DNA of 64,000 nt from Candidatus Kapaibacterium thiocyanatum (GTDB taxonomy: Bacteria > Bacteroidota > Ignavibacteria > Kapaibacteriales > Kapaibacteriaceae). Each line of letters begins with the position of its first letter. Within the stretch, counting starts at the first letter, position 1. Of the stretch, positions 1-64,000 are shown one piece after another. The stretch spans positions 1-64,000 of the forward strand of contig MKVH01000017.1 of NCBI GenBank assembly GCA_001899175.1. The letters are read 5' to 3'. The position numbers were made by a program, and so were the translations under genes. The notes below the pieces were generated by a model that did not search any database, was not told where the DNA came from, and worked only from the letters and a program-made list of their open reading frames with translations.

Positions 1-74
1 CGAGCGGTACCTACACCGTCATCGTCAGGACCTCCGATGGTATGGCTTCCGTACCCCTCGTCGTCAGAAAGTAA
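1..74 (+). CDS. C-terminal end of a T9SS-sorted secreted protein (partial)
   Basis: Only the last 23 codons lie in the window, reading SGTYTVIVRTSDGMASVPLV then VRK and a TAA stop at 72-74. A Ser-Gly-x-Tyr turn, alternating hydrophobic strand and a final Leu/Val-Val-x-Lys/Arg is how type A T9SS sorting domains finish. The protein encoded near 60567 ends the same way (SGSYVVKI...SLLVVQR). The rest of the protein lies upstream of the window, so its function cannot be judged. The frame is set by the open reading up to the stop; bases 1-2 belong to a split codon. Confidence 0.6.
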   Translation, partial: SGTYTVIVRTSDGMASVPLVVRK

Positions 75-519
75 GAGAGATCGAGTAGGGGCGAAGCGTC
101 CCTCTACGCACCCACAACGGGGGCTCTTCGCATAGACCATAGCAGGACGTCCGGTTCCTTTTACAGGGGCCGGACGTTTTGCGTTCAAGACTATCCCGTA
201 ATGGTGTACGATCCTCGATTGCCTCGAGGCGGTCGATGCCTACTGATAACCATTCGGGAAACGTGAAGAGCGAGGAAGGTGATCGTCGGTGGGGTCAGGG
301 AAGAAGGTATCGGTGTGTATAGTATTCGACTACGGGATAGTATGGGGACGTCGCAGCCCGGTACATATCTGGCCAACTCCTCGACTCCTGCATTCCTGAT
401 ATCGTGCCGATGGTTGCTCCCGCGAAAAGGGGAGGAGATCGGTGCGTAACGGGAGCGCTATGATGTACCGGCTCTTTTCGGATATGACGGGGCCCGGTTC
501 CTCGCAATAGCCGGTACGA
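75..519. other. Gene-free intergenic stretch with several inverted repeats
   Basis: No reading frame here looks like a protein; the short frames present are Arg/Pro-rich and lack ribosome sites. Apart from the terminator at 147-180, the stretch holds complementary segments: CTATCCCGTA at 191-200 with TACGGGATAG at 331-340 (11 bp counting the flanking A-T pair), CCTCGA/TCGAGG at 213-229 with a 5-nt loop, CGAAAAG at 423-429 with CTTTTCG at 474-480, and a 9-bp stem 465-473/509-517 just beyond the trhO stop codon. The last could help end trhO transcription. An RNA gene is possible, but none was recognised. Confidence 0.4.
147..180 (+). terminator. Probable rho-independent terminator
   Basis: A perfect 8-bp inverted repeat (ACGTCCGG at 147-154, CCGGACGT at 170-177) encloses a 15-nt loop and runs into TTTT at 177-180. 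It lies 73 bases after the stop codon of the partial upstream gene and would end that transcript. The U-tract is short and the loop large, so efficiency is uncertain. Confidence 0.55.
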
Positions 520-1410
520 TCAGGAGAGAAATTCGTGCCTCGGTGCATTCATGCATTCTTCCGAGCATGAACGAACGAAGCGTTCTTCGCAGACGGCACA
601 GCTCAGATGCTGTTTATGGCAGTCCAGATTGGCGCAGTTCACGTATTGTTCGGTCGGAGCGCCGCAATGATGACACCGTCCTACGATACGCCGGTCGTCG
701 GTGTGGTTGATATCGACGGAAATGCGTTCGTCGAAGACATAGCATTTACCGTCCCACAGGGCGCCACGTATGTCTTCGTCCTTGCCGTAGGAAACGATGC
801 CGCCATCGAGCTGATAGACCTCGTCGAATCCTTCGTCCAGCATGAAGGCCGTAAGCTTCTCGCAGCGTATCCCACCCGTGCAATAGGTGAGGACCGGTCG
901 TTTCCTGTCATCGGCCATGTGTTCCCGTATCCACGCAGGGAACTCGCGGAAGGAATCCACCTCGGGCCGTATGGCACCACGGAAATGCCCCAGATCGTAT
1001 TCGTATCCCGTACGACCGTCGAGGATGACGACGTCCGGACGCTGCATCATTTCGTGGAACTCCCTGGGAGAGAGATGCCGTCCGGTGCGCACGTTCGGAT
1101 CAGGTGCATCGGTCCGGAACGTCACGAGTTCCGGACGGGCCCTGACGAAGAGCTTGCGGAAGACGTGATCTTCCACGTCGTCGATCTTGAACGCCATATC
1201 GGCGAACCGGGCATCGGAACGCATTACCGACATATAGGTAGCACAGTCGTCGGGACTACCCGAAACCGTACCGTTCAGCCCCTCCGGGGCGATGAGGATA
1301 CGTCCGCGCAGTCCGAGGTCCCTGCACAGCGTTTCGTGGGTACGGGCGAAATCTTCCGGATCGTCGATGCGGACGAACTTGTAATAGAGGAGGACCTGAT
1401 ACGTTGCCAT
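520..1410 (-). CDS. trhO: tRNA uridine(34) hydroxylase TrhO (rhodanese-type, YceA family)
   Basis: This family makes the oxygen-dependent hydroxylation of uridine-34 in tRNA, the first step towards 5-(carboxy)methoxyuridine, in the cytoplasm. The 296-aa protein opens with the ferredoxin-like YceA domain (YYKFVRIDDPEDF...RILIAPEGLNGTVSG). A rhodanese domain follows, with the signature YCTGGIRCEK; its first Cys, near residue 177, is the presumed catalytic one and a second lies six residues on. The C-terminus carries a Cys/His cluster (CHHCG...CANLDC...CAVCEERF) typical of the family. I chose the ATG at 1410 because the family begins at MATYQVLLYY; an in-frame start at 1464 would add 18 atypical residues. 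It is divergent from the TPR gene at 1509. Confidence 0.93.
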   Translation of the reverse strand: MATYQVLLYYKFVRIDDPEDFARTHETLCRDLGLRGRILIAPEGLNGTVSGSPDDCATYMSVMRSDARFADMAFKIDDVEDHVFRKLFVRARPELVTFRTDAPDPNVRTGRHLSPREFHEMMQRPDVVILDGRTGYEYDLGHFRGAIRPEVDSFREFPAWIREHMADDRKRPVLTYCTGGIRCEKLTAFMLDEGFDEVYQLDGGIVSYGKDEDIRGALWDGKCYVFDERISVDINHTDDRRIVGRCHHCGAPTEQYVNCANLDCHKQHLSCAVCEERFVRSCSEECMNAPRHEFLS

Positions 1411-1474
1411 GACTGCAAAAATCGCAAGCAACTGCCTTCGTGGTACCGGTGGTAAGGGGCTCACGGAGGTTTCG

Positions 1475-1482
1475 TAAGTTTG
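1475..1482 (+). promoter_or_regulatory. Possible -7 promoter element upstream of the TPR operon
   Basis: TAAGTTTG matches the Bacteroidota -7 consensus TAnnTTTG exactly and sits 27 bases before the TTG at 1509. No TTG-type -33 box is seen 19-21 bases upstream, so support is partial. A transcript starting near 1489 would exclude the upstream GTG at 1440 as the start of the next gene. Confidence 0.3.
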
Positions 1483-1508
1483 CCTTGCAGCTATCCAGAG
1501 GAACAGCG

Positions 1509-4500
1509 TTGACGATCCACTCCCCTTGGGTGCGGGGCGCGTTGGCCTGTATCGTGTTCTGTACGGTCTTGCCTGTTCGCGCGCAGCTCCTCACACATCC
1601 ATATGTACCACCTCCGCTCGGCGAGCGCACGATTGCGTATTTGCTGACGGATGGTCAGGTACGTCGAGCTCATGAATTACTGCGGCAACTCCGCATGGCT
1701 TCGCGGCTGAATGCCGCGAGCGACGCCCTGTCGTTCGATGCGGCAGAACTCCAGCGCCATTCCGGCAACAGTGCCGCAGCCGATCGCGAGATGCTGACAT
1801 TCCTGCGCCAACGTCCGAACGCTCCGGGAATTCCGTTCGCCTGGTTCGAGCGCGGTCTGGCCGCACTCGAGGAACAGGACGATGCCATCGCCATCCAGCA
1901 CATGGATCAGGCGGCGAGTACGGCACTGCAGGCCCTGCGCGAGCGGTCCGACAGTTCTTATGCCGTTCTCGCTCATTCGGCCAGATACTGGCAGGCCTCG
2001 GCCATGGCAAGGCAGGGACAATACAAGGAAGCGCTCGATGCGTTCACGGACTGTGCCCGAATCCTGCCCGGTGGTATCTATGCCGACAGATCGTGGTATG
2101 CCGTAGGCCAGTTGCATGAACGCAATCAGCAATACGATTCCGCCATCGCCGCATTCGCCGTCGTACGCCAGCAGTATCCCAACGGTTCCGTCGCCCTTGC
2201 CTCACGTATCAGGGAAGCACAGAATCACCTCGTTCTGCGTCAAGCCGAACGTGCGCTCGATGTCCTGACGGGTACCGACGAGCTCATGCGTCTGCGCGCG
2301 ACGGGGGATACGACGTTACTTCCACCACAGGATCATGCCGAAGAGGCGGTCGAGGAAATCTCACTGCTGCGCTCGGAGGCCATGACACTGCGTGGCAAGT
2401 ACCGCGCAGCGCTGGATAGCAGCCTGGTCTTCCTCTCGACATATCCGGCCTCCACCTATCGCTGGCACGTACATTTGAATGCCGGTTACAATGCGCTGAA
2501 CCTCGACGAACATCAGACGGCACTGGATCACTATGGTATCGTCGTGGATTCCGTTGCCGACGACTCGAGTCCGCTCCGTCAACTCGCCCTGCTGTATCGT
2601 GCCGTGGCGCTGAAGCGGTCCGGACGTACGGCAGAGGCGTTACAGGCGTTCCAGGGGCTTTCCGTTCAGACCGGATATCCCTATCAGGCACAGGCCCTGC
2701 TCGAAGTGGGACAGGCCTATTACGAGGACGGAGATATGGAGAAGGCGCGCAAGGCTCTCGAACGTGCCGAGCGCGATTCCCGCGATGCCGTGACGACGGT
2801 GCGTGCCCAGCTTCTGCTCGGCGCGACGTTGATCGAACAGACGCAATGGTCCAAGGCTGCCGCCGTGTTCGAGCGTGCCGAACAGATCGCATCGACCGGA
2901 ACCGACGCCTTCATGCCCGATCGTAACGTCTACCTCGCCGAAGCGCGCCTCAAGCGGGGGATATGTCTCGTCCAGGCATCGCAGACGCGGCGCGCGATCT
3001 CCGCGTTGACGGACTTCCTCGGTCATCATCCGGACGACACACGGCGTGACGAAGCGACATTCTGGCTCGCCGAATCCATGTACCGCGAAGACCTGCTCAA
3101 GAACGCGCAGGAACTCTACGAAGAAGTCATCAACCGTTATACGTGGAGTCCTCGCAGAGAGGAAGCGCTCTACGGACTTGCATGGACGTTCTTCCGTCGC
3201 CGCAACTTCGACCGGTCCGTCCAGGTCTTCGGCGAAATGCTTACGGCATTCCCGAAATCCAGGTATGCCGTCGAAGCCTATACACGCAGGGGTGACGGAT
3301 TCTACATCACGAAGCAATATCGAGCGGCTGCCGAACAGTACGGCGAGGCGGCAAGGCTCGGACCTTCGACGGAAGAAGGGCAGTACGCAGCCTTCCAGTC
3401 AGGGCAGGCGAGCTATCGTGGCGGGGATCTGGAACATGCGAAGGCCTCCATGCGTGCCTTCGTCCTGAAGTATCCGAGCAGTCGGCTTGCGGATGACGCC
3501 CTCTACCTGATCGGTTGGGTGGAATTCCAGCAACATGACTACAGCAGCGCCGTCGGCGAATTCCGGAAACTGCTGGACACCTATCCTACCGGTGATCAGG
3601 CCGTACGTGCGTTGTACACGATCGGTGACGCGCAGTACAACAATGGCGAGCTCGATAACGCACTCGAAACGTACCGTCAGGTCATTCGCCGCTATCCGTC
3701 GCATCCACTCGCCGTGGAAGCTGCGCGCAGTATGCAGTACGCACTCCAGGGTATGGGACGTGTCGATGAAGCCCTTGCCATTGCCGATACGCTCATCAAT
3801 GCCAATCCCCAGTCCGTGGCAGCGGAGGAGTTCACCTTCAAGAAGGCCGAGATATTCTATTCGGGCAAGAACTATTCCAATGCCGCTTCCGAGCTGGAAG
3901 CGTTCATGAAGAAGTATCCGTCGGCCGAACGTCAGGACGAAGCACTCTACATGCTCGGCATGACCTATCTCAACATGAAGGATGTGGGGCAGGCCCGCAA
4001 TGCCTTAAACGATCTCGAGAAGAAGTACGCTGCGAGTTCCTTCGTGCCGAAGAGCAAGCTCGAACTTGCCGAATACTTCGAACGAACCGCGAACGCGACT
4101 TCCGCGGATTCGATCTATGCCATCGTCCTGGAACGCTTCGCGTCGGATACCCCGAGTGCATCGCGTGCCGGATTCGAGCGTGCATCGCTCGCCCGTATGC
4201 GTGGAGACTCCGTACGTGCTCTCGACCTATACCGCATGACGGCAGATCGTTATCAGGGAACGGAGTTCGGAGATCAGGCCCGCTACCAGGTCGCCATGGT
4301 CTATCGCAAGCAGAAACAGAACGACAGTGCACGTTATCACTTCATGCTGCTCGCATCGCGCACGGCGAATGCCCTGCTCGCCGCCGATGCTCTCTACCAC
4401 ACAGGTGAGACCTTCGTACGCGAGAAGAGATATGCCGAAGCCATTCCCGTCTTCACGCGAGTACGAGAAGAATTCGCCGGCAACGAAGACTGGTACACGT

Positions 4501-4658
4501 TGTCCATGCTCCTGCTCGGCGAAAGCCATGAGCAGTTGCAGCAGACCACGGAGGCTCTGGATGCCTATCAGGTCGTGGCAGGACTGCGTCCCGACGACGA
4601 CTACGGCAAGACGGCACTGGCACGTATCAAGCGTCTGCAGAAGGGAGGACGCCGATGA
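1509..4658 (+). CDS. Large exported tetratricopeptide-repeat protein
   Basis: About 1049 residues with an N-terminal signal sequence (WVRGALACIVFCTVLPVRAQ). Almost the whole remainder is tandem TPR-like helical pairs, for example ALYGLAWTFFRRRNFDRSVQ and EALYMLGMTYLNMKDVGQAR. Such solenoids are scaffolds for other proteins, here in the periplasm or at the inner face of the outer membrane. The gene overlaps the following barrel gene by ATGA, so the two are translationally coupled. The start is uncertain: the frame is open from a GTG at 1440, but the TTG at 1509 has AGAGGA six bases upstream, begins right at the signal peptide and lies after the candidate -7 box. Partner and exact role are unknown; BamD- or YbgF-like assembly work is conjecture. 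Confidence 0.8.
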   Translation: MTIHSPWVRGALACIVFCTVLPVRAQLLTHPYVPPPLGERTIAYLLTDGQVRRAHELLRQLRMASRLNAASDALSFDAAELQRHSGNSAAADREMLTFLRQRPNAPGIPFAWFERGLAALEEQDDAIAIQHMDQAASTALQALRERSDSSYAVLAHSARYWQASAMARQGQYKEALDAFTDCARILPGGIYADRSWYAVGQLHERNQQYDSAIAAFAVVRQQYPNGSVALASRIREAQNHLVLRQAERALDVLTGTDELMRLRATGDTTLLPPQDHAEEAVEEISLLRSEAMTLRGKYRAALDSSLVFLSTYPASTYRWHVHLNAGYNALNLDEHQTALDHYGIVVDSVADDSSPLRQLALLYRAVALKRSGRTAEALQAFQGLSVQTGYPYQAQALLEVGQAYYEDGDMEKARKALERAERDSRDAVTTVRAQLLLGATLIEQTQWSKAAAVFERAEQIASTGTDAFMPDRNVYLAEARLKRGICLVQASQTRRAISALTDFLGHHPDDTRRDEATFWLAESMYREDLLKNAQELYEEVINRYTWSPRREEALYGLAWTFFRRRNFDRSVQVFGEMLTAFPKSRYAVEAYTRRGDGFYITKQYRAAAEQYGEAARLGPSTEEGQYAAFQSGQASYRGGDLEHAKASMRAFVLKYPSSRLADDALYLIGWVEFQQHDYSSAVGEFRKLLDTYPTGDQAVRALYTIGDAQYNNGELDNALETYRQVIRRYPSHPLAVEAARSMQYALQGMGRVDEALAIADTLINANPQSVAAEEFTFKKAEIFYSGKNYSNAASELEAFMKKYPSAERQDEALYMLGMTYLNMKDVGQARNALNDLEKKYAASSFVPKSKLELAEYFERTANATSADSIYAIVLERFASDTPSASRAGFERASLARMRGDSVRALDLYRMTADRYQGTEFGDQARYQVAMVYRKQKQNDSARYHFMLLASRTANALLAADALYHTGETFVREKRYAEAIPVFTRVREEFAGNEDWYTLSMLLLGESHEQLQQTTEALDAYQVVAGLRPDDDYGKTALARIKRLQKGGRR

Positions 4659-6289
4659 AGCCGATCGCCGTTCTTCCGGTCATACGACGTTCCATCGTTA
4701 TCGCAGGTCTGTGCGTCGTTCCGGTCATCGCATTCGCACAGCAGCAACCCCAGCAGCCGCAACAACCGGTTCCACCGCCGAACTCGCCCCTCGAGCTTCC
4801 GGAATTCATCGTGACCGGTAAGGAGCACGTGGACATTCCAGGGAGTGCGAAGCAGGCTCCGGCAAGACCTCCGATGCTGCCGAAGAAGAGACTCGACACG
4901 CTCAATACGCTCGAGAAGCAGCCCGCACCGTCGATGCCCGCACGTTCACTGCCCGTACTCAAACGTACTACGTTGCTGTGGCCGGGATACGTCCAGGCGG
5001 AACTCGGACAGTACGTGACGCCCGATGTCAGGGCCGGCTATTCGTTCGAGACCGGAGGCTATCGCATCGATCTGGCCGGTGGTGCGGAACTCAGCAGCGG
5101 CCACCTCGACAACGCCGGATACGGCAAGTACGATATCCGCGCCTTGAGCACGTACGTGGCACCGGAAAAGTTCATCTTCTTCGGTGGGAGCACGACCGAG
5201 GTGGACCTGAAGTATTCGACGAAGTCCTACAAGCAGTTCGCCCTGGCTGCAGCGCCCGAACGATCCACGACCGCCCTCCATGCCGGACTCGGCGTACAGG
5301 GAAGACACGAGGGATTCGTCTACGATGCAGGAGCATCGTGGACGACGACGTCGCTCGACGTACCCGTACGTCTCGTACGGGACAACGTCCTGCGTGGTCA
5401 TGCCAGGATCGAGAATCAGTGGCGCTCCTTCGACGTGGGGGCGATGGCCGATCTGAACGTCCGTACCTATGCGGGTCAGGACTATCCGTTCATCATGGCG
5501 TCGGGCTATGGCCGCTGGGTCTCGGATCTCATGCGTATCACGGGCGGCATCGGCTTCCAGACGGCCAGATCGACGGCCGGTGACGACCGCTTCGGCCTGC
5601 TGATCAAGGGTGGTGTGGAGCTGTTCCTCGGTCCGGATCTTACGCTCCAGGCCACTGCGAAGAGCGGTCTGCGGCCGGTAGGCTTCGCCGACCTCCTCGA
5701 CCGGAATCCATATCTGAACGACAGCATCGTCCTCGACGCTTCCTACGACATCGTCGACCTCGATGGGATGCTGCTCTTCCATCCCACGACACGGCTTTCC
5801 ATCGGTGCAGGCATCCGCCTGCGCCAGACGGACAGGATGCCGGTATGGGTCGGTGCCACGAATGCAACCTTCGCCCTGGCCTATGAGTCCGTAACCACGA
5901 TCCAGATCCCCGGGCAGATGCGCTGGATACCGGGTGGACGCGACGCGGTCACGGCTGACGTTGCGATCACCAATGCCACGCTGAGCGGTGGGCGGGCCCA
6001 GCCATACGTTCCTGCCATCACGGCATCGGCATCGTACGATCATTCGTTCTCGTCGCAATTGCTGACGCAGGTACACGTTGTCTATATCGGCGATCGATGG
6101 GCGGATCTGGCCAATACGATCCAGCTGTCGGGATACGTTGATCTGCGCCTTGGTGCGAAGTATGCCGTCTCCAATGCACTTACGGTACAGCTTCGCGCAC
6201 ATAACCTTCTCGGCAGCTCCATCGTGCTGTGGGAAGGCTATCGTGAGCGGGGTATTTTTGTGAGTGGTGGTATTACCTGGAAGTTCTGA
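4655..6289 (+). CDS. Outer-membrane beta-barrel protein, TonB-receptor-like
   Basis: 544 aa. A signal peptide (RRSIVIAGLCVVPVIAFAQQ) is followed by a Gln/Pro-rich linker, then a segment containing LELPEFIVTGKEHVDIPG that resembles the entry strand of Bacteroidota TonB-dependent receptors. Amphipathic strands run to the C-terminus, which ends ITWKF; a terminal Phe is the usual recognition signal for outer-membrane barrels. There is no room for a full plug domain, so it is a small barrel rather than a complete siderophore-type receptor. It is coupled by a 4-base overlap to the TPR gene and followed after two bases by a SPOR protein and then a TonB-like gene, suggesting one envelope machine. Substrate unknown. 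Confidence 0.75.
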   Translation: MKPIAVLPVIRRSIVIAGLCVVPVIAFAQQQPQQPQQPVPPPNSPLELPEFIVTGKEHVDIPGSAKQAPARPPMLPKKRLDTLNTLEKQPAPSMPARSLPVLKRTTLLWPGYVQAELGQYVTPDVRAGYSFETGGYRIDLAGGAELSSGHLDNAGYGKYDIRALSTYVAPEKFIFFGGSTTEVDLKYSTKSYKQFALAAAPERSTTALHAGLGVQGRHEGFVYDAGASWTTTSLDVPVRLVRDNVLRGHARIENQWRSFDVGAMADLNVRTYAGQDYPFIMASGYGRWVSDLMRITGGIGFQTARSTAGDDRFGLLIKGGVELFLGPDLTLQATAKSGLRPVGFADLLDRNPYLNDSIVLDASYDIVDLDGMLLFHPTTRLSIGAGIRLRQTDRMPVWVGATNATFALAYESVTTIQIPGQMRWIPGGRDAVTADVAITNATLSGGRAQPYVPAITASASYDHSFSSQLLTQVHVVYIGDRWADLANTIQLSGYVDLRLGAKYAVSNALTVQLRAHNLLGSSIVLWEGYRERGIFVSGGITWKF

Positions 6290-6291
6290 TC

Positions 6292-7065
6292 ATGGCACAA
6301 AACGATACGTGGGATGATGGAGGGTTCGACGACAAGGACGGCTTCATGGACGATGCCGGTGCGTCGTCCGCCGCTCCCGTTCCCGCACCCGACCAGGCGG
6401 CCGTGCCCCCGACGCCGGAGCCGGCGCCGAAACGCATCGTGATCACGGAACCGGCCCCGCCGATACCGCCGCCTCCGGTGGAAGAGAAGAAGAGGGGAGC
6501 AGGATACTGGACTCTCGTCATCGCCGGCCTCGTACTCTTCGTCGCTCTCGGCGGATACGGTCTGTACTGGCTCTTCGGACGTCCGACCGTCGAGGACGAG
6601 CTGTTCATTGCCGACGAAGGCGAGCCATCAGCCATCGTTCATGATACACCGGCGAGTACGCCGCCCACGGCAATCGATACGCCCCTCGTTACCCGTAACG
6701 AGGGTATGACGGATTCGGCAGTACCGGCACCTGTAACGCGTTCCGAACAGCAGCCGAACCATTCGAAGCCGGCGCCGACACCAAGGAAGGCGCCCGAGAC
6801 GTCGTTACCCACGACACCCGCACCGTCGAAGAACCAGCCCCTGTTCGTCGTCCAGGTCTTCAGCAGTCCGTCACGCGACGATGCCGACGAATGGTTGCAG
6901 ATGCTGAAGGAGAAGAGCATCTCCGATGGCTACATCGCGGAGCAGCAGATCAAGGGCAAGGCATGGTTCCGGGTACGATTCGGTCAGTTCGGCAATCGGG
7001 AGGATGCGGAAGCGGCGGCGATCCGGTTCGGATTCCGTCAGCCGTGGATCGCGCGTATTCGTTGA
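6292..7065 (+). CDS. Single-pass membrane protein with C-terminal SPOR domain
   Basis: 257 aa. Residues 1-68 are acidic and Pro/Ala-rich and should be cytoplasmic. Residues 72-95 (GYWTLVIAGLVLFVALGGYG...) form one membrane span. A Thr/Pro-rich periplasmic linker follows, and about residues 183-257 (LFVVQVFSSPSRDDADEWLQ ... WFRVRFGQFGNREDAEAAA) match a SPOR domain. SPOR domains bind denuded glycan strands of peptidoglycan, usually at division sites. The gene follows the barrel gene by two bases and its stop overlaps the next ATG (TGATG). In this context it may tether the TPR/barrel/TonB assembly to the cell wall; that is inference. Confidence 0.8.
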   Translation: MAQNDTWDDGGFDDKDGFMDDAGASSAAPVPAPDQAAVPPTPEPAPKRIVITEPAPPIPPPPVEEKKRGAGYWTLVIAGLVLFVALGGYGLYWLFGRPTVEDELFIADEGEPSAIVHDTPASTPPTAIDTPLVTRNEGMTDSAVPAPVTRSEQQPNHSKPAPTPRKAPETSLPTTPAPSKNQPLFVVQVFSSPSRDDADEWLQMLKEKSISDGYIAEQQIKGKAWFRVRFGQFGNREDAEAAAIRFGFRQPWIARIR

Positions 7066-7826
7066 TGAGAACACACTACGACGATAGGGAAACATCGCTC
7101 CAGATACATCTGGTGTGGAATCCGAATGCCATCAAGGGCTACGTGGCTGCGATCGGCATCATGGCCGTCGTGCTGGGCATGACGACATGCACGAGCATCG
7201 AACCGCCGGAACCCATCGAGCTGCCGAGTACGACGGGAGTCCAGCTCCTGATCTTCGGTGACGGCGACGGCACGGGCGCACGCAAGGGCAATCTTACCGC
7301 GGAAGGGCGTTCCCAGCGTGGTAAGGAATCGACGAATCCACTCGACGATGCGACGAAGGCCTCGGCATCCAATGCCACCAAGACGGCCGGCGATCCTTCG
7401 CAGACCAATCGCATCCTCGCCTCCAACGATGTCGGCGGCCGGGGCAAGGAAAAGGACGACGGAGATGCCATCGACCGCATCATCGGCAAGAGCGATGGCA
7501 GCGACGACGGTACCGGCCTCGGTGGTGCGGGAACCGGCCGGGGCAAGGGTCTCGGCAACAGCGATATCGACTGGGGCGGCGGTGGTAACCGCATCGTCCT
7601 GCAGAAGGTGATGCCCGACTTCCCGACAGGAACGTGGAATACGGAGGTCAAGCTGCGCTTCCGGGTCCGCTCCGACGGAACGGTCGCCTACGCTCTTCCC
7701 GTGCGCAAGGGCAATCCCGCGGTCGACAACGCCGCCATCAGGGCCATGATGCAATGGCGGTTCAACAAGCTGGGCAGTGAGACGGAAATGGAAGGCTTCA
7801 TCACCTTCGTATTCAGGAACAGTTGA
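7065..7826 (+). CDS. TonB-family energy transducer-like protein
   Basis: 253 aa from the ATG at 7065, which overlaps the preceding stop by one base. One hydrophobic segment (YVAAIGIMAVVLGMTTC, residues about 24-43) lies near the N-terminus. A Gly/Asp-rich linker replaces the usual Pro-rich one, and the C-terminal 85 residues (NTEVKLRFRVRSDGTVAYAL ... AIRAMMQWRFNKL) fit the TonB C-terminal fold. TonB proteins carry proton-motive energy from ExbB/ExbD to outer-membrane barrels. No exbB or exbD is nearby. The frame is also open upstream, to 6891, but that part is a shadow of the SPOR gene. The upstream barrel gene is the obvious partner candidate. Confidence 0.75.
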   Translation: MRTHYDDRETSLQIHLVWNPNAIKGYVAAIGIMAVVLGMTTCTSIEPPEPIELPSTTGVQLLIFGDGDGTGARKGNLTAEGRSQRGKESTNPLDDATKASASNATKTAGDPSQTNRILASNDVGGRGKEKDDGDAIDRIIGKSDGSDDGTGLGGAGTGRGKGLGNSDIDWGGGGNRIVLQKVMPDFPTGTWNTEVKLRFRVRSDGTVAYALPVRKGNPAVDNAAIRAMMQWRFNKLGSETEMEGFITFVFRNS

Positions 7827-8002
7827 TGCACGACGTCATTGCCTGGTTCACGGACCTTCCGTCGCCGATGCGTATCGGCATCGTCGTTCTGCTGATTCTC
7901 CTGTGTTTTTCCATCGTCAAGCGCCTTGTGAAGCTTGCGATCTTGGTCACAATCCTTATCATCCTCATCTTTGTACTTCGCGCCGTAGTGCAAGCGGGCT
8001 GA
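7826..8002 (+). CDS. Small hydrophobic membrane protein, 58 aa
   Basis: ATG at 7826 overlaps the stop of the TonB-like gene by one base, giving translational coupling. The product starts MHDVIAWFTDLPSPMRIGIV, has a hydrophobic stretch (IVVLLILLCFSIV), a short basic break (KRLVKL), then a second hydrophobic stretch (AILVTILIILIFVLRAVV), and ends QAG at a TGA. Two short membrane helices in a hairpin are likely. I recognise no family. Tight coupling to the envelope operon argues that it is real and may be an accessory subunit. Confidence 0.65.
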   Translation: MHDVIAWFTDLPSPMRIGIVVLLILLCFSIVKRLVKLAILVTILIILIFVLRAVVQAG

Positions 8003-8038
8003 CGGCCGGGCATTGTTCCATCGAATCACTCCTTCTGC

Positions 8039-9388
8039 ATGTCATACTCCATTGGCGTCATCGGCACCGGATATGTTGGTCTGGTCACCGGTACCTGTCT
8101 GGCCGAAAGCGGCAACCGCGTTCTATGTATCGACGTCGATCCTGCGAAGATCGACAAGCTGCGTCGCGGTGAAGTGCCCATCTACGAGCCGGGACTCGAC
8201 CACCTGCTGGAGCGGAACATCAGGGAACAGCGTCTGACGTTTTCGCTCGATTTGACGGACGCCGTGCGTGAATGCAAGCTGCTCATGCTCTGCCTTCCGA
8301 CGCCGCCCGACGAAGATGGATCGGCCGACCTGGGCTACGTCCTTGGCGTGTCGCGCGACATCGCGGTACTCCTGAACGAACTCGACATCAAGGAACCCCG
8401 CATCGTCATCAACAAGAGTACGGTACCCGTGGGTACCACGGCCCGCATCCAGTCCATCTTCGATGAGCTGGCTCCCGCACGGCAGGTCGACGTCGTCAGC
8501 AATCCGGAATTCCTCCGCGAGGGCTTCGCCGTGGAAGACTTCATGAAGCCCGATCGTGTCGTCGTCGGTACGTCCAGCCCGTATGCCGAAGAAGTGATGC
8601 GCGATCTCTACGAACCCTTCATGCAGTCTGGGAATCCCGTCCTCGTCTTCGACGTCAAGAGCGCCGAGATCGCCAAGTATGCCGCCAATGCCTTCCTGGC
8701 GACGAAGATCTCCTTCATGAACGATCTGTCGGCCTACTGCGAAACCGTCGGAGCCGACATCGAGAACGTCCGCATCGGCATCGGTGCCGACGATCGTATC
8801 GGGCGCCGCTTCCTGTTCGCTGGTATCGGATACGGGGGAAGCTGCTTCCCGAAGGACGTCAAGGCCATCATCCATTCCGCACGCCAGGCGAGCACGCCGC
8901 TGGCCATCCTCGAATCGGTACAGGACGTCAACAAACGTCAGGCCGTCCGCTTCATGGACCGGCTGCGCAAGCGCTTCGACGGTCTGATGGAAGGACGGGA
9001 GGTAGCCCTGTGGGGACTGGCCTTCAAGCCCGATACCGACGACGTGCGCGAGGCGCCCGCCTTCACCCTCATCGACATGCTGCTCGCCGAAGGCGCATCC
9101 GTACGTGCCTACGATCCCGAAGCAGTGACCTCCACGCAACGCGTCTACGGCGACCGCATCCGGTATGCCCGGTCGATGTACGATGCCGTCGATCAGGCCG
9201 ACGTTCTGCTCATCGCAACGGAGTGGAACGAATTCAGGAAGCCGGACTGGACCCTCGTCAAGGAAAAGCTGGTCCGTCCGCTCGTCTTCGATGGTCGTAA
9301 CATGTACGAACTCGACGACATGCTGGCCGAAGAGATCGAATACCATAGCATCGGCAGAGGAACGGTCATTCCGGATACGGAAGACTGA
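8039..9388 (+). CDS. ugd: UDP-glucose 6-dehydrogenase
   Basis: 449 aa, the usual length of the UDP-glucose/GDP-mannose dehydrogenase family, which oxidises UDP-glucose to UDP-glucuronate with two NAD+ for capsule and envelope sugars. The N-terminal Rossmann domain has GTGYVG at residues 9-14. The central region has NPEFLREGFA. Catalytic Cys269 lies in GYGGSCFPKD. The C-terminal domain has the usual WGLAFKPDTDDVREAP. It starts at the ATG at 8039, 36 bases after the small membrane protein gene, with no strong Shine-Dalgarno. GDP-mannose or UDP-N-acetyl sugars are less likely substrates but cannot be excluded by eye. It converges on the VWA gene with a 3-base gap. Confidence 0.92.
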   Translation: MSYSIGVIGTGYVGLVTGTCLAESGNRVLCIDVDPAKIDKLRRGEVPIYEPGLDHLLERNIREQRLTFSLDLTDAVRECKLLMLCLPTPPDEDGSADLGYVLGVSRDIAVLLNELDIKEPRIVINKSTVPVGTTARIQSIFDELAPARQVDVVSNPEFLREGFAVEDFMKPDRVVVGTSSPYAEEVMRDLYEPFMQSGNPVLVFDVKSAEIAKYAANAFLATKISFMNDLSAYCETVGADIENVRIGIGADDRIGRRFLFAGIGYGGSCFPKDVKAIIHSARQASTPLAILESVQDVNKRQAVRFMDRLRKRFDGLMEGREVALWGLAFKPDTDDVREAPAFTLIDMLLAEGASVRAYDPEAVTSTQRVYGDRIRYARSMYDAVDQADVLLIATEWNEFRKPDWTLVKEKLVRPLVFDGRNMYELDDMLAEEIEYHSIGRGTVIPDTED

Positions 9389-9391
9389 TCG

Positions 9392-10951
9392 TCATTTATC
9401 GCGCCGGTGTATCGTGCGGCCGGTCACGGCCTTGAAGACACGGAACTGCCTTCTGCTGCGCCACCAGCGCTTCATGCGCAGGATCATCATGCGTACCAGT
9501 CGTCCTAGCGAGAACTTGCTGCCGAAAGACGAGGGATCGAGCATGTTGCGCAACTGCATGCGCTCCATGTCCGATATCGATGCATCGTCGGCATTCGTCC
9601 CGGGTTTGTTCAGGATATGCTGGAGCATGTTCTCCAGTTCCTTCGCCGCCTTTTCCAGGCGGGGAGCATCGATCACGTTGTACTGCATCAGCAGGTACAG
9701 GTGGTCGTAGAGGATTGCCGCACGTTTGATGTCTTCCACCTGACGTTCGGATCGCAATGCCTCGAGGAGTGAATCGGCGAGGTCCTCGAGTTCTCCCACG
9801 TGAACTTCGGCAAGCGAGAACAGCTCCCTTGGATCGATGTCGTCCACGTTGACGTAGACGGTACTCAGGCGCTGTATCTCCTGGCCATAGTGCTCGGAGA
9901 CGTGCTGGCCAATGCGTTCCGTGAGGTTGTCGATCTGCCGTTGCAGCAAGCCGAGCTGGCTCTTCAGACCTTCCTGCCGCAGGTGTCCCGACGCCGTCGA
10001 TATCTGCAGTTCGATATCCCGTTTCTGCTTGATCAGGTCGCGGAGACGAATGGCATCCTCGTTCGACGAATGATAGATCTGGTCTTCGATGACCTTCGCA
10101 TCGATGTGCATGCGCGCGCTACCGATCCGCACGGTGTTGACCGTGATACTGTCGCCCATGGCTTCGCGGAGTTTCTCCAGATCGATATGGGCCACGCCAT
10201 CGGTGATGACGAGGATCTGGGCATGGCTGAGCTGGCTCTCGTGCTGTATGTCGTCGATGGCCACGCTGAGGGCCTTCTGCAGCACGGTACCGTTGCCGAT
10301 GGCGTTGATGTGCATGATCTGGCTGATCAGCCTGTCGTAGCCAGGCATATCGCGCGCCGTGAGGAGTTCGCCGACGGTGAGATCGAAGGTCCGGAAGAAG
10401 ATCGTGCCGAGTTCGCGCTGGTTCTGCTGGAGGAAGATATAGGCGATGGCCTTCGCGAGATGGATGCGGTAGTGCTGGCGCATCGAGCTCGAGGTGTCGA
10501 ACAGGATGTAGACTTTCTGCTTGCGATCGTCCGGGGCGAAGCGATCGCTCTCCGTCTGATACCTGAAGTTGCGAGGTGTGCGCGGCCTCGGCATCCACAG
10601 CGAACGCTCGGCAAGGCGCTGCAGGAAGACCGTCTCGGGAAGCAGGAACTGATAGGGATAGATGTGGCGTACTTCGGTGACGCTGCGGATGAGATCGGCC
10701 TCGTATTCCTTCGCTTCGGGAACGTTGGGTACCAGGATATGTTCGAGCGAATTGTCCTTGCTGCCGGGCTCGTTCAGTTCAAGGATGGGGGCGAGGGCAC
10801 GGGCCAGTGACTGCGTCTGGTCCTCGATGATGCGGGCGATCTCGTAGACGAGGGTGAAGTCCTCGGGCAGATGCTCCTCCACCGTATCGAAGAATCCGAA
10901 TTCCTCCATACGGGAAAAGAACTCCGACGTCTCGATCGCAGACCGTATCAT
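9392..10951 (-). CDS. VWA-domain protein, partner of MoxR ATPase
   Basis: 519 aa. An N-terminal helical region of about 140 residues leads to a von Willebrand A domain starting KVYILFDTSSSMRQHY, with an intact metal-ion-dependent adhesion site (DxSxS at residues 152-156). ILVITDGVAHID forms a later strand. A long helical tail follows. No signal peptide is present, so the protein is cytoplasmic. The gene starts 3 bases after the MoxR gene; MoxR/VWA pairs are known chaperone or metal-insertion modules for maturing specific complexes. The client here is unknown. The start at 10951 is the only well-placed ATG. Confidence 0.82.
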   Translation of the reverse strand: MIRSAIETSEFFSRMEEFGFFDTVEEHLPEDFTLVYEIARIIEDQTQSLARALAPILELNEPGSKDNSLEHILVPNVPEAKEYEADLIRSVTEVRHIYPYQFLLPETVFLQRLAERSLWMPRPRTPRNFRYQTESDRFAPDDRKQKVYILFDTSSSMRQHYRIHLAKAIAYIFLQQNQRELGTIFFRTFDLTVGELLTARDMPGYDRLISQIMHINAIGNGTVLQKALSVAIDDIQHESQLSHAQILVITDGVAHIDLEKLREAMGDSITVNTVRIGSARMHIDAKVIEDQIYHSSNEDAIRLRDLIKQKRDIELQISTASGHLRQEGLKSQLGLLQRQIDNLTERIGQHVSEHYGQEIQRLSTVYVNVDDIDPRELFSLAEVHVGELEDLADSLLEALRSERQVEDIKRAAILYDHLYLLMQYNVIDAPRLEKAAKELENMLQHILNKPGTNADDASISDMERMQLRNMLDPSSFGSKFSLGRLVRMMILRMKRWWRSRRQFRVFKAVTGRTIHRRDK

Positions 10952-10954
10952 GGA

Positions 10955-12274
10955 CTATTCCTCCTGGCCGCGGGTCAGCTCGCGTTCCACGGCGATCATC
11001 GTCGACTGGAGCGTCCGTTCCACCGAATGCTTCAGCTCGCGCACTTCGTCGCAAGCAGGGAGGAAGTCCGTGAGGAACTGCTCGAGCAGCTTCCTGTTCT
11101 GTTCCTGTGGATTCTCCGAACCGAACTTCTCCTTCACCCATTCGAAGAACGACTTCCTGACGTGATTGCCGGCGAACTGCGACAACGGCTGCTGCATGAG
11201 CTTCGGATTCTCGCGGATATCCTCGAGCAGTTCCGTGAAGTCCAGCAGGATCGTCACCTGATCGAAGCCGCGCGATGCCGTCAGCGAGTTCAGGACGGTC
11301 GTATAGGCCTTCTTGAAGAGAGCGACTTCTTCGGGCAAGCCTACGGTCGCGAAGATGAAGTAGAGTTTGCTGACGTCGCTGTGGACGACTTCCGTCCGGC
11401 CCTTGAGCAGGGCGAGGGCGCGCAGGAGGTCGAGCGATTTGGCTTGTGTACGGGGAGAGATGTAGAAGTCCTTGCCGTCGTGCTGCTTGGCCTTCTCGTG
11501 CAAGGCCCTGTTGCAGAGGAATTCGAAATGCCTGATCACGATGTTGGTGAAGTAGAGCATTTCGGCCGTGATCGAGATCGAGAAGTCGTCGCTGTATCCG
11601 GTGATGATCCGGTTCATGTGCTGGAGCTGGGAGAAGGCGATGCGCTTCGGCGCGGGTGCGGGCTTCCCGCCGTGTACGAGATAGCGCTGCGAGATCTTGT
11701 ACTGGATGAACGGATCCTTGTCCGGCAGGATGACGGCCTTGAACAGGAACCGGTCCAGCAATGCCTCGGTCACTTCCGAGACGCGCAGATAGTTCGTGGC
11801 GGCGATCACGGAGTGGAGCGTCGACGGAACGTCCTGTACACCCCGCATCAGACGCCGTTCGTTGAGGAGCGAGAGCAGGGCACGGAGGGTGAAGTCGTTG
11901 GCATCGAAGATCTCGTCGATGAAGCCGAACTGGCTCTCGACCAGAGAGCCCTCGGTGTTGTGGACGATACGTCCGGATTTGAGCTGTTCAAGGTCGAGTC
12001 CGCCGAAGTAGGTGTCCGGTTGCTGTTCCTTGCTCGCCTGGACGCGGAAGATACGCGCCCCTTCGAACATGCTGAAGACCTGTTCCGCGAGAAGGCTCTT
12101 GCCCACGCCGGTGCGGCTCTGCAGCAGGAGATGTTCGGCGGTGAGCAGGGCGCAGAAGGCCTGTTCGATGATTTCTTCACGGTTGATGACGCGTGTTCCG
12201 ATGAATGCCGCGGCATCCTTCAGTTCCCTGGCGATTTCTTCGATGCTTCGAATGGTTTGCGACCCACTTGCCAT
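10955..12274 (-). CDS. MoxR-family AAA+ ATPase
   Basis: 439 aa. Walker A (SRTGVGKSLLAEQ) lies near residues 54-66, followed by a Walker B with GFIDEIFDAND. A sensor/arginine-finger region (ATNYLRVSEVTEALLDRFLF) is typical of MoxR proteins. A lid domain and basic tail follow. It probably remodels substrates together with the VWA protein encoded 3 bases downstream. I chose the ATG at 12274 because GGAGGATGAGGG lies just upstream; an in-frame ATG at 12337 would add 21 Ser-rich residues and nearly abut the methyltransferase stop at 12341. Confidence 0.85.
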   Translation of the reverse strand: MASGSQTIRSIEEIARELKDAAAFIGTRVINREEIIEQAFCALLTAEHLLLQSRTGVGKSLLAEQVFSMFEGARIFRVQASKEQQPDTYFGGLDLEQLKSGRIVHNTEGSLVESQFGFIDEIFDANDFTLRALLSLLNERRLMRGVQDVPSTLHSVIAATNYLRVSEVTEALLDRFLFKAVILPDKDPFIQYKISQRYLVHGGKPAPAPKRIAFSQLQHMNRIITGYSDDFSISITAEMLYFTNIVIRHFEFLCNRALHEKAKQHDGKDFYISPRTQAKSLDLLRALALLKGRTEVVHSDVSKLYFIFATVGLPEEVALFKKAYTTVLNSLTASRGFDQVTILLDFTELLEDIRENPKLMQQPLSQFAGNHVRKSFFEWVKEKFGSENPQEQNRKLLEQFLTDFLPACDEVRELKHSVERTLQSTMIAVERELTRGQEE

Positions 12275-12340
12275 GCCCTCATCCTCCGGTGAATACTCCA
12301 ACGAGGCGGAAGATAGCGAGGGTGCGGAGAAACGCAAGGG

Positions 12341-13066
12341 CTATACATGCAGGTAATACGGTCGCATGAGATCCTTCATCGCGTCGGTATAGACGCCAGG
12401 TGCGGAACGGACCGTGAGATGGTCGTCGGCAGCTTCCGTCGTGCCGCTCCTGTCCCGTACCGTCCATACGATGATGATACGCCGTTGCGGCAGGTCGTCG
12501 CGATCCCTGATCCACAGGCGTCCACTGTCGACGAGACCCTGGGACGCCATCGCGGCGGTGAGGACCTCCAGTTCGGTCACCGGAACCAGAATCGTCGCCC
12601 TGCCCGATGGAGCGAGAAGAAGGCGGCAGATCGTCGCGAGATCGTCGAAGGACAACGTTTCCGCATGACGTGCGGTCCGCTTGACAGGGTCGACCGAAGG
12701 GGGCTGGTTCTGGAAGAAGGGCGGATTGCAGAGGATGTGGTCGTATCGCCCTTCGCGTCCGACGGACCACGCCCGGATGTCCGCACGATGTACGGCGATA
12801 CGCTGCCCGTAGTCGGATGTCGCGACGTTGTCCGTCGCATCGGCACAGGCTCCTTCGTCGACGTCGACGGCGTCGATGCGTGCATCCGGGAGCCGTTGGG
12901 CGGCCATGAGGGCCAGCAATCCCGTACCGGTGCCGATATCGACGACCGTCGATGCACCCTCGAGAGGCGCCCATGCTCCGAGGATACAGGCATCCTGCGT
13001 GACCTTCATCGCCGCACGATGCTGATGGATGGTGAAGGTGCGCATGGCGAAGAAACCGGGAGGCAT
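12341..13066 (-). CDS. tRNA1(Val) adenine-37 N6-methyltransferase-like (TrmN6/YfiC)
   Basis: Class I SAM-dependent methyltransferase of about 241 aa. Near the N-terminus it has HRAAMKVTQDACILGAWAPL, close to the CAMKVGTDGILLGAW block of E. coli TrmN6. Then come the SAM-binding VVDIGTGTGLLALMAAQRLP and the catalytic N6-adenine motif NPPF (ILCNPPFFQNQP). The family methylates A37 in tRNA-Val. The reading frame stays open far into the opposite strand of uvrC, but that extension is an antisense shadow. ATGs at 13066 and 13045 are both possible; the longer keeps the GFF segment that resembles GFTF in the E. coli protein. It is divergent from uvrC. Confidence 0.82.
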   Translation of the reverse strand: MPPGFFAMRTFTIHQHRAAMKVTQDACILGAWAPLEGASTVVDIGTGTGLLALMAAQRLPDARIDAVDVDEGACADATDNVATSDYGQRIAVHRADIRAWSVGREGRYDHILCNPPFFQNQPPSVDPVKRTARHAETLSFDDLATICRLLLAPSGRATILVPVTELEVLTAAMASQGLVDSGRLWIRDRDDLPQRRIIIVWTVRDRSGTTEAADDHLTVRSAPGVYTDAMKDLMRPYYLHV

Positions 13067-13141
13067 GGCTGAGCGTCGGATGATCGAGGAAATGAGAGCC
13101 GAAATTAACGGAACACGCAATCCTGCGGTAATTTGCGGGCT

Positions 13142-14998
13142 ATGGAGAACGAGATATTTCCCACGGTCGATCTGGGACGTAAGGTCGCCGGACTGCCGAC
13201 GCGTCCCGGCGTGTATCTGCACAAGGACACGGGCGGAACCATCATCTACGTAGGCAAGGCCAAGAGCCTGCGGAACAGGGTGCGCTCCTACTTCCAGCAG
13301 GGACGTCCCGTGGATGCCAAGACGAAGGCACTGATGCTGCGTATCGCGGACGTCGACGTGATCGTGACGGACAGCGAAGCAGAAGCGCTCATCCTCGAGA
13401 ACACGCTGATCAAGGAACACAAGCCGAAGTACAACGTGCTGCTGAGGGACGACAAGTCGTATCCATACATCCGCATCACGAAGGAAGAATTCCCGCGCGT
13501 GTTCAAGACGCGCCGCGTCATCAAGGACGGGAGCAGGTACTTCGGCCCCTACACCGACGGTACGTATCTCTTCTATCTCCTCAAGACGCTGCGATCCGTC
13601 TTCCCGCTGCGTTCGTGCGATCTTCCGCTCACCGAGCCGACGATCGCCGCCCGGAAATGGAAGGTCTGCCTCGACTATCACATCAAGAAGTGCGAAGGGC
13701 CATGTGAAGGATTCGTTACTGCGGCCCGCTACAACGAATACATCCGCCAGGCACAGCAGATCCTGCAGGGACGCACGAAGGACCTCGAACGCCAGCTCGA
13801 GGAACGTATGATGCAACTTGCCGAGGAGCTCCGCTTCGAGGACGCGGCCATCATCAGGCAGAGGCTCGGACATCTGCGCGACTATACGGCCAAGCAGAAG
13901 GTCATGTCCGCGGACGATGTCGATCGCGACGTCTTCGCTCTCGCCCGCATCGGAACCACGGCATGCACGGTCGTCTTCACCATTCGCGACGGCAAGCTTG
14001 TCGGCAAACGTCATTTCTTCGTATCGCAGTCCCTGGAGCAGCGTGACGAAGAACTCATACGGACGACGATCGAACGCTGGTATCTTGAATCGGAGACTGT
14101 GGCCGACGAGATACTCCTGCCCGATCATGTTGACGATGAGGAAATGCTGACGGCCTATCTTCGCGAGAAGAAAGGGCGTGCCGTCGATATCGTCGTTCCG
14201 AAGATCGGCGACAAGCGCAAGCTGCTCGTCATGGCCGAGACGAATGCCGACCTGCTGTTGAGGGAACTGCTTCTCCAGCAGGCACAGAAGGATCAATCCA
14301 TCCCCAGGGCGGTGCTCTCGCTGCAACGCGATCTTCGCCTGCCACGCATGCCACGTCGTATCGAGTGCTTCGACAACTCGCACATGCAGGGTACGGACTA
14401 CGTCTCGTCGATGGTGGTCTTCGTCGACGGCAAGCCGAAGAAGAGCGAGTACAGGAAGTACAAGCTTCGCGAGGTGACGGGTAACGACGACTTCGAGGCG
14501 ATGAAGGAAGTGCTGACCAGACGCTACGGTCGTGCGATCGAGGAAGGCACGGAACTGCCCGACCTCGTCATCATCGACGGCGGCAAGGGACAGCTCTCCC
14601 ATGCGATGGAAGTGATACGCGGTCTCGGTATCGAAGACAGGTTCACGGTCGTCGGTCTCGCCAAGCGACTCGAGGAAGTCTTCTTTCCCGAGGAAGGTGA
14701 TCCGGTCTATCTCCCGAAGACATCGAGCAGTCTGCGGCTTCTGCAGCAGGCACGCGACGAAGCGCATCGCTTCGCCATCACCTATCATCGCACGTTGCGT
14801 GACAAGCGTACGCTGCAGACGGAACTGACGGAGATTCCCGGTGTCGGTGATGCGTCGGCGAAGAAGCTGTTGATCGGTCTGGGTTCCGTAGCGGCCGTAC
14901 GCGCCGCATCGCTGGAAGAGCTCTCGCGTCATGTGGGCAAGGCCCTTGCCGAGAAGGTTTACTCATACTACCGTGCCAATGAACACACGTCTACTTGA
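13142..14998 (+). CDS. uvrC: Excinuclease ABC subunit C (UvrC)
   Basis: 618 aa, normal length. UvrC makes both incisions around a DNA lesion in nucleotide excision repair. The GIY-YIG nuclease domain lies at the N-terminus (PGVYLHKDTGG...IYVGKAKSLRNRVRSYF), a UVR motif is near residues 215-240 (LEERMMQLAEELRFEDAAII), the RNase H-like second nuclease follows (RIECFDNSHMQGTDYVSSMV ... LVIIDGGKGQLSHAM), and a helix-hairpin-helix end (TEIPGVGDASAKKLLIGLGS) closes it. The ATG at 13142 gives the expected MENEIFPTVDLG start. The 3' end overlaps the next gene by 20 bases. Confidence 0.96.
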   Translation: MENEIFPTVDLGRKVAGLPTRPGVYLHKDTGGTIIYVGKAKSLRNRVRSYFQQGRPVDAKTKALMLRIADVDVIVTDSEAEALILENTLIKEHKPKYNVLLRDDKSYPYIRITKEEFPRVFKTRRVIKDGSRYFGPYTDGTYLFYLLKTLRSVFPLRSCDLPLTEPTIAARKWKVCLDYHIKKCEGPCEGFVTAARYNEYIRQAQQILQGRTKDLERQLEERMMQLAEELRFEDAAIIRQRLGHLRDYTAKQKVMSADDVDRDVFALARIGTTACTVVFTIRDGKLVGKRHFFVSQSLEQRDEELIRTTIERWYLESETVADEILLPDHVDDEEMLTAYLREKKGRAVDIVVPKIGDKRKLLVMAETNADLLLRELLLQQAQKDQSIPRAVLSLQRDLRLPRMPRRIECFDNSHMQGTDYVSSMVVFVDGKPKKSEYRKYKLREVTGNDDFEAMKEVLTRRYGRAIEEGTELPDLVIIDGGKGQLSHAMEVIRGLGIEDRFTVVGLAKRLEEVFFPEEGDPVYLPKTSSSLRLLQQARDEAHRFAITYHRTLRDKRTLQTELTEIPGVGDASAKKLLIGLGSVAAVRAASLEELSRHVGKALAEKVYSYYRANEHTST

Positions 14999-16850
14999 TC
15001 TCCTCTACGACAGATTGCGCGACCTGGCGCAGATGGATTGGTCCGCCTACCGTGTTCCCGGCCGATGGGTGGGTAGCACGCGAGGCCCTGTATCGTTCTC
15101 GTCCGCACCGGCCTACTTCATCCATCAACTGGAGTGGATCGCCGCACACGGACGGATGGAGCGACAGCCGTGGTCCTACGACACCGCCGTTACGTACAAT
15201 GGCCTCGTACGACATGTGACGGCCTACGATCACGGGAACGACGAGGTGGAAGGCTGGCGTTCTACCGGCACCTTCCTGAAGATGATCGGCCTTCTGCCGT
15301 ATCTGTACGGCCTCGGCGTGAATACCATCAGCATCCTGCCCGTCACCACGATCGGCGAGATCGGACGAAAGGGGACGCTCGGATCGCCGTATGCCATCAA
15401 ACATCCTCTGCGTATCGAACCATCGCTCGACGAACCCGCACTCGGCTGGCCCGTCGACGATCAGTTGCGTGCCTTCGTCGCGGCAGCGCATCTTCTGGGA
15501 ATGAAGGTCGTGATGGAATTCGTATTGCGTACGGCGTCCGTCGACAGCGATCTCGTACCGCATCACCCCGAATGGTTCTACTGGATAGACGAAGCCAGGT
15601 GTGCCGTTGCCGCGGGAACGTTCGCGCCCCCGACCTTCACCGACGAGCAACTCAAGGAAATGAAGGCGAAGGTGGAGAAACGTGAATTCGTCAATCTTCC
15701 GGAACCGCCGGCTCCGTATCGCGAGCTCTTCACCAGTCCGCCGCTTCGCGTGGAACGCGACGACGGGGGCTGGAAGGGCAAGGGAGCGGGTGGACGTACC
15801 CTGCGCATTCCCGGTGCCTTCGCCGACTGGCCGCCCGACGATCCGCAGCCCGCATGGACAGATGTGACGTATCTGCGTCTGCACGACCATTCCGGATATC
15901 GCTACATGGCGTACAACACCGTGCGCATGTACGAGCGCAGTCTCGATGTACCCGGTCATCGCATGCTGGCACTCTGGAATCTCGTCGCGGGCATCATCCC
16001 GCACTACATCAGGACCGTCGGTATCGATGGCGCCTTGATCGACATGGGTCATGCCCTGCCGCGCGACCTGCGCCAGCGCGTCCTTACCGAAGCGCGCTCG
16101 CTGCGTCCGGACTTCCTGTTCTGGGAAGAGCAGTTCAACATCTCGGCACCATCACGGGATGCAGGATACGATGCCGTCGTCGGCTATCTGCCGTTCGATG
16201 CGCACGACCCGGTGAAGCTGACGGACTTTATACGACGCATCGCCAGGGAGCGCCTTCCGGTACGATACTTCGCGACGCCGGAAACGCACAACACTCCACG
16301 TACGGCATCGCGGAACGGTGGTGCCGACTATGCCCGTTGCGTATGGGGCATTCTGCGTCTGTTGCCGGGTGGTATACCGTTCCTGCACGCCGGAATGGAG
16401 CTCGGTGAAACTGTTCCCGTCAACACCGGCCTCGGCTTCACTGCCGAAGAGATCGCCGAATGGCCCGTCGAGAAGCTGCCGCTGTTCTCCGAAGCCCGTC
16501 TTCCGTGGGACACCGATCTGTCCATCGACGAACATATCGCAGCCTTGAACACGGCGTTCGCGGCGACCTACGTTTCCCATATTCTAACGGCAGAAGATCG
16601 CATCTTCGTCGTCGATGTCGATGATGCGCTGATCGCCTTCGTACGTCTGCCCGGAGGTTCGAATTCGGGAATACTCGTCGTGGGCAATCCCGGCCCGACT
16701 TCCATCGAATGCTCGTTCCGGATTCCCGGTGAGGCCGCCGTATCCATGCTCGCATCGAATGCGGGCCTGCGTATGGTCGATGGCCTCGTCGTCGGTACCA
16801 TCGAAGCATGGGACACGGTGATCGTTCCGACCTATCATGTCGTACAATAG
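14979..16850 (+). CDS. Divergent GH13 (alpha-amylase clan) protein with altered active site
   Basis: 623 aa, starting MNTRLLDLLYDRLR inside the end of uvrC. The (beta/alpha)8 barrel is recognisable: GVNTISILPVTTIG, then GSPYAIKHPLRIEP, HHPEWFYWIDE, the nucleophile strand GIDGALIDMGHALP, the acid strand FLFWEEQFN, and PETHNTPR. The HPEWF block and the following loop recall GlgE-type maltosyltransferases. Against the GH13 consensus, the Arg two residues before the nucleophile Asp is Leu, the region-I Asp/Asn/His are not kept, and the third catalytic Asp (NHD) reads HNT. No signal peptide, so cytoplasmic. It may be inactive or have a changed chemistry; substrate unknown. Confidence 0.7.
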   Translation: MNTRLLDLLYDRLRDLAQMDWSAYRVPGRWVGSTRGPVSFSSAPAYFIHQLEWIAAHGRMERQPWSYDTAVTYNGLVRHVTAYDHGNDEVEGWRSTGTFLKMIGLLPYLYGLGVNTISILPVTTIGEIGRKGTLGSPYAIKHPLRIEPSLDEPALGWPVDDQLRAFVAAAHLLGMKVVMEFVLRTASVDSDLVPHHPEWFYWIDEARCAVAAGTFAPPTFTDEQLKEMKAKVEKREFVNLPEPPAPYRELFTSPPLRVERDDGGWKGKGAGGRTLRIPGAFADWPPDDPQPAWTDVTYLRLHDHSGYRYMAYNTVRMYERSLDVPGHRMLALWNLVAGIIPHYIRTVGIDGALIDMGHALPRDLRQRVLTEARSLRPDFLFWEEQFNISAPSRDAGYDAVVGYLPFDAHDPVKLTDFIRRIARERLPVRYFATPETHNTPRTASRNGGADYARCVWGILRLLPGGIPFLHAGMELGETVPVNTGLGFTAEEIAEWPVEKLPLFSEARLPWDTDLSIDEHIAALNTAFAATYVSHILTAEDRIFVVDVDDALIAFVRLPGGSNSGILVVGNPGPTSIECSFRIPGEAAVSMLASNAGLRMVDGLVVGTIEAWDTVIVPTYHVVQ

Positions 16851-16884
16851 TATCGTTCGCAATCAATACGATCGCAAGGTCAAG

Positions 16885-17487
16885 ATGAAGGTTCTATGCG
16901 CACTGATGATGGCGATCTGCCTCGGTACGTGGCCCATGCACGGCCAGGTACGGGAGGGGACCTATCCCGTCACCGTACATGCAGGATATGGAGTCCTCAC
17001 TGCCAGACTTTTCGTCGAGTCCATCGCGAGTGCCATCTTCACCGGGATCTTTCCGACCGATGACAAGCTGGACGTCTCGATGGGATACGGTCCGGTCATC
17101 GTCGGAGCCTACAAGCCGTTGAACAGGTGGTTCGGCGTCGGTATCGATGCAGGGGTGTACCAAATGCGATATACGTGGACCAGCAAGCAATCGGACGTCG
17201 TGACGCATCGATACAGGTCGTCGCGCATGATGATCCTGCCCCGTATCGACGTGCTGTGGATGAACGACGAGAAGATCCTGGTGAGTTCCGGTGCTGCGCT
17301 CGGTGGATCGTTCCTCGTCTCCGGTACGAATGAAATCGGTACCTACGAGATGTCGGAGCCGACGACACTTACCGAATTCCAGTTCAACATCCTGACGGTC
17401 CAGTCGGGTGGTGATGTCGGCGGCTTCCTCGAGATCGGCTTCGGATCGCGAGGGCTCTTCCATGGTGGATTGTACGTCAGGTTGTGA
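16885..17487 (+). CDS. Small exported protein of unknown function, probable 8-strand barrel
   Basis: 200 aa from the ATG at 16885, preceded by AAGGT. The first 25 residues (KVLCALMMAICLGTWPMHGQ) make a signal peptide. The rest alternates hydrophobic and polar residues, with Gly/Tyr/Trp turns (HAGYGVLTARLFVESIASAI, PVIVGAYKPLNRWFGVGIDA, GGFLEIGFGSRGLFHGGLYV), and ends YVRL. That pattern fits an outer-membrane-beta-barrel family protein. I recognise no specific family. An in-frame ATG at 16837 would place 16 polar residues before the signal. It converges on the 1277-aa gene with a 3-base gap. Confidence 0.65.
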   Translation: MKVLCALMMAICLGTWPMHGQVREGTYPVTVHAGYGVLTARLFVESIASAIFTGIFPTDDKLDVSMGYGPVIVGAYKPLNRWFGVGIDAGVYQMRYTWTSKQSDVVTHRYRSSRMMILPRIDVLWMNDEKILVSSGAALGGSFLVSGTNEIGTYEMSEPTTLTEFQFNILTVQSGGDVGGFLEIGFGSRGLFHGGLYVRL

Positions 17488-17490
17488 TCG

Positions 17491-20400
17491 TCACCATCTC
17501 TTTACCCACGTCAGCATGGGAACGACGGGGAGCGAAGGTGCAGCGGCACCACTCGCAGGTATCGCCGTGAGGGTGATGCCGGCTTCCAGGGCATAGGTCT
17601 CGCCGAAATATCGTACGACGGCGGTGATGGGCACGACCGGCATCGTGCGCATGAAGAAGCCCTCGACGCAGAGTTTCCAGTTACGACCGATCCGGTAGTC
17701 GCCACCGAGACCGAAGATCGTGGCGTCCGCATCGAACGAACCTTCGAAGGCCGTCACATGACGCTTGAAGGCATAGCCTGCATAGGCGTTGATGCGATGA
17801 TCGTCGTTGCCGTATCCGACGGTCGCCCACAAGGCGTTGAACGTGATCCGGGAGTCGATCCTGTCGATGGAGAAGTCCTGATCGTAGGTGCTCTGACCGA
17901 ACTGATAGCCACCACCGGCGACGACGTCCTTTCCGATGGGTGCGCCGATCTTGACGCCGAGGGAATAGGCGTACTGCATCGAAGCATCGTAGCCCGTGGC
18001 ACCGAACCATCGGCTCGGAACGGGAATGAGGCCGCCGGCGAGAATCATGACGTTGTCATGCACGGATGCACCTGTCTGCAATCCCACCGCATCGTAGACG
18101 CCGGTCGTGATGGTCCCGGCAGGAGGAATGACGGCGCTGGGTAGCATGATGGTCCGGAACGTGGTCGGATCCGAAAGGGCGACGGGAGCCTCGATACCTT
18201 CACCCGTGACGACGGCGACGATGGGGTCGTCCAGTCCGGATATCTTGAATTCGATGGTGGTCGTCGCACGGCCGAGACGTTCCGGCTTGAAGGTGACGGG
18301 GAACGTGAACGTTTCGCCGGGCTTCAACGTGAATGCCGGTTCCGGGTCGAAGGTGAATTGCTGGTTATCGGGACCTCCGGGGCGTACATGGATGATCCGC
18401 ACGTCGGTCGTGCCGGTATTCCTCAGTATGGCGGGGGGTGTCGTTGTGCGGGAGTCGGTCAGGGGGACGGCGCCCATGTCGATCGTCGTGGACGATGCAT
18501 CGAGCAGCGAAGGCAGTGCACGTCCGGTGATGCGTGCGCGCAGCGCTCCTGCCTGGGTCTGTGCGATGGCCAGCGTGGCGAGCTCGCCCTGACGCGTGGG
18601 ATGGAACGAATATTCGAGGTTGCGGCTTTCGCCGGGCCGGAGCGTGAACCCTCCTTCGGTGCGCAGACCGAAGTCCATTGCCTGACTGCCTTCGAGCGTG
18701 ATCGACAGAACGTCGAGCGGAACGCTCCCCGTATTCGTGATGGCGGAAGTCACGACGGAGTCCTTCGACGTGCCAACGTATCGCGCCGCGAAGCGCACGT
18801 CCTTGATGATGGCCCTGGTCTGTACGAGGGCCCAGCGATGATCGCTGACGTCTTGTTGCACGACCGTGGCACCGATGTCGTATCGTCCCGCTCCATCGGC
18901 AGCATTCACGACGACGACCTGATCTCCCGCAGCAGTGAATGACGGGGTACCGTCATGACGGCGGTACTGTGCGATCTGGACACCCGTCTGCGCATCGAAG
19001 ACCGTGGCGAGGAAGGGGCTCAGCAACATGATCGTCGTGCCGTCCGGACTGAAGATGGCATCCGATACACTGCCCGATGACGGTGGACGCTGGATCGTGA
19101 CGAGATCGCGTCCCGTTGCTGTTTCGACGATCTTCGTCTGATCGCGTCCCGTCTCCAGTGCTGCACGACTGCCATCGGCGCTGAAGCTGACGTACGTGTT
19201 GTCGTTCACGTACTGCCGGTGCGAGAGGTTCCGGATCTTCACTCCCGTGCGTGCGTCGTGCAACGTCGTGTTACCGTTGCCGTCAGCGACGGAGAGCAGC
19301 GCGCCGTCGGGCGAGAAGGCCGCACGATAGTAGCGCGCGATACCCGGTGTCCTGATTTCGTAGAGAAGGTTCCTCGTGTCGACATCGATGACGCGGACCG
19401 CGCTGTCCATCTCGCAGATGGCGACGCTTTCGCCATCCGGCGATATCGTGGCCCACCTGATCGCCGGCTTGCTGCGCGGGAGAGTGGCGACGACCGTTCC
19501 CCTGGTATAGTCGAGGACGATCGTGGAATCGCTCATACCACCGGCGACGAGGAGGCGTCGTGCCTGCCGCGACGCTTCGATGGCGACCGTATGCGTCGCC
19601 GTCGGCAGCTCGTGTCGCCAGCGAACGGTTCTCGTCGGGATGTCCACGCCGACGACGAAGCCCGGAGTCCATCCGATGAGCGTCGTACCGTCGGTGATCG
19701 ACATGATCTGATCGATTCCGTCGATGGACGAGAGCAGTCGACCGTCTTCGGCATCGAGGAAACGGATGGTCCCACCACCGGACGTCATGACGGTGGAGCC
19801 ATCGGCTGTGATGACGGCAGACGTCGTGCGCTGACCCTTGAATGCGGTGACCGGTTCGGCGATGGCTCGTGCGGTGGCCGGTACTTCCTGCGAAACGCGC
19901 AGAAGGCACGAATCGCTCGGTGTCGACGGAGCTTTCCACATGTATCGATGCCCCTTCACGTTGCCTGCGATGACGTTCCACGTGCGACCGTCGTCATAGC
20001 TCACGTCGAGTCGTACGGGCGCATCGGGCGGCACTCCGTCGTACCGCAGCTCGGCCGTACGATTCACCCAGAGACGTTCGCCGCCGTTCGGATAGACCAC
20101 GCGGATCGTCGGTTGCCGTGACGGCCCCGACAGGGAGCCGGCCGAAACGTAGATAGGAGGCAGAGGGCAGGGACTAGCGTCGATGTCGAAGCGTGAGACG
20201 ACGTAGGACGTGTCGTCGGCCGTATAGGTCAACGTCATGACGAGAGAATCGCCGGCTGCGATGTCGACCGGGAACGACGCTGCCGAAAGACGGATCGGTC
20301 CCGGGCTCGCGGCTGCGATGCGGTCGATTCTTACTGCGGCGTTCGTTGCCTTGATCGCGACGGTCCGCGTAGCCGTCGCACCTGCTGGGACGATCCCGAA

Positions 20401-21324
20401 CGATGCCGATGCGGGGACGATGGTCGCGCGTGCGACGAGTGAATCCGGTGTGCGCAGTGGTGCCGACACCGTATCGCTTCCGACGATGAAGGTGACGTTC
20501 CTCACGGGACCGCAGGCTGCCGACGGCGTCCACCATATGGTGCAGCCGTTGTTCGTCGTGGCGGCCGTATGGATTCTCTTGTAGGCCATGACGGCTTCGG
20601 CGACGGTGGTGACGTTCTCGAACCACAGTCCGCCCGTCTCTTCGGCGACGTTCTTCAGGATACCTGGCATCGTCATGCCGAGAGATACGCAATAGACCGT
20701 CGTGTTCGCTTCACGGGCCGCGGCCAGGATATGATCCATGCGCCCTTCACCGAGGCCGTCCGTCAGGAAGACCAGTACTCGCCGATGACGTCCGGTCGCG
20801 GCCACGCGCAGTCCGCCGTACGGATCGCCGACGAAGGCCTGTTCGTAGTTCGTGCCGCCACGGGGCTGGATATCGGTCAGGACATTCGAGAGGTGCGTCT
20901 TGTCGGACGTGAAGTCGATGTTGAGATAGTGCCGGTGGTCGAACGAGGTGATGGCGCATTCCGATCCATTGCCGAGCGCATCGATCCAGGCATCGGCCGC
21001 AGCACGCGCAAGGGAGATGTTGGGGGCGCCCTTTGCCATCGAGCCCGAGACGTCGATCGTCAGCACCGACGAAATGGGAAGTGACGTGCCTGGTTCGGGA
21101 CACGAGATACTGTCGACGTTGTACGTTCGGCCCTGATCGAGGATGCGGATATCCGTTGCGGCCATCGGAAGCAGGCGGGCCGTCGTCTGGTCGAGATGCA
21201 TGACCTGTGCCCTCGCCGTTGGATGGCGGTCGTATCGTACTCCACCGATGTGGGTCGACGTCCGCTGTGCGGTCGCCGTGAACGTGGCGATCGACAGGCA
21301 GAGGAGGAAGGCAAGGTTCTTCAT
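17491..21324 (-). CDS. 1277-aa secreted protein: VWA, PNGGE domain, propeller, anchor repeat, C-terminal barrel
   Basis: A signal peptide (MKNLAFLLCLSIATFTATAQ) precedes a VWA domain with its metal site at LTIDVSGSMAKG (Asp91). Next come a choice-of-anchor-like segment (FGIVPAGATATRTVAI), a domain opening VVYPNGGERLWVNRTAELRY, and a seven-bladed-size WD40/PQQ-like region with repeats such as WATISPDGESVAICEMDSAV and AAFSPDGALLSVADGNG. Another choice-of-anchor module follows (PLTDSRTTTPPAILRNTGTT, LKPGETFTFPVTFKPERLG). The last 230 residues are Gly/Tyr-rich strands (VVAGGGYQFGQSTYD, INAYAGYAFKRHVTAFEG) like an outer-membrane barrel. Function unknown; a self-anchored surface adhesin or sensor is plausible. 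The ATG overlaps the holB-like stop, so the genes are coupled. Confidence 0.75.
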   Translation of the reverse strand: MKNLAFLLCLSIATFTATAQRTSTHIGGVRYDRHPTARAQVMHLDQTTARLLPMAATDIRILDQGRTYNVDSISCPEPGTSLPISSVLTIDVSGSMAKGAPNISLARAAADAWIDALGNGSECAITSFDHRHYLNIDFTSDKTHLSNVLTDIQPRGGTNYEQAFVGDPYGGLRVAATGRHRRVLVFLTDGLGEGRMDHILAAAREANTTVYCVSLGMTMPGILKNVAEETGGLWFENVTTVAEAVMAYKRIHTAATTNNGCTIWWTPSAACGPVRNVTFIVGSDTVSAPLRTPDSLVARATIVPASASFGIVPAGATATRTVAIKATNAAVRIDRIAAASPGPIRLSAASFPVDIAAGDSLVMTLTYTADDTSYVVSRFDIDASPCPLPPIYVSAGSLSGPSRQPTIRVVYPNGGERLWVNRTAELRYDGVPPDAPVRLDVSYDDGRTWNVIAGNVKGHRYMWKAPSTPSDSCLLRVSQEVPATARAIAEPVTAFKGQRTTSAVITADGSTVMTSGGGTIRFLDAEDGRLLSSIDGIDQIMSITDGTTLIGWTPGFVVGVDIPTRTVRWRHELPTATHTVAIEASRQARRLLVAGGMSDSTIVLDYTRGTVVATLPRSKPAIRWATISPDGESVAICEMDSAVRVIDVDTRNLLYEIRTPGIARYYRAAFSPDGALLSVADGNGNTTLHDARTGVKIRNLSHRQYVNDNTYVSFSADGSRAALETGRDQTKIVETATGRDLVTIQRPPSSGSVSDAIFSPDGTTIMLLSPFLATVFDAQTGVQIAQYRRHDGTPSFTAAGDQVVVVNAADGAGRYDIGATVVQQDVSDHRWALVQTRAIIKDVRFAARYVGTSKDSVVTSAITNTGSVPLDVLSITLEGSQAMDFGLRTEGGFTLRPGESRNLEYSFHPTRQGELATLAIAQTQAGALRARITGRALPSLLDASSTTIDMGAVPLTDSRTTTPPAILRNTGTTDVRIIHVRPGGPDNQQFTFDPEPAFTLKPGETFTFPVTFKPERLGRATTTIEFKISGLDDPIVAVVTGEGIEAPVALSDPTTFRTIMLPSAVIPPAGTITTGVYDAVGLQTGASVHDNVMILAGGLIPVPSRWFGATGYDASMQYAYSLGVKIGAPIGKDVVAGGGYQFGQSTYDQDFSIDRIDSRITFNALWATVGYGNDDHRINAYAGYAFKRHVTAFEGSFDADATIFGLGGDYRIGRNWKLCVEGFFMRTMPVVPITAVVRYFGETYALEAGITLTAIPASGAAAPSLPVVPMLTWVKRW

Positions 21325-22481
21325 GATGCGGCGGTTCCGGACGAGGCCTTGCGAGCCGAGCCGAAGATGCGGCGCAGCGTCAGCAGCATCGGAAGCAGGA
21401 CGAGCTGGAGGTTGACGTTGCGGTGGACCTGGCGGACCGCCTGCTCGATGGCCGTCAGTGCTGCAGGATAGTCGGCGCCGGTGAAGCCATCCGAGAATCG
21501 CGTGAGTGCACCGCGCTGGTCGCCGTTCATGATCGACGTCGATGCACCCGTCATGGATATCGCATAGGCATCGCGAAGCCACAGTAACAGCAGGGTGAGC
21601 ATCATCTCGACCCGGACCTTGTCCCGACCGTCGGCCATCGCCGTGACGGCCTCCGTCATCGGAATACGATAGCCCTTGCCGCGGAGTGCGGTGCGGAGAA
21701 GGTTGACGACGTCTTCGCGATAGCCGCGCATGTCCTCGCTCAGGAAGGAGCGTGCTCGCGTGAAGCTTCCCTGTGCGAACGGTGCGATCAATTGCGCTTC
21801 GTCCGCCGAACAGAGACTGCGGGCGACGAGTGCGTCGGCAATGTCGGTGTCGTCGAGAGGTGGACAGACGATTTCCTGACAGCGCGATACGATGGTCTGC
21901 ATCATGCGCTCGGGATGGGACGTGGTCAGGATGATCGTCACGCCTTCGTGCGGCTCTTCGAGCGTCTTGAGGAAGGCGTTGGATGCTTCCGTCGTCATGT
22001 CGTCGGCATCGACGATGATGCAGACGCGACGGCCCTCCTGCGCTGCGGACAGCGAGAGCGTCCGCTTCAGTTCGCGGATCTGGCCGATGCGGATCTGTGT
22101 CGCCCCGGACAGTCTGACCGTCGTATACGGATCTTCGGCGACGGATTGCAGCAGGCCCTTGAGCTCGTCGATGACGTCGGACTTGAGTTCCTGTTCGTTG
22201 TCACCCTTGCCCGACGGCAGGGCCATGGTCAGTCGGACGTTCGGATGCTGGAGCGATGTGCATTGCTGACAGGCATGACATGTTCCGCATGGAGTAACCG
22301 TCGTCGGCGTGCGAACGGGACGTTCGCAGTTGACGGTCTGAGCGAAGGCCAGGGCGATCGCCATCTTGCCGACGCCTTCCATGCCGGAAAGGATGAGTGC
22401 CTGGGGCAGTCTGTTGTCGGCGATGGCATGATGAAGGAGGCGCTGTACGCGCTGCTGTCCGATGATGTCGTTCCAGGTCAT
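21321..22481 (-). CDS. holB: DNA polymerase III delta'-type clamp-loader subunit
   Basis: 386 aa AAA+ protein opening MTWNDIIGQQRVQRLLHHAI. The Walker A is degenerate (GMEGVGKMAIAL). A zinc knuckle follows (CGTCHACQQC), then a delta'/tau core (CIIVDADDMTTEASNAFLKT ... TLEEPHEGVTIILTTSHPER) with the SRC arginine-finger motif at IVSRCQE. These are the hallmarks of clamp-loader subunits that load the beta sliding clamp. Its length fits delta' rather than tau. The frame opens at a TTG at 22487, but the ATG at 22481 is better. The last four bases overlap the next gene. Confidence 0.85.
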   Translation of the reverse strand: MTWNDIIGQQRVQRLLHHAIADNRLPQALILSGMEGVGKMAIALAFAQTVNCERPVRTPTTVTPCGTCHACQQCTSLQHPNVRLTMALPSGKGDNEQELKSDVIDELKGLLQSVAEDPYTTVRLSGATQIRIGQIRELKRTLSLSAAQEGRRVCIIVDADDMTTEASNAFLKTLEEPHEGVTIILTTSHPERMMQTIVSRCQEIVCPPLDDTDIADALVARSLCSADEAQLIAPFAQGSFTRARSFLSEDMRGYREDVVNLLRTALRGKGYRIPMTEAVTAMADGRDKVRVEMMLTLLLLWLRDAYAISMTGASTSIMNGDQRGALTRFSDGFTGADYPAALTAIEQAVRQVHRNVNLQLVLLPMLLTLRRIFGSARKASSGTAAS

Positions 22482-22514
22482 CTGCAAAGGTACGAAGGCC
22501 GCCAGCGTCAGACC

Positions 22515-24011
22515 TCAGAACGACGGCCTCCATTCCGCACCGTCGGGCAGGCCGGTCTTCCATGCGTCCAGTACTGTCCGGACATCCGGAATCAGTCGTG
22601 GATCACGGACATAGACGTCGACGCTGTCCACACCGGACAACGGGCTGCCCGCAGGGGCCACGAGCCCGAGGCTGCCGAGGCGGATCCATGACGCAGGGTG
22701 GTGGGGGAACCATGACGAATAGATCCATACGACGTCGGCTCCGCGGCGCGTGCAGAGGGAATCCATCCATGCGCCGTCCTTCGTTTCCATGCGTCGGCGC
22801 GCGACCCGAATGTCGTCCAGTCCCCATAGATCGACGACGGCACCGCGGGCATGATAGGCCATGGCGCCGATGTCGTTCACGGCGACGGGGCGCCTCCACA
22901 TCACGGCGAAACGTGCCATCTGTTCCTGCATCGCCCTCTGGTTCAGGGATACGAGGGGCAGCCTCTTCGCTGCGGCCAGGAACGGATATGAGCAAGTCAG
23001 TAGCACGGCTGCGAGGCCCGCGGCCATCGTGCGGTGGGAACGACGATATGTCCATGCTGCGACTACCAGCACGCAGGCGAGCGGCGTCCATGCCATGACG
23101 TCATAGCGTGTGAACCATCCCGTACGTCCTGCGACGATCTGCGCGAACGCCATGGTCGCAACGACGAGGGCGGCGATACCCGATGGAGTACGTCGCGCGG
23201 CGATGCCGATGAGGGCGGCGATCGCGGACGCGACGAGCAACGCTCGTCCCGAGCCACTGGACACGTTCAGGACGATGTTGTTCCAGATCCCCGTATTGCC
23301 GTTGTCGGCACCCGTCGCGAACGACTTGACCAGTACGCTCGACGGAAGCCATCCAAGGCCGTTGACGGCGAGAACGATGGAGAAGGTGCCGAGGATGAGG
23401 ACCGCGCCGCCCAGGCCCAGACAGGCGACACCGCGATATCCACGCCACCACAGGACGATGGCCGTCAGTCCCGTCAGGGCCAGACCTTCGTACCGGACGG
23501 CCGGCGTCAGCGCCATCACGACGGCAATCCATATCGATGGTGCGGTATGGTCGCTGTCGGCGATGGCATGCAGAAGAATCAGCGACAGCAGGACATGGAG
23601 GCCATGTTCCATACCGAGGAAGGGGAGCCCCGCCTGGTTCGTGAGCAGGACGATAGTCGATGCGAGGAATGCCGCCCATGTCCCGTCCTCGACCCATACG
23701 GCGAGCAGGCGCTGTATGGCTCCGGCGATGGCGACGCCGATGACGCATCCCATGATGAATGGCACCATGAAGGCGATCGGTGTGGACATGAAGGGTGCCA
23801 GCAGCAGCGGCCAAACGATCGACGACGCAGGCGTGGTGGTCGTATCGGGGCCGAGACCGTAATGCCCCGAGGCGATCTCTCTCGCGACGGCCATGTGGAT
23901 CTCGGCGTCGTCCAGCGCATAGACGAAGGTTCCACCGCACATATCCAGCACGCGGACGAGCTGTATGGCGACGGCGACAAGGAAGACGGCATGGGGCAGG
24001 TATCTGATCAT
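22515..24011 (-). CDS. Polytopic membrane glycosyltransferase-like protein (GT-C type)
   Basis: 498 aa with about ten hydrophobic spans. After the first span comes an extracytoplasmic loop with YALDDAEIHMAVAREIASGH, which matches the DDAYI..R.A.NLA.G pattern of GT-C glycosyltransferases that use lipid-linked sugars; the double Asp would be catalytic. Later spans include IAFMVPFIMGCVIGVAIAGA and GLGGAVLILGTFSIVLAVNG. A soluble C-terminal domain ends ADVVWIYSSWFPHHPASWIR and so on. Donor and acceptor are unknown. The ATG at 24011 lies 39 bases from the divergent regulator gene; the frame extends further upstream only as its shadow. Confidence 0.72.
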   Translation of the reverse strand: MIRYLPHAVFLVAVAIQLVRVLDMCGGTFVYALDDAEIHMAVAREIASGHYGLGPDTTTTPASSIVWPLLLAPFMSTPIAFMVPFIMGCVIGVAIAGAIQRLLAVWVEDGTWAAFLASTIVLLTNQAGLPFLGMEHGLHVLLSLILLHAIADSDHTAPSIWIAVVMALTPAVRYEGLALTGLTAIVLWWRGYRGVACLGLGGAVLILGTFSIVLAVNGLGWLPSSVLVKSFATGADNGNTGIWNNIVLNVSSGSGRALLVASAIAALIGIAARRTPSGIAALVVATMAFAQIVAGRTGWFTRYDVMAWTPLACVLVVAAWTYRRSHRTMAAGLAAVLLTCSYPFLAAAKRLPLVSLNQRAMQEQMARFAVMWRRPVAVNDIGAMAYHARGAVVDLWGLDDIRVARRRMETKDGAWMDSLCTRRGADVVWIYSSWFPHHPASWIRLGSLGLVAPAGSPLSGVDSVDVYVRDPRLIPDVRTVLDAWKTGLPDGAEWRPSF

Positions 24012-24050
24012 CTGGCCGTCAAGATAGCCCACCGTTTGTATCTTCGGCCC

Positions 24051-24761
24051 ATGCGAATACTGGTTATCGAAGACGAACGCAAGGTCGCGAGCTTCATCAA
24101 GCGTGGCCTCGAAGAGGAACGGTACATCGTGGAAACCGTCGCCGACGGTGAAGCGGGTCTGGACCTGGCGATGAACAATCATTTCGACGCCATCGTGCTG
24201 GATGTGATGCTTCCGAAGCTCGACGGCTATTCCGTGCTCAGCGCATTGCGCGATACGGGGAATGCCACACCTGTCCTGATGCTCACCGCTCGTGGCACGA
24301 CGGAGGATCGCGTACAGGGACTCGACCTCGGTGCCGACGACTATCTCGCCAAGCCTTTTCATTTCGAGGAACTCGCTGCGCGGCTGCGGAGCATCCTTCG
24401 CCGGTCGAGTACGGAGAAGACGACGAAGCTCCAGTGCGGAGATCTGGTTCTCGACATGGTCACGCACTTCGCGTATCGGGGCGACAAGGAGATCGAGCTC
24501 ACGACGAAGGAATATGCGCTGCTCGAATACCTTCTGCGTCACAAGAACCGCATCCTGTCGCGCAGCATGATCATGCAGCATGTGTGGAAGCATAACTTCG
24601 ATCCGGAATCGAACATCATCGACGTCTATGTGAAACGCCTGCGCACCAAGGTCGAACGTCCGGGCGCACCGCAGATCATCCAGAGCATCCGCGGTGTGGG
24701 GTATCGCATCCGCGAGGCTGCGGAAGGGGATGACGACGAACCACAGCAGGAGGAAGAATGA
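24051..24761 (+). CDS. OmpR/PhoB-family response regulator
   Basis: 236 aa. The receiver domain has the acidic pair at MRILVIEDERK, phospho-acceptor Asp51 in IVLDVMLPKLDGY, the Thr in LMLTARGTT, and the Lys in DDYLAKPFHFEEL. A winged-helix DNA-binding domain follows (IELTTKEYALLEYLLRHKNR ... NIIDVYVKRLRTKVE ... SIRGVGYRIRE). An acidic tail ends EEE. It resembles the CusR/CopR branch. No histidine kinase gene adjoins it, so its partner is elsewhere. A TATCTTCG, one base off the -7 consensus, lies only 5 bases before the ATG; if used, the mRNA would be nearly leaderless. The ATG at 24051 starts exactly at the conserved receiver strand. Confidence 0.93.
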   Translation: MRILVIEDERKVASFIKRGLEEERYIVETVADGEAGLDLAMNNHFDAIVLDVMLPKLDGYSVLSALRDTGNATPVLMLTARGTTEDRVQGLDLGADDYLAKPFHFEELAARLRSILRRSSTEKTTKLQCGDLVLDMVTHFAYRGDKEIELTTKEYALLEYLLRHKNRILSRSMIMQHVWKHNFDPESNIIDVYVKRLRTKVERPGAPQIIQSIRGVGYRIREAAEGDDDEPQQEEE

Positions 24762-24783
24762 CGACTCACTTCGACGTACGATC

Positions 24784-25110
24784 ATGACGGCCAGCGATCT
24801 CAGGACTGCCCTGCAGGCGACTGTCGTCGCTGCTGTGCCCGCAGTGCAACAAGCCTTCGACACCTATCAGGAACATTGCTTCATCGCTCGTCCGCCGGAG
24901 TTCTTCTGTCTCGAACTCTGCGGCGAAGCCGGTGAGCTGGCTAACCTCGAGAAGAAGCGCTGGAAGGGCAAGGATGTGGATGAAGCGCACGTTGCCGACG
25001 AGGCTGCTGACGTCTTCATCGCTCTCGTGAATTTCTGCAATGCACGGGGCATCGATCTTGCGCAAGCCGTGACGAAGAAACTCGACAGGATAGAGCCGTC
25101 GAAGGTGTAG
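24784..25110 (+). CDS. MazG-like nucleotide pyrophosphohydrolase
   Basis: 108 aa all-alpha NTP pyrophosphatase. The metal-binding pattern ExxE...ExxD is visible as LELCGEAGELANLEKKRWKG followed by VADEAADVFIALVNF. Family members hydrolyse (d)NTPs or non-canonical nucleotides to monophosphates as house-cleaning; short single-domain forms are often dCTPase-like. It begins at the ATG at 24784, 22 bases after the response regulator and probably in its operon. The same frame is open back into that gene only as a shadow. Substrate cannot be told from sequence. Confidence 0.8.
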   Translation: MTASDLRTALQATVVAAVPAVQQAFDTYQEHCFIARPPEFFCLELCGEAGELANLEKKRWKGKDVDEAHVADEAADVFIALVNFCNARGIDLAQAVTKKLDRIEPSKV

Positions 25111-25299
25111 TGCATAGAATCTCCCGCAGGCCCTATTACAGATCATGACGAGGCCAAGGCAAGCCAATACGTCGTGTTCAGTTGCGGCCATATAGTCATC
25201 ATATGCATTCGGATGCCTGCCGGTTAGATCCGTCAAGTCTAGTTTTAGTAGTGGTTGTCGAGAAACGATATTCGATCTATTGATAATGATAGATGTTGG

Positions 25300-25321
25300 C
25301 GGCTGCTTATCAGCCGTTTTT
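25300..25321 (+). terminator. Terminator or attenuator ahead of the A+T-richer island
   Basis: CGGCTG (25300-25305), loop CTTAT, CAGCCG (25311-25316), then TTTTT. It lies 190 bases after the MazG-like gene and 25 bases before the next ATG. It could end the upstream transcript or act as an attenuator for the island genes if their promoter lies further upstream. Confidence 0.6.
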
Positions 25322-25345
25322 GTATTTACTTATTTGAGGTTGGTT

Positions 25346-25669
25346 ATGTCGTACCGTTCTGTTCGGAATGTGCTCTTCGGTATGTTCCTGTTACTTGGCA
25401 TAATTGTTGTAATGGATGAGGTGATGGCCACTACAAAGACCTACATTGCGGGGCCCGGCCGTAGATTTTCGGGTACGGGAACATATCCTGGTGAAGCGAA
25501 GCCTAATTCTAGTCAGGATGCGGGAGGTAACGTGGATTTCGAATGCCGCCCCAATCCGATGAGCGTCTGTGCGACGGTAAATCCGTATCGGATTGATGTG
25601 TTCGAACTGGAATTCAATCCAGGCGGTTCCGGTTGGACCTCATACCATATTGAAAATATTCCGAACTAA
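25346..25669 (+). CDS. Small exported protein with two cysteines, unknown family
   Basis: 107 aa from the ATG at 25346, which has GAGG seven bases upstream; an earlier in-frame ATG at 25280 would put the terminator hairpin inside the gene. The start MSYRSVRNVLFGMFLLLGII then VVMDEVMATT is a signal peptide or anchor. The mature part is short and Gly/Pro/Asn-rich (GPGRRFSGTGTYPGEAKPNS) with two Cys eight residues apart in FECRPNPMSVCATV, suited to a disulfide. It is the first of three genes in an A+T-richer patch; the next two encode a lipoprotein and a CxxC protein. The general look (short leadered Cys protein before a propeller-type lipoprotein) recalls Bacteroides NVEALA loci, but no NVEALA motif is present. 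Confidence 0.6.
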   Translation: MSYRSVRNVLFGMFLLLGIIVVMDEVMATTKTYIAGPGRRFSGTGTYPGEAKPNSSQDAGGNVDFECRPNPMSVCATVNPYRIDVFELEFNPGGSGWTSYHIENIPN

Positions 25670-25741
25670 CTTTCTTCGGGGCACGGCCGCGGATATCTGC
25701 GGTTGTGCCCCAATGCATTTCATACTAGGGGCAATGCTGTA

Positions 25742-27001
25742 ATGATTCGTCTTGGTGTTCTCTGCTGGTCCCTCGTAACAATCGTCATCACGTCCTGTGC
25801 GCAGGACAGGAAGAACGTCAAGATCGTTAGTGTTGATAGGCTGTCTCTGATCGAACGTACCGGGTTTCCGATACTGGATCCATATCATATCGAGGCCCGC
25901 AAAGGTGTACTGTTGATCAGCGACAAGAAGACCGGCACGTTGCATCTAGCAAACGGGATGGAAGGTAAGGTATTCGCGATCCTGCAACCGCCAATCGAGT
26001 TGCTGATCGATAGTATTCGTTTCAAAATATCGGGTAGGTATGATTCCGTCGAGTTCTACTCGTTAGCCGAGTATGCTGTGATGACACGTCAGAGCATCGA
26101 TGAAGTGAGAAGCTTCCCAATGGCACGTCCTCGATATCTGGTCGGCAGGTTTGTGACGGATGATACTCTGGATATCCTGACTCAGAATTCTGTTCCTGCA
26201 GTTCGTAAGAACGTCGAGCCTATGATGTGGCCCGTCGTTTCTATCGTGCGCTATGCTCTCAAAGGACGGAACATCGTACATGTACGTCCCTTGTCGAGCA
26301 GGGAGCTGTCATCCTGGCCAATGCCCGACGCCTTTCTTGCCGATCTCGATGAGGCGATAGTAGGTGTAGAAGAGAACGCTGCGATGCGAAAGGGCATCAT
26401 TAGCGACATACCGTTGATGGCGCGATTCGATGCTAAGGGTAATCACAGTACGATGCATTTGCCGATCGACGAACTCCAGACGAAGACATTCGGATATGGT
26501 ATGACGATGAATCAGCCGTTCCGGATGAACGGGAAAGCGATTCTGTATACCTATGCCGCGGTACCGCGTGCGACGATGTTCACGAGAGCCCTGTCGGATG
26601 ATCGGGCCATATCGTATGAGGATGTTATCAGGAAGTTACCCGGCGGGCAGGCTCTTCTGGATAGTGTCTACGTACTTCGGAGCGGAGTGCAGCGTGCCCG
26701 GGCCGGTATGAATCCATATGTCTGTACCGGATTCGTACCGATCGGTGGATATTGTGCTGCCGTCATACGCGATTGGACGACGAAGCATGGAGATACCGTG
26801 ACATCTCATATCGCAGTCGGAATTATCGACGGTGATTCGATTACCTATGGCTCATCGATTCCGTTTCGGCATTCGTCGTATCAGCCTTGGCGTATCTACG
26901 CAACAGTACATGATACTCGTACTTCGTTTGGCGTGATAGGGAGAGATATCGGAACTGGTAACTGGTATATAGAAACATTTCGCATTGGTACCGGAGAATG
27001 A
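25742..27001 (+). CDS. Lipoprotein, probable beta-propeller, unknown function
   Basis: 419 aa. The N-terminus MIRLGVLCWSLVTIVITSCA ends in a lipobox (ITSC), so the mature protein is lipid-anchored. The body shows spaced blade-like strands: GVLLISDKKTGTLHL, PRYLVGRFVTDDTLDILTQN, IPLMARFDAKGNHSTMHLPI, GKAILYTYAAVPRATMF, HIAVGIIDGDSITYG. This layout resembles the 6-bladed propeller lipoproteins of Bacteroidota; the fold is an inference. The ATG at 25742 has AGGGGC about nine bases upstream. Its TGA overlaps the ATG of the thioredoxin-like gene, so the two are coupled. Codon use is less G+C-biased than in the flanking genes. Confidence 0.65.
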   Translation: MIRLGVLCWSLVTIVITSCAQDRKNVKIVSVDRLSLIERTGFPILDPYHIEARKGVLLISDKKTGTLHLANGMEGKVFAILQPPIELLIDSIRFKISGRYDSVEFYSLAEYAVMTRQSIDEVRSFPMARPRYLVGRFVTDDTLDILTQNSVPAVRKNVEPMMWPVVSIVRYALKGRNIVHVRPLSSRELSSWPMPDAFLADLDEAIVGVEENAAMRKGIISDIPLMARFDAKGNHSTMHLPIDELQTKTFGYGMTMNQPFRMNGKAILYTYAAVPRATMFTRALSDDRAISYEDVIRKLPGGQALLDSVYVLRSGVQRARAGMNPYVCTGFVPIGGYCAAVIRDWTTKHGDTVTSHIAVGIIDGDSITYGSSIPFRHSSYQPWRIYATVHDTRTSFGVIGRDIGTGNWYIETFRIGTGE

Positions 27002-27438
27002 CATCCCTGCTTCTGTCTATGATGCTTCTGCCTGGATGGTTTTCGGAAACCGTGAGTACGGCGGATTTCAACCGTGCAAAAAAGGCGGTAGTTGTCTTCG
27101 TTCCGCTCTATCCCGGAGATTGTGCCAAATGCACCGTCGAAGCTGGGGCGATTCTCAGGACCATCAATACCAGGGCTCAGGCAAAAGGGAAGAAGGTCCT
27201 GGTCTATACCTTGGTCTATGCGAAAAGAGGCCAGGACATGGAATATCTGAAGAGCAACGGATATACGTTCGGCACTACGATTCTCGACCCTGATGCGGAT
27301 CGGATAATATCGTTGCAGAAAGGTGACAGAAGCGTCCTGTTAGTAGCTTTTTGGCCGGGATACGATGGGGTATCGCTACGGCATGTAGGTGACGTGGACG
27401 TACTGGGCACGGACAAGGCTGCCCCGTCACGGAAGTGA
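26998..27438 (+). CDS. Exported thioredoxin-like protein with CAKC motif
   Basis: 146 aa starting MTSLLLSMMLLPGWFSETVS, a short signal-like segment. VVVFVPLYPGDCAKCTVEAG fits the first strand and active-site helix of a thioredoxin fold, with CxxC = Cys-Ala-Lys-Cys. KVLVYTLVYAKRGQDMEYLK and FGTTILDPDADRIISLQKGD continue the fold, as in TlpA-like or AhpC/TSA-like redoxins, although the cis-Pro is not obvious. The ATG lies within the stop of the lipoprotein gene (ATGA). With two-Cys product 25346-25669 in the same run, an oxidoreductase for that product is a reasonable guess. Confidence 0.65.
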   Translation: MTSLLLSMMLLPGWFSETVSTADFNRAKKAVVVFVPLYPGDCAKCTVEAGAILRTINTRAQAKGKKVLVYTLVYAKRGQDMEYLKSNGYTFGTTILDPDADRIISLQKGDRSVLLVAFWPGYDGVSLRHVGDVDVLGTDKAAPSRK

Positions 27439-27534
27439 TCCGTCCGCTCTTCTTTGCACCGGTTCAGGATCTGAAAGATCTGTGATATTGGTGAATCACG
27501 TCCGTCAAGACGATATACCATAGCCCGAAAACGA

Positions 27535-27569
27535 ACGAGGCCCGCAGTTGCGGGCCTCGTTTCGTTTTC
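27535..27569. terminator. Strong bidirectional terminator between the island and rpmG
   Basis: A perfect 12-bp stem (27535-27546 with 27549-27560, core GAGGCCCGCA/TGCGGGCCTC) has a 2-nt apex and is followed by TTCGTTTTC on the plus strand. On the minus strand the stem is followed by TTCGTTTTCG. It sits directly at the 3' end of rpmG and 97 bases after the thioredoxin-like gene, so it serves both converging transcripts. Confidence 0.88.
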
Positions 27570-27747
27570 AGCGGATTTCCTTGTGGATCGTATGGCGACG
27601 AAGGAACGGATTGTACTTCTTGAGTTCAAGTCGTTCCGTCGTGTTCTGCTTGTTCTTCATCGTCGTATAACGCGATGCCGGCTTGCCTTCCTTCTTGGCT
27701 TCCGTGCACTCGAGCGTGATGATCACGCGTGCGCCTTTTTTTGCCAT
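27568..27747 (-). CDS. rpmG: 50S ribosomal protein L33
   Basis: 59 aa: [20 protein letters not shown], then [20 protein letters not shown], then [15 protein letters not shown] and a TGA. This is a complete L33 with the conserved YTT.KN..NT..RLELKKY.P block. It lacks the paired zinc cysteines, so it is the zinc-free form. A consensus Bacteroidota promoter lies 38 bases upstream and a strong terminator overlaps its stop, so it is probably monocistronic. Confidence 0.96.
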
Positions 27748-27784
27748 GGTACTGCTCCAGTTCGTTGTTGCTTGTTCAGAACCA

Positions 27785-27816
27785 CAAAGCTACGGGCATG
27801 TCGCGAAATTTCCAAA
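27785..27816 (-). promoter_or_regulatory. Bacteroidota-type promoter for rpmG
   Basis: Read on the minus strand: TTTG (-33, at 27816-27813), 20 bases, TAGCTTTG (-7, at 27792-27785). Both boxes match the TTTG/TAnnTTTG consensus exactly at the standard spacing. Transcription would start about 30 bases before the rpmG ATG. Confidence 0.7.
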
Positions 27817-27843
27817 CCGTTGGCATGACGGGGCTTGGAGCCC

Positions 27844-30306
<2,463 letters not shown>

Positions 30307-30370
30307 AGGGGCCGTATGACGGGGGCAAGAGGAAAAAATTACGAAGAATGACGGTAAGGATCGAAGGCCC

Positions 30371-30402
30371 CTTGGTGGTACATGATTCCTTGCTTATCTT
30401 TG
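30371..30402 (+). promoter_or_regulatory. Bacteroidota-type promoter for infC-rpmI-rplT
   Basis: CTTG at 30371-30374 (-33, one mismatch to TTTG), 20 bases, then TATCTTTG at 30395-30402 (-7, exact TAnnTTTG). A transcript from about 30409 would give a leader of roughly 40-50 nt before infC. Confidence 0.6.
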
Positions 30403-30445
30403 TCGTTCCTGCAATCAGTATCATTCAAATACGCGGCGGCCCTGC

Positions 30446-31057
30446 TTGAGGAGACCATACATACCGTTCAACGCTCAGCGTCCTGAGAACCAGCGTAAGC
30501 AGAAGATCAACGAAGAGATCACGGCGAACGAACTTCGCGTGGTTGACGCAAGAGGTGGACAACTCGGCATCATGCAGAAGCGCGATGCGTTACGCATGGC
30601 ACAGGAACAGGAACTCGATCTCGTGGAGATCGCTCCGCAGGCCAAGCCACCGGTCTGCAAGCTCATCGATTACGGCAAGTTCACGTATGAGCAGCAGAAA
30701 CGGGAGAAGCAGCAGAAGAAGGCCCAGGTTCATCAGCAACTGAAGGAAATACGCTTCAAGGCTGGTACCGACACGCACGACTTCGACTTCAAGACGCGCC
30801 ATGCGCGCGAATTCCTCGAAGAAGGGCACAAGGTCAAGGCCTCGGTATTCTTCCGTGGCCGTGAAATCATGCACCAGGATCTTGGCGAGGTGATGCTCAA
30901 GCGATTCATCGAGCAGCTTGCCGACGTTTCCAAGGTGGACCAGCCGATCAAGTCGGAGGGGCGTACCCTCAGCGTCACGCTCGCACCGGAGAAGAAGGTG
31001 GTCCCGAAGAAGAAAGAAGAGCAGCAAGTAGTAGAGTCAGAAGCACCGAAGGGATAG
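30446..31057 (+). CDS. infC: Translation initiation factor IF-3
   Basis: About 203 aa as drawn. IF-3 binds the 30S subunit, checks start-codon pairing and prevents premature 50S joining. The N-domain is visible ([20 protein letters not shown]), then the linker [20 protein letters not shown] and the C-domain ([20 protein letters not shown] ... [14 protein letters not shown]). A Lys/Glu-rich tail of about 35 residues is longer than in E. coli. The start is non-standard either way: TTG at 30446 has no ribosome site in front, while GAGGAG at 30448-30453 sits seven bases before an in-frame ATA at 30461. infC is known for rare start codons that let IF-3 repress itself. Downstream are rpmI and rplT, the classic operon. 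Confidence 0.95.
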
Positions 31058-31061
31058 GACA

Positions 31062-31259
31062 ATGCCGAAGATGAAAACGACATCGGGCGCCAAGAAGCGC
31101 TTCAAGCTGACCGGTACCGGCCAGATCAAGCGTCAGAAGGCGAACCGCAGCCACATCCTGACCAGCAAGAACCGCAAGCGCAAGCGCAACCTGCGTAACG
31201 ACACGCTCGTCGACGCATCGAACATGCGCCTCGTGAAGCACTGCCTGGCGCTGGGATGA
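31062..31259 (+). CDS. rpmI: 50S ribosomal protein L35
   Basis: 65 aa: [20 protein letters not shown] then [20 protein letters not shown], ending in [10 protein letters not shown]. It is full length and highly basic. It begins four bases after the infC stop, in the standard infC-rpmI-rplT order. Confidence 0.97.
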
Positions 31260-31359
31260 TGTCGGTGTAAGGTCGGCGACGGGTCGCTCAGGGCTACTGC
31301 CGTTCCCCTGACGTCCGCAGCACCGGCGTTTTTCAAATGCGTATCGCTAGGAGAATCCA

Positions 31360-31707
31360 ATGCGCGCAACCAAAAAAGCAGCGGCACACAACCGCAAGAA
31401 GAAATACTTCACGCTGGCGAAAGGCTACTGGGGCTCCCGCTCCAAACTGTGGCGCATCGTCAAGCACCACGTCGAGAAGGGCCTCCAGTACGCCTACCGC
31501 GACCGCCGCAACAAGAAGCGTACGTTCCGCAACCTGTGGATCGTCCGTATCAACGCAGCAGCACGTATGCACGGTACCACGTATTCCCGCCTCATGCACG
31601 GCATGAAGAAGAACGACATCGTGATCAACCGCAAGGTTCTCGCCAATCTGGCCATGAATCACCCGGAAATCTTCACGGCCGTCGTCAAGCAGGCGATGGG
31701 CAAGTAA
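31360..31707 (+). CDS. rplT: 50S ribosomal protein L20
   Basis: 115 aa starting MRATKKAAAHNRKKKYFTLA, with the typical KGYWGSRSKLWRIVKHHVEKGLQ core (split here by the 20-residue rule as KGYWGSRSKLWRIVK and HHVEKGLQYAYRDRRNKK) and LWIVRINAAARMHGTTYS. L20 is essential for 50S assembly and often represses its own operon by binding the leader. AGGAG lies just before the ATG. A 100-base spacer separates it from rpmI. A strong terminator follows. Confidence 0.97.
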   Translation: MRATKKAAAHNRKKKYFTLAKGYWGSRSKLWRIVKHHVEKGLQYAYRDRRNKKRTFRNLWIVRINAAARMHGTTYSRLMHGMKKNDIVINRKVLANLAMNHPEIFTAVVKQAMGK

Positions 31708-31740
31708 GCGGTTCCCCAAGAACATCCGAAACGACAATGC

Positions 31741-31781
31741 GAGCGGCAATCGGTCCTTCCGATTGCCGCTCGTTCGTTTTT
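31741..31781 (+). terminator. Rho-independent terminator of infC-rpmI-rplT
   Basis: A perfect 13-bp stem (GAGCGGCAATCGG at 31741-31753, CCGATTGCCGCTC at 31759-31771) with loop TCCTT, followed by GTTCGTTTTT. It lies 34 bases after the rplT stop. Confidence 0.92.
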
Positions 31782-31792
31782 GCATAGTTTTG
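31762..31792 (+). promoter_or_regulatory. Probable promoter for the ABC-F gene, overlapping the terminator
   Basis: ATTG at 31762-31765, 19 bases, then TAGTTTTG at 31785-31792, which matches TAnnTTTG. The -33 box lies inside the right arm of the rplT terminator. Transcription would begin near 31798, giving a leader of about 135 nt before the ABC-F start codon. Confidence 0.5.
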
Positions 31793-31860
31793 TCATGCCG
31801 TCCGCACCATCGACGACGTGCCGACGGAATTGTCCATCATCCTCCTGCATCATGAAGAAC

Positions 31861-31910
31861 TGACGAAATCCCTGCACTTCACGCCGTTATCACGCGGCCG
31901 GATTTCGTCA
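31861..31910 (+). promoter_or_regulatory. Leader hairpin upstream of the ABC-F gene
   Basis: TGACGAAATCC (31861-31871) is perfectly complementary to GGATTTCGTCA (31900-31910), an 11-bp stem with a 28-nt loop that itself holds a small GCCG/CGGC pairing. It sits 23 bases before the ABC-F ATG and 12 bases before its AGGAGG. This may be an attenuator or ribosome-access switch, or, as DNA, an operator for a repressor. No U-tract follows, so it is not a simple terminator. Confidence 0.45.
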
Positions 31911-31932
31911 TACATGATCGACAGGAGGCACC

Positions 31933-33504
31933 ATGTTCGTGTCAGCCGATCGAGTGTCGTTCGCCTACGACGCTCCCTACGTTCCCGTATTCACCGATAT
32001 CTCCTTCAACGTCGGACCCGAATGGAAGACCGCCGTCGTCGGACGCAATGGCAGAGGTAAATCGACCCTGCTGCAGCTGGTCGCAGGAACGCTGCGACCT
32101 TCATCGGGTACCATCACGCAGGTGCAGCGTCCGCTGCTGCTCGCACATACCTATGCGATTCCCGAAACCGATACGCTGTCGGTCATGATCGATGCGGTCG
32201 GCCCATACCGCCGTATGGAAGAGCGTATGGAGGCTCTCCTCGCCGATGGAAGCGACCAGGCTCTGTTCGACTACGCCGATATCGTCGACGACTATCACCG
32301 CATGGGTGGATATACCCTGAAGGCTCATCTCGAAGAGCGCGCCGATGTGCTGGGACTCGGCAGCGGACATCTCCGGCGCCCGTTCTCGACCTTGAGCGGA
32401 GGCGAGCGTACGCGCGCCCTGATCGCCGCCGTCACGACACCCGACGATGGATTCGCCCTGCTGGACGAGCCGACGAACCACCTCGACCGCGACGGACGCA
32501 GACTCGTGCGGGAGTATCTCACATCATTACACAAGGGGTTCCTCGTCACCAGTCACGACGAGGATCTGCTCGAGGCCTGCTGCGATCACGTTCTGTCGAT
32601 CGACGCGGACGGACTGCACGTGAAACATGCGGGGTATGCCGTATGGCGCCGCGAACGCACCGAACAGCAGGCGCGTGAACGGCGTGAGCAGGACAACATC
32701 AGGCGTGAGGTCCGTACGCTCGAGCAAGCCGCCGAACGCCAGCGCAGGTGGTCGGCCCATACCGAACGGGAGAAGGACAGTGCCGCGGATTCGGGCTTCG
32801 TGAGCCACAAGGCCGCGAAGATGATGAAGCGTGCCCTGCATACCGAACGCAGGATCGACGATGCGCTGCATCAGGCACAGTCCCTTCTCACGAGCTTCGA
32901 TGGCGTCCATGCACTCCAGCTCAGGGCTGCCGACGGCGCTCCCGACGTCGTGCTGCAGGTTGCGGATCTTACCGTACGTTTCGGCGATGTGACGGTCCTC
33001 GATGACTGTTCGGTGACGGTGAGGCGCGGCGAACGTGTGGTCGTGACCGGGCCTAACGGCTGCGGCAAGAGCACGCTCGTCGGCGCCATCCTCGGCGAAG
33101 TGGCCCATGATGGTGTCGTGGCGCTGCCACAGTGGCTCAGGATGGTCGTCGTACGCCAATGGCCGGTATGGACGAGCGGCGTGCTGCGCGATCATGTCCG
33201 CGAGGCCGGGATCGACGAAACGCGCTTCAGAACCGTTCTCGCGTCGTTCAACGTCTCGGGAGACGTCTTCGATCGGCCTCTGGAGACCTTTTCCTTCGGT
33301 CAGTGGAAGAAGATCGACCTATGCCGGAGCTTCCTCGATCCGGCCCATCTCTTCATCTGGGACGAGCCGATGAACGGTATGGATGTCGAGACCAAGGAGC
33401 AGCTCGTCGAGGCCATCGCACGGTCGTCGCCGACGATGCTCATCATCGATCACGACCGTGCCGTGGTGGAGAAGATCGCCACGGACGTCATTGATCTTGG
33501 TTAA
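31933..33504 (+). CDS. ABC-F family ATPase
   Basis: 523 aa with two ATP-binding cassettes and no membrane segments. Cassette 1: Walker A VVGRNGRGKSTLLQL, signature LSGGERTRAL, Walker B FALLDEPTNHLD. An inter-domain linker follows of mainly charged helix (REVRTLEQAAERQRRWSAHT). Cassette 2: Walker A GPNGCGKSTLVGAI, a deviating signature FSFGQWKKIDLCRS, and Walker B HLFIWDEPMNGMD. ABC-F proteins bind the ribosomal E site. The SFGQWKK...IWDEP form in the second cassette recalls Lsa/Vga-type antibiotic-protection members more than EttA or Uup; resistance is inference. AGGAGG lies 4-5 bases before the ATG. A structured leader precedes it. Confidence 0.85.
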   Translation: MFVSADRVSFAYDAPYVPVFTDISFNVGPEWKTAVVGRNGRGKSTLLQLVAGTLRPSSGTITQVQRPLLLAHTYAIPETDTLSVMIDAVGPYRRMEERMEALLADGSDQALFDYADIVDDYHRMGGYTLKAHLEERADVLGLGSGHLRRPFSTLSGGERTRALIAAVTTPDDGFALLDEPTNHLDRDGRRLVREYLTSLHKGFLVTSHDEDLLEACCDHVLSIDADGLHVKHAGYAVWRRERTEQQARERREQDNIRREVRTLEQAAERQRRWSAHTEREKDSAADSGFVSHKAAKMMKRALHTERRIDDALHQAQSLLTSFDGVHALQLRAADGAPDVVLQVADLTVRFGDVTVLDDCSVTVRRGERVVVTGPNGCGKSTLVGAILGEVAHDGVVALPQWLRMVVVRQWPVWTSGVLRDHVREAGIDETRFRTVLASFNVSGDVFDRPLETFSFGQWKKIDLCRSFLDPAHLFIWDEPMNGMDVETKEQLVEAIARSSPTMLIIDHDRAVVEKIATDVIDLG

Positions 33505-33535
33505 TTGAGCCGGTCGACGGATGTTTGTAGTCTTG
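33504..33535 (+). promoter_or_regulatory. Possible promoter for pheS
   Basis: ATTG at 33504-33507, 20 bases, TAGTCTTG at 33528-33535 (one mismatch to TAnnTTTG). The -33 box starts at the ABC-F stop. The leader would be only about 12 nt. Confidence 0.4.
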
Positions 33536-33552
33536 GATACATCAGGAATATC

Positions 33553-34572
33553 ATGCTCGACAAGATCAACCGATTGCGTGCGACGATAGAAGGCGAACTG
33601 TCGGCCATCACGACGGCCGACGAAGCGGAGCAGTTCCGCTTGCGCCACATGGTCCGCAAGGGAACCCTGCAGGCCCTGGTCGACGATCTCCGCTCCGTAC
33701 CGAAGGAAGAGAAGCCCGCCATCGGCAAGGCGCTGAACGAGCTCCGTACCTTCGCGGAAGAGCGTTATACCATGCTGAAGGATGCTCTCGGCCCCCGCGA
33801 CACGACGCCCCGCATCGATGTGACGCTGCCCGGCCGCACCATGGGTGCCGGTACGATCCATCCCATCGCACAGATGCTGGACCGTATCACGGACATCTTC
33901 ACGTCGCTCGGCTTCGAAGTGGCCGCAGGGCCGGACATCGAAGACGACATGCACAACTTCGGCAAGCTCAACTTCGCGCCGGACCATCCGGCACGGGATA
34001 TGCAGGATACGTTCTTCGTCGAAGGCGGGGACCGGAACGATCTCGTCCTCCGCACGCATACGTCGTCCGTTCAGATCCGCGCGATGGAAACGATGACGCC
34101 GCCGATCCGGTGCATCATGCCGGGACGCGTCTATCGTAACGAAGCCGTCAGTGCGCGCTCGTTGGCCGAATTCCACCAGGTCGAAGGTCTGTACATCGAC
34201 AAGGGCGTGAGCATGGCCGATATGAAGGGGACGATCATGGCCTTCGCCCGACGTCTCTACGACGAAGCCCATGCGCAGTTCCGCTTCCGTACGTCCTACT
34301 TCCCGTTCACGGAGCCGAGCGCCGAGATCGACATGTCGTGCTTCATCTGCAAGGGAAAAGGTTGCCGCATCTGCAAGCACTCCGGCTGGCTGGAGATCTG
34401 CGGCTGCGGTATGGTCCACCCCAACGTCCTGCGCGACTGCGGCATCGATCCGGAAGAATATTCAGGATTCGCCTTCGGTTTCGGCGTCGAACGTGCGGTG
34501 ATGATGATGACGGGTATCGACGATATCCGTATGCTCTACGATAACGATCTGCGCGTCCTGCGTCAGTTCTGA
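33553..34572 (+). CDS. pheS: Phenylalanine-tRNA ligase alpha subunit
   Basis: 339 aa, normal length. This is the catalytic subunit that charges tRNA-Phe. The N-terminal coiled coil starts MLDKINRLRATIEGELSAIT. Class II motifs follow: motif 2 around PPIRCIMPGRVYRNEAVSAR and FRTSYFPFTEPSAEIDMSCF, and motif 3 at FAFGFGVERAVMMMTGIDDI. A Cys-rich insert (CFICKGKGCRICKHSGWLEI) is seen in many PheS proteins. The ATG at 33553 has AGGAA just upstream; upstream codons in frame are not conserved-looking. pheT is not beside it, which is unusual. Its stop overlaps the next ATG by one base. Confidence 0.95.
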   Translation: MLDKINRLRATIEGELSAITTADEAEQFRLRHMVRKGTLQALVDDLRSVPKEEKPAIGKALNELRTFAEERYTMLKDALGPRDTTPRIDVTLPGRTMGAGTIHPIAQMLDRITDIFTSLGFEVAAGPDIEDDMHNFGKLNFAPDHPARDMQDTFFVEGGDRNDLVLRTHTSSVQIRAMETMTPPIRCIMPGRVYRNEAVSARSLAEFHQVEGLYIDKGVSMADMKGTIMAFARRLYDEAHAQFRFRTSYFPFTEPSAEIDMSCFICKGKGCRICKHSGWLEICGCGMVHPNVLRDCGIDPEEYSGFAFGFGVERAVMMMTGIDDIRMLYDNDLRVLRQF

Positions 34573-35267
34573 TGCCGCTACTCACCGCAGAACACATCAC
34601 GAAGTCCTATACCCGCAGCGGTCAGGCGGATACCGTCGTGCTTCGCGGCGTATCCACCACGATCGACGCGGGTGAATTCGTCGCCATCACCGGACCGAGC
34701 GGTGCAGGGAAGAGCACGTTGCTGCACATCCTCGCATCGCTCGACGAGCCCGATAACGGACATGTGACGCTCACGACGGGAACGTCGGTCTTCACCTATG
34801 ATCGTATGTCGTCGTCGGCATTGTCCGCCATGCGCAACCGCTACGTGGGCGTCGTCTTCCAGTTCCATCATCTTCTGCCGGAGTTCTCGGCGATCGAGAA
34901 CGTGATGATGCCGGCACTGATCGCCGGTACGAGTTGGCAAGCTGCACGGTCGAAGGCAGCGGCCCTGCTGGATCGTGTGGGGATGGGACATCGCTCGACG
35001 CATGCACCGTCCGAACTCTCCGGCGGAGAACAGCAGCGCGTGGCCATCGCACGGGCGCTCATGAACGATCCGCTGCTGCTCGTGGCCGACGAGCCGACAG
35101 GTAATCTCGACAGTGCCAATGCCACGGCCGTGACAGATCTCCTTTGCGAACTGCAGGACTCCTTCGGTATGACGTGTCTCATCGCCACGCACAGTGCGGA
35201 CGTCGCCGCACGGGCACACAGGATCCTGCACTTGAAGGACGGCCTGTTCGTCGACGCCAAGGCATGA
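34572..35267 (+). CDS. LolD/MacB-type ABC transporter ATP-binding protein
   Basis: 231 aa single cassette: Walker A GPSGAGKSTLLHILASLDEP, Q-loop FQFHHLLPEFSAIENVMMPA, signature LSGGEQQRVAIARAL, Walker B LLVADEPTGNLD, and switch His in IATHSAD. The FQFHHLLPEF...NVMMP sequence is typical of LolD, which powers release of lipoproteins from the inner membrane by LolC/LolE. No lolC/lolE gene is adjacent, so the permease partner lies elsewhere. Coupled to pheS by TGATG and to the next gene by ATGA. Confidence 0.85.
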   Translation: MPLLTAEHITKSYTRSGQADTVVLRGVSTTIDAGEFVAITGPSGAGKSTLLHILASLDEPDNGHVTLTTGTSVFTYDRMSSSALSAMRNRYVGVVFQFHHLLPEFSAIENVMMPALIAGTSWQAARSKAAALLDRVGMGHRSTHAPSELSGGEQQRVAIARALMNDPLLLVADEPTGNLDSANATAVTDLLCELQDSFGMTCLIATHSADVAARAHRILHLKDGLFVDAKA

Positions 35268-35620
35268 AGAAACTTGGATTGCTGGTCACGTGCTACGGTA
35301 TCTTCCTGATGATCTGCGGTCTGTCGGGATATCTCCTCATGCACGGCACGGGAACGTCTTCCCTCCTCAACGGAGGAATCTTCGGTTCACTCATGATCGT
35401 CATCGGTGTTCTCCTGCGTCAGGGGCGCATGTGGACGTTGCCGGCGACGCTTTCCGCAACGGCGATCTTCGCCCTCACCTTTCTCTGGCGTGGCGCCGTA
35501 CAATGGCATCACGCACTTTCCGATGCGCCTGCACGTCTTGGCGTCGCAATGCTGCTTACCTTGATGTTCCTCGGCAGCGTGATCATGGTGCGGATACTGT
35601 TCCGACATTATCGGCACTGA
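35264..35620 (+). CDS. Small four-helix membrane protein (TMEM14-like?)
   Basis: 118 aa from the ATG that overlaps the LolD-type stop by four bases. Four hydrophobic spans are visible: LGLLVTCYGIFLMICGLSGY, GGIFGSLMIVIGVLL, LPATLSATAIFALTFLW, and LGVAMLLTLMFLGSVIMVRI. The GxxGYL...SLLxGGxFGSLM pattern resembles TMEM14-family proteins of unknown function. The end is HYRH. It may act with the LolD-type ATPase or simply share its transcript. Confidence 0.6.
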   Translation: MKKLGLLVTCYGIFLMICGLSGYLLMHGTGTSSLLNGGIFGSLMIVIGVLLRQGRMWTLPATLSATAIFALTFLWRGAVQWHHALSDAPARLGVAMLLTLMFLGSVIMVRILFRHYRH

Positions 35621-35647
35621 CGTCCATACACATTCGACAGGTGAATC

Positions 35648-36190
35648 ATGTCCACGTATCCCGAAGTCCACTCGACGACGGTCGTCGGCGTCATGCGTAA
35701 CGGCAAGGCCGCCCTGGGCGCCGATGGTCAGGTATCCTTCGGCAACACGGTGATGAAGCACACGGCACGCAAGGTGCGCAGGCTCTACAACGACAGCGTC
35801 ATGGTCGGCTTCGCAGGTGCCACAGCCGATGCCTTCACCCTCATGCAACGGTTCGAGGAGAAGCTGGAATCGCATCGCGGGAACCTCGATCGCAGCGCCA
35901 TCGACCTTGCCCGCGACTGGCGTACCGACCGCTATCTGCGCCGCCTCGAAGCCATGATGATCGTGATGAATCAGTCCAAGGTCCTGCTCCTCAGCGGCAC
36001 GGGTGACGTGATCGAACCCGACGACAACATCATCGCCATCGGCTCCGGCGGGCCCTATGCGCTGAGTGCGGCCAGGGCACTGGCCGCCAATACGGATCTC
36101 GACGCACGTACGATCGTGGAGAAGTCACTGCACATCGCCGCCGACATCTGCATCTACACCAATAACGTACTTACGATCGACGAACTATGA
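35648..36190 (+). CDS. hslV: ATP-dependent protease peptidase subunit HslV
   Basis: 180 aa. HslV is the proteasome-beta-like dodecamer that works with HslU. The mature N-terminus would be [20 protein letters not shown], so about nine residues (MSTYPEVHS) are removed to free the catalytic Thr. The conserved GDGQVSFG...[26 protein letters not shown] and [16 protein letters not shown] blocks are present. AGGTG lies just before the ATG. The last four bases overlap hslU. Confidence 0.96.
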
Positions 36191-37536
36191 ATCTCACACC
36201 GCATCAGATCGTGGCCGAACTGGACAAGTACGTCATCGGCCAGCAGGCGGCGAAGAAAGCCGTCGCCATCGCCCTCCGCAACCGCTGGCGCAGGCAACAG
36301 GTGGAAGGCGATCTCCAGCACGAGATCATGCCGAACAACATCATCATGATCGGTCCCACGGGAGTGGGGAAGACGGAGATCGCACGCCGTCTCGCACGCC
36401 TGGCCGGAGCGCCGTTCGTGAAGGTCGAGGCCACGAAGTATACGGAAGTGGGCTACGTCGGACGGGACGTGGAGACGATGATCCGCGACCTCGTCGAAGG
36501 TGCCGTCTCCATGGTCCGTACCGAACACCTCCAGACCGTCCGCGAACAGGCCACCGCAGCCGCGGAACAGCAGATCCTCGATATCCTCGTACCTCCCGTC
36601 AATACGACGATGTCCTTCGATCTTACGGGAGGGCAGACGGAGAACCAGCAGCGCGAACAGCGCGAACAGGTGCGGACGATGCTGCAGAGCGGCATGATGG
36701 ACGATCGGGTGATCGAGATCGACGTCAAGGTCGACAACATGCCCGGTCTCAACGTTCTCGGACCGATCGGTCCCGAAGGCTTCGACATGAACATCGGAGA
36801 GATGCTGTCGGGCATGATGCCGAAGCGATTCAAGAAACGCAGGGTGACGATCGCCGAAGCACGCGTCATCATCGAAGAGCAGGAGGCCGAGAAGCTCGTG
36901 GACATGGAGAAGGTGACGAAGGAAGCCATCTACCGTGCGGAGAACATGGGCATCGTCTTCATCGACGAGATCGACAAGGTCGCCGTCCGCAGCGGTACCA
37001 GTGGTGGTGTGGACGTGTCGCGGGAGGGCGTGCAGCGTGATCTCCTTCCGATCGTCGAAGGATCGGCCGTGAACACGAAGTACGGTCCGGTGAAGACCGA
37101 CCACATTCTTTTCATCGCTTCCGGTGCCTTCCACGTGGCCAAACCCAGCGACCTCATTCCCGAACTGCAGGGACGCTTCCCGATCAGGGTGGAACTGCAG
37201 TCGCTGACCGTCGAGGACTTCGTCGCCATCCTGACCCAGCCCGAGCACGCTCTGATCAAGCAGTACAGCGCCCTCATGCGTTCGGAAGGATATGAGCTCA
37301 TCTTCGATGAAGGGGCCATCCGTGCGATCGCATCCACGGCGGCACGCGTGAACGAGGACGTCGCCAACATCGGGGCGCGTCGCCTGCATACGATCCTCAC
37401 GACGTTGCTCGAGGAGACGCTCTTCCATGCGCCGGATAGTGTGGAAGGCCCGACGATTTCGATCACCGCCGACGTCGTAGGCGAGCGCCTGTCGTCGATT
37501 GTCCAGAATTCCGATCTCTCGCACTACATCCTGTGA
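36187..37536 (+). CDS. hslU: HslU AAA+ unfoldase
   Basis: 449 aa, usual length. The protein unfolds substrates and feeds them to HslV. It starts [20 protein letters not shown]; Walker A is [17 protein letters not shown] (Lys62), followed by the family's [20 protein letters not shown] pore-loop region. The I-domain is inserted between residues about 110 and 240. Walker B reads [11 protein letters not shown]; the sensor-2 region and C-terminal tail, which docks into HslV, end SHYIL. Coupled to hslV by ATGA, and its stop overlaps the next ATG. Confidence 0.97.
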
Positions 37537-38072
37537 TGCTCCGGCTCATCGTCGTCGGTGCGTGTATCCTGTCCTTCGTTGCGATGGCAAGCTCAGGCAT
37601 GCCGCGTCGTTGGGTGGAGAATGAGCCCCCGTCGGACCGTGATACGGTCACGATCTTCATTTCGCCGACATGTCCCGTATGCCAGCAGATGACGCCGTAT
37701 CTCGACCAGTTATACACCATGTACGGCGATGCCGTCGTCTTCCGCGTCCTCGTTCCGGATGGTATGGCCGATCGTGAAGAGATCGATTCCTTCAGGGTGC
37801 GCTATGCGTGCCGGTATCGCATCGGTATCGACAGCGGCAACGTCCAGGTCGGACGCCTCGATGCCCATGTGACGCCGGAAGCCATTCTCCACCGAGGTGA
37901 TTCTACGACGATACTCTATCGTGGTCGTATCAACGACCTGTACGTCGCGCTCGGACGCAGGAGACAGAAGGTACGCGCGCACGACCTGCGCGAGGCCATC
38001 GAAGCGGTCGTCAATGGTATGGCGCCAGCAGTGGGGGCCACCGAGCCCATCGGCTGCCTCATCGAGCGATAG
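37536..38072 (+). CDS. Exported thioredoxin-fold protein with CPVC motif
   Basis: 178 aa. A hydrophobic N-terminus ([20 protein letters not shown]) is a likely signal peptide. VTIFISPTCPVCQQMTPYLD gives the active-site CxxC at the start of a thioredoxin helix, and VVFRVLVPDGMADREEIDSF is the following strand. DAHVTPEAILHRGDSTTILY supplies the cis-Pro strand (VTPEA). It resembles redoxin/AhpC-TSA-like periplasmic proteins; the redox partner is unknown. Its start overlaps the hslU stop by one base. Its 3' end overlaps the convergent rimO gene by 14 bases, so there is no room for a terminator. Confidence 0.72.
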   Translation: MLRLIVVGACILSFVAMASSGMPRRWVENEPPSDRDTVTIFISPTCPVCQQMTPYLDQLYTMYGDAVVFRVLVPDGMADREEIDSFRVRYACRYRIGIDSGNVQVGRLDAHVTPEAILHRGDSTTILYRGRINDLYVALGRRRQKVRAHDLREAIEAVVNGMAPAVGATEPIGCLIER

Positions 38073-39390
38073 CGGTACCGAAGAGGTCGAATTCGACGGC
38101 ATCCTCGATCTCGACGTCGACGAAGGATCCTGGTGTCAGCGGACGGTCCGAACGGACGTAGACTTCGTTGTCGACTTCGGGAGCGTCCGCCTCGCTGCGG
38201 CAGCGGTATTCGCCGTTCACTTCTTCTTCGACGAGAACCCTGACGATGCTTCCGATCTTCTCCGTATTCTTCTCGAGCGAAATGTCGCGCTGCAGTTCCA
38301 TGATGCGTTGCTGCCGTTCTTCCTTGACCTCCGAGGGAATGGGATCACCGAGGATGTAGGCATAGGTATCGTCTTCCTGCGAATACGTGAAGACGCCTAC
38401 GCGGTCGAGACGTTGCTCCGCGATGAAGTCCATCAACTCGTCGAAATCCGCTTCCGTTTCGCTGGGATATCCCACGATGAACGTGCTTCTCAGCGTGATG
38501 TCGGGAATCTCCTGGCGGATACGGTCGAGCAGCTCTTCCGTCGCGCGGCGTGTGATGCCGCGACGCATGTTCTTCAGTACGTTACTCGATGCATGCTGCA
38601 ACGGCATGTCGAGGTACGAGCATATGTTCCGCTTGTCGCGGATGACGGGGAGGATGTCGAGAGGGAACTTGGCCGGATAGGCATACATGCAACGGATCCA
38701 CTCCGCGCCCGAATCGTCGGCCAGGGCCGTGAGCAGGTCGGCGAGCTTGCGGCCGCCGTAGATGTCGAGCCCGTAGTAGGTAAGGTCCTGTGCGACGAGG
38801 ACGAGTTCCTTCACTCCCTGCGCCACGAGGCCCTGGGCCTGCTTGACGAGCGCTTCGACGGGAGTGCTGCGGTGATTCCCGCGCATGACGGGGATGGCGC
38901 AGAAGGAACATGGATTGTCGCAGCCTTCCGAAATCTTCATATAGGCGAAGTGTTGCGGCGTGGAGAGCACGCGTTCGCCCAGCAGTGAATACTTGAGGTC
39001 GGGAGAGATGGCCTTGATGATCGGCTCATAGGCTTCGGTACCGAAGAAGTGATCCACTTCCGGCATCTCACGGCGCAATTCGTCGCCATAGCGTTCGGAG
39101 AGACATCCCGCCACGATGAGGGTCTGAAGCCTGCCTTCGGACTTCAGCTTTCCGGCTTCGAGGATGGTATTGACGCTTTCTTCCTTGGCTGCATCGATGA
39201 AGCCGCAGGTATTGATGACGAGCGTATCGGCATCGTCAACGCTCGAGGCGAGTTCGAGGTGGTTCGCACGGAGATGTCCGGCGAGCGTTTCGCTGTCGAC
39301 GGTATTCTTGCTGCAGCCGAGCGTGATGATATGGACGCGGCGCGGCTGTTCCGCCATACCGGGTTTGCGGCGATCGGGAGTGGATGTCAT
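38059..39390 (-). CDS. rimO: Ribosomal protein S12 methylthiotransferase RimO
   Basis: 443 aa. RimO is a radical-SAM enzyme that adds a methylthio group to the conserved Asp of ribosomal protein S12. The N-terminal domain has the three cysteines for the auxiliary 4Fe-4S cluster at residues 26, 62 and 96 (TLGCSKNTVDSE, NTCGFIDAAKEES, AGCLSERYGDEL). The radical-SAM CxxxCxxC is at 157/161/164 (GCDNPCSFCAIP). A TRAM domain ends the protein (GSIVRVLVEEEVNGEYRCRS). The NTCGFIDAAKEES form marks RimO rather than MiaB. ATG at 39390; a second at 39357 is possible. Its start overlaps the coaD stop by four bases. Confidence 0.95.
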   Translation of the reverse strand: MTSTPDRRKPGMAEQPRRVHIITLGCSKNTVDSETLAGHLRANHLELASSVDDADTLVINTCGFIDAAKEESVNTILEAGKLKSEGRLQTLIVAGCLSERYGDELRREMPEVDHFFGTEAYEPIIKAISPDLKYSLLGERVLSTPQHFAYMKISEGCDNPCSFCAIPVMRGNHRSTPVEALVKQAQGLVAQGVKELVLVAQDLTYYGLDIYGGRKLADLLTALADDSGAEWIRCMYAYPAKFPLDILPVIRDKRNICSYLDMPLQHASSNVLKNMRRGITRRATEELLDRIRQEIPDITLRSTFIVGYPSETEADFDELMDFIAEQRLDRVGVFTYSQEDDTYAYILGDPIPSEVKEERQQRIMELQRDISLEKNTEKIGSIVRVLVEEEVNGEYRCRSEADAPEVDNEVYVRSDRPLTPGSFVDVEIEDAVEFDLFGTAIAR

Positions 39391-39872
39391 GGACGGGGGA
39401 ACTTTTTCTTCATGCGTTCGGCCACGACGGTGGGCACGAACTCGGAAATGTCCTGGAAATAGCGTCCCAGTTCGCGGATGATACTCGAGTTCAGATACGT
39501 GTAGCGCTCGTGAGGCATGAGGAAGATGGTGGACAGTGCCGGCTCCAGCTTCCTGTTCATGAGCGCGATCTGGAATTCGTATTCGAAGTCGGTCACGGCA
39601 CGAAGGCCGCGGATAATGACGTTGACGGCATTCGTCCGGGCGAAGTCGACGACCAGGCCCTGATGCAGGACGACGTCGACGTTCGTCAGGTGCTGCAGCG
39701 CTTCACGGGCCATTGCGATGCGTTCTTCCTCATCGAACAGCGGCGTCTTCTTGCTGTTCTTGGCGATGACGACGGTGACCTTGGCGAACATCGTCGCCGC
39801 ACGTTCGATTACGTCGACGTGGCCATTGGTGATCGGATCGAACGATCCGGGATACATGGCGTGTTTCTGCAT
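39387..39872 (-). CDS. coaD: Phosphopantetheine adenylyltransferase
   Basis: 161 aa nucleotidyltransferase for the penultimate step of coenzyme A synthesis. MYPGSFDPITNGHVDVIERA carries the T/HxGH nucleotide motif (TNGH). VIIRGLRAVTDFEYEFQIAL and the ISSTFL-like signature (YLNSSIIRELGRYFQDISEF) also match. I chose the ATG at 39872 (MQKHAMYPGSF); an upstream ATG at 39893 would add seven residues. Coupled to rimO downstream. Confidence 0.95.
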   Translation of the reverse strand: MQKHAMYPGSFDPITNGHVDVIERAATMFAKVTVVIAKNSKKTPLFDEEERIAMAREALQHLTNVDVVLHQGLVVDFARTNAVNVIIRGLRAVTDFEYEFQIALMNRKLEPALSTIFLMPHERYTYLNSSIIRELGRYFQDISEFVPTVVAERMKKKFPRP

Positions 39873-39898
39873 GGCTAGTCCCTTGAAGGACATGCAAG

Positions 39899-40459
39899 TT
39901 ACGGCAGGGACGCTTCATAGCGAAGCACATCGACCACGGTCCGGCCCCGCTCCTTGTGCGCGAGAACCGTCCATTCCGGCGACGGAAGGATGATCTCCCT
40001 GTCCCCATGCTCGCCGACGTAGATACCGCCGGGTGTGAGGATGGCCAGCTTGAGCAGGCCGTTGGCGATGCGCGTGCAGAGTCTGTCCGCATAGGGTGGG
40101 TCGGCGAAGACGACGTCGGCGCTGCCGGGGCCGCACTGTCTAAGGAAGGATATGACGTCCGACCGCACCACGGTCGTTCGTTCGGAGAGCCCGAAGGAAT
40201 CCGCAGTCTCCTGCACCAGAGCCATGACGGCAGGGGAGCTGTCGACGAAGGTACAGTGGGCGGCACCGCGGCTCAGGGCTTCGAAGCCGAGGGCGCCGCT
40301 GCCGCAGCAGAGGTCCATGATGCGCAGTCCGGCCCACATCACGTGGTGATCGAGCAGGGAGAAGATCATTTCCCGGACGGTATCGGTGGTAGGCCGCGTG
40401 GACATACCGGGAGGAGCGGACAGCGTACGTCCTTTCAGGGAGCCGGCGATGATACGCAT
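39899..40459 (-). CDS. rsmD: 16S rRNA guanine-966 N2-methyltransferase RsmD
   Basis: 186 aa. It starts with the family's MRIIAGSLKGRTLSAPPGMS then RPTTDTVREMIFSLL. The SAM site is MDLCCGSGALGFEALSRGAA and the catalytic DPPY motif lies in DVVFADPPYADRL. Family members methylate G966 of 16S rRNA in the assembled small subunit. It is adjacent to coaD, as in many bacteria, and begins one base after the DUF3822-like gene ends. Confidence 0.93.
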   Translation of the reverse strand: MRIIAGSLKGRTLSAPPGMSTRPTTDTVREMIFSLLDHHVMWAGLRIMDLCCGSGALGFEALSRGAAHCTFVDSSPAVMALVQETADSFGLSERTTVVRSDVISFLRQCGPGSADVVFADPPYADRLCTRIANGLLKLAILTPGGIYVGEHGDREIILPSPEWTVLAHKERGRTVVDVLRYEASLP

Positions 40460-40460
40460 G

Positions 40461-41324
40461 TCACAGCAATCCTACGACGGGGCCGAGGCGATGGGCGAGA
40501 CGCAGGCAGGTCGACCTGCTCTCGTCGTCGACGGCGGCTCGGGTCGCCCTGAAGGGTGTGAACCGAAGGACGCGTCCCACGAGTTCGTCGAGCGAACGCG
40601 TGCAGTCGTCGAGTACCGACGTCGAAAGATCGTCGCCGTACAGCACGACGTCGTCGATGGCGAGGTCCATGCTGGCGCAGGCATCGAGGACGAGTTCGCG
40701 TGCCTGCACCGAGGCGTCGTAGCGTTCTTCGCGCGGGACGAAGGTCAGATGCAGGAGCTGACCGGCCGGATCGAAGACCACCGTTTCGATTGCGTCGGCA
40801 CGCAGCCCGATCAGCATGGTCGTATGTCCCTGACCGACGAAGCCGGCACGTCGTGCGGCCGAGATGTCGGCGAGCAGGGAAGGGACGACGGATATGGTGG
40901 CCGCCGGACGTTCTCCGACGATGTCGTGCGCCCGTGCGATGATACGCTGCGGCACGGCGATGAGGGCATGCCATGCGGATTCGTTCACCGGGCCTGGCAG
41001 GTCGACGTCGGTGATCTGGTCATGAACGGGATCGATGACGGGTACACAGGTCGCGAGTTCGAACGCCCTGCGGAGATCTTCGGCCTCGTCGGCTTCGACG
41101 GGATAGCGATGCAGCAGGATGGAACGTGACGGAACGGCGAGCCGGATGTCGTCGGCCTCACCCATCGCATGGGCAAGGGCCCTTGCGACGTCGGCCGGAA
41201 GCGGATCGGTCGTCATGGCGATGGGAGGCAGGAGCTCCAGGGCCGTGAGTGTAGGTGCGGACTCGTCCGTCTGCCATTGTGCCACCACCGTCCGTTCGTG
41301 GTGCAGATAGAGCGCTGCGATCAT
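40461..41324 (-). CDS. DUF3822-like protein
   Basis: 287 aa from the ATG at 41324 (MIAALYLHHERTVVAQWQTD). A segment TTMLIGLRADAIETVVFDPA then LLHLTFVPREERYDASVQAR and LAIDDVVLYGDDLS has the actin-ATPase-like strand order of Bacteroidota DUF3822, whose gene usually lies beside rsmD and coaD, as here. An ATP-site cannot be confirmed by eye. No biochemical role is established. The sequence is Arg/Ala/Asp-rich and divergent. The frame is open upstream to 41396, but that extension overlaps the neighbouring gene and looks non-coding. Confidence 0.62.
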   Translation of the reverse strand: MIAALYLHHERTVVAQWQTDESAPTLTALELLPPIAMTTDPLPADVARALAHAMGEADDIRLAVPSRSILLHRYPVEADEAEDLRRAFELATCVPVIDPVHDQITDVDLPGPVNESAWHALIAVPQRIIARAHDIVGERPAATISVVPSLLADISAARRAGFVGQGHTTMLIGLRADAIETVVFDPAGQLLHLTFVPREERYDASVQARELVLDACASMDLAIDDVVLYGDDLSTSVLDDCTRSLDELVGRVLRFTPFRATRAAVDDESRSTCLRLAHRLGPVVGLL

Positions 41325-41334
41325 GGGGTACAAG

Positions 41335-41793
41335 TTACTGCACGGCGAGGAACGGGCGCATCCGTTCGAACTTTTTTTCACCGATGCCGCGCACATCCAT
41401 GAGTTCGTCGATGCGCCGGAACGGACGCTGCCTGCGTCGTTCGAGGATACGTTCTGCCGTGGCCTTGCCTATGCCGGGCAAGGACTGAAGGTCCGTGATC
41501 GATGCCATGTTGATGTTGACCGTACCCGATGTCCGTTTCGGTGTCGACGGTGCGGACGATGGGTGGGATCGGTCGTAAGGGCGGGGTGGTGCCGGTGGCG
41601 ATGCGGCAAGGGAGTCGAGGCGTCGGGATATGTCGAGGCCACTGGCAGGCCGAACGGGGGATGGTGCGGTGCGTGGTGAGAGACGTCGTACGATCGTTCC
41701 TGCGACGAGACCACAGAGAAGGGTCAGGACGACGATCGTCTCGTTGCGCGTGGTCCCGGCATGGCGTTGCAGCAGGGAAAGAAGCCGCTTCAT
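41335..41793 (-). CDS. ComEA-like helix-hairpin-helix protein with N-terminal anchor
   Basis: 152 aa. One membrane segment near the start (NETIVVLTLLCGLVAGTIV) leads to a Pro/Ser/Arg-rich linker, then a ComEA-type double helix-hairpin-helix (VNINMASITDLQSLPGIGKA ... RRIDELMDVRGIGEKKFERM). ComEA proteins bind incoming double-stranded DNA outside the inner membrane during natural transformation. No other competence gene is nearby, so a role in DNA uptake is only family inference. It lies 37 bases upstream (in its own direction) of nothing but the DUF3822-like gene and follows dnaJ. Confidence 0.8.
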   Translation of the reverse strand: MKRLLSLLQRHAGTTRNETIVVLTLLCGLVAGTIVRRLSPRTAPSPVRPASGLDISRRLDSLAASPPAPPRPYDRSHPSSAPSTPKRTSGTVNINMASITDLQSLPGIGKATAERILERRRQRPFRRIDELMDVRGIGEKKFERMRPFLAVQ

Positions 41794-41830
41794 GGATCAC
41801 TCCAGAGGAAGCGGCCTCACCATGTCGGGG

Positions 41831-43003
41831 TCAGGAAAACACTTCCTTCACACGTTGAAAGAAATCCTTCGCACCCTTGGATGTTCCGGGCTTGAAGTGG
41901 TCGCTCTCGGCCAGTTCCTTGAGCGTCGCCTTCTCCTTGCTGTTCAGCGATGTCGGCACATGGACGGAGAACCGCACGAGCTGGTCGCCGCGTCCGGAAC
42001 TGTTCAGGTGCGGTATGCCCTTGTTGCGCATGCGCAGGATCGTACCGGGTTGCGTGCCCGCGTCGATCTTGAGCGACGATGCGCCTTCGAGCGTGGGTAC
42101 TTCGACCTCTCCGCCGAGCGCTGCCTTCGGGAAGTCGACGGTGAGATCCATCACCACATCGTCCTCATGACGCTCGAAGACGTCGTGTTCCTGTTCCTCG
42201 ATGACGACGACGGCATCACCTGCCGAACCACCGCGGCGGCCCGCATGACCCTTGCCCGTTACGGACAGATAGTTACCTGTGCGTACACCGGCAGGAATCG
42301 TGACCTTGACGGTCGTCTCGCCATCGACGCGGCCTTCACCGTCGCAGTCCGTGCACTTGTCCTTGATGACCTGCCCCGACCCGCCGCAGTTGGCGCAGGC
42401 CGAGATGTTCACGAACTGACCGAACATCGAGCGCGAGACCTGGCGCAGCTCGCCGGTACCGTTGCACTGGGAGCACGTGATGGGCGTGGAACCTGCCTTC
42501 GCACCGGAGCCCGTGCACGTCGTGCATGTCTTCCAGTGGCGCAGCTTGATCGTCTTGTCGACGCCCGTCGCAATTTCCTCGAGGGTGAGGGGCATGCGCA
42601 CGCGGAGATCGGCACCCGGTTCGCCCATGCCGGTGCGGCGCTGTCCGCGCCCGCCACCGCCACCGAAGAACTGTTCGAAGATGCCGCCGCCCTGACCTCC
42701 GAAGATGTCGCCGAAGGCACTGAAGATGTCGTTGATGTTCGTGAAGTTGTGGAAGTCCTGACCACCACCGGCGTTGCCGCCCATGCCCGCATGACCGAAG
42801 CGGTCGTAGCGTGCGCGCTTGTCCGCATCACCCAGGACGTCGTATGCCTGGGCGGCTTCCTTGAAGCGTTCCTCGGCTTCCGCATCGCCCGGATTCCGGT
42901 CCGGATGGTATTGCATCGCAAGCTTGCGATAGCTGATCTTGATCTCTTCCTGCGTAGCTGTCCTGGTGACACCCAGCACTTCGTAGAAGTCGCGTTGCGC
43001 CAT
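41831..43003 (-). CDS. dnaJ: Chaperone protein DnaJ
   Basis: 390 aa, full-length type I Hsp40. The J-domain has HPD at residues 33-35 (LAMQYHPDRNPGDAEAEERF). A Gly/Phe-rich linker follows (FGHAGMGGNAGGGQDFHNF). The zinc region has four CxxCxGxG repeats (CTTCTGSGAKAG, CSQCNGTGEL, CANCGGSGQV, CTDCDGEGRV). The C-terminal substrate-binding domain starts near TVKVTIPAGVRTGNYLSVTG. DnaJ stimulates DnaK ATPase; dnaK itself is not in the window. It begins two bases after grpE ends. Confidence 0.97.
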   Translation of the reverse strand: MAQRDFYEVLGVTRTATQEEIKISYRKLAMQYHPDRNPGDAEAEERFKEAAQAYDVLGDADKRARYDRFGHAGMGGNAGGGQDFHNFTNINDIFSAFGDIFGGQGGGIFEQFFGGGGGRGQRRTGMGEPGADLRVRMPLTLEEIATGVDKTIKLRHWKTCTTCTGSGAKAGSTPITCSQCNGTGELRQVSRSMFGQFVNISACANCGGSGQVIKDKCTDCDGEGRVDGETTVKVTIPAGVRTGNYLSVTGKGHAGRRGGSAGDAVVVIEEQEHDVFERHEDDVVMDLTVDFPKAALGGEVEVPTLEGASSLKIDAGTQPGTILRMRNKGIPHLNSSGRGDQLVRFSVHVPTSLNSKEKATLKELAESDHFKPGTSKGAKDFFQRVKEVFS

Positions 43004-43005
43004 CC

Positions 43006-43539
43006 TTATGCATCCTTTCCGGCAGACGTGATGACCTTGGTATGGCGGATGACCTTGTCGTGGAGCTTGTATCCGCGCTGCACTTCCTGGATGACGGCTC
43101 CTTCGGGATGTACGTCGTTGGGCATGTGCATCAGGGCCTCGTGCACTTCGACGTTGAAGGGCTGTCCGACGCCTGCATCGATGGTCCGCACTCCCGCTTC
43201 CTCGAAGATGCGTACGGCCTTGTTGTAGATCATCTCCACACCGGCGCGTATGGCTTCGGCGTCCGTCGACGTCCGTGCCGCTTCGACGGCAGCGTGCAGA
43301 TCGTCCAGCACGGGAAGCATCTTCGTGATGAGGTGTTCCGATGCATAGGAGATCAGCTCCTGCTCACGCAGTGTTGAGCGACGTCTGATGTTCTCCGTTT
43401 CGGCCTTGCTGCGGACGTACTGGTCCTTCCATTCCGCGATTTCGCGTTCGAGTTCGGCGATGCGGTCGTCGCCGGCCGGCATTGTCGTGCCTTCGGGGGT
43501 TTCAGATCGATCCAGCATGTCGTTGTCTTCGTGTATCAT
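43006..43539 (-). CDS. grpE: Nucleotide-exchange factor GrpE
   Basis: 177 aa. The N-terminal coiled coil includes IAELEREIAEWKDQYVRSKA then TENIRRRSTLREQELISYAS. The C-terminal beta domain includes NVEVHEALMHMPNDVHPEGA and VIQEVQRGYKLHDKVIRHTK. GrpE swaps ADP for ATP on DnaK. Starts at ATG 43539 or possibly 43518. It lies between hrcA and dnaJ. No CIRCE operator was found upstream, so HrcA control here is not evident. Confidence 0.95.
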   Translation of the reverse strand: MIHEDNDMLDRSETPEGTTMPAGDDRIAELEREIAEWKDQYVRSKAETENIRRRSTLREQELISYASEHLITKMLPVLDDLHAAVEAARTSTDAEAIRAGVEMIYNKAVRIFEEAGVRTIDAGVGQPFNVEVHEALMHMPNDVHPEGAVIQEVQRGYKLHDKVIRHTKVITSAGKDA

Positions 43540-43607
43540 GATTCCGGGTTCCGTGGAGGTTGCTGGCCATATGACGTACGGCCGGGCATTTTATGAAGTG
43601 TGTCGGA

Positions 43608-44675
43608 TTATCTGGAGCGCAGGGTGGAACTCAGGACGGTGCCCACGAACTGGACGAGGGAGACCATCCTGCTGTAATTCATGCGTTTCGGACCGATGAG
43701 GCCGACGCTCCCGCTGGCCGATCCCACCCGATAGGTGGTGGCGATCAGGCTGTAGTCCTGGAGCTGTTCGTTCTGCAGTTCGTTGCCGATGCGTACGGCC
43801 ACGCCATCGTTCTCCTGCGCCGTTCCAAGCAGGTGGATGATGACGTCCTCGTTCTCGACGAGCTCGATCACGCTGCGCATGCGCTCGGGATCGTCGAATT
43901 CGGGATGGGTGAGCAGGTTCTGCGTGCCGGCGACGTGGATCGACGAAGGTGCCTGCAGGGACGAATCGTTGAGCCGTCCCACATGGTCCACGAAGAGCCG
44001 TATCAGCGCTCCATCCGACGAATGGGTATCGTCCAGCATGTCCGGGAACAACGCATTCAGCATACTCAGGGGGCGTCCGGCCAGGCGTTCGTTGATGGCA
44101 CGTGTGATCTCGTCGAGCGAAGCATGCTCCGGCAGATGATGGGTCTCGATGGTCACGGTACGGACGATGTCCGATTCGAGTGCGACGACGACGAGAAGCC
44201 GTTCGCTGGAGAGTCTGAGCATCTCCACCTTCTGGACGATGACGTCTCCGAGCTGCGGCAGCTGGACGAGGGCGAGGTAGTGGGACAGCGAACCGAGGAC
44301 TCGCGAGGCGTCGCGCAGGACGGTTTCGCGCGGACTGCCGCGGAGATTGCCGAGGACCGTTTCCGTCTCCAGCGTACTGAGCAGTTCGGAACCCATCAGG
44401 GAGTCGACGTAGAAACGGTAGCCCTTGTCCGTCGGCATGCGTCCCGCCGACGTATGGGGATGGGTGATATAGCCCATCTCCTCGAGATCGGACATGACGT
44501 TACGGATCGTTGCCGGACTCAGCGCGAACTCGCGTTCGAGATACTTCGAGACGATCCTCGATCCCACCGGCGTGGCATGCAGGATGAACAGATGGATGAT
44601 CGCCCGCAGGATCATCCGCTCACGTTCGGTGAGATCCTGACGATCGCCGGACAATTGTACCACGGTAGCTGTCAT
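43608..44675 (-). CDS. hrcA: Heat-shock repressor HrcA
   Basis: 355 aa. The N-terminal winged helix (DLTERERMILRAIIHLFILH ... ALSPATIRNVMSDLEEMGYI) continues into the family signature THPHTSAGRMPTDKGYRFYV. A GAF-like middle domain and the C-terminal SVGLIGPKRMNYSRMVSLVQ block complete it. HrcA binds CIRCE operators and represses groESL/dnaK operons. The ATG at 44675 overlaps the last four bases of the GH2-like gene; the same frame extends into that gene only as a shadow. grpE and dnaJ follow. Confidence 0.95.
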   Translation of the reverse strand: MTATVVQLSGDRQDLTERERMILRAIIHLFILHATPVGSRIVSKYLEREFALSPATIRNVMSDLEEMGYITHPHTSAGRMPTDKGYRFYVDSLMGSELLSTLETETVLGNLRGSPRETVLRDASRVLGSLSHYLALVQLPQLGDVIVQKVEMLRLSSERLLVVVALESDIVRTVTIETHHLPEHASLDEITRAINERLAGRPLSMLNALFPDMLDDTHSSDGALIRLFVDHVGRLNDSSLQAPSSIHVAGTQNLLTHPEFDDPERMRSVIELVENEDVIIHLLGTAQENDGVAVRIGNELQNEQLQDYSLIATTYRVGSASGSVGLIGPKRMNYSRMVSLVQFVGTVLSSTLRSR

Positions 44676-47275
44676 GCGCTGACGACGTTGACGTAGAACG
44701 TGAGGAAGTCGATGAGATCGTATCGTGCGCTGTACATCCAGAATGTGATCCCTGCCGTGCAGAGGATCAGGAAGGCGCCGATGCCGTAGACGACGAGCGG
44801 TGGGGCGTCGAAGACGACGGCCGTGGCACGCAGCATGCGGAAGATGAACCAGCACACGATGAGGCCGATGATGACGGGAACCCACAACGACATCGCATCC
44901 GTGCTGAGCATCTTGTAGAGAGCGATGCCGATGGGCAGCAGTACGACGAGCGGCAGTGCGCTCCAGACGGCGATGGTCAGCGTATCGCGATAGTAGATGC
45001 GACCGCGCACGAACATCGCACCGACGCGCAGGATCACGGCGATGGCGAGGAGGATCAGGAGGACGACCGCCGAACAGACGAAGAGCGAAAGGGCAGGCTG
45101 CCACGCGATAGCGCGCAGGATGCCATAGGCGAGATTCGATGGCAGCAGCAGGTGCAGGAGATATTCGACGTCCGGATCGGTGCGCAGGAAGAAGACCAGG
45201 GATGCGACGACGAGGCCCAGGCAGCTCGCGATGACGGCGCCGAGGATCGTCGTCTGGATGGTGGACAGGATGCGCTGGTCACGGATGTCGGCATAGAAGT
45301 TGTACGGACGGAGGACGGCGCGCAGCACGTATTCGCGGAAGCGGCGAGATCTGTTGACGAGGAACGTCAGCACGAGGGCGAGGACGATTCCCGTCACGAT
45401 GAAGACGAGTGGTGTGTCGGGCGAATAGTCGCGTGCCTGGAGGAGCGGCTCCTTCTCGTCGTTCACCAGCGATTTCAGCATGCTGTAGGAAACGCGCGGC
45501 TGTCGCCAGACGTCGACGAGTCCCGACGTACAGGTATATGCATCGTAGTGGTCGACGAGCATCGTGGGCTTCTCAAGCGTATAGTCGTTGAACGACCACA
45601 CGATACAACCTGCCATGCCGCTGCTGATCGACGTCTTGTAGCAGTCCCTCAGCGACACGGCCTGGGCTTCGTTCGAGAGGGGATCGGAGAAGCCGTTCAT
45701 GTTGGCCGGAGATACGACGGCACCGAAGTTCGTGAGGATGGCCGCCGTACGCACCGTGCGTTGCAGTCCCTGAAGCAGCGACTGCAGTCGTGCCCGTTCG
45801 TCGACGGTAGTGAAGCGGGCCATGATGATGTCGAAACCTCCCTCGCTCACCTTGGGCAGGCAACCCGCGGTGACGACCTTGTACAGGAGCTTGCTGCCAC
45901 CGGCGCGCAACGTCTTGACGAGCTGTCCATGGAAGGCGGCGGCCGTGGCCGTGCCCTCTCCGATGCCGTCGCTCACACCGTAGGCGATCACGGCCGGATG
46001 GCTGTCCGCATAGGATACGAGACGCTCGGCGGCGTTACGCAGCCGTGCCGTCACTTCCTCGTGTTCGAGCAGGCCTTCCGGAATGTCGGCGGCCGGCAGT
46101 TCGGCGAAGACCATCAGACCGTACTTGTCGCAGAGATGCAGGAAGTAGGGATGGGGGCTGCCGTGGCGGAAGCGGACGACGTTGATGCCGAGCGTCTTCA
46201 TCATCGCTACGTCCTGTTCCATCTGGCGCCACGACATCGACGGACCGAGGTTCGGATATTCCTCGACGTATTCGACACCGCTGATGATGATGTTCGAGTC
46301 GTTGAGCTGCATGCCGCGGCCGCGTTCGAGGGTCGTGATGCGAACGCTTCTGATACCTACGGGATGGGAGAACTCGTCGATGACGGAACCGTTGTGCGCA
46401 ACCCTGATCGTCACCGTATAGAGTGCGGGATTGGCTGTCGACCACAGGATGGGGGACTGCAGGCCGAGCTGGAAGGACGTCGTCGTCTGCCGCGCACGTT
46501 CGGTGACCACCGTCGTCGCACCCGACGTGGCGACCACGGAACCATTCGGAGCCGTCAGGATGGCCTCGACCGTGACCGGAACCTTGTCGTTCGCCAGGGC
46601 GTCTCCGCTACCGTCCCTGTTGATCAGGCGATCGACGTTACCACCGAAGACCGTCGCGGAGACGGCGACGGATGCCGACGATCTGTTCGATGCGATGGAG
46701 ACGGTCGTCTTGACGTCGTTCGTCCAGACGTGCGGTGTGCCGACGAGGAAGACTTCGCGGACGATGCCCATCGTCATCTTCTTCGACGAACGTCCGAAGG
46801 CATCGATGAGCTGGGTCTTTTCTCCCGCGGGCGATACGGCCAGTTCGATCGTATTCGTTCCGCTCGTGAGGATGCGTTCCGGGATACGTGCGGTGAAGGG
46901 AATCAGCCCGCCGGGATAGCGGAGGACGAAGCGTCCGTTGATCCGCAGCTCCACTTCGTCACTCACACCGAAGAACTGCAGTTGCCATGAATGGTTCTGC
47001 AGTGTACTGCCTTCGATGCGTACCGATCGTTTATAGACGATGCGGTTGGCGAGTTCCTCGCTGGAGGGTATCTGGGCCGTTCCTGCGGCCGAACCGTTGA
47101 TCTCCCGTTGCCACGGACCGCTGAGATCGATGACGGTGCGCTTCGGAGCGGGAATCAGCGCCTGTACCTGCGCCGTACCCAGACGCTGATAGACATTGTG
47201 GTCCGCCGAATGAAGAGGAAGGACGGCACCTGCCAGAAACAGGGCCGCGCAAAGAAGGATGGTGGCGCGCGTCAT
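44672..47275 (-). CDS. GH2-like pseudo-enzyme fused to a multi-pass membrane domain
   Basis: 867 aa. A signal peptide (MTRATILLCAALFLAGAVLP) precedes a jelly-roll domain (VIDLSGPWQREINGSAAGTA, WQLQFFGVSDEVELRINGRF), an immunoglobulin-like domain, and a GH2-type barrel (GINVVRFRHGSPHPYFLHLC, KYGLMVFAELPAADIPEG). Aligned with GH2 glycosidases, the acid/base block HPSVIxWSxGNE reads HPAVIAYGVSDG, and the nucleophile block TEYGA reads TNFGA, so both catalytic Glu are gone. From about residue 615 there are about seven membrane spans (PLVFIVTGIVLALVLTFLVN, TTILGAVIASCLGLVVASLV, LPLVVLLPIGIALYKML). A carbohydrate-sensing or tethering role is possible. Coupled by ATGA to hrcA. Confidence 0.78.
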   Translation of the reverse strand: MTRATILLCAALFLAGAVLPLHSADHNVYQRLGTAQVQALIPAPKRTVIDLSGPWQREINGSAAGTAQIPSSEELANRIVYKRSVRIEGSTLQNHSWQLQFFGVSDEVELRINGRFVLRYPGGLIPFTARIPERILTSGTNTIELAVSPAGEKTQLIDAFGRSSKKMTMGIVREVFLVGTPHVWTNDVKTTVSIASNRSSASVAVSATVFGGNVDRLINRDGSGDALANDKVPVTVEAILTAPNGSVVATSGATTVVTERARQTTTSFQLGLQSPILWSTANPALYTVTIRVAHNGSVIDEFSHPVGIRSVRITTLERGRGMQLNDSNIIISGVEYVEEYPNLGPSMSWRQMEQDVAMMKTLGINVVRFRHGSPHPYFLHLCDKYGLMVFAELPAADIPEGLLEHEEVTARLRNAAERLVSYADSHPAVIAYGVSDGIGEGTATAAAFHGQLVKTLRAGGSKLLYKVVTAGCLPKVSEGGFDIIMARFTTVDERARLQSLLQGLQRTVRTAAILTNFGAVVSPANMNGFSDPLSNEAQAVSLRDCYKTSISSGMAGCIVWSFNDYTLEKPTMLVDHYDAYTCTSGLVDVWRQPRVSYSMLKSLVNDEKEPLLQARDYSPDTPLVFIVTGIVLALVLTFLVNRSRRFREYVLRAVLRPYNFYADIRDQRILSTIQTTILGAVIASCLGLVVASLVFFLRTDPDVEYLLHLLLPSNLAYGILRAIAWQPALSLFVCSAVVLLILLAIAVILRVGAMFVRGRIYYRDTLTIAVWSALPLVVLLPIGIALYKMLSTDAMSLWVPVIIGLIVCWFIFRMLRATAVVFDAPPLVVYGIGAFLILCTAGITFWMYSARYDLIDFLTFYVNVVSA

Positions 47276-47383
47276 GAGCTACAATAGACTGGCAACAAGT
47301 ACGTACCACGCCACTATGGCGCGGTCGCTGAGAGGGCAAAATTAGACCGCACCGCCATGACGTCCAAGATGTCCGTATTCTCA

Positions 47384-47391
47384 TATCTTTG
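47384..47391 (+). promoter_or_regulatory. Possible -7 promoter element upstream of sprA
   Basis: TATCTTTG is an exact TAnnTTTG match about 104 bases before the sprA ATG, in the 219-base gap after the divergent GH2-like gene. No -33 TTG box is seen at the standard distance, so support is limited. Confidence 0.3.
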
Positions 47392-47494
47392 CACTGATAG
47401 CCATTTTCAAGGAAAGACAGTATCGCTGCCCGTTGGTACGTAGTTCACATGACGTCGGTAGGTGCCGGCGTCTGTCTCGATTTTCCCTAGGGTT

Positions 47495-50400
47495 ATGGAC
47501 GCACGTACCAAGGTGATACGCCTGGTGATGATGGTCGTCGTGTGTTGTGTGGCAGCCGCTTGCACGACCATTGCTTCCGCCGAGCCATTCGTTGAGTTCG
47601 CGGCCGACAACATGCATGCCATGGGCATGCGCGTTGCCTCGTGGACGGTGCTTTCCGCCGTCGTGCCCGCGATGCGTTCCGTGGCGCCCCAGTTGAACGA
47701 CGATTCCCTGAGGATCAACTCGGGCGATCCGACCAATACCGACCTCCCGTTTTTTTTTCCGCCTTCGAAGACGACCAGGCGTAGCCTTTCCCCGCAACAG
47801 CGCCGCGACCGTTCCATCCCGATTCCGAAGGGATATTCCACGGCCGGTTCCGTAGACTCCCTTCTTCGCGAAATACGTCTGCGCGAGCTGATGAACGGAT
47901 ACGACATCGGTGTGGACGTGCCGATTCCACTCGACCTCTACATGTCCGAGCGGCGCGACGAAATCCTGTCGGCCCTCCGCGATTCGTCCCTGATGGCTTA
48001 CGAGATCAAGAAACCGCTCTCGGGCAGCGAGCTCACCAAGCTCATCGACCAGGCCACGAACATCACCATCCCGCTGCCGCCCAATCCGCTGTTCGGCATC
48101 TTCGGCAAGCCGGAGATCTCCATCAACGTGAACGGTGAGGTCAACGTCCAGGCCGGATGGCGCTGGGACACGCAACGCCTCGGTACGGCATCCGTACTCG
48201 GTCAGACCCAGTCCGCACCGATCTTCAACCAGAACATCCAGGTCAACGTATCGGGACGTATCGGCGACAAGTTCCGCATGAACGTCGACTGGAACACGCT
48301 GAACCAGTTCGAGTTCAACAACCGGTTCAAGATCGGCTACGAAGGGTACGACGACGACATCATCAAGAAGGTAGAATTCGGTAACGTCAACCTGGAGACG
48401 CAGAGCACGCTGATCGGCGGGGGACAGACACTCTTCGGCGTCCGTGCGGATTTCCAGTTCGGTCCTCTCTTCCTGAAGACCATCGCTTCGCAGCGTCGCG
48501 GTGAGCGTCGCTTCGTCAACGCACGCGGCGGTTCCGCAAAGCAGTACTTCACGGTGCGGGCCTATGACTATTCGCGGAACCACTTCTTCGTCGACACTGC
48601 CTACTTCGACGTATGGCGGGAATACTACCGCTCGCAGACACCGGTGCTGCCGCAGAATTCGTCGGCTCTCGTCATCAAGGAAATCGAAGTCTGGGAATCG
48701 ACGAATGACCTGAAGGACGTCCAGGCCAACGAAGCCATCGCCATCGACGATCTTCAGCCCATCCAGTACCAGCTCGGCCAGCGCTATCCCGCGAGCGTCA
48801 AGGAACAGCGTATCCAGGTCGGCTCCGTGGAGCGCGGACGCTTCCTGCGCCTCGATCATACCCGGTACGAAGTCGACCTCAACCTCGGTACGCTCACCAT
48901 CCTCAATCTCCGGAACGACCGTACCTATGCCGTGTCGTATCGTACGGAAGGGCCGTCGAGTTCACCGACGGACGACAACTACCACGGTACGCTGACGTCG
49001 ACGGCGAACGAGAAGGATACGCTCATCCTCAAGCTCGTCTCGCGTCCGCAGCTCCAGCCCGGCTTCCGTCTGATCTGGAAGCGCCAGATGCGGAACCGGT
49101 ACAACATCGGCATCACGAACGTGAGCTCGCAGGACGCCAAGATCGGCATGTGGTACTTCCGCAATACGAACGACTCCGCCGACGTGCTCAATGGCGCGCC
49201 GGACAAGATCGTGACCATCATGCGCATCGACCAGGTCAACAACGGTACGGGTGCGCAGCCGCCGGACGGTGTCTTCGATGCTCGCCCACCCGTCTTCAAC
49301 GCGGCGCGAGGAGAGATCACCTTCCCGAGTCTCGAACCCTTCCGCGCCGGTCTCCGCGACTACTTCGCCGCGAAGGGGAATGCCCAGGTCGCCGAGCAGT
49401 ACGTCTTCAACGAGATCTACGACACGACGGACCAGGCAGCCCGTCTCAATTCGGCGCGGGACCGCTTCCTCATCATCGGCGAAGCCAGCGGTACGTCGGC
49501 AGGGAACAGGATCCAGTTGGGATACAACACGGCTCCCGGCAGCGTACGTGTGACGCTCGACGGGATGCAACTGCGTGAAGGCGTCGACTACACCGTGGAC
49601 TACTACACGGGCCAGCTCAACATCATGAATGCCAGGGCCTCGCTGCCCAATGCCAACCTCAACGTCGAATTCGAACAGAACGACATCTTCAATCTCACGA
49701 CTCGGACCCTTGTAGGGCTTCGTGCCGACATGTTGCTGTTCAGTAAACGCAAGATGAGCGGCAGCATCGGCATGACCATGATGAACTACGACCAGGCCGC
49801 CGTCATCGACCGCGTGCAGCCTGGCCAGGAGCCGAATGCGAACTTCATGATCGGATTCGATACGAAGTTCAACGCCGAGCTTCCATGGCTGACCCGTGCC
49901 CTCGACGCACTTCCGATCTACGACACCAAGGAGAAGTCGCTCTTCACCGTCACCGGCGAATGGGCCATGGTGGCACCCGATCCCAACAAGCGCATCTCGA
50001 CGATCTGTTCGGACAACAGCAAGGCCGTGGCATATCTCGACGACTTCGAGAGCGCCCGACGCTATCTCTCCTTCGGTCTCACACCGTCGGTGTGGAGCCA
50101 TTCCTCGGCCTTCGAGGACAAGACGCTCTGGGATGCCGATACGACGGCCGCCTACTATCGTGGCCGCTCCTTCTGGTATCAGAAGTTCGTGCCGGACGTG
50201 CCCCAGGCAGACGTCTATCCGAACCGTGCACGCATCACCGGCCGCAGCAACATCAATCCCATCCGCCTCGTCTTCGATCCGGATCATCGCGGTATCTACA
50301 ACAGGAATGCGCAGTTCCTCGACGCCGCGAATCCGCGGTGGAACGACGCCGACAGTCTCCAGGTACGTGCAGGCGTCCAGCAGTTCCAGGCCGAGAACCG

Positions 50401-53400
50401 CAACCGCGTATGGGGCGGTATGATGCGCCTGCTCTCCGCCTTCAACACCAACTTCGACAACGACAACATCGACTACATCGAGATCATGATGCACATCGAC
50501 GCCTACGAGCCTGGCTCGAAGATGTACATCGATCTCGGTCAGGTCTCCGAAGACGTCATCCCCAATCAGCGCCTCAATACGGAAGACCGCTCGCCGCCGA
50601 ACAACCTCATCGACGTCGGTGAAGACCGCGGTATCGATACGTTGTTCAACGCCGACGAACGCCTCGAATATCCGGATCCTCTCAACCGCGAGACCGACCC
50701 GGCGCGTGACGATTACTTCTTCAACTTCTCGGGCAACAGGGCGGACCAGCAGGAGGGCGACTTCGTCCGGTACAACAACTTCGAAGGCAATGCCACGCAG
50801 TCCGAACTCGGCCAGTTCCCCGACACGGAAATCCTGAACAAGAACAATGGTCAGACCATTTCACTCGACAATTCCTACTTCCGGTACGAAATCAAGCTCG
50901 ATCCGAATGCTGCGACCAATCCGCAGATCGTCGGTGGTAATCCCGACAAGGGCTGGTACCTGTTCCGTATTCCCGTCAGACGCCCCGATACCATCGTAGG
51001 CAATCCGCTCTACACCAACATACAGTACGTCCGTATCGCATTCCGTGGCGGCCTTACCAAGGTCTCCATCGCCGACTGGGGCCTGGTGGGATCGTACTGG
51101 CTGCGCAACCACAACCTGCAACCTGGCCTCCAGCCCGGCGACAGCACGATCCAGGTGGCGTACGTCAGCCGTGAGGAGAACAGCAACGCGCCGGACTACT
51201 ATACGATGCCGCCGTGCGTGACGCCGCCGCGGCAGTTGCAGAATCCGGACCCTACGCAGGATATCTTCACCAACGAGCAGTCGCTCGTCGTCCGTACGCG
51301 CAACCTGCGATACGGCGAAGAACGCATGGCCGTACGTCTGTATCGTCCGCAGGACCTCTTCTTCTACAAGGAGATGGCCTTCTTCATCCACGGCGATCAG
51401 ACCATGCCCGACAAGGTGACGCCCGGCTCGACGCCTCCGGCCTATGCCTTCGTGCGATTCGGCGTCGATTCGGCCAACTACTACGAATACCGCCGCCCGC
51501 TCCTTCGCGGATGGCAGGACCTGCGCATCATCATGGCAGATCTCACGGCCATCAAGGAAACCCGCGACCGTTCCCGTACGCTGGAACGACAGGAGTTCCC
51601 GGTACCGAACGATCCCGAGGCCATCTTCGCCATCAAGGGCAGTCCGATCCTCACGCGCGTCCAGTTCGTGGGCTTCGGTATCGCCAATCCCGCGGAACGC
51701 TTCCCGAACGAACTCACGACGTCGATGTGGGTCGACGAGCTCCGCCTCGTCGATCCGACGAGCACGAGCGATTGGGCCGCCATCGCGAGCACCAATCTCA
51801 AGCTCGCTGATCTCGGCGAGATCACGGCCTCGCTCAATCATACGGCACCCAACTTCCACCGTCTCGAAGAGCGCTTCGGGAACCGGAGCAACGTGACGAG
51901 CTGGAACGTGAACATGACGGCCGGGCTCGAGAAGTTCCTTCCGAAGGATCTCAAGGACACGAAGATTCCGATCATGTATTCGCATACGGAATTCGCGGAA
52001 TCGCCGTTGTATCAGGCGCAGAACGACGTGGATCTCGAACGTGCCGCCGAGGCCGCACGACTCGATACGCTGTCGAAGGGCGCTACGCCGGAAGTGGCGT
52101 CGAGCGTTGCCGACCAGGTCCGTTCGCGCTCGCAGACCGTCCGCGTGCAGGACCAGTGGGCCCTCACGGGACTGCGTCTCGGCATTCCCGTGAAGAACTG
52201 GCTCATCGACGATACCTTCAACAAACTGACGTTCAACTTCTCCTATGCGCAGGAATTCCAGCGCAGCCAGGTGGTGCAGCAGCGGTTCGAATGGAGATGG
52301 CGCTTCAAGGTCGACTATGCCGTCACGATTCCGTCGAAGTACGACCTCAAGCCGCTGAGCTTCCTCGACGGCATCTTCGGACTGAAGGCATACAAGGACA
52401 TGAAGATCAATCTTCTGCCCTCCAACATCAATGCCAGCCTGAACATGACGCGCTCACGCATCACGGAGCAGTCGCGCTTCCTCGACTTCCCGAGTCCCAT
52501 CGTGCGCGAGTTCACGGCCGAGAAGATGTTCGGCTTCAACTGGAAGCTCGTGGAGAACGGCTTCCTCAGCCCCATCATCGACTACAAGTACGTGGCGATG
52601 GGAACGCTCGTACCGTACGAACTCGATGCCAACGGACGTCAGCGGACGGGAAGCGACCTGGCGTCGCAACTGTTCCTGAACGACGGAACCCTGATCAACC
52701 TCGGCAGGGACAACAACGTCAACCAGACCGTCACGATCTCCCTGCGTCCGCGCCTGCCCGACATCCTCGGTCTGAACCGTTTCATCGAAACGACGGGCTC
52801 GTACAACGTGACGTACCTGTGGTTCGATCCTCTGCAGCCCGATCCGCGGCAGCGCGACCTCGTGCGTACGGCCAAGTACAACGCCACGTTCCGGCTCAGC
52901 CCGGTCTTCAGATGGCGTCAGTTCGGTAACGAGATCTTCGGCCAGCCCTCGTCGAAGACGTCGTCGGGTGCGCTCGGCACGGCGGGAGCGATCCTTCAGG
53001 AAGTGCTCTTCGGCTTCGAGAACCTGACCTTCCTGTTCAGCGTCACCAACAACGCATCCAACAACGGCGTACTCGGAGGTCCGGGCCTCACGAACCTCTT
53101 CGCACGTACGCTGACGTTCCGCGACAACGATCCGATGTGGGGTCCCAGCACGGCCTATCAGCTCGGCCTCGTGAGCAATCCGCATGGCGGCATCTCCATC
53201 GAACCCAGCTCGGCCTTTCCGTTCTTCAAGTTCTCGACGAGCCCCGGCTTGCGTCCGGCCAACGGCGTGATGCAGGACGACTTCTCGCAGACGGCCCGCA
53301 TCCAGCTTCAGACGAGCCGGCCGCTCTGGCCCGGCGCCACGCTCGACCTGACGATGAAGTCGGACATGGGCTATTCCCGCAACCAGCGCGTGATCACCGA

Positions 53401-54319
53401 TGCGAACGGCGTTCCGACGTTCACGAACGTCAACCAGCGTCAGACGCTCGACCGGTCCTTCATCAGCATTCCGTCGTGGTTCGTCTTCAGTGCCTTCAAC
53501 GACAACATCGAACAGGTCATCAAGCTCTACAACCAGCGCAAGGCCGTCATCGAAGCGGCGCCCGACAGCACGATGCGCAACCAGCGTCTGCTCGACGCCC
53601 TGGCCCTGTCCTTCCGCGAAGGCTTCGAATCGCTGCAACTGTTCTCCGGCGAGCTGGCCCGCATCATGCCCGGTGTGAACTGGGCACTGCGATGGGACGG
53701 TATCGAGAAGTTCGGCCCGTTCAAGGGCATCGCACAGCGGATCTTCCTCGAACACTCGTACCAGTCGAACTACCAGGAAAACGCACGCATCAACGACAAT
53801 GGCCGGATCATCGAAGTGCAGCAGGTGAAGAGCGGCTTCCAGCCGTTGCTCGGTGTGACCATGAACTTCGACGAGAAGGCGCTGAAGGGGACGTTGACGG
53901 CGACCGTGCGATACAACACGACGACGGCGCACTCGTTGAACGGATCGGCGCGGGCCACCATCTCGCGGGAAACGCAGAACGAGCTCCAGATCCAGGCCTC
54001 CTACCTGCGCAGGGGAGTCTCGCTCAAGTTCCTCGGCATCGACCTGCAGAACGACATGGAGTTCTCCTTCCTCACGCAGTTGCGGCAGAGCAAGCAGGCC
54101 CAGTTCGACGTTCTCGACTACAAGCCCGACGGAGCGACCGTCCAGGGCACGACGCAGATCACCATCGAGCCGCGGGCGCGGTATACGATCAGCAATCGCG
54201 TCACGGCCTCCGCCTTCGTCCGGTACGAAGGAACCTTCAGCGAAGGGGCGGCCAATCCGGGCTTCAGCACGACCCAGATCGGGTTCGATGTACGGCTTTC
54301 CATCTCGGGCGGTCGATAG
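47495..54319 (+). CDS. sprA: T9SS outer-membrane translocon protein SprA
   Basis: 2274 aa, close to the usual 2300-2400. SprA forms the giant 36-strand barrel through which type IX secretion substrates cross the outer membrane and is needed for gliding in Flavobacterium. The start (MDARTKVIRLVMMVVVCCVA) is a signal peptide. Family blocks include PEISINVNGEVNVQAGWRWD, IGDKFRMNVDWNTLNQFEFN, VEFGNVNLETQSTLIGGGQT, LFGVRADFQFGPLFLKTIAS, and late barrel strands such as ARYTISNRVTASAFVRYEGT. It ends FDVRLSISGGR. I chose the ATG at 47495; the GTG at 47462 adds 11 residues with no signal character. A 107-base gap precedes parA. Confidence 0.95.
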   Translation: MDARTKVIRLVMMVVVCCVAAACTTIASAEPFVEFAADNMHAMGMRVASWTVLSAVVPAMRSVAPQLNDDSLRINSGDPTNTDLPFFFPPSKTTRRSLSPQQRRDRSIPIPKGYSTAGSVDSLLREIRLRELMNGYDIGVDVPIPLDLYMSERRDEILSALRDSSLMAYEIKKPLSGSELTKLIDQATNITIPLPPNPLFGIFGKPEISINVNGEVNVQAGWRWDTQRLGTASVLGQTQSAPIFNQNIQVNVSGRIGDKFRMNVDWNTLNQFEFNNRFKIGYEGYDDDIIKKVEFGNVNLETQSTLIGGGQTLFGVRADFQFGPLFLKTIASQRRGERRFVNARGGSAKQYFTVRAYDYSRNHFFVDTAYFDVWREYYRSQTPVLPQNSSALVIKEIEVWESTNDLKDVQANEAIAIDDLQPIQYQLGQRYPASVKEQRIQVGSVERGRFLRLDHTRYEVDLNLGTLTILNLRNDRTYAVSYRTEGPSSSPTDDNYHGTLTSTANEKDTLILKLVSRPQLQPGFRLIWKRQMRNRYNIGITNVSSQDAKIGMWYFRNTNDSADVLNGAPDKIVTIMRIDQVNNGTGAQPPDGVFDARPPVFNAARGEITFPSLEPFRAGLRDYFAAKGNAQVAEQYVFNEIYDTTDQAARLNSARDRFLIIGEASGTSAGNRIQLGYNTAPGSVRVTLDGMQLREGVDYTVDYYTGQLNIMNARASLPNANLNVEFEQNDIFNLTTRTLVGLRADMLLFSKRKMSGSIGMTMMNYDQAAVIDRVQPGQEPNANFMIGFDTKFNAELPWLTRALDALPIYDTKEKSLFTVTGEWAMVAPDPNKRISTICSDNSKAVAYLDDFESARRYLSFGLTPSVWSHSSAFEDKTLWDADTTAAYYRGRSFWYQKFVPDVPQADVYPNRARITGRSNINPIRLVFDPDHRGIYNRNAQFLDAANPRWNDADSLQVRAGVQQFQAENRNRVWGGMMRLLSAFNTNFDNDNIDYIEIMMHIDAYEPGSKMYIDLGQVSEDVIPNQRLNTEDRSPPNNLIDVGEDRGIDTLFNADERLEYPDPLNRETDPARDDYFFNFSGNRADQQEGDFVRYNNFEGNATQSELGQFPDTEILNKNNGQTISLDNSYFRYEIKLDPNAATNPQIVGGNPDKGWYLFRIPVRRPDTIVGNPLYTNIQYVRIAFRGGLTKVSIADWGLVGSYWLRNHNLQPGLQPGDSTIQVAYVSREENSNAPDYYTMPPCVTPPRQLQNPDPTQDIFTNEQSLVVRTRNLRYGEERMAVRLYRPQDLFFYKEMAFFIHGDQTMPDKVTPGSTPPAYAFVRFGVDSANYYEYRRPLLRGWQDLRIIMADLTAIKETRDRSRTLERQEFPVPNDPEAIFAIKGSPILTRVQFVGFGIANPAERFPNELTTSMWVDELRLVDPTSTSDWAAIASTNLKLADLGEITASLNHTAPNFHRLEERFGNRSNVTSWNVNMTAGLEKFLPKDLKDTKIPIMYSHTEFAESPLYQAQNDVDLERAAEAARLDTLSKGATPEVASSVADQVRSRSQTVRVQDQWALTGLRLGIPVKNWLIDDTFNKLTFNFSYAQEFQRSQVVQQRFEWRWRFKVDYAVTIPSKYDLKPLSFLDGIFGLKAYKDMKINLLPSNINASLNMTRSRITEQSRFLDFPSPIVREFTAEKMFGFNWKLVENGFLSPIIDYKYVAMGTLVPYELDANGRQRTGSDLASQLFLNDGTLINLGRDNNVNQTVTISLRPRLPDILGLNRFIETTGSYNVTYLWFDPLQPDPRQRDLVRTAKYNATFRLSPVFRWRQFGNEIFGQPSSKTSSGALGTAGAILQEVLFGFENLTFLFSVTNNASNNGVLGGPGLTNLFARTLTFRDNDPMWGPSTAYQLGLVSNPHGGISIEPSSAFPFFKFSTSPGLRPANGVMQDDFSQTARIQLQTSRPLWPGATLDLTMKSDMGYSRNQRVITDANGVPTFTNVNQRQTLDRSFISIPSWFVFSAFNDNIEQVIKLYNQRKAVIEAAPDSTMRNQRLLDALALSFREGFESLQLFSGELARIMPGVNWALRWDGIEKFGPFKGIAQRIFLEHSYQSNYQENARINDNGRIIEVQQVKSGFQPLLGVTMNFDEKALKGTLTATVRYNTTTAHSLNGSARATISRETQNELQIQASYLRRGVSLKFLGIDLQNDMEFSFLTQLRQSKQAQFDVLDYKPDGATVQGTTQITIEPRARYTISNRVTASAFVRYEGTFSEGAANPGFSTTQIGFDVRLSISGGR

Positions 54320-54324
54320 ATAGC

Positions 54325-54342
54325 GTGAAACCCTTGTGAAAC
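54325..54342 (+). repeat. Two direct GTGAAAC repeats upstream of parA
   Basis: GTGAAAC occurs at 54325-54331 and again at 54336-54342, start-to-start 11 bp (about one helical turn). GTGAAAC is the half-site of the chromosomal parS palindrome bound by ParB. The pair lies in the gap between the sprA stop and parA. A complete palindromic parS was not seen in the window. Confidence 0.4.
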
Positions 54343-54426
54343 GGGGCTTCCCGTTACCTCCCGCATTCTTAATTTGCATCCATTCGATAACACGCCTGCC
54401 GCTAGCCGGCACTGGAGACTGAACGT

Positions 54427-55236
54427 ATGAGCAAGGTGATCGCGATCGCGAATCAAAAAGGCGGAGTGGGCAAGACCACGACGTCCGTGAACCTCGCCGC
54501 CTCGTTGGCGGCCACGGAGCACAGGACGCTGCTGGTGGACATCGACCCGCAGGCCAACGCATCCCACGGCTACGGCGTGGATACGACGGCGTTGGACAAG
54601 ACCGTCTACGAAGTGCTCGTCGGACGTCTGCCCGTCGCCGAAACCGTCGTCAAGACGCAGATGCCGTATCTCGATCTCGTACCGTCGCACATCAATCTCG
54701 TCGGCGCGGAGATCGAACTCGTCGAGGCGCATCAGCGCGGCCACCTGCTCAAGCAGGAACTGGCCAAGGTGAGGGATCAGTACGACTTCATCGTCATCGA
54801 CTGCCCGCCGTCGCTGGGCCTCCTCACGCTGAACGCCCTTACGGCCGCCGACTCCGTCCTGATACCCGTGCAGTGCGAGTTCTACGCCCTCGAAGGTCTC
54901 GGCCAGTTGCTGAACACCATCGCCATCGTGCGGCGCAGTACCAATCCCAATCTCGATATCGAAGGGGTGCTGCTCACGATGTACGACAGCCGTCTGAGGC
55001 TCTCGAACCAGGTCGTGGACGAAGTGCGGCGCCATTTCGAGGACAAGGCGTTCAGGACGGTGATCTCGCGGAACGTGCGTCTTTCCGAAGCGCCGAGTCA
55101 CGGCAAGCCCGTTCTGCTCTACGATGCTTCGAGTATCGGATCGCAGAATTATCTGGAACTCGCCACCGAGATCCTGACGCGTAACGGCATGCTCGCCGTC
55201 GAGGCCGGGCACGAAGGTGAAGGGAGAACATCATGA
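54427..55236 (+). CDS. parA: Chromosome-partitioning ATPase ParA (Soj)
   Basis: 269 aa, Walker-type ATPase: [20 protein letters not shown] carries the deviant Walker A (KGGVGKTT, residues 11-18), the A' strand is [16 protein letters not shown], and Walker B is [18 protein letters not shown]. Short N-terminus without helix-turn-helix, so it is the chromosomal Soj type rather than plasmid ParA. GGAGA lies before the ATG. Four-base overlap with parB. Confidence 0.96.
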
Positions 55237-56210
55237 AGCAGACACTCGGTCTCGGAAAGGGAATCGGCGCGCTGATTCCGAAGGAACTCATCAAGCAGGA
55301 TCAGACGGCGCAGCAGACCATCGTCGACGAGACGGATGGCGCCGCCAACGGTATCGGCTTCATCGATATCGACAAGATCAAGCCCAATCCCTTCCAGCCC
55401 CGCGAGGAGTTCGATCCGCGCGCGCTGGAAGAACTCAAGAACTCCATCATGGTGCACGGTGTGATCACACCCATCACCGTGCGGAAGCTCTTCGACGGAT
55501 ACGAGCTGGTGAGCGGCGAGCGCCGCCTGCGTGCGTCGAAGGAAGCCGGCCTGAAGCAGATTCCGGCCTACGTGACCACCGTCAGCGGTGACGCGCAGAT
55601 GCTGGAGCTTGCCATCATCGAGAACGTCCAGCGCGAAGATCTCAACCCGCTCGAAGTGGCCCATGGATATCAGCGGCTGATCGAGGAATGCCATCTCAAG
55701 CAGGAAGACGTGGCCGTCAAGGTGGGGAAGGACAGAAGCACCGTGGCCAATCACCTCCGGCTGCTGAAACTTCCGTACGATGCACAGCAGGCCTTGCGCA
55801 ACAGGCAGATCAGCATGGGGCACGCCCGCGCCCTCTTGGCACTCTCCGACGAGTCTGCGCAGATGGCCGTCCTGCACGAGATCCGTGAACGCGATCTCAG
55901 CGTGCGCAAGACGGAAGCACTGGTGAAGGATCTCGAACTGGGCCGCAAGGACATCGCCAAGGGCGGCGACATCCGTCCGGTTCACAATAAGATCGAAGCT
56001 CGCTCTTCCACAACATCCGTAGCGGTAGGCGAGCTCGCCCACACGTTGTCCGAACTCGAGAATACGCTCAGGCACATCTTCGGCACGCAGGTCAAGGTCA
56101 AGATGAAGGGCAGCCAGGAAGGCGCCATCGAAGTGGAATTCTATTCCCTCGATGAACTCGAACGTCTGCTGGACCTTCTCTCCAACCTCGAGCGTTCGGA
56201 CAAGGCATGA
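55233..56210 (+). CDS. parB: Chromosome-partitioning protein ParB (Spo0J)
   Basis: 325 aa. The N-terminus ([20 protein letters not shown]) is the ParA-interaction segment. The CTPase/ParB core reads [20 protein letters not shown] then [20 protein letters not shown] and [20 protein letters not shown]; the central helix-turn-helix includes [19 protein letters not shown]; the C-terminal dimer domain ends the protein. ParB clamps at parS and spreads by CTP binding. Coupled to parA and, by ATGA, to the thioesterase gene. Confidence 0.96.
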
Positions 56211-56641
56211 CGCGGCTACCGATACGGCATGGCACCACGGTCCGCGTCCGCTATGCGGATACGGACAAGATGGGAATCGTCTACAACGGTAATTACTTCA
56301 TGTTCTTCGAGATCGGTCGTACGGAGCTCCTGCGCTCGCTCGGACTGCCCTACGTGGAACTCGAGCGCGCAGGCTACCTGCTCCCGGTACTCGAAGCTCA
56401 CGCCGAATATCGTATGCCCGCGTACTACGACGACGAACTGGAGATCGTGACCACCTACGAAGACAGCCTTTCGGCAACGCTGACGATGCGATACGAGATC
56501 TTCAGAGGAACGGACGTCGTCGCCACGGGCTACACGCGTCACAGCTTCGTCCGTGCGGACGTCTGGAAGCCGACGCGCCCTCCCCGGATCTTCATCGAAG
56601 CCATAGAACGTGCACAGTTCACACCGACCGTTGCTCTATGA
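56207..56641 (+). CDS. YbgC/4-hydroxybenzoyl-CoA-type acyl-CoA thioesterase
   Basis: 144 aa single hot-dog domain. The catalytic block VRVRYADTDKMGIVYNGNYF matches the family (RYADTDxMGVVYHxNY), with the Asp of DKMG as catalytic residue; the usual His after VVY is Asn here. FFEIGRTELLRSLGLPYVEL follows as expected. YbgC enzymes hydrolyse short acyl-CoA esters; many are tied to envelope lipid metabolism. Both ends overlap neighbours by four bases, so it belongs to the parAB-porQ run. Confidence 0.87.
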   Translation: MTRLPIRHGTTVRVRYADTDKMGIVYNGNYFMFFEIGRTELLRSLGLPYVELERAGYLLPVLEAHAEYRMPAYYDDELEIVTTYEDSLSATLTMRYEIFRGTDVVATGYTRHSFVRADVWKPTRPPRIFIEAIERAQFTPTVAL

Positions 56642-57603
56642 CCCACAGAACATGTCTGCAGTGCCTTCGTGCACTTTTGATCGCAGTGGCGGTCTGTAAC
56701 GTGACCACGTCGGTGGTCCAGGCGCAACAGGCCTCCGTCTTCTCCTTCCTGCGATTCAACCTGAGCGCACGGTCGGCAGCACTGGGCGGAGCCACGAATG
56801 CCGTGACGGACGACGTGACGGCCGTCTTCCTCAACCCCGCCACCCTGCCGACGGTGGAAGGGCAGCGTGTTGCGGCCACCTTCCTCAAGCACGTCCTCGA
56901 CATCAACTCCGGATCGGCCGTCTATGCCGATCATATCGACGGCGTGGGAACGCTGGCGGCGAGTGCCGTCTTCACGTCCTATGGCTCCTTCGACCGTACC
57001 AACGGTGCCGGCGTCCGGTCGGGCACGTTCGGCGCGTCGGACGTCGCCTTCGCCCTGTCCTATGCCAACGAGATCGACACGCTGATCTCCTACGGCGTGA
57101 CGGCGAAGTTCATCTACAGCTCGCTGGACGATATGGCCGCTTCGGCCGTGGCCCTCGACGCGGGCCTGCTGTTCCAGATCCCGAAGAGCCGCACGAACGT
57201 CGGCATCTCCATCCTGCAGCTCGGTACCCAGCTCGCGACCTACGACGGTACCCGCGACAGGCTGCCGGTGGACATGCGCATCAGCGTGAACCACCGTCTG
57301 CGCGGACTGCCCCTGCTGGTGAATGCCTCGCTGAATCATCTCGCCGACGACGTCGATTCGTTCACCGACCGGTTCCTGAACTTCTCCGTCGGTGGCGAGC
57401 TCTACCTCGGCAAGGCCGTCCAGCTCCGGGTAGGCTACGACAATTCGACCCGCAATCTCAGCGGGGTGAACGTCAGCACGCAGCTCACCGGCCTGTCCGG
57501 AGGCGTCGGTATCGTCACCCCGAAGGTGAACGTCGATTATGCCGTAAGTTCGCTCGGTGCGGCGGCGCTGCTCCACAGGGTCAGCGTCGGTCTGCGCCTG
57601 TGA
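56638..57603 (+). CDS. porQ: Type IX secretion system protein PorQ-like
   Basis: 321 aa. A signal peptide ending VVQAQQ is followed by FSFLRFNLSARSAALGGATN and VFLNPATL, matching the PorQ opening (FLNLP.SAR.AALGG...NPA). The middle TSYGSFDRTNGAGVRSGTFG then ASDVAFALSYANEID also fits PorQ. The rest is amphipathic strands ending VSVGLRL, an outer-membrane barrel. PorQ takes part with PorU/V/Z in processing and attaching T9SS cargo at the cell surface. PorV is a related alternative but has a different opening. Coupled by ATGA to the thioesterase. Confidence 0.75.
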   Translation: MTHRTCLQCLRALLIAVAVCNVTTSVVQAQQASVFSFLRFNLSARSAALGGATNAVTDDVTAVFLNPATLPTVEGQRVAATFLKHVLDINSGSAVYADHIDGVGTLAASAVFTSYGSFDRTNGAGVRSGTFGASDVAFALSYANEIDTLISYGVTAKFIYSSLDDMAASAVALDAGLLFQIPKSRTNVGISILQLGTQLATYDGTRDRLPVDMRISVNHRLRGLPLLVNASLNHLADDVDSFTDRFLNFSVGGELYLGKAVQLRVGYDNSTRNLSGVNVSTQLTGLSGGVGIVTPKVNVDYAVSSLGAAALLHRVSVGLRL

Positions 57604-57640
57604 TCCATCGAAGATCATCCGTCAACCATATATCCTATCC

Positions 57641-58066
57641 ATGCGTACAGTCCTGTTTGCCGCCGCGGTCGTAGCCGCAACGACGTTCATTCCTGCCACC
57701 GTACGGGCCCAGCAGACCCAGCAGCCATCGTTGCTGCAGTCGCAGCAGGAAACCGTCATCCGTCCGAAGCTCGTCCTCGCCGACGTCCGTGCCGTAAGTT
57801 CCTTCCTGGGTGGTGTGGAAATACGGGGCAACGAAGTGGATGCGTATCTTGACGTCAAGCATGCGCTGACGACGGCCGTCGATGCAGCGACGAAGGCCGG
57901 GAAGAAGGACGACGACATGATCGTGGTCGATATGCGTCTCGACGTAGCGCAGAATTTCTACGTCCTCATGCAACGGGCAACGCTCAAGGCTGCGGAAGCC
58001 GAGAAGTTCAAGCAGATCATCGGCGCCGTACAGGAAGCCGCGAAGGAAGTACAGAACAGGAAGTAA
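57641..58066 (+). CDS. Small exported protein of unknown function
   Basis: 141 aa beginning MRTVLFAAAVVAATTFIPAT with a cleavage site near VRAQQ. The mature part is Gln-rich at first (TQQPSLLQSQQETVIRPKLV), then holds LADVRAVSSFLGGVEIRGNE and a C-terminal helix-rich segment (LKAAEAEKFKQIIGAVQEAA then KEVQNRK). I recognise no family. Its position between porQ and a histidine kinase, with a 38-base gap before and 5 bases after, suggests an operon with the kinase. Confidence 0.6.
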   Translation: MRTVLFAAAVVAATTFIPATVRAQQTQQPSLLQSQQETVIRPKLVLADVRAVSSFLGGVEIRGNEVDAYLDVKHALTTAVDAATKAGKKDDDMIVVDMRLDVAQNFYVLMQRATLKAAEAEKFKQIIGAVQEAAKEVQNRK

Positions 58067-58071
58067 CTCCG

Positions 58072-60000
58072 GTGAACATAGTAACGGCAACGGTAGCGAC
58101 GGTTCCATCACGGATTCTGGCAGAGGCCGACGAGCTTCTTCGGAAGAATCCGCGCGGAGCCGCGAAACTCCTGGTGCCGTATCTCGATGGTCCCGGACGG
58201 AACGACGAATCGGTGATACATGCGCTGCTGCTCGGCGCACGCGCCCACATCTACATCGGAACACTCGACGAAGGCAACGTCCTGGCCGAACGCGCACGCC
58301 GTCTGGCCCATGACATGGCATTGCCCATCCTGGAAGGGCTGGCATACAACGAACTCGGCATCCTGTGCTTCGTGGCTGCGGATTACGACGGTGCCATGGC
58401 GGCATACGAGAAGGCCCTGCAGTTCCTCGAAGGATCCGACGAGGAAACGGGGCTGATGAAGGTCCGCCTGAACATGGCGAACGTCTATCACCGGCGCACC
58501 GACTTCATCAAGTCCGTCACCCTGTACGAACAGGTCCTGGCCTCGGCACAGAAACTCGGCGACGAACAGATGCAGGCCAAGGTCATGCACAACATGGCCA
58601 GCTTCTACGAGCACTTCCTGAACGATACCGAAGCGGGGATCGCCTTCTTCCGGAAATCCATCGAACTCTATCAGCGGGCCGGAGACGTCGTAGGCCTGTC
58701 CAAGGCCTATGCCAACCTCTCCTCGCAGTACCGCACGGCAGGGGACAATGACAAGGCGATGGAACTGCTCGAACAGTCGCTCGCGATGCGCAAGGACGAA
58801 GGCGAGCCGGACGAGATCATGCAGTGGTACAACCGCTACATCCAGTGTCTGCTCTACGGCGGCGAGATAGCCCGGGCACGGGTCCTCGTCAATGACGTCC
58901 TTCAGCGTCCTCATGCCCAGACGGACTCGGCCGGCGCCGTCTATGCACGTCTGGCCAACATGTACGTCCACTACTTCGAAGGCAACATCAAGGATGCCTA
59001 CGAAATCGGACTGCGGGAACTGGTATGGCTAGAGGAACACGACATCGGCGACGTAGCGGTCGAAGTACGCGAAACGCTGGCCCAGATGCTCGACGAAGCC
59101 GGTGAGACGGCGCTGGCGCTGGACATGTACAAACGGGTCCTGGAAGACAGGATGCGGTTGTCCAGTGCCCGTGCGGAAACACGGCTGCTCTACATGAAGG
59201 CACGCTTCGATACGGATCAGGCCGCGGCCCGCGCCGAGATCGAACGCCTCCGTAACGTGGAACTCGCAAGCGCCGTACGACGCCTGGAAGAAAGCAACAG
59301 GGAGAAGTCCGAATACCTGGCCTTCATGGCGCACGAGCTCAAGGGACCGCTCAGTACCATCCGCCTCATCGCATCGCTGTTGTCGGACAACGTCGACCTT
59401 TCCGACGAGCATCGCCAGGACTTCAACAAGCACATCCTGCAGATCTCGTCGCGGATGTTCGATATGATCAACACCCTGCTCGATCGTGCACGGACCCAGC
59501 ATCCGGACGCCGAAGACGTCGGCGTGGTGGATGCCCTCATGGTGTGGCAGCACGTCCTGAAATCATGGCATCTGCGCGCTGCGGAGAAGGGAATCGTCCT
59601 GCGCGTCGCAGCGGACAGGACGACCTATCCCGTCAGGATCACGGAACAGGTCCTGGTCTCCATCATCGAGAACCTCGTATCGAATGCCGTCAAGTTCTCA
59701 CCGGCATCGACCACCGTCGATGTCGATATCAGGACGACGACCCACCGGAACGACTCGGCCTGCCTGCGCCTGAGCGTCAGGGATCAGGGACCCGGTCTCA
59801 CGAAGGAAGACCTCGGCCGGCTCTTCGAACCTTTCCGGCAGCTTTCGTCGAAACCCACCCGGGGCGAGGACAGCTCAGGGCTCGGCCTTTACATCATCAA
59901 GCGCGACATCGAACGTATCGGCGGCTTCATCACCTGCGAAAGCACTGCGGGCGAGGGCGCGACCTTCATCGTCGACCTCCCGCTGGAAGCGGCGGCGTAA
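58072..60000 (+). CDS. Cytoplasmic TPR-sensor histidine kinase
   Basis: 642 aa from a GTG at 58072. The first 400 residues are TPR repeats (LAYNELGILCFVAADYDGAM, YANLSSQYRTAGDNDKAMEL). No signal or membrane segment is seen. A coiled linker leads to a HisKA domain with phospho-acceptor His421 (FMAHELKGPLSTI), then HATPase_c boxes: N IIENLVSNAVKFSP, G1 DQGPGLTKEDL, F LFEPFRQ, G2 GLGLYIIK. No response regulator adjoins it; the orphan OmpR-type regulator at 24051 is in the window but 34 kb away. A link to the T9SS genes upstream is possible by position only. Confidence 0.88.
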   Translation: MNIVTATVATVPSRILAEADELLRKNPRGAAKLLVPYLDGPGRNDESVIHALLLGARAHIYIGTLDEGNVLAERARRLAHDMALPILEGLAYNELGILCFVAADYDGAMAAYEKALQFLEGSDEETGLMKVRLNMANVYHRRTDFIKSVTLYEQVLASAQKLGDEQMQAKVMHNMASFYEHFLNDTEAGIAFFRKSIELYQRAGDVVGLSKAYANLSSQYRTAGDNDKAMELLEQSLAMRKDEGEPDEIMQWYNRYIQCLLYGGEIARARVLVNDVLQRPHAQTDSAGAVYARLANMYVHYFEGNIKDAYEIGLRELVWLEEHDIGDVAVEVRETLAQMLDEAGETALALDMYKRVLEDRMRLSSARAETRLLYMKARFDTDQAAARAEIERLRNVELASAVRRLEESNREKSEYLAFMAHELKGPLSTIRLIASLLSDNVDLSDEHRQDFNKHILQISSRMFDMINTLLDRARTQHPDAEDVGVVDALMVWQHVLKSWHLRAAEKGIVLRVAADRTTYPVRITEQVLVSIIENLVSNAVKFSPASTTVDVDIRTTTHRNDSACLRLSVRDQGPGLTKEDLGRLFEPFRQLSSKPTRGEDSSGLGLYIIKRDIERIGGFITCESTAGEGATFIVDLPLEAAA

Positions 60001-60566
60001 CGGAATTCCGTTCGAGGGGATCGTCGTATCGTCCATGGTCGTGAGATGTCCCGATCTTCACGGCCCGGTCCATGACGTCCTTCACCCGTCGTGGATCATC
60101 CCCCGTCCATGACCCGAACCCCGGGACCGCACTACGGCATTTGTCACCCCGCGTCGCTGCCAGGTTGCGGTGCATCCCGGCGAAGGGAACGCCATCCCGG
60201 ACCGTCCGCCAGCCCAGTAATCGTGCCGTACCGCGACGGATGCGGAACGTTGCATCCGTCCGCCTGATTACCCATCCGTTACGCGGTTGCCGGTCAACAG
60301 ATGTCATGGTGTGGACAAGTATCGGTTGGTTTGTCATAGTCTCCGGTGATAACATCGCAGCCGATCGGTGCATGTGTGTGGCGGTCCGGCTAGGTGCCGG
60401 ACACAGTGCAGGCGGACCCATTCCCGTCCGAGACAGGGTTGTGCAGGTTGATCAAGGAGTCGTGCATGTCGCACGGACGATCGTCGCTCGATGAGCGCAC
60501 GAACGTCCGGTCCTGCCGCGCGCCACATCCCGTGCATCGCAACTATCGATACTACCGGAGTCTCCC
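60001..60566. other. Intergenic stretch without a convincing gene
   Basis: Short open frames exist on both strands but read as Arg/Pro/Ser-rich nonsense and lack ribosome sites. The left edge has a perfect 14-bp palindrome, AACGGAATTCCGTT at 59999-60012, that includes the last two bases of the kinase stop. No tRNA, riboswitch or terminator with a U-tract was recognised. The last 20 bases hold GGAG, the ribosome site of the next gene. Confidence 0.45.
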
Positions 60567-61445
60567 ATGATTCGTCTACAGGGGTGGGTCGTCGTCGCGA
60601 TCGTGATGATGTGTGCGGCCGTCATGCCTTCATATGCGCAGGACGGCGACGTCGTGCGCCGCAGTGTCGTCCTCGGCACGGAGGACTTCGATGCCGACGG
60701 TTTTCCGGACGTCGTGACGGCGACCGTCCGTGAGGATGCCGCAACGGGCAGACGCTATCGCGGCGTGAATCTCGCCGCCATCCTCTGGGGCTACGACCGG
60801 GACGACAAGAACGCCGTGGCCGACACGACCATCCTGGACGTGACGCTGAATGGCGGGGAGTCCATGGACGCCTATCTCTACGACACGGACAAGGACGGCA
60901 TCCGCGACATCGTCGTCTATGCGTCGAAGAAGCGCGATGACGGCGGTACGGCTCGCAGACGCTACGTCATCCGTCCGGATGCGGACATGAAGGCGCAGAA
61001 CGCGCTCGCGTTCCGGGGGGCCAGCATGCGCAGTCAGGCCGCCGCATGGCTTGCGGACATGGATGCCGCCGATACGACGCAGTCGCGGAAGATCAAGGGG
61101 ACGGGCTATACGGTGACGCCGCTCAATCACCGCCCGCGCAGCGAGAAACGTGCGCCTCGTCCTGCCGATACGATCCTGGTGAAGACGCCGGGCGCGATGC
61201 TCACGCTGGCGCCGAACCCTGCGGTGAACGAGGTGAGGATACATCTGCGGGCGGACGGGCTGACGTCGCCGGTGCTGAGGATCATGGACAATGCGGGGCG
61301 CCTCGTGATGAGCCGCCGTATGGATGGGGACGATGCCGCGGCGATGACGATCGATATCCGGAGTCTTTCCTCCGGAAGCTATGTGGTGAAGATCGTCGAT
61401 GGAGCACGTACGATTGCCGAATCCCTTCTCGTGGTGCAGCGATGA
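60567..61445 (+). CDS. Secreted T9SS cargo protein with Ca-binding-like loops
   Basis: 292 aa; GGAG lies six bases before the ATG. A signal peptide (MIRLQGWVVVAIVMMCAAVM) precedes repeats with Asp-rich loops such as DFDADGFPDVVTATV and DTDKDGIRDIVVYASKKRDD, like FG-GAP or dockerin-type calcium loops. The last 85 residues form a type A T9SS sorting domain (LTLAPNPAVNEVRIHLRADG ... LRIMDNAGRLVMSRRMDGDD ... SLSSGSYVVKI), ending SLLVVQR. It is therefore expected to leave through SprA. Function unknown. Confidence 0.8.
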   Translation: MIRLQGWVVVAIVMMCAAVMPSYAQDGDVVRRSVVLGTEDFDADGFPDVVTATVREDAATGRRYRGVNLAAILWGYDRDDKNAVADTTILDVTLNGGESMDAYLYDTDKDGIRDIVVYASKKRDDGGTARRRYVIRPDADMKAQNALAFRGASMRSQAAAWLADMDAADTTQSRKIKGTGYTVTPLNHRPRSEKRAPRPADTILVKTPGAMLTLAPNPAVNEVRIHLRADGLTSPVLRIMDNAGRLVMSRRMDGDDAAAMTIDIRSLSSGSYVVKIVDGARTIAESLLVVQR

Positions 61446-61498
61446 TGCCTACACGAGTGCCTTCACCCATGCCGACATCCTTCGTTCCGGAGTTCACG

Positions 61499-64000
61499 AT
61501 GATGCGCCGTTTCCTTCTCGTCATGATGATCGTCGTCACCGGTATCGGTGCGGCGCCTTCGGATGCCGCAGCACAGACCGGCCTCAATGCGATGACGGGG
61601 GAGATGACCTACGTCTATCCCATCACGAGCACGACCGTCAATACCGCGCCGGTCGACGTCCATCTCGCATGGCTTCCGAGCCTCGAACAGGTCTGCTATA
61701 CCGAGCAGACCTTCACCTTCGGCGTCAACAATCCGCCGCTCACGACCGGCTACAATACCTGGACGTCGGCGATGCGCCATCACGGCGGCTGGGCCATCTG
61801 CGTCAACGGCTTCGTCGTCCAGCTCTTTAACTATGTCCAGAAATACGACTCCCCGTCGAGGACCTATACACCCGAGCCCGAAGATTCCTCCCGTAACTGG
61901 CTGACGGTCGGATACGACGTCTGCAATCGCATGACGACGCTGACCGAACTTGCGGAGCCCGACGTCATCAAGCTCCTTCAGGCCGACGGCTCCGTCCTCG
62001 AACTGCGCAATGCCATCCCGCACGATGCCGTGGCCGACGAAGAGGATCGCTACGTCGGTTGGTACTACGTCAACGGCGTGAACACCAATGCCTTCGCCGT
62101 CGTCGAGTACGACGACACCTACTATCCGACGTGGATACAGGACCTCATGGTCGGACGCAAGACGACGTACGTCAGCGAGTGGGCCGTGCGGCCCCGCGTC
62201 GTCCGCTACTACGCCGGTGACGGCCTCGAATACGTCTTCCGCGAGATCGTCCTGCCCTATGGCCGTAATCAACTGACGAACGGATCCGGTGACTCGCTCT
62301 TCGGCGTGATGCCGACGGTCTTCTATCTCGAAGAGATCAATCGCGACAACGTCAACATCCTCACGCTCAAGCGATCGAAGCACTATCCCTCGGCCACCGA
62401 TCACGACCTGTCGCCGGGCCGCGCCCTCGTCGAGGAATTCCACGGTCACCGCATCTCCTACGAGAACAACTTCGTCACGATTGAAGCCGAAGGCCATACG
62501 CACCGTCTGCTCATGACGGACCAGTTCACGGTGCCGGTGAACGACATCAACGGAGCGACGAGCTATCTGGACGACGAGGCGAATACGACGCTCTGGGCCG
62601 ACTTCGGCTCGCGCACACGCTCCTTCCACAGCGAGGACCGCCAGGAGTGGGTCAATGCGGCCCGGATGATGATCCGTGCCATCGTCCAGCCCAACGGCGA
62701 AGTCACGAAGGTCGCCTACGAGAAGTTCGAACGCAACTCGCCGTGGTCGTGGTGGAGCGGCTTCCGGCCGAACAAGGTCACGACGCGCCAGGAGATCACC
62801 GACATCGAATACTGGGACCCCGATCCCGTCATCGGCTATCCTACGGGACACTACGAGACATGGTATCTCGAGGAAGCCCGACGCAACGTCCAGCCCAACG
62901 TCAACAGCGTCGTCAAGAGCATGACGCTGTCCACGAACCATAGCACGCCGAAGGAGCTTCGCCGTACGCTGTTCGACTGGTACAATCCCTATGCGTCGAC
63001 GGATACGGGATGGTATGCGACGTCGATCCGTATCGAGGACCGTACGCTCCTGACGAATCAGTTGCGGCAGAAGACGCTCAACTACTGGGCATGGAAGAGC
63101 GCTACCGCATCCATCGACGGTGCCCTCGACAAGCAGATCTATCGCTACCTGCGCAATTCCTTCGACACGACGGGCGACGTCATGACGACGGTCTACCGGA
63201 AGGAAGAACCCATCGGCGGTGGCGCGAACATGTTCTTCTACCTGACGGAGAACACGACGTGGGTGCGGGACGGACTCGCCAATGCGGACCTGCAGACGGC
63301 GCACAGCACCTATGCCTATACCTTCGCGGACTACTACGACATGACGCACGCGACGTTCGGCAATCCGTCGGCAGCGATGAAGGCCGCCTACGGACGCGGA
63401 CTCTCGACCATCACGCAGGAGATCTACGAGCCGACGTCGACGACGAACGTCTTCCGTACGATCGAGACGTCGCTGGCCACGAACATGCTCTATGGCGCAA
63501 CGACGTGTACGTACGACGATACGACCCTGGCCGAATCCGCCACACGCCGTGCCCTCGACGCACTGCGGAACGGGTCGGGTGCGATCTCGAACTTCTCTCC
63601 CGTTCTCGACGTCAATCCGTTCTACTTCTATCATTCGTTCCGGCTCTGTCCCATCTGGGGACTGCCGTCCTCCATCTCCATCGAGAACCAGCTCGGCCAC
63701 TTCATCGGCGGCAGGGAGGTCACGTATCAGACGAGCGGTGTCTGCAACCTGCTCGTACTCGCACACCGCGGGTCGGCAACGAGCCTGAAGACGTACGGTC
63801 AGTCCGACGCCGGAGGACTCAAGGCCTCCGCGCCGTATACGACGCAGACCATCGCCTACACGAACGGTACGCGGGCCCGCCTGCCGCGCCTCTTCGAGGA
63901 TCAGCAGGGGTCGGTGATCATGCTCGCCTACAAGTCCGGTGGTGCGCCCAGTGCGACCCGTACCGACAACGCAGGTGTGTCGAGTTTCGGTCTCGCCATC
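61499..64000 (+). CDS. Very large secreted protein, N-terminal 834 aa (partial)
   Basis: Open from the ATG at 61499 (a second, in frame, at 61502) to the last base of the window with no stop. GGAG lies seven bases upstream. MMRRFLLVMMIVVTGIGAAP then SDAAAQ is a signal peptide. The mature part is rich in Tyr, Thr, Asn and Trp (LNAMTGEMTYVYPITSTTVN, WAVRPRVVRYYAGDGLEYVF, EEFHGHRISYENNFVTIEAE), without recognisable repeats in this part. The style recalls the N-terminal cage of Rhs/YD-repeat proteins, but I saw no YD repeats. Since it follows a T9SS cargo gene by 53 bases, it may be another T9SS substrate; its C-terminus is outside the window. Confidence 0.7.
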   Translation, partial: MMRRFLLVMMIVVTGIGAAPSDAAAQTGLNAMTGEMTYVYPITSTTVNTAPVDVHLAWLPSLEQVCYTEQTFTFGVNNPPLTTGYNTWTSAMRHHGGWAICVNGFVVQLFNYVQKYDSPSRTYTPEPEDSSRNWLTVGYDVCNRMTTLTELAEPDVIKLLQADGSVLELRNAIPHDAVADEEDRYVGWYYVNGVNTNAFAVVEYDDTYYPTWIQDLMVGRKTTYVSEWAVRPRVVRYYAGDGLEYVFREIVLPYGRNQLTNGSGDSLFGVMPTVFYLEEINRDNVNILTLKRSKHYPSATDHDLSPGRALVEEFHGHRISYENNFVTIEAEGHTHRLLMTDQFTVPVNDINGATSYLDDEANTTLWADFGSRTRSFHSEDRQEWVNAARMMIRAIVQPNGEVTKVAYEKFERNSPWSWWSGFRPNKVTTRQEITDIEYWDPDPVIGYPTGHYETWYLEEARRNVQPNVNSVVKSMTLSTNHSTPKELRRTLFDWYNPYASTDTGWYATSIRIEDRTLLTNQLRQKTLNYWAWKSATASIDGALDKQIYRYLRNSFDTTGDVMTTVYRKEEPIGGGANMFFYLTENTTWVRDGLANADLQTAHSTYAYTFADYYDMTHATFGNPSAAMKAAYGRGLSTITQEIYEPTSTTNVFRTIETSLATNMLYGATTCTYDDTTLAESATRRALDALRNGSGAISNFSPVLDVNPFYFYHSFRLCPIWGLPSSISIENQLGHFIGGREVTYQTSGVCNLLVLAHRGSATSLKTYGQSDAGGLKASAPYTTQTIAYTNGTRARLPRLFEDQQGSVIMLAYKSGGAPSATRTDNAGVSSFGLAI

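Follow-up and report, generated by a model that had tools for sequence, protein, structure and literature searches.

A recurrent, exchangeable gene trio for a small two-cysteine protein, a probable beta-propeller lipoprotein, and a thioredoxin-like protein in Ignavibacteria

RESULTS

A gene trio of low G+C content in Kapaibacterium

The window, by which we mean the whole 64,000-nucleotide stretch of Candidatus Kapaibacterium thiocyanatum analyzed here, carries three closely spaced genes between a mazG-like gene and rpmG (Table 1). An earlier note, made from the letters of this DNA, had claimed three plus-strand genes here, and we confirmed their coordinates, their product sizes, and the ATGA through which genes 2 and 3 overlap. 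We also confirmed that the cassette is less G+C-rich than its surroundings: the trio has a G+C content of 51.0% versus 60.2% for the whole window, only 5 of 620 same-length sliding windows are as low (all 5 overlap the cassette), and GC3 is 0.51, 0.55, and 0.59 in the trio genes versus 0.79 in lon and 0.71 in infC. The note had further placed a terminator on each side. Both hairpins exist, but about 20 nt separate the upstream stem from the start codon of gene 1, which places it in the leader or promoter region and not outside the unit, and the downstream hairpin (-36 kcal/mol, z = -7.3), set between two convergent transcription units, can serve either strand. Searches of Rfam over positions 24600 to 28200, of Pfam and NCBIfam with the three proteins, and of the PADLOC anti-phage defence models with the window's proteins returned no match (no significant match for Pfam and NCBIfam).

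Table 1. Features of the cassette in the window and of sigma-factor genes at related loci
Feature	Position	Strand	Description
Terminator-like stem-loop, then T5	25298-25323	+	~20 nt 5' of gene 1 start codon; leader or upstream transcript end
Gene 1	25346-25669	+	107 aa; N-terminal signal sequence; Cys67 (25544-25546) and Cys75 (25568-25570)
RNA hairpin, 15 bp	25678-25711	+	In 72-nt gene 1/gene 2 spacer; proposed partial terminator or 3' stabiliser
Gene 2	25742-27001	+	419-aa lipoprotein, probable beta-propeller; lipobox ITSC at 25787-25798
Gene 3	26998-27438	+	146 aa; thioredoxin-like; CAKC at 27121-27132; without cis-Pro
G+C-rich hairpin with T-tract	27527-27569	either	Between convergent ends of cassette and rpmG
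Stretch reduced to 4 bp in same-genus G003	25111-27567		Between mazG-like gene and rpmG
ECF-type sigma-factor genes, related loci	L064 5103-5648; L071 7540-8211; L019 4152-4745; L062 9752-10100		Pfam sigma-70 region 4 in 4/4; 3 above cut-off

The three protein families

Across loci, the small proteins measure 89 to 107 aa and have a signal-like N-terminus in 16 of 16 cases. Both Cys are invariant in all 15 aligned relatives, separated by 5 to 8 residues (C-x5-8-C), and apart from Met1 they are the only invariant positions; no Trp is invariant among these 15 proteins. The spacer that follows, between genes 1 and 2 (50 to 116 nt across loci), holds a hairpin that the earlier note had overlooked. 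In the window it is predicted at -35.6 kcal/mol (z = -4.2), and hairpins of z ≤ -2.5 occur in 14 of 17 trio spacers versus 1 of 18 control spacers from the same loci, the exceptions being the spacers of G015, G069b, and G676b. The hairpin sequences are unrelated to one another, and it is therefore the feature that is kept, not the sequence. At several loci a T-run follows, resembling an intrinsic terminator; the window copy lacks it.

The gene 2 product is identified as a bacterial lipoprotein by its ITSC lipobox in the window and by a Cys19 column at least 90% conserved across 17 members. It is probably a beta-propeller, judging from the family profile (A15), which resembles one WD40 blade (PDB 7bie, E = 1.3e-4); among the Pfam propeller models, none exceeded its curated cut-off in the 17 members, and the best was Lactonase in one member (E = 0.021). 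What had been called a propeller-type lipoprotein therefore stands as a lipoprotein, with its propeller suggested by one WD40-like stretch. AlphaFold models of the lipoprotein and the CAKC protein, each built from a two-sequence alignment, were uninformative (pLDDT 38 and 35, respectively).

On profile evidence, the third protein is thioredoxin-like: its family profile matches PDB 2m72 over about 115 residues (E = 1.1e-5), and 3 of 13 members match AhpC-TSA (best E = 8.5e-8). The family resembles TlpA/ResA/AhpC-TSA-type proteins (PDB 2m72 and 3c73) in this match and in the placement of CxxC after the first strand, but it differs from them in its CVKC-type motif, its invariant Val73 and Arg77 (invariant alongside the CxxC), its constant position beside a propeller-type gene, and its lack of the cis-Pro. 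At the cis-Pro position, set through alignment to 2m72, none of the 13 aligned members has Pro; the alignment also holds no invariant His or further metal ligand. A published survey describes the cis-Pro as more conserved than the CxxC itself and notes that it may prevent metal binding (PMC2757866). Because the cis-Pro is absent in all 13 members, ordinary thioredoxin chemistry is not to be assumed for this family and classical exchange is uncertain. In its window copy the CAKC protein has a weak export signal (hydrophobic, without a basic residue), which is clearer in most orthologues. The earlier list of products thus stands for the exported 107-aa two-Cys protein and the 419-aa lipoprotein, and in part for the exported CxxC protein, called a thioredoxin there, which is thioredoxin-like by profile but lacks the cis-Pro and has a weak export signal in the window. 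Two thioredoxin-like proteins at different genomic sites, in G036 (L064 7420-7884) and G055 (L071 5224-5697), are almost identical over their last ~20 residues, with 96% DNA identity over 54 bp at the 3' ends, while the whole proteins are only ~38% identical.

Recurrence of the trio across the class

We iterated a lipoprotein profile through the class and used the thioredoxin-like and small-protein profiles in reverse. Repeated co-occurrence of the three genes, which the earlier note had set as the check on a system, was borne out: with the iterated profiles, complete trios were found at 14 loci in 12 genomes, spanning 10 genera and 5 families of the class (G000, G015, G069 with three loci, G106, G102, G627, G036, G126, G676, G082, G055, and G138). 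The second trio was first found, in a family search, in G015, an uncultured Ignavibacteria MAG whose small, lipoprotein, and thioredoxin-like proteins share 32%, 25%, and 25% identity with those of the window. In the reverse direction, all 14 matches to the thioredoxin profile in 159 genomes adjoin a propeller-type gene and 12 of them also adjoin a small gene, while 11 of 13 matches to the small-protein profile in 139 genomes fall within complete loci; these profiles were drawn from mostly the same loci and might therefore overlook remote orphans. Genes 2 and 3 overlap or almost touch at all loci, with a distance of -16 to +6 nt in every complete locus (the exception is a divergent second set in G126, at -47).

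Homologues without each other, named earlier as evidence against a system, do occur in addition to the 14 complete loci. Propeller and thioredoxin genes without a detected small gene are found in G082 (C42) and G028, a small gene with another propeller gene and no thioredoxin gene in G082 (C138), and a propeller gene only in G005 and G006; the incomplete loci of G641 and G138 are cut by contig ends. The three genes are a real recurrent system, and the module is apparently undescribed, since literature searches on NVEALA and on propeller/small-peptide operons found no description of it.

Beyond the class, a scan of the genome-contig collection gave no match for the window lipoprotein, and the G015 lipoprotein matched only its own genome. 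Most weak lipoprotein matches outside the class, namely those in G356, G385, G323, G402, and G433, had no small Cys gene adjoining in the ORFs listed, and several are ordinary propeller arrays; G179 was rejected as a relative, being a generic repeat protein.

Individual loci showed further features. Directly downstream of its first trio, G126 carries a second, divergent set of a small Cys protein, an exported propeller-sized protein, and a CKEC protein (L067 7596-9629), and its spacer holds a hairpin of the same type. At 4 loci in 2 families, an ECF-type sigma-factor gene is located immediately upstream of the trio (Table 1). The propeller-type relative in G005 (L008 3977-7928) has no small gene; after it come a 115-aa membrane protein and a long ORF whose product is TlpA-type at its C-terminus and carries a GRNA repeat tract close to its N-terminus.

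Presence or absence of the module and mosaic paralogues

The window has 2.46 kb between the mazG-like gene and rpmG, whereas in G003, from the same genus, only 4 bp separate these two convergent genes; this is one genome compared, and thus gain in the window and loss in G003 are indistinguishable. Relative to its flanks, the trio is poorer in G+C at 15 of 16 loci, with differences of up to 19 points. On either side of the G015 trio lies one copy of a 40-bp sequence that comprises the beginning of alaS and the bases preceding it (L006 7420-7459 and 9744-9783; direct repeat, 98% identity, 35 bp perfect). A single base distinguishes the copies, and both fall within a 297-kb contig, the genome being a MAG. 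The arrangement looks as if an insertion had duplicated its target or recreated the beginning of the gene; none of the adjoining ORFs read was recognized as an integrase gene, and no comparable direct repeats above chance flank the window trio.

Paralogous lipoproteins are mosaic. In G676 a pair shares ~92% identity over roughly the last 150 residues and ~43% before, and in G082 paralogues are identical over their final ~40 residues. G082 also has three propeller-type genes in tandem, with no small gene (L066 5255-9119), whose C-termini are identical and whose middles have diverged, indicative of recombination or gene conversion. In G676, the small gene and the lipoprotein gene have been duplicated together (59% and 57% identity, respectively), with one thioredoxin-like gene common to both pairs, which suggests that the small protein and lipoprotein form a specific pair and that the thioredoxin-like protein is a common tool. 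The distance matrices of the three families correlate (r = 0.72 to 0.73), which may reflect shared ancestry only. The empty site in G003, the low G+C content in 15 of 16 loci, and the mosaic tandem paralogues support the view that the module is accessory and exchangeable, as the earlier note had suggested.

DISCUSSION

Proposed function and alternatives

In a reading that we hold with about even confidence, the whole is best explained as an accessory module of the Bacteroidota cell envelope that combines a small disulfide protein, a cognate propeller lipoprotein, and a dedicated thiol protein. In the small exported protein, the invariant Cys pair would form a short C-x5-8-C disulfide loop, and this protein would probably be made in excess if the spacer hairpin stops or trims much of the transcript. 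The propeller-type lipoprotein would hold or bind its small partner at the outer membrane. The thioredoxin-like CxxC protein, presumably translated in coupling with gene 2 and directed to the membrane or periplasm, would engage the Cys pair of the small protein, or a Cys of the lipoprotein, and set its redox state by thiol exchange. Since the cassettes are gained, lost, and recombined, the likely role would be variable surface recognition, either from strain to strain or towards a ligand. The earlier note had put forward a similar scheme, in which the CAKC protein would form or reduce the disulfide of its small partner and the lipoprotein would display or bind that partner, conceivably as a signalling device. 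A bolder and doubtful version holds that cassette recombination lets the secreted disulfide-loop protein diversify together with its cognate propeller lipoprotein, while the atypical, cis-Pro-less thioredoxin locks or switches the loop, so that redox conditions outside the inner membrane control self/non-self or partner recognition; the trio would then be an undescribed exchangeable surface recognition module.

Several of the same observations would also fit secreted antagonism, in which the small disulfide protein is a bacteriocin-like toxin aimed at other bacteria, with the lipoprotein shielding the producing cell and the thioredoxin-like protein acting in toxin maturation. The patchy accessory distribution and low G+C content, the duplication of small and lipoprotein genes as pairs, the G082 C42 array of tandem propellers lacking a small gene (reminiscent of orphan immunity arrays), and a spacer hairpin that would yield more small protein than lipoprotein all point this way. 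We nevertheless consider antagonism unlikely, given that no dedicated exporter, leader peptidase, or modifying enzyme was recognized among the neighboring ORFs read, that PADLOC gave no match, and that a signal sequence alone is insufficient for release from a Gram-negative cell.

Ligand capture, in which the lipoprotein binds a small extracellular ligand and the small Cys protein is an accessory, is improbable. Like BtuG and XusB, the gene 2 product is a lipoprotein of Bacteroidota, here a probable propeller, and surface propeller lipoproteins that capture ligands are known in Bacteroides, with XusB being seven-bladed (PMC13142918). However, systems of the BtuG/XusB type pair the lipoprotein with a TonB-dependent transporter, and none was recognized adjoining the trio among the ORFs read in the window and related loci; the constant partners of the lipoprotein here are instead two Cys proteins. 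Slightly more improbable is metal handling, in which the CxxC protein binds a metal or cluster and the module does not act on a disulfide. The cis-Pro thought to prevent metal binding at the CxxC of thioredoxins (PMC2757866) is missing in all 13 aligned members, but the alignment offers no invariant His or further ligand, and the invariant Cys pair of the small protein favors thiol chemistry between partners.

Methylamine dehydrogenase has a propeller as its heavy chain, and its gene cluster (MauA, MauB, MauD) likewise joins a small exported Cys protein, a propeller, and a thioredoxin-like maturation protein; the trio differs from it in the absence of a conserved Trp, its few Cys, and its lipoprotein anchor. 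A periplasmic redox enzyme of this kind, with a small Cys subunit, a propeller subunit, and a MauD-like thioredoxin for maturation, is the least probable of these readings: although one operon here encodes the same parts (the propeller being a probable one) and MauD and MauE are known maturation factors (PMC7794033), tryptophylquinone enzymes need a conserved small-subunit Trp whereas only the two Cys and Met1 are invariant in 15 small proteins, methylamine dehydrogenase contains six disulfides in its small subunit (PMC7876137), and the large protein here is mostly a lipoprotein.

Relation to other small-protein/propeller pairs

The accessory envelope module that we favor would, if real, amount to a surface module under redox control that is distributed across a class of environmental bacteria. 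With the trio come two protein families that neither Pfam nor NCBIfam models, along with a divergent thioredoxin-like one, and the Cys pair and CxxC protein give a testable chemical handle on the role of small-protein/propeller pairs. We know of no assigned function for small exported Cys proteins encoded beside propeller lipoproteins, and a literature search on small Cys/propeller lipoprotein pairs found neither a function nor, among the papers covered, any mention of NVEALA. The pairing itself is a known, uncharacterized theme; the version with a coupled thioredoxin-like gene is apparently undescribed.

In Bacteroides NVEALA loci, a short leadered Cys protein is encoded before a six-bladed-propeller lipoprotein, and the order of genes 1 and 2 here is the same. 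The trio differs from those loci in its thioredoxin-like third gene, in the lack of any Pfam propeller model at cut-off, and in the absence of PF14055. Membership in NVEALA was rejected: with E values up to 1 allowed, PF14055 matched none of the 15 small proteins, and it matched none of 60 related genomes, while a control Bacteroides genome was matched, which agrees with the earlier statement that the motif is absent. By analogy, the trio would work like the NVEALA theme, but it is no member by any model tested. A weak profile match in a genome of another class (G486) leads to a locus where two small Cys-rich exported proteins (L096 5741-6371) precede an exported propeller-type protein (L096 4620-5732) without a thioredoxin gene.
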